This document shows, in pieces, positions 1 through 10,852 of a stretch of DNA of 10,852 nucleotides. Within the stretch, counting starts at the first letter, position 1. Each line of letters starts with the position of its first letter. Position numbers and translations under genes: made by a program. Under the pieces are notes generated by a model. It was given only the letters and a program-made list of their open reading frames with translations. It searched no databases and was not told the DNA's origin. This stretch comes from Vibrio tasmaniensis 1F-187 (GTDB lineage Bacteria > Pseudomonadota > Gammaproteobacteria > Enterobacterales > Vibrionaceae): the NCBI RefSeq assembly GCF_000272405.2, contig NZ_AJZM02000173.1, positions 1-10,852 of the forward strand. Reading direction: 5' to 3'.

Positions 1-11
1 CTCGGTTTTTT
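1..11 (+). terminator. Possible 3' tail of a terminator from a gene left of the window
   Basis: The window opens with CTCGG followed by six T, which is what the right arm and U-tract of a rho-independent terminator look like. The left arm would lie outside the window, so the hairpin cannot be verified. In related vibrios I recall transketolase (tkt) lying on this side of epd, so this could be its terminator; that is inference. Confidence 0.25.
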
Positions 12-33
12 ATTTGGCTTTCAGAAACATGAG

Positions 34-270
34 TTACTCGAATTCATTTCCCCAATTATCAAGTTCTCTAGTCCCACAGACCTTACATTCAACGTAACGA
101 TCCATGTTGTAGTAATGACCACCATTGATAATTGAATTAGCAAACAGCTTTATTCTTCCTAACAAAGTTTTGTCGGTATCATAGCTGCTTGTTTGGCGAA
201 CAAGAACTTCACTATGTGGCGTTTCTTTATTGCACGTTTTACAAAAATGAGTCGCTGGAAATCCAGACAT
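34..270 (-). CDS. Small hypothetical protein with paired CxxC motifs (zinc-ribbon-like)
   Basis: This encodes a 78-residue soluble protein with no signal peptide or membrane segment. Two cysteine pairs, C10-x2-C13 and C62-x2-C65, frame a polar and aromatic middle section, the spacing expected of a four-cysteine zinc ribbon or a rubredoxin-like knuckle. The N-terminal pair lies in HFCKTCNKETPH, where His8 and His19 are further possible ligands. The ATG at 270 is preceded on the minus strand by a purine-rich AAGGAAAAGG ribosome-binding region, which supports real translation. The gene is divergent from the two-component operon across a 335-base gap. I do not recognise a named family, and the function is unknown. 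It could be a nucleic-acid-binding or redox-sensitive accessory protein, but nothing here decides that. Zinc binding is inferred from cysteine spacing only. Confidence 0.7.
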   Translation of the reverse strand: MSGFPATHFCKTCNKETPHSEVLVRQTSSYDTDKTLLGRIKLFANSIINGGHYYNMDRYVECKVCGTRELDNWGNEFE

Positions 271-481
271 AACCTTTTCCTTTGGTTGAGAAAACTAGGT
301 TAGAAATAGCCGTAGAATTAGGTCAGACTCATTTAGATATCATTGCATAATAGCTATTACATTCGCTAGATTTATAAATTCATTTTGTCGAGGTATGTCG
401 CTTAATTGATTTAGTGAGGAAATGTTACCTACTCCTGCACTCAGTACTTGTTTAGGTATTTAGCAATAGAGTTAACTGTGC

Positions 482-498
482 ACAAAGTCATTTGTAAC
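482..498 (+). promoter_or_regulatory. Candidate operator containing TTTGTAAC upstream of the two-component operon
   Basis: ACAAA (482-486) and TTTGT (491-495) form a short inverted repeat with a 4-base spacer, and the right arm continues to TTTGTAAC. The identical 8-mer forms the right arm of the inverted repeat upstream of the PTS gene at 4097-4104. It lies about 110 bases upstream of the regulator start. Shared binding by one regulator is inference. Confidence 0.35.
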
Positions 499-529
499 GA
501 ACCGCTTACATTGCGGAGTTTGAGCGCAT

Positions 530-562
530 TTCGTTATTAATATTCTTGAAAGATATAACGAA
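530..562. repeat. Perfect 8-bp inverted repeat TTCGTTAT-N17-ATAACGAA
   Basis: The arms lie at 530-537 and 555-562 with a 17-base spacer, ending 43 bases before the regulator start. Such a repeat could be an operator at the promoter of the two-component operon or a hairpin in its leader. It is not followed by a T-run, so it is not a terminator. Which transcription factor, if any, binds it is unknown. Confidence 0.4.
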
Positions 563-593
563 GTAAGAGAATGTTGGCGCGTTGTTTTCATAT

Positions 594-599
594 GAAAGG
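594..599 (+). promoter_or_regulatory. Ribosome-binding site fixing the response-regulator start
   Basis: GAAAGG lies 6 bases before the ATG at 606. It selects that ATG over the in-frame TTG at 582, which has no such site and would add eight residues not typical of receiver domains. Confidence 0.6.
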
Positions 600-605
600 T
601 CTAGC

Positions 606-1317
606 ATGACAAACAAAGTAATCTTGGTGGTCGATGATAGTCAGGACATTCTTGATGCTCTTAGTGAATATCTGGAACGTTCAAGCTTTACGGTTATCAC
701 AGCTCTTGAAGGCAATGAGATGTGGAAGAAGCTTGAAACTGTCACTCCAGATCTCATTATTTTAGACATCATGCTACCTGGAGATGATGGTTTGACCTTG
801 TGCCAGAAACTACGTCTTCAATCTCAAGTTCCCATTATTATGCTCACCGCAGTAACCGACGATGCTGATCGAATCGCAGGATTAGAAATTGGAGCCGATG
901 ACTATATTACTAAGTCATTTAACCCGCGAGAGCTATTAGCCAGAATTAAAGCTTTATTGAGGCGTTCCACGTTTAGCCATAGCCAAGGTGAACGGACTCT
1001 GAAATTCATGGATTGGACTTTTGACACTCTTAAACGACAACTGAAACATGAAGATGGAGAGGTGGTATCTCTTTCTAGTGCTGACTATAACTTGCTTACG
1101 CTCATGTTGGATTCCCCCCAACCAATTATTAAGCAGAAATGATATTGCTCAAGCTCTTTGGGGGAGGGATGCGGAACCACTAGAAAGAGGCATTGATGTA
1201 CAAATTAGCCGGTTAAGGAAGCAATTAAGAGACGATGACCGTAACACGATTATGACGGTAAGGCATCGCGGCTATATGTTAGTGATCGATTCACATATCA
1301 ATCGTATTAAATTTTGA
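606..1317 (+). pseudogene. OmpR-family response regulator, frameshifted in its DNA-binding domain
   Basis: This would be a cytoplasmic two-component transcription factor. Residues 1-122 form a receiver domain with acidic pair D10-D11, phospho-acceptor D54, T81 and K103. Residues from about 130 onward begin an OmpR-type winged helix. The frame then runs into TGA at 1140-1142, giving a 178-residue product. The rest, including the recognition segment VQISRLRKQLRDD and the wing MTVRHRGYML, continues one base later to TGA at 1315-1317. The switch lies at six C (1114-1119). With five C the junction reads DSPNQLLSRNDIAQALWG, which is canonical for the family and gives 236 residues. Either a sequencing error, a true mutation, or slippage at CCC-C explains this. 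K103 is followed by Ser instead of the usual Pro. By gene order and partner genes the protein resembles Pseudomonas GltR, but I do not assign that symbol. Confidence 0.85.
1114..1119 (+). other. C6 homopolymer at the response-regulator frameshift
   Basis: Six consecutive C span codons TCC CCC CAA. Deleting one C restores the full OmpR-type frame exactly at this point. A +1 ribosomal slip on CCC-C would have the same effect, so the run could be an assembly error, a fixed mutation or a slippage-prone switch. Confidence 0.75.
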
Positions 1318-2747
1318 AAAAAAACATACACCAGTCAATGGTTGCGCGTATCACCCTGTCTACGTTCACGGTTATTCTCATGGCTGAAATACTGGCAGGT
1401 GCGGTATGGTTTACGGCAACATCAGCATCAAAAAAAGAGTCAGCTAGCCACGCCATGACAGCTATATCATCAGCTGCAGCAGATACTATTAATTACTTCT
1501 CTGGCTTACCCATTAATTACCGTCACTTGGTGTTGGAACAGCTACGAAATATAGGAGGAACAAGGTTTTTCATATCCATAAATAACCATAAACTTCCTAT
1601 CACTTCTTTATCTGATTACTCATTGGTTCCTCAGATGGAAGTACAAGCGTCTGAACTTCTGAATCAGCAACTTAGAGACTCCCGCAAAGTGCATGTCACT
1701 TTGACTAAGCGAGAAGATTTACGGGTGTTTAACTCTGGTATAAAGCTTCATGAACTTCCTGCATTGTGGAAAGACTACAGTTTAGTATTAGGAAAACTGG
1801 ATCTCCCAATTGCTGTTATTCAGGTGGAGTTTTCAGATAATGAATGGCTTTATTTAGCCACCGTTCTACCGCTGTCTTTTGATAGTCTGACCGATAATTT
1901 CATTGATAGCAGACAAGTCATATTTCTCCTTATTGTTACCTTCATGCTTATGGGGGGTTCTTATGTTGTCTTACAGAAGGAAATTCGTCCTTTTCGTTCT
2001 TTAGCACGCTCTGCCACTCTTATGGGGTCGCAAATGCAGATTGAAGAAATCAAAGAAGAAGGCAGCTCAGAAACCAGAGCTGCTATTCATGCTTTCAACA
2101 AAATGAACCGTCGAATCAAATCGTATTTGCGGGATAGAGATATGTTTTTTAATGCGATATCCCATGATATTAAAACACCATTAGCCTGTTTAAAGTTACG
2201 AACTGAAATGATGGATGATGAGCAAACAAAGTTAAGGTTTGAAAAGCTATTGAACGAAGTCGATATGATGTTGAACGGGGCTTTGCAATATATGCGAGAG
2301 AATGACATCCACGAAGAGTTAGAGTGGATTGATATTAACGATATCCTTGAACAATGCGCGGCTGTTCATAACAAAAATGGAGTATGCGTAAGCCTGATAG
2401 ATCTGCCAAGGATTGAGCTTTATGGCAAGCCACTAGCAATCAAACGTTGTTTATTCAACTTAGTTGATAATGGCGTTAAATATGGAAATACGGTCGACAT
2501 CAGTATGTTTTCTCACTCTGATTCTATTCAAATCGTGCTGCGTGATGCAGGAAAAGGAATCAAAGAAGATATGTTAGAAAAAGTCTTTGAACCTTACTTT
2601 AGAGACAATGATACAGGCATTGAAGGTTCAGGTTTGGGACTAGCAATTGCTCGTAGTATCGCAAGGGCACACGGTGGGGACGTTCAGTTATCTAATTCAC
2701 CAGAAGGTGGGCTTGAGGTGGACATTATTTTGGTGAATGCCCTATGA
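1314..2747 (+). CDS. Membrane sensor histidine kinase, partner of the upstream regulator
   Basis: This 477-residue inner-membrane kinase would sense a periplasmic signal and phosphorylate the regulator upstream. Transmembrane helices lie at about 10-33 and 201-221, enclosing a periplasmic domain of about 165 residues with no obvious known fold. A HAMP-like linker covers about 222-275. The dimerisation helix carries the phospho-accepting H284 in FNAISHDIKTPL. The ATP-binding domain has the N box NLVDNGVKY (382-390), G1 DAGKG (411-415), F box VFEPYFR (424-430) and G2 GSGLGL (438-443), so all catalytic boxes are present. The start chosen is TTG 1314, overlapping the regulator's TGA as TTGA; ATG 1338 is the alternative. 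Neither has a Shine-Dalgarno sequence, so translation probably depends on coupling to the regulator. The stop overlaps the next gene as ATGA. Pseudomonas GtrS occupies the same position next to a glucose-binding protein gene. The ligand is unknown. Confidence 0.9.
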   Translation: MKKNIHQSMVARITLSTFTVILMAEILAGAVWFTATSASKKESASHAMTAISSAAADTINYFSGLPINYRHLVLEQLRNIGGTRFFISINNHKLPITSLSDYSLVPQMEVQASELLNQQLRDSRKVHVTLTKREDLRVFNSGIKLHELPALWKDYSLVLGKLDLPIAVIQVEFSDNEWLYLATVLPLSFDSLTDNFIDSRQVIFLLIVTFMLMGGSYVVLQKEIRPFRSLARSATLMGSQMQIEEIKEEGSSETRAAIHAFNKMNRRIKSYLRDRDMFFNAISHDIKTPLACLKLRTEMMDDEQTKLRFEKLLNEVDMMLNGALQYMRENDIHEELEWIDINDILEQCAAVHNKNGVCVSLIDLPRIELYGKPLAIKRCLFNLVDNGVKYGNTVDISMFSHSDSIQIVLRDAGKGIKEDMLEKVFEPYFRDNDTGIEGSGLGLAIARSIARAHGGDVQLSNSPEGGLEVDIILVNAL

Positions 2748-3988
2748 AAAAATGGTTACTGTTAAGTCTTTTGTTATCGACGAACCCCGCGTTTTCTTCC
2801 CCCTCTGTTGAAATGCTGCATTGGTGGACGGCTGCTGGAGAAGAAAAAGCGTGGTCGGTCATCGAGAAGCAATTTGAATCTCTGCCTTATACATTAAAAA
2901 GTGAACCAATCAGTGGCGGTGGTGGTGCACCTGCCAAAGCGATTCTTCAAGCCAGAGCTATTGCCGGGTATTCCCCTGATATTGCTCTTATGGAAGGTCC
3001 GGCTATTCAGTCATGGGCGGCGTTAGGTTTTTTAAATGATGTCAATGAAGTCGCAGAATCGCAGAGGTGGGATCAGTCGCTGTATCCTGATATTAAAGCC
3101 ATTCACCAATATGACGGGAACTTTGTCGCCATACCTTTGAATATCCATCGATTAAATTGGATGTGGATAAATAAAAAGGTACTAAATCAGCATCAACTTT
3201 CATCACCTCAGACGTGGGACTCGTTACTGTTAGCATTAACTACGCTGAAAAGTAAGGGGGTTAATCCTTTGGCTTTGGGAGAAGACTCTTGGCAAATTGT
3301 GCAAGTTTTTGAAAATATTGCATTCGGAGTAGGTGGAGCAAATTATTATCGACAGGCATTTGTGGATTTAGACCCTGACGCATTAAATAGCGATAAAACA
3401 CTTGAGGCGCTTAAGCGCTTCCGCTCTCTGGCTAATATTGTCGGTAGTGATTTACCGAGTATTAGTTGGGATCAGGGGACAAAATCTTTGCTTGAAGGGG
3501 AGTTTGCCTTTCAATTTACAGGTGATTGGGCTCTGGGAGAGATGTTTATTAGTGCAGAAGGTGAAATTCCAGATTACATAGAATGTCGAGCGTTCCCTTC
3601 TACGGAAAAAGGTTTTATCTACAATGTTGATAGCTTGGCATTTTTTACAAAAGTAACGGGTGAAGATCATAATATGGTATCGGTAATGACCTCGTTATCT
3701 TCTCCCCAATTTCTTTTAGACTTCAGTAAAAAGAAAGGTTCAATACCTGCTCAAGCAAATATACCTGTGAATGAATTATCACGATGCCAACAGCAATCTT
3801 ATCAAGATTACATTCATGCGAGTTCTGAAGGTACAGCTATGCCAAGCTTGACCGATTCAATGGCTGTTAACCCTGTTCTTCAGAATGCGGTATCCAACGA
3901 GTTATATCGCTACTTTATGGACTCTTCCATTTCAGCGGAAACACTTATTGGACACCTACATGCTATTAATAATGAGGTGTTTCGTTAG
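2744..3988 (+). CDS. Periplasmic sugar-binding protein of the GtsA/GltB glucose type, without ABC partners
   Basis: This is a 414-residue extracellular solute-binding protein (family 1). A signal peptide of about 18 residues (MKKWLLLSLLLSTNPAFS) exports it, and the lack of a lipobox cysteine indicates a soluble periplasmic protein. The mature N-terminus EMLHWWTAAGEEKA, SGGGGAPA at 58-64, AIPLNIHRLNWMWIN (129-143), GDWALGEM (260-267), CRAFPS (281-286) and KKGSIPA (330-336) match, from memory, the order of motifs in Pseudomonas glucose-binding GtsA/GltB. C281 and C348 are the only cysteines after the leader and could form the disulfide known in that family. Usual family length is about 415-430. 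The gene overlaps the kinase gene by ATGA. No permease or ATPase gene follows, so a role in transport would need partners elsewhere. A role as ligand presenter to the kinase is inferred from context. Confidence 0.88.
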   Translation: MKKWLLLSLLLSTNPAFSSPSVEMLHWWTAAGEEKAWSVIEKQFESLPYTLKSEPISGGGGAPAKAILQARAIAGYSPDIALMEGPAIQSWAALGFLNDVNEVAESQRWDQSLYPDIKAIHQYDGNFVAIPLNIHRLNWMWINKKVLNQHQLSSPQTWDSLLLALTTLKSKGVNPLALGEDSWQIVQVFENIAFGVGGANYYRQAFVDLDPDALNSDKTLEALKRFRSLANIVGSDLPSISWDQGTKSLLEGEFAFQFTGDWALGEMFISAEGEIPDYIECRAFPSTEKGFIYNVDSLAFFTKVTGEDHNMVSVMTSLSSPQFLLDFSKKKGSIPAQANIPVNELSRCQQQSYQDYIHASSEGTAMPSLTDSMAVNPVLQNAVSNELYRYFMDSSISAETLIGHLHAINNEVFR

Positions 3989-4011
3989 CTTCTTGTTCTT
4001 CTTTTGACTTT

Positions 4012-4050
4012 AAATGTCTAGCTAGAAATTACTATGTACCTTCGACATTT
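4012..4050 (+). repeat. AAATGTC/GACATTT inverted repeat after the binding-protein gene
   Basis: Arms of 7 bp at 4012-4018 and 4044-4050 enclose 25 bases. The pair might form a weak hairpin ending the sensor operon transcript, but the loop is large and only a short T-rich stretch follows. I cannot call it a terminator with confidence. Confidence 0.2.
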
Positions 4051-4078
4051 TCCAGCCTAGGTCTATTGTAAAAAACGA

Positions 4079-4104
4079 GTTACAAACTACTTGCTATTTG
4101 TAAC
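4079..4104. promoter_or_regulatory. Perfect inverted repeat GTTACAAA-N10-TTTGTAAC, likely operator of the PTS gene
   Basis: The arms lie at 4079-4086 and 4097-4104, with centres 18 bases apart, suitable for a dimeric regulator contacting nearly two turns of DNA. It ends 62 bases before the PTS start codon. The right arm is repeated exactly at 491-498 upstream of the two-component operon. The identity of the regulator is not shown by the sequence. Candidates are the neighbouring response regulator or an unlinked LacI- or GntR-type repressor. Confidence 0.55.
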
Positions 4105-4121
4105 CTTGAGATTCAATTAGC

Positions 4122-4149
4122 TTGATAAAGTTCGTTGGTATTCTAACGA
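4122..4149 (+). promoter_or_regulatory. Weak candidate promoter for the PTS gene
   Basis: TTGATA (4122-4127) is followed after 16 bases by TAACGA (4144-4149). The -35 is fair and the -10 poor. The implied start near 4156 would leave almost no leader and fall on the ribosome-binding site, so the real promoter may be further upstream. Confidence 0.2.
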
Positions 4150-4153
4150 TATT

Positions 4154-4159
4154 AAAGGA
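4154..4159 (+). promoter_or_regulatory. Ribosome-binding site fixing the PTS EIICB start
   Basis: AAAGGA stands 7 bases before the ATG at 4167. It selects this ATG over an in-frame TTG at 4122 that has no such site and would add 15 residues not seen in the family. Confidence 0.75.
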
Positions 4160-4166
4160 CTTTATT

Positions 4167-5690
4167 ATGCTAGATAGTTTTAAAAGCGGCTTATCTAAGC
4201 TTTCCTTAATTGGTAAAGCATTGATGTTGCCCATATCTATATTACCCGCAGCGGGGTTATTACTTGCCTTCGGTGCTAAGCTCGACATCCCCCTAATGAT
4301 GCGTGCTGGTGGCGTTATATTTGATAACTTAGCCTTACTGTTTGCGGTAGGAGCCGCGGTTGGTTTGACTAAGGAGTCAGGGATTGCCGCTTTAGCCGCG
4401 ATTGTCGCCATGGTCGTGATGAATGCGACAATGGGGGTGGCGCTCGGCATTACACCTGAGATGGCGATGGGAGGTGGCCGTTATGCAATGGCGATGGGTA
4501 TTCCTTCATTGCAAACAGGTGTCTTTGGCGGACTTATTGCAGGTATCCTCGCAGCCGTTATGTATCAACGTTTTTATGATACTAAGCTGCCTGATTTCCT
4601 TGGTTTCTTTGCTGGTAAACGCTTTGTACCGATTGTGACTGCGTTTTCTGCATTCCTAATTGGTTTAGTTTTACCTCATATTTGGTCATATATTCAATCA
4701 GGTATTGATGCGCTATCGCATATGGCGAATGGCGGAAACATGTACGTATCAACTTTCATCTACGGATTTATGGAGCGCGCTTTAATTCCAGTTGGTCTCC
4801 ATCATATTTTTTATAGCCCTTATTGGTTTTCTTTCGGTGAGTACACAACTGCCGCGGGGACCATTGTAAATGGCGATCATACCATTTGGTTTAAAATGCT
4901 TGAAGATGGAGTAAAAACGTTCTCAACCAGTGAATACCAAGAAGCAGGAAAATTCCTATCGGGTAATTTTGCTATCTACATGTTTGCTTTCCCTGCTGCA
5001 TGTTTAGCTATGTATCATGAAGCGAATGATAAAAATAAAAAAATTGCAGCAGGTATTTTAGGCTCTGCTGCTCTTACTTCGTTTGTTACAGGTATAACAG
5101 AACCCGTTGAATTTGCTTTTATCTTTGTCGCACCTTTACTTTATGTTTTTTCTGCAATCATGGCAGGGGTGTCTTACGCGGTGACTTATGCGTTGGATGT
5201 TCATATTGGTAAAACCTTCTCAGCCGGCATTATTGATTTCGTGTCTTTTGGTGTTCTTCCCGCGATGGATGGGTTCAAAACTAACTGGATCAATGTGATT
5301 CTTTGGGGTCTAACCATGGCCGCTATTTATTACACGGTTTTCCGTTTTGCTATTCGAAAGTTCAATTTGAAAACAGTAGGACGTGAGGATACTCAAAGTA
5401 AGGCGATCACTTTGGACAATGAAGATTTAGCTAGTGAAATCACAATCTTGATTGGTGGTGCCGCTAACATTACTTCGATAGGAGCATGTATTACGAGATT
5501 GCGTTTACAGATTAAAGATCAGGCTCTTGTGAATGAACAAGGAATCAAAGACCTAGGTGCTATGGGGGTCATAAAAGTAGGTTCAAGTGGCCTGCAAATT
5601 ATTTTGGGCTCAAGAGCTCAATTTGTGGCTGATCTTATGAGTGAAAGAACTGGTGAGTCACCAAGTGCACTATCAACTAACCCAAGTTAA
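4167..5690 (+). CDS. PTS EIICB sugar permease, glucose/GlcNAc family
   Basis: This 507-residue inner-membrane permease takes up and phosphorylates a sugar with phosphate from PEP via EI, HPr and an EIIA. The EIIC part (about 1-405) is hydrophobic with family landmarks LPISILPAAGLLLAFG (21-36), IFDNLALLFAVG (51-62), LPDFLGFFAGKRFVPI (141-156), LIPVGLHHIFYSPYW (206-220) and GITEPVEFAFIFVAP (309-323). The linker RKFNLKTVGRED precedes EIIB (about 420-495), whose phosphocysteine is C441 in ACITRLR. No EIIA domain is attached, so the cellular Crr-type EIIA must serve. Several stretches (GLHHIFYSPYWFSFGEY, FGVLP, FRFAIRKFNLKT) look more like Gram-positive PtsG than enterobacterial PtsG, judged from memory, while the N-terminal part is also NagE-like. 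Glucose fits the neighbouring binding protein; GlcNAc or glucosamine cannot be excluded, so I give no symbol. Confidence 0.9.
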   Translation: MLDSFKSGLSKLSLIGKALMLPISILPAAGLLLAFGAKLDIPLMMRAGGVIFDNLALLFAVGAAVGLTKESGIAALAAIVAMVVMNATMGVALGITPEMAMGGGRYAMAMGIPSLQTGVFGGLIAGILAAVMYQRFYDTKLPDFLGFFAGKRFVPIVTAFSAFLIGLVLPHIWSYIQSGIDALSHMANGGNMYVSTFIYGFMERALIPVGLHHIFYSPYWFSFGEYTTAAGTIVNGDHTIWFKMLEDGVKTFSTSEYQEAGKFLSGNFAIYMFAFPAACLAMYHEANDKNKKIAAGILGSAALTSFVTGITEPVEFAFIFVAPLLYVFSAIMAGVSYAVTYALDVHIGKTFSAGIIDFVSFGVLPAMDGFKTNWINVILWGLTMAAIYYTVFRFAIRKFNLKTVGREDTQSKAITLDNEDLASEITILIGGAANITSIGACITRLRLQIKDQALVNEQGIKDLGAMGVIKVGSSGLQIILGSRAQFVADLMSERTGESPSALSTNPS

Positions 5691-5721
5691 AAGTACGGGC
5701 TACTTCCGATAAAGCTGATGG

Positions 5722-5735
5722 CAACAAGCTTGTTG
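5722..5735. repeat. 14-bp perfect palindrome CAACAAGCTTGTTG
   Basis: It lies 31 bases after the PTS stop and 162 bases before the first possible epd start. With no loop and no following T-run it is more like an operator than a terminator. Its binding factor is unknown. Confidence 0.35.
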
Positions 5736-5840
5736 TCTCTTATACATAAATAGTAACGCTATCAACGTTATGGTTGGTGGCGTCTATTTATATTTAAAGT
5801 TTTGAAGTTATGACAGCTTTAGTATTCAACTAATGCGCTT

Positions 5841-5854
5841 TGAGTAGGATTCAG
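5841..5854 (-). promoter_or_regulatory. Possible Cra (FruR) half-site upstream of epd
   Basis: Read on the minus strand, the segment contains CTGAATCCT, which matches the strong half of the Cra consensus (S-TGAA-W-C-S); the other half is degenerate. The epd-pgk region of E. coli is known to be controlled by Cra and CRP, so a site 43 bases before the epd ATG is plausible. One half-site is weak evidence. Confidence 0.3.
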
Positions 5855-5896
5855 TTATCATCTGTTGCACGAAATTTTGGTTAGATGTACGGAACT

Positions 5897-6946
5897 ATGC
5901 TAAAAGTCGCGATAAATGGATTTGGACGAATAGGGCGCAATGTATTGCGCGCTGTCTATGAAAGTGGCAAAAGCCAACAAATCAAAGTAGTAGCGGTCAA
6001 TGAGCTTGCTCAACCTGACGCTATGGCTCACCTATTGCAGTACGACACCAGTCACGGCCGCTTCGGCAAGAAAATCTCTAATGATCAAGAGCACATTTAT
6101 GTTCATCATGGCATTGGTGCTGAAGATAAAGGCGAGTTTGATACCATTCGTATCTTACACCTGGCTGATATTGAACTGTTGCCTTGGCGTGATCTTGAAG
6201 TCGATATTGTTCTCGATTGTACCGGTGTTTACGGTTGCCGAGATGATGGCCTAGCGCACATCGCTGCTGGAGCTAAAAAGGTACTGTTTTCACACCCTGG
6301 TGCTAACGACCTTGATAACACCATTATCTATGGTGTAAATCACGATACTATCGAAGCTGACCACCGAATCGTTTCCAATGGTTCATGCACCACTAACTGT
6401 ATTGTCCCTATCATTAAAGTACTTGATGATGCCTTTGGTATTGAGTCAGGTACCATTACGACCATTCACTCTTCAATGAATGATCAGCAAGTTATTGATG
6501 CATACCATAGCGACTTGCGTCGTACTCGAGCAGCAAGCCAATCTATCATTCCTGTCGACACTAAATTGCATAAAGGTATTGAAAGAATCTTCCCGAAATT
6601 TTCTAACAAGTTCGAAGCGATATCTGTGCGTGTGCCGACGGTAAACGTCACTGCGATGGATTTAAGTGTCACAATTAATACAAATGTGAAAGTTAATGAC
6701 GTAAATCAAACCATTGTTAATGCTTCCCAGTGTACATTACACAATATAGTTGACTATACTGAAGCGCCGCTCGTTTCCATCGACTTTAATCACGATCCCC
6801 ATAGCGCAATCGTTGATGGTTCACAAACTCGAGTGAGCAATGGCACCTTAGTGAAAATGCTGGTGTGGTGTGACAATGAATGGGGCTTTGCGAACCGAAT
6901 GCTGGATACGGTTCTTGCAATGCAAGCTTCAGAAGGCAAGAAGTAA
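5897..6946 (+). CDS. epd: D-erythrose-4-phosphate dehydrogenase
   Basis: This cytoplasmic enzyme oxidises erythrose 4-phosphate to 4-phosphoerythronate with NAD+, the first step of the DXP-dependent pyridoxal phosphate route. The 349-residue protein is a GAPDH-family member: the Rossmann motif [12 protein letters not shown] is at 4-15, the catalytic cysteine is C164 in SNGSCTTNC, and the general base is H191 in [10 protein letters not shown]. The [11 protein letters not shown] and [17 protein letters not shown] stretches are diagnostic of Epd against glycolytic GAPDH. Position 162 is Gly where the family usually has Ala. The start is placed at ATG 5897 because homologues begin M-x-VAINGFG; an in-frame ATG at 5885 would add four residues. 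The ribosome-binding signal is poor: GGA lies only 3 bases from the chosen start. It precedes pgk by 166 bases. Sequence resemblance to E. coli Epd is very high from memory. Confidence 0.95.
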
Positions 6947-6962
6947 GACCTAGAAGCAAATG

Positions 6963-7009
6963 TGTGGATTATTTATTTTTTAGCTTGAAATAAATACTAA
7001 GTGTCCACA
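6963..7009 (+). repeat. Interrupted hairpin between epd and pgk
   Basis: TGTGGA (6963-6968) can pair with TCCACA (7004-7009), and ATTTATTT (6971-6978) with AAATAAAT (6988-6995). The result is a two-part stem with a 9-base loop and an internal bulge. There is no terminal T-run after the outer arm. It may act as an attenuator, a processing site separating epd from pgk mRNA, or an operator overlapping a pgk promoter. Function is not shown. Confidence 0.4.
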
Positions 7010-7015
7010 TATTAT
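6985..7015 (+). promoter_or_regulatory. Candidate promoter for pgk
   Basis: TTGAAA (6985-6990) and TATTAT (7010-7015) resemble -35 and -10 boxes, but the 19-base spacer is longer than ideal. The start would fall near 7022, giving a leader of about 90 bases. Separate strong expression of pgk fits its codon bias. Confidence 0.3.
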
Positions 7016-7100
7016 TAGCAGTTAAAGCATTACCAGTTGAATAATTTATAGGCTTAGCAGGGTTGCTGAGTTTCCAAAACTTTATTTTTATTTAAATTTG

Positions 7101-7106
7101 AGAGGA
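7101..7106 (+). promoter_or_regulatory. Ribosome-binding site fixing the pgk start
   Basis: AGAGGA is 6 bases before ATG 7113. It overlaps codons that would follow an in-frame TTG at 7098, so the start is ATG 7113, giving the family's usual 387 residues. Confidence 0.8.
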
Positions 7107-7112
7107 CAAATC

Positions 7113-8276
7113 ATGTCTGTGATCAAGATGACTGACCTGGAACTTGCAGGTAAACGCGTATTCATCCGTGCTGACCTAAACGTACCAGTAAAAGACGGTA
7201 AAGTAACTTCAGATGCACGTATCCTAGCATCTCTACCAACTATCAAACTTTGCCTAGAAGCTGGCGCAAAAGTTATGGTTACTTCTCACCTTGGTCGTCC
7301 TACTGAAGGCGAGTACAACGAAGAGTTCTCTCTAGCTCCTGTAGTTAACTACCTAAACGACGCACTAAACTGTGACGTTAAACTAGCGAAAGATTACGTA
7401 AATGGTCTTGAGCTAAACGCTGGTGAACTAACTGTTCTTGAAAACGTTCGCTTTAACAAAGGCGAGAAGAAGAACGAAGAAGCTCTTTCTAAGCAATACG
7501 CTGCACTATGTGACATCTTCGTAATGGATGCATTCGGTACAGCTCACCGTGCTCAAGCGTCTACACACGGCGTTGGTACTTACGCTCCTGTAGCATGTGC
7601 TGGTCCTCTTCTAGCTGCTGAGCTTGAAGCGCTTGGTAAAGCAATGGACAACCCAGCTCGCCCACTAGTGGCTATCGTTGGTGGTTCTAAAGTTTCTACT
7701 AAACTAACCGTTCTAGAATCTCTTTCTAAAATCGCTGACCAACTTGTTGTTGGTGGTGGTATCGCGAACACGTTCATCGCTGCTGAAGGCCACAACGTAG
7801 GTAAGTCTCTATACGAAGCTGACCTAGTTGAAACAGCTCAGAAGCTAATGAAAGAGTGTGCTATCCCAGTAGCGACTGACGTTGCATGTGCTAAAGCATT
7901 CGACGAAAACGCAGAAGCTGAAATCAAGCACGTTTCTGAAGTTCAAGACGACGACATGATCTTCGACCTTGGCCCTGATTCAACTGCAGCTCTAGCTGAA
8001 ATCATCGGCAACGCGAAAACTATTCTTTGGAACGGCCCTGTAGGTGTATTCGAATTCAAGAACTTCGAAGCGGGTACAGCTGGTATTTCTAAAGCAATCG
8101 CTGATTCTGAAGGTTTCTCAGTAGCGGGCGGTGGTGACACGCTAGCAGCTATCGACAAGTTCGGTATCAAAGCAGATGTTTCTTACATCTCTACTGGTGG
8201 CGGTGCTTTCCTTGAGTTTGTTGAAGGCAAAGTACTTCCTGCAGTAGCTATGCTTGAAGAGCGTGCTAAAGCGTAA
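7113..8276 (+). CDS. pgk: Phosphoglycerate kinase
   Basis: This cytoplasmic glycolytic enzyme transfers phosphate from 1,3-bisphosphoglycerate to ADP, giving 3-phosphoglycerate and ATP, and runs in reverse in gluconeogenesis. The 387-residue protein has the same length as E. coli Pgk. The N-terminal half carries the substrate-binding motifs [20 protein letters not shown] and DAFGTAHR. The C-terminal half carries the nucleotide-binding motifs [18 protein letters not shown] and the GGGDTLAA loop. Codon use is strongly biased (CTA, GCT, GGT, AAC, GTT), as expected of a highly expressed Vibrio gene and unlike the two-component genes to the left. It lies between epd and fbaA in the conserved order epd-pgk-fbaA but is followed by its own strong terminator, so much of its transcript probably stops before fbaA. 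Confidence 0.98.
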
Positions 8277-8285
8277 TTGATTTAG

Positions 8286-8312
8286 AAAGGCGAGATACGA
8301 ATCTCGCCTTTT
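8286..8312 (+). terminator. Rho-independent terminator after pgk
   Basis: An 11-bp perfect stem, AAAGGCGAGAT (8286-8296) with ATCTCGCCTTT (8301-8311), closes a 4-base ACGA loop. The right arm ends in four T. It starts 10 bases after the pgk stop. The short T-tract may allow some readthrough into fbaA. Confidence 0.85.
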
Positions 8313-8317
8313 AACGT

Positions 8318-8347
8318 TTGCTGCATATCACACTTATTTGCTAGAAT
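8318..8347 (+). promoter_or_regulatory. Promoter for fbaA with extended -10
   Basis: TTGCTG (8318-8323) and TAGAAT (8342-8347) are separated by 18 bases, and the -10 is preceded by TGC, forming an extended -10 element. It lies just after the pgk terminator and predicts a leader of about 78 bases for fbaA. This lets fbaA be expressed separately from pgk. Confidence 0.55.
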
Positions 8348-8431
8348 AGCGGAAGTTGTGAGCAAACGATTGCAAATTTTTAAACTTAAGTTTTTTATCT
8401 TAAAACGAATAGAATAAATAGGACTATTTCC

Positions 8432-9508
8432 ATGTCTAAGATCTTCGATTTTGTAAAACCTGGTGTAATTTCTGGCGATGACGTACAGAAAGTATTTGAA
8501 GTAGCAAAAGAAAACAAATTTGCTCTTCCTGCAGTAAACGTTGTTGGTACTGACTCTATTAACGCAGTACTAGAAGCGGCTGCTAAAGTTAAGTCTCCAG
8601 TTGTTGTTCAGTTCTCTAACGGCGGCGCTGCATTCTTCGCAGGTAAAGGCGTTAAACTTGAAGGTCAAGGCGCACAAGTTCTTGGTGCTGTAGCTGGTGC
8701 AAAATACGTACACGCTGTCGCTGAGTCTTACGGTGTTCCAGTTATCCTGCATACTGACCACGCTGCTAAGAAACTTCTACCATGGATCGACGGTCTACTA
8801 GACGCTGGTGAAGAGTTCTTCGCACAAACTGGTAAGCCTCTATTCTCTTCTCACATGCTAGACCTTTCTGAAGAGTCTCTAGAAGAGAACATCGAAACAT
8901 GTGCTACTTACCTAGCTCGCATGGCAAAAATGGACATGACAATCGAGATCGAACTTGGTTGTACTGGTGGTGAAGAAGACGGCGTTGATAACTCTGATAT
9001 GGACGCATCTGAGCTTTACACTTCTCCAGAAGACGTAGCATACGCATACGAGAAGCTAATGGCTGTTAGCCCACGTTTCACTATCGCTGCATCTTTCGGT
9101 AACGTACACGGTGTTTACCAAGCTGGTAACGTTGTACTTACTCCAACTATCCTACGTGACTCTCAAGCATACTGTGCAGAGAAGTTCGGTATTGCACCTA
9201 ACGCTCTAAACTTCGTATTCCACGGTGGTTCTGGTTCTTCTGAAGCAGAAATCCAAGAGTCTATCGGCTACGGTGTTATCAAAATGAACATCGATACTGA
9301 TACACAGTGGGCAACTTGGGATGGTATCCGTCAGTACTCTGCTGATAACTTCGATTTCCTACAAGGTCAAATCGGTAACCCAACTGGCGAAGCTGCGCCA
9401 AACAAGAAGTACTACGATCCACGCGTATGGCTACGTGCTGCTCAGTCTTCAATGGTTACTCGTCTTGAGAAAGCATTCGCTGACCTTAATGCTGTAGACG
9501 TACTATAA
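8432..9508 (+). CDS. fbaA: Class II fructose-bisphosphate aldolase
   Basis: This zinc-dependent cytoplasmic enzyme cleaves fructose 1,6-bisphosphate to dihydroxyacetone phosphate and glyceraldehyde 3-phosphate. The 358-residue protein keeps the catalytic D109 and the metal ligands H110 (HTDHAAKK), H226 (FGNVHGVY) and H264 (FHGGSGSS); E174 in EIELGCTGG also matches. This numbering agrees with E. coli FbaA as I recall it. The monovalent-cation and phosphate-binding glycines in GGSGSS and the NIDTDTQWA loop are intact. The start ATG has TAGGA ending 8 bases upstream. Codon bias is as extreme as in pgk. It has its own promoter candidate and a strong downstream terminator, so it can be a single-gene transcript within the conserved epd-pgk-fbaA cluster. 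Confidence 0.98.
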   Translation: MSKIFDFVKPGVISGDDVQKVFEVAKENKFALPAVNVVGTDSINAVLEAAAKVKSPVVVQFSNGGAAFFAGKGVKLEGQGAQVLGAVAGAKYVHAVAESYGVPVILHTDHAAKKLLPWIDGLLDAGEEFFAQTGKPLFSSHMLDLSEESLEENIETCATYLARMAKMDMTIEIELGCTGGEEDGVDNSDMDASELYTSPEDVAYAYEKLMAVSPRFTIAASFGNVHGVYQAGNVVLTPTILRDSQAYCAEKFGIAPNALNFVFHGGSGSSEAEIQESIGYGVIKMNIDTDTQWATWDGIRQYSADNFDFLQGQIGNPTGEAAPNKKYYDPRVWLRAAQSSMVTRLEKAFADLNAVDVL

Positions 9509-9537
9509 TTCTTTGAATTAAGTACTCTTTAAGTTTT

Positions 9538-9567
9538 AAAAACCCGCTCATTGAGCGGGTTTTTTTA
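9538..9567 (+). terminator. Strong rho-independent terminator after fbaA
   Basis: AACCCGCTC (9541-9549) pairs with GAGCGGGTT (9553-9561) around a 3-base loop, with flanking A and T runs extending the stem. A run of T follows to 9566. It begins 30 bases after the fbaA stop. Confidence 0.92.
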
Positions 9568-9693
9568 TGTCTGATAAAAACTTGTATTAAATATGTGAAA
9601 AACCTAGCCTACGGTGAATAAATTTCGTAGTCTTTTAGTTATCGGTATTTGCGTTTATTGGTAAGTTTTATTAATTCAAAAGCTTACATAAAT

Positions 9694-9722
9694 ATGACTT
9701 TGCAATCGGTCAAAGATAGGAT
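9694..9722 (+). promoter_or_regulatory. Candidate promoter for mscS
   Basis: ATGACT and TAGGAT, each matching 4 of 6 consensus bases, are spaced by 17 bases. The implied leader is about 155 bases and contains the CAGTTTA/TAAACTG repeats. Alternatives nearer the gene were poorer. Confidence 0.3.
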
Positions 9723-9870
9723 ATCGTGCCGAAAAACTGGACCTGGTTCAGTTTATAAAAAGGACTTGGCTTTAATTTACTTTTAACACAGTGACTTAAC
9801 AGGAGTTAAACTGTTTATTATTGTAAAAGTAAGTTTGGCTTAAGACAGTTTAGCTCATAGCATATTATAT

Positions 9871-9875
9871 AGAGG
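9871..9875 (+). promoter_or_regulatory. Ribosome-binding site fixing the mscS start
   Basis: AGAGG lies 9 bases before ATG 9885 and directly abuts an in-frame ATG at 9876, where it could not serve. The start is therefore ATG 9885. Confidence 0.7.
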
Positions 9876-9884
9876 ATGCACATT

Positions 9885-10751
9885 ATGGCTGATAGTTCGA
9901 CAGCGCTTGAGACTCCAATTGTGGATGGTTTATCTCAGGCCGAGCAGTGGTTAACAAATAATTCAGATCTATTTATCCAATACGGTGTAAACATTATCTC
10001 TGCACTGATAATTCTATTTATTGGTAACTTGATTGTTAAAGCAGTCGCGAATAGCGTATCTAAGGTTCTTGAGAAGAAGAAGATGGACCGAGCTGTTGTG
10101 GAGTTTATCCACGGTTTAGTTCGTTACTTATTGTTTGTTATTGTTCTTATCGCTGCACTTGGTCGTTTAGGCGTTCAAACTGCATCTGTAGTTGCTGTTA
10201 TTGGTGCGGCTGGTTTAGCCGTTGGTCTTGCGCTGCAAGGCTCACTATCTAACTTTGCAGCGGGTGTACTTATCGTTGCATTCCGTCCATTCAAGTCTGG
10301 TGACTACGTGGAAATTGGTGGTGTAGCGGGTTCAGTTGATTCAATTCAGATCTTCCAAACGGTTTTAACAACACCAGACAACAAAATGGTTGTAGTACCT
10401 AACGGAAGCGTTATCGGTAGCCCAATCACTAACTATTCTCGTCATGCGACGCGCCGTATTGACCTAATGATTGGTGTTTCTTACAACGCTGATCTTCAGA
10501 AGACAAAAGCGCTACTGACTAAGATCTGTGAATCTGATGAGCGCGTATTGAAAGATCCAGGTGTTCAAGTAGGTGTTCACACGCTAGCTGATTCTTCAGT
10601 TAATTTTGTTGTTCGTCCATGGGTTAGTACTGCTGACTACTGGAATGTTTATTTCGACCTTATGCAAGCTATCAAAGAAGGCTTGGATAACGAAGGTATC
10701 GAAATCCCATTCCCGCAAATGGATGTACACATGAATAAAGTTGAAGCTTAA
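9885..10751 (+). CDS. mscS: Small-conductance mechanosensitive channel
   Basis: This inner-membrane channel opens under membrane tension to release solutes on hypo-osmotic shock; the family is homoheptameric. The 288-residue protein (E. coli MscS is 286) has TM1 at about 30-55, TM2 at about 75-95 and the pore-lining TM3 at about 98-130. TM3 contains QTASVVAVIGAAGLAVGLALQGSLSN in two overlapping conserved parts. L111 and L115 correspond to the two gate leucines of E. coli (L105, L109), and G119 to the TM3 kink glycine (G113). The cytoplasmic beta and alpha-beta domains follow, with FRPFKSGDYVEIGGVAG, VPNGSVIGSPITNYSR and the C-terminal FPQMDVHMNKV. This is a single-gene unit behind a strong fbaA terminator and followed by its own terminator. 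Its function is independent of the sugar genes. Confidence 0.96.
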   Translation: MADSSTALETPIVDGLSQAEQWLTNNSDLFIQYGVNIISALIILFIGNLIVKAVANSVSKVLEKKKMDRAVVEFIHGLVRYLLFVIVLIAALGRLGVQTASVVAVIGAAGLAVGLALQGSLSNFAAGVLIVAFRPFKSGDYVEIGGVAGSVDSIQIFQTVLTTPDNKMVVVPNGSVIGSPITNYSRHATRRIDLMIGVSYNADLQKTKALLTKICESDERVLKDPGVQVGVHTLADSSVNFVVRPWVSTADYWNVYFDLMQAIKEGLDNEGIEIPFPQMDVHMNKVEA

Positions 10752-10790
10752 TTTCTAGTTAGTTTTTATAGCTATAAGCTTTTATAAGGA

Positions 10791-10822
10791 AAGGCGGATA
10801 ACTTAGGTTATTCGCCTTTTTT
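10791..10822 (+). terminator. Rho-independent terminator after mscS
   Basis: AAGGCGGATAAC (10791-10802) pairs with GTTATTCGCCTT (10807-10818) around a TTAG loop, with a single G-T wobble. Six T occupy 10817-10822. It lies 39 bases past the mscS stop. Confidence 0.9.
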
Positions 10823-10852
10823 GTTGGATGTGTCCCGTCCTGAAATGTGTTT

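Follow-up and report, generated by a model that had tools for sequence, protein, structure and literature searches.

A binding protein, a kinase and a regulator as a putative periplasmic hexose sensor for a glucose-family PTS permease in Vibrio tasmaniensis and relatives

The glucose system of Pseudomonas consists of GltR-GtrS-GltB with FGK. In the LuxP-LuxQ pair of Vibrio a periplasmic protein of the sugar-binding type presents its ligand to a kinase, and in HptRSA-UhpT of Staphylococcus a binding-protein-like sensor, a kinase and a regulator control a transporter that is not of the ABC type. Genes of PTS permeases are generally thought to be induced via the transported sugar or via the phosphorylation state of the permease.

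Here we analyse a stretch of 10,852 nucleotides from V. tasmaniensis 1F-187 (the window). Its positions 606-3988 encode an OmpR-type regulator, an EnvZ-like kinase and a homologue of glucose-binding proteins, in that order (hereafter the trio). The features, with L073 standing for the locus of Vibrio sp. 99-70-13A1, are as follows.

491..512, no strand: candidate degenerate operator ahead of the regulator, TTTGTAAC-N6-CTTACATT (half-sites as in the conserved operator; best tripartite score 16/24, within the range of shuffles)
606..1142, + strand: response regulator, receiver domain plus the first part of the effector domain; the frame breaks before the end (PF00072, 3.1e-31; 96% to the intact L073 regulator)
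1117..1317, + strand: second-frame continuation of the regulator, completing its DNA-binding domain (PF00486, 5.3e-15; 100% identity to the regulator of L073 across 66 aa)
1314..2747, + strand: EnvZ/GtrS-like sensor histidine kinase, periplasmic domain about 165 residues long (HATPase_c, 2.1e-21; HisKA, 7e-07)
2744..3988, + strand: solute-binding protein of the glucose-binding kind (SBP_bac_1, 1.6e-17), with E84 and D371 in the pocket and no ABC partner adjoining
4065..4104, no strand: tripartite operator before the PTS gene, ATTGTAAA-N6-GTTACAAA-N10-TTTGTAAC (22/24 positions; maximum of shuffles 17)
4167..5690, + strand: PTS EIIBC permease, glucose family (TIGR02002, 562 bits; a longer start at 4122 is possible)

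The closer relative of the trio is the GltB-GtrS-GltR set of Pseudomonas and not LuxP/LuxQ. That set is represented in the same genome by a separate paralogous group of genes (C427), which includes a binding protein of its own along with a complete ABC transporter. The order regulator-kinase-binding protein is the same, the proteins are homologous (kinases 38% and binding proteins 33-35% identical between trio and C427) and the Vibrio paralogues share related operator half-sites. In contrast to the Pseudomonas system, the trio has no ABC permeases or ATPase adjoining, its binding protein lies in the sensor operon, its pocket carries E for K and D for H, and its operator stands before a PTS permease gene. 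The other two systems are set apart by description, LuxP-LuxQ by another type of binding protein and the signal AI-2, HptRSA-UhpT by other protein families, a sugar phosphate as signal and an MFS instead of a PTS transporter. Like sensors of the LuxPQ/HptRSA kind, the trio encodes binding protein and kinase together but no transporter of its own.

An earlier sequence-only reading had described three genes at this place, followed by a PTS permease gene and by no ABC permease or ATPase gene. The latter part agrees with our results, as the whole window is free of ABC permease and ATPase genes and the next gene encodes a glucose-type PTS EIIBC. Of the three genes, the domains of kinase, binding protein and regulator are all present, but the regulator is not one open gene. 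This broken frame had been overlooked, and the PTS gene, a recurring partner, had been left unused. The proposed periplasmic kinase domain of about 165 residues fits the structural model, in which predicted helices 9-64 and 199-237 flank an alpha/beta region. In a fold search the top 50 matches were histidine kinases whose alignments mostly covered the kinase core, and the search therefore says nothing about the class of the sensor domain. The reading frames of kinase and binding protein share four bases (2744-2747). For the binding protein, the best matches of the structural model (pLDDT 89) are the glucose-binding proteins 4r2b, 5dvj, 8kd0 and 8hqq. The label “glucose-binding” thus holds for the fold; for the sugar it is tentative, since two pocket residues differ. 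Of the 53 trio proteins, 51 have E84 and 52 have D371, whereas ABC-linked proteins carry K (25/28) and H (28/28) at these positions, which we take to be those of the glucose contacts K92 and H379 of ppGBP.

Also, the trio is no local oddity. A survey of relatives, of which the best 80 of 563 were retained, yielded 53 non-redundant trio loci that form one clade, set off by a branch with 100% support in the trees of both binding protein and kinase. A C427-like permease (>200 bits) was found within 4 kb at none of them. The gap between the kinase and binding-protein genes measures -4 to +4 bases in 32/53 loci and at most 54 in 50/53, compared with 110-173 bases in four ABC-linked Vibrio loci, and being this short it usually leaves the binding protein no room for a promoter of its own. 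ABC-less trios outside the clade show a short gap as well.

A glucose-family PTS EIIBC gene lies within 5 kb in 45 of the 53 trio loci versus 0 of 33 ABC-linked loci within 8 kb, and the junction between trio and PTS gene is mosaic. The EIIBC of the window stays below the curated PtsG cut-offs (562 vs 591.8 bits for TIGR02002, 437 vs 647 for NF008301), its best match still being glucose IIBC; it is distinct from a PtsG of the housekeeping type encoded elsewhere in the genome (L005; 817 bits to NF008301). Among ten partner EIIBCs of other loci, eight pass the TIGR02002 cut-off; eight of the ten come from the trio clade, and six of those pass. Window-type EIIBC (E 1e-150) occurs in one of 40 trio-less genomes, and three of four trio genomes in the same search lack it, with another EIIBC adjoining their trio.

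The trio and the PTS genes share a tripartite operator with half-sites (G/C)TTACAAA, which precedes the PTS gene and in many cases the regulator as well. Scores of at least 18/24 were reached by 43/45 PTS-gene regions, 42/53 regulator regions (divergent loci share one region) and 0/120 shuffles (40 of 98 regions, three each). In the clade of the window the site before the regulator is weak (window 16, L073 16, L041 18 of 24). At 14 loci with PTS gene and regulator codirectional, 5/14 regulator regions reach 18 versus 12/14 PTS regions. Five of 73 regions before ABC-linked genes score 18-19, and none of 14 loci scanned with ABC-less trios outside the clade reaches 18. Besides the site at 4065-4104, the 5.3 Mb genome contains no other exact inward site. 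Exact sites were searched for in 24 of 28 trio genomes (all but G053, G101, G125 and G144) and in 40 hand-picked trio-less relatives. In the 24, 38 of 45 exact two-half-site matches fall at the trio, at the PTS gene next to it or at a window-type PTS gene not linked to it. Where trio genomes have no PTS gene within 5 kb, a window-type EIIBC gene elsewhere bears the site in 5/5 searchable cases, four exact and one with one mismatch. Around the operators, scans for promoters and terminators scored no higher than in shuffled sequences.

Gene content, the lack of adjoining cognate ABC genes, the clade, the pocket change, the operator and the PTS linkage all come directly from computation. We regard sensing of a periplasmic hexose coupled to activation of the PTS gene as the most likely function; the three proteins are probably a three-component sensor that switches on a glucose-family PTS permease. 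The binding protein, a relative of ABC receptors, would be made from the kinase's own operon, take up a hexose in the periplasm and dock on the periplasmic domain of the kinase. The kinase would phosphorylate the regulator, which would then bind the (G/C)TTACAAA half-sites before the PTS gene, and in many relatives those before its own operon, presumably activating rather than repressing the permease gene. Uptake would therefore respond to sugar outside the membrane. If true, control of a PTS gene through a periplasmic receptor dedicated to it would be another logic of induction. The clade also offers a natural comparison, as a single receptor fold serves a pump on one side of the tree and, it appears, a kinase on the other, and the pocket changed on the branch that separates the two. 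The idea of the sequence-only reading that the binding protein has been kept to present a sugar to the kinase is favoured by the single clade, the short gap, the genomes lacking a permease and the operator link to the PTS; the ABC set elsewhere in the genome speaks in part against it. In a wider and tentative view, for which we would not claim even odds, Vibrionaceae, Aeromonadaceae and their neighbours may share a widespread sensor family with an ABC-type receptor as signal protein, a pocket with two acids suited to some hexose that is not plain glucose (e.g. an amino sugar), PTS permeases induced by sugar sensed outside the membrane and, in some species, perhaps chemoreceptors in the same regulon.

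That kinase and regulator control the PTS gene but sense another signal, with the binding protein as a passenger from a lost ABC operon, appears unlikely. Orphan binding proteins can linger and the contact with the kinase is a prediction of the sensor model, but the protein is conserved, 52 or 53 of 53 being identical at 13 of 14 tabulated columns and 51 at the remaining one, and its tree distances follow those of the kinase (r 0.92, species history uncontrolled). The presence of both genes at every locus is partly by construction, because the loci were found with the binding protein. The trio is not the remains of the C427 operon either, both being present in the genome with binding proteins 35% identical. 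We consider it very unlikely that the binding protein serves as a second receptor in uptake by the C427 transporter and that kinase and regulator merely adjoin it. Cognate permeases and ATPase are indeed encoded in the genome, and among the matches listed 20 of 28 trio genomes, this one included, carry a related ABC transporter, first permease and all, with its own binding protein (in G144 about 9 kb from the trio). The search for partner ABC genes elsewhere, as earlier proposed, thus succeeds by half: the set exists, yet with a binding protein of its own. Moreover, the trio protein sits in the sensor operon, and 8 of the 28 genomes have, among the matches listed, no first permease above 31% and no second permease above 34% identity; seven of these eight genomes are at least 98% complete and one is 65% complete.

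The operator could belong to another protein, since its half-sites are inverted and the sites described for OmpR-type regulators are usually direct repeats. HexR sites likewise contain TGTAA/TTACA. Still, we find it quite improbable that a different regulator (e.g. HexR-like or Mlc/NagC-like) happens to control these genes. The exact sites track the trio, the 40 trio-less genomes holding seven, none beside a PTS EIIBC gene and as few as in a reversed-pattern control (nine in 64 genomes), and a related palindrome, GTAAC-N6-GTTAC, precedes the binding-protein gene in 4/4 ABC-linked Vibrio paralogues. A last alternative, compatible with the sensor reading for the relatives, concerns this isolate only. 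Here the circuit is possibly dead, barring an assembly error, because the regulator frame is broken: the receiver part stops at 1142, the DNA-binding part lies on a second-frame ORF (1048-1317), and both match one intact 244-residue regulator in L073 (96% over 178 and 100% over 66 residues), the window having one base more than both relatives compared in the region 1001-1200. The break may be a genuine mutation or may stem from an assembly error, the draft consisting of 435 contigs. As the other genes of the window are all open and signs of decay are missing (kinase 97% and binding protein 96% identical to the L073 counterparts), we are inclined to doubt, without dismissing it, that the system is a dead remnant.

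As to the loci compared, L075, L094, L088, L106, L100, L091 and L095 were left out of the 53 because another locus already represents their genome; L059, whose lengths and scores equal those of L058, was taken for a near-duplicate and dropped too. The trees omit 12 more (L138, L148, L149, L143, L132, L128, L151, L114, L127, L134, L144 and L131), including four binding-protein genes beside which no trio and no permease was found. ABC-less trios outside the clade were kept apart, as 13 rows of the pocket/PTS table, two with a PTS gene within 5 kb; in one row (L152) the contig ends inside a permease gene, and the locus is really ABC-linked. Other ABC genes occur near some trios, namely oligopeptide-type sets in L048, L049 and L061 (named as such for L048 alone), and an ATPase 67% like that of C427 lies near the trio of L059.

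Our analysis identifies the window trio as an additional, ABC-less paralogue of a second, complete set in its own genome (C427: regulator-kinase-binding protein-permease-permease-ATPase). The gene order at C427 is the arrangement of Pseudomonas described in the sequence-only reading, which had called for a genome-wide search for partner ABC genes; that search ended at this full set, which includes its own binding protein (35% against that of the window). The window itself is contig C172 in its entirety, from a 435-contig draft genome of 5.3 Mb. Its gene order is:

Plus strand: regulator, kinase, binding protein, PTS EIIBC, erythrose-4-phosphate dehydrogenase, phosphoglycerate kinase and fructose-bisphosphate aldolase (these two identified by eye from translations), MscS.

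A PTS permease gene does come next after the trio, as had been read. The kinase and binding-protein genes share 4 bases; the regulator is not a single open gene here, its receiver and DNA-binding domains lying in different frames. Both regulator pieces match a single intact regulator of 244 residues in Vibrio sp. 99-70-13A1 (L073), the binding protein of which is 96% identical to that of the window. On the minus strand, 34-270 encodes a small 78-aa protein with CxxC pairs; its L073 counterpart (817-1053) is flanked by the apparent end of a transketolase gene (by eye) and the regulator. In Vibrio mexicanus (L042/L075) the ORFs of regulator, kinase and PTS are all shorter than in relatives, perhaps through draft errors.

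Some binding-protein match was present in at least 84 of 148 genomes searched. The 27 best matches in other genomes (at least 38% identity) were examined with longer flanking stretches, and all 27 have regulator, kinase and binding protein without a C427-like permease in the stretch; that of L059 also includes, further upstream, a C427-like ATPase gene. Among the best 80 of 563 relatives from named genomes, 33 loci were of the ABC-less kind (7 in genomes already in the first set), with hosts including Thaumasiovibrio, Photobacterium, Aeromonas, Grimontia and Enterovibrio. Both sets plus the window, minus 8 duplicates, give 53 trio loci. In quick trees, with SH-aLRT alone as support, a branch with 100% support separates these from the rest for the binding protein (94 rows), and one likewise separates the trio loci for the kinase (70 rows). 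The suggested survey thus shows that the trio without ABC genes recurs, in hosts that include Vibrionaceae and Aeromonas.

The first C427 permease has an orthologue (at least 75%) in 20 of 28 trio genomes searched; in the other eight, seven of them at least 98% complete, nothing exceeded 31% for the first or 34% for the second permease. With no cognate permease found in these eight genomes, the trio binding protein does not have to work for its former transporter. Kinase and binding-protein genes are 110-173 bases apart at four ABC-linked Vibrio loci, and GTAAC-N6-GTTAC precedes the binding protein in all four. The corresponding ORF gap in the trio clade is -4 to +4 in 32/53 loci and at most 54 in 50/53. 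If start codons are disregarded and the distance is taken between the stop codon of the kinase and the HWW codons, the trio median is 81 bases (range to 257) versus 192-255 in those four ABC-linked loci; the distance is also short (median 100) in 14 ABC-less trios outside the clade. Given this short spacing, the trio binding-protein gene is usually part of the sensor operon, not of a transport operon driven by a promoter of its own.

A PTS EIIBC gene lies within 5 kb of the trio at 45 of the 53 clade loci, versus none within 8 kb of 33 ABC-linked loci (28 once rows had been dropped, with a Fisher p of 7e-15, uncorrected for relatedness). It does so in 2 of 13 other rows; these 13 include L152, which is really ABC-linked, its contig ending inside a permease gene. 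Since the partner EIIBCs belong to several lineages (identity is 62-100% for the window type and 39-44% for the others) and are placed downstream, upstream or divergent relative to the trio, the linkage probably arose more than once. Glucose IIBC was the best NCBIfam match for all ten partner EIIBCs tested, two of them from trios outside the clade, and eight passed the TIGR02002 cut-off; the window EIIBC scored below it. A housekeeping-type PtsG identity of the window EIIBC was ruled out, that PtsG being encoded elsewhere (L005, 817 bits to NF008301), and the genome also has two N-acetylglucosamine-type permeases (L006, L007). At L064 a glucose-6-phosphate dehydrogenase gene (2804-4306) adjoins the trio, and L060 has a 501-aa gene in a similar place.

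The upstream regions have common (G/C)TTACAAA half-sites, laid out as STTACAAA-N9/10-TTTGTAAS-N6-STTACAAA. Scored over 24 positions, this predicted operator reached the threshold of 18 in 43/45 PTS and 42/53 regulator regions, in 0/120 shuffles (maximum 17), before 0/14 ABC-less trios outside the clade, and in 5/73 regions before ABC-linked genes (scores 18-19). Because both genes of a divergent locus have the same upstream region, a fairer comparison uses the 14 loci where PTS and regulator point the same way: 12 of the 14 PTS regions score at least 18, but only 5 of the 14 regulator regions. In the window, the PTS operator (4065-4104) scores 22; the best score upstream of the regulator, 16, is at chance level, with one two-half-site match at 491-512.

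Exact two-half-site matches were tallied separately as inward and outward, though often both occur in one operator. There are 45 in 24 trio genomes, of which 38 are at the trio itself, at the PTS gene next to it or at a window-type PTS gene unlinked to it; the other seven (near acyl-CoA dehydrogenase, chemoreceptor, RND adaptor and exonuclease III, among others) are probably mostly chance. Seven (5 outward, 2 inward) occur in 40 trio-less genomes, with no PTS EIIBC found beside them, and the pattern read backwards matched nine times across all 64 genomes. Among searchable genomes, five have a trio and no PTS within 5 kb (G048, G081, G025, G049, G065); in each, the site stands at an unlinked window-type EIIBC, exact in four and with one mismatch in G065. 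G036 has a different EIIBC beside the trio and, unlinked to it, a window-type EIIBC whose site is exact. At E 1e-150, window-type EIIBC occurs in 1/40 trio-less genomes (G014) and 1/4 trio genomes included, and that of G014 has no operator site in the upstream bases displayed. Operator sites thus track trio presence, which points to the trio regulator as binder.

It looks as if the trio had been exchanged in one block, with a sharp recombination junction at window 4000-4200, between binding protein and PTS gene. The trio side resembles L073 (90-98% up to 4000, 67-92% from 4201 to 7000), the PTS and downstream side the genome G076 (62-83% up to 4000, 82% at 4001-4200, 97-100% from 4201 to 10800).

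Pocket positions were set by alignment to 5dvf, the glucose-binding protein of P. putida, of which we take K92 and H379 to be sugar contacts. The K92 position is E84 in 51/53 trio proteins and K in 25/28 ABC-linked ones; the H379 position is D371 in 52/53 and H in 28/28. H135, N294, D296 and K331 are identical in all 94 binding proteins. Judged from this alignment, the pocket changed on the branch leading to the trio clade, so the trio sugar may differ from glucose; speculatively, a pocket with two acids could favour an amino sugar.

In the mechanism we propose, a sugar would bind the periplasmic protein (from its fold), which would then engage the kinase (as the layout of the operon and shared inheritance suggest). 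The kinase would phosphorylate the regulator, as is usual in the family, and the regulator would act at the predicted operator before the PTS gene (from operator distribution), the presumed outcome being that PTS permease is made. Kinases gated by a binding protein are already known: GltB acts on GtrS, and HptA on HptS.

A chemoreceptor gene (L176, 25-1455, in G001) is preceded, at a distance of 46 bases, by an exact outward match to the operator, and two others lie near trios (L044, 11191-13146; L054, 12000-13907); chemotaxis may be a further output of the binding protein. Twelve other trios without adjoining C427-like permeases (L070, L072, L112, L115, L118, L123, L124, L125, L129, L136, L141, L146) have K at the E84 position and no operator, and are possibly further recruited sensors; that of L072 adjoins fatty-acid genes.
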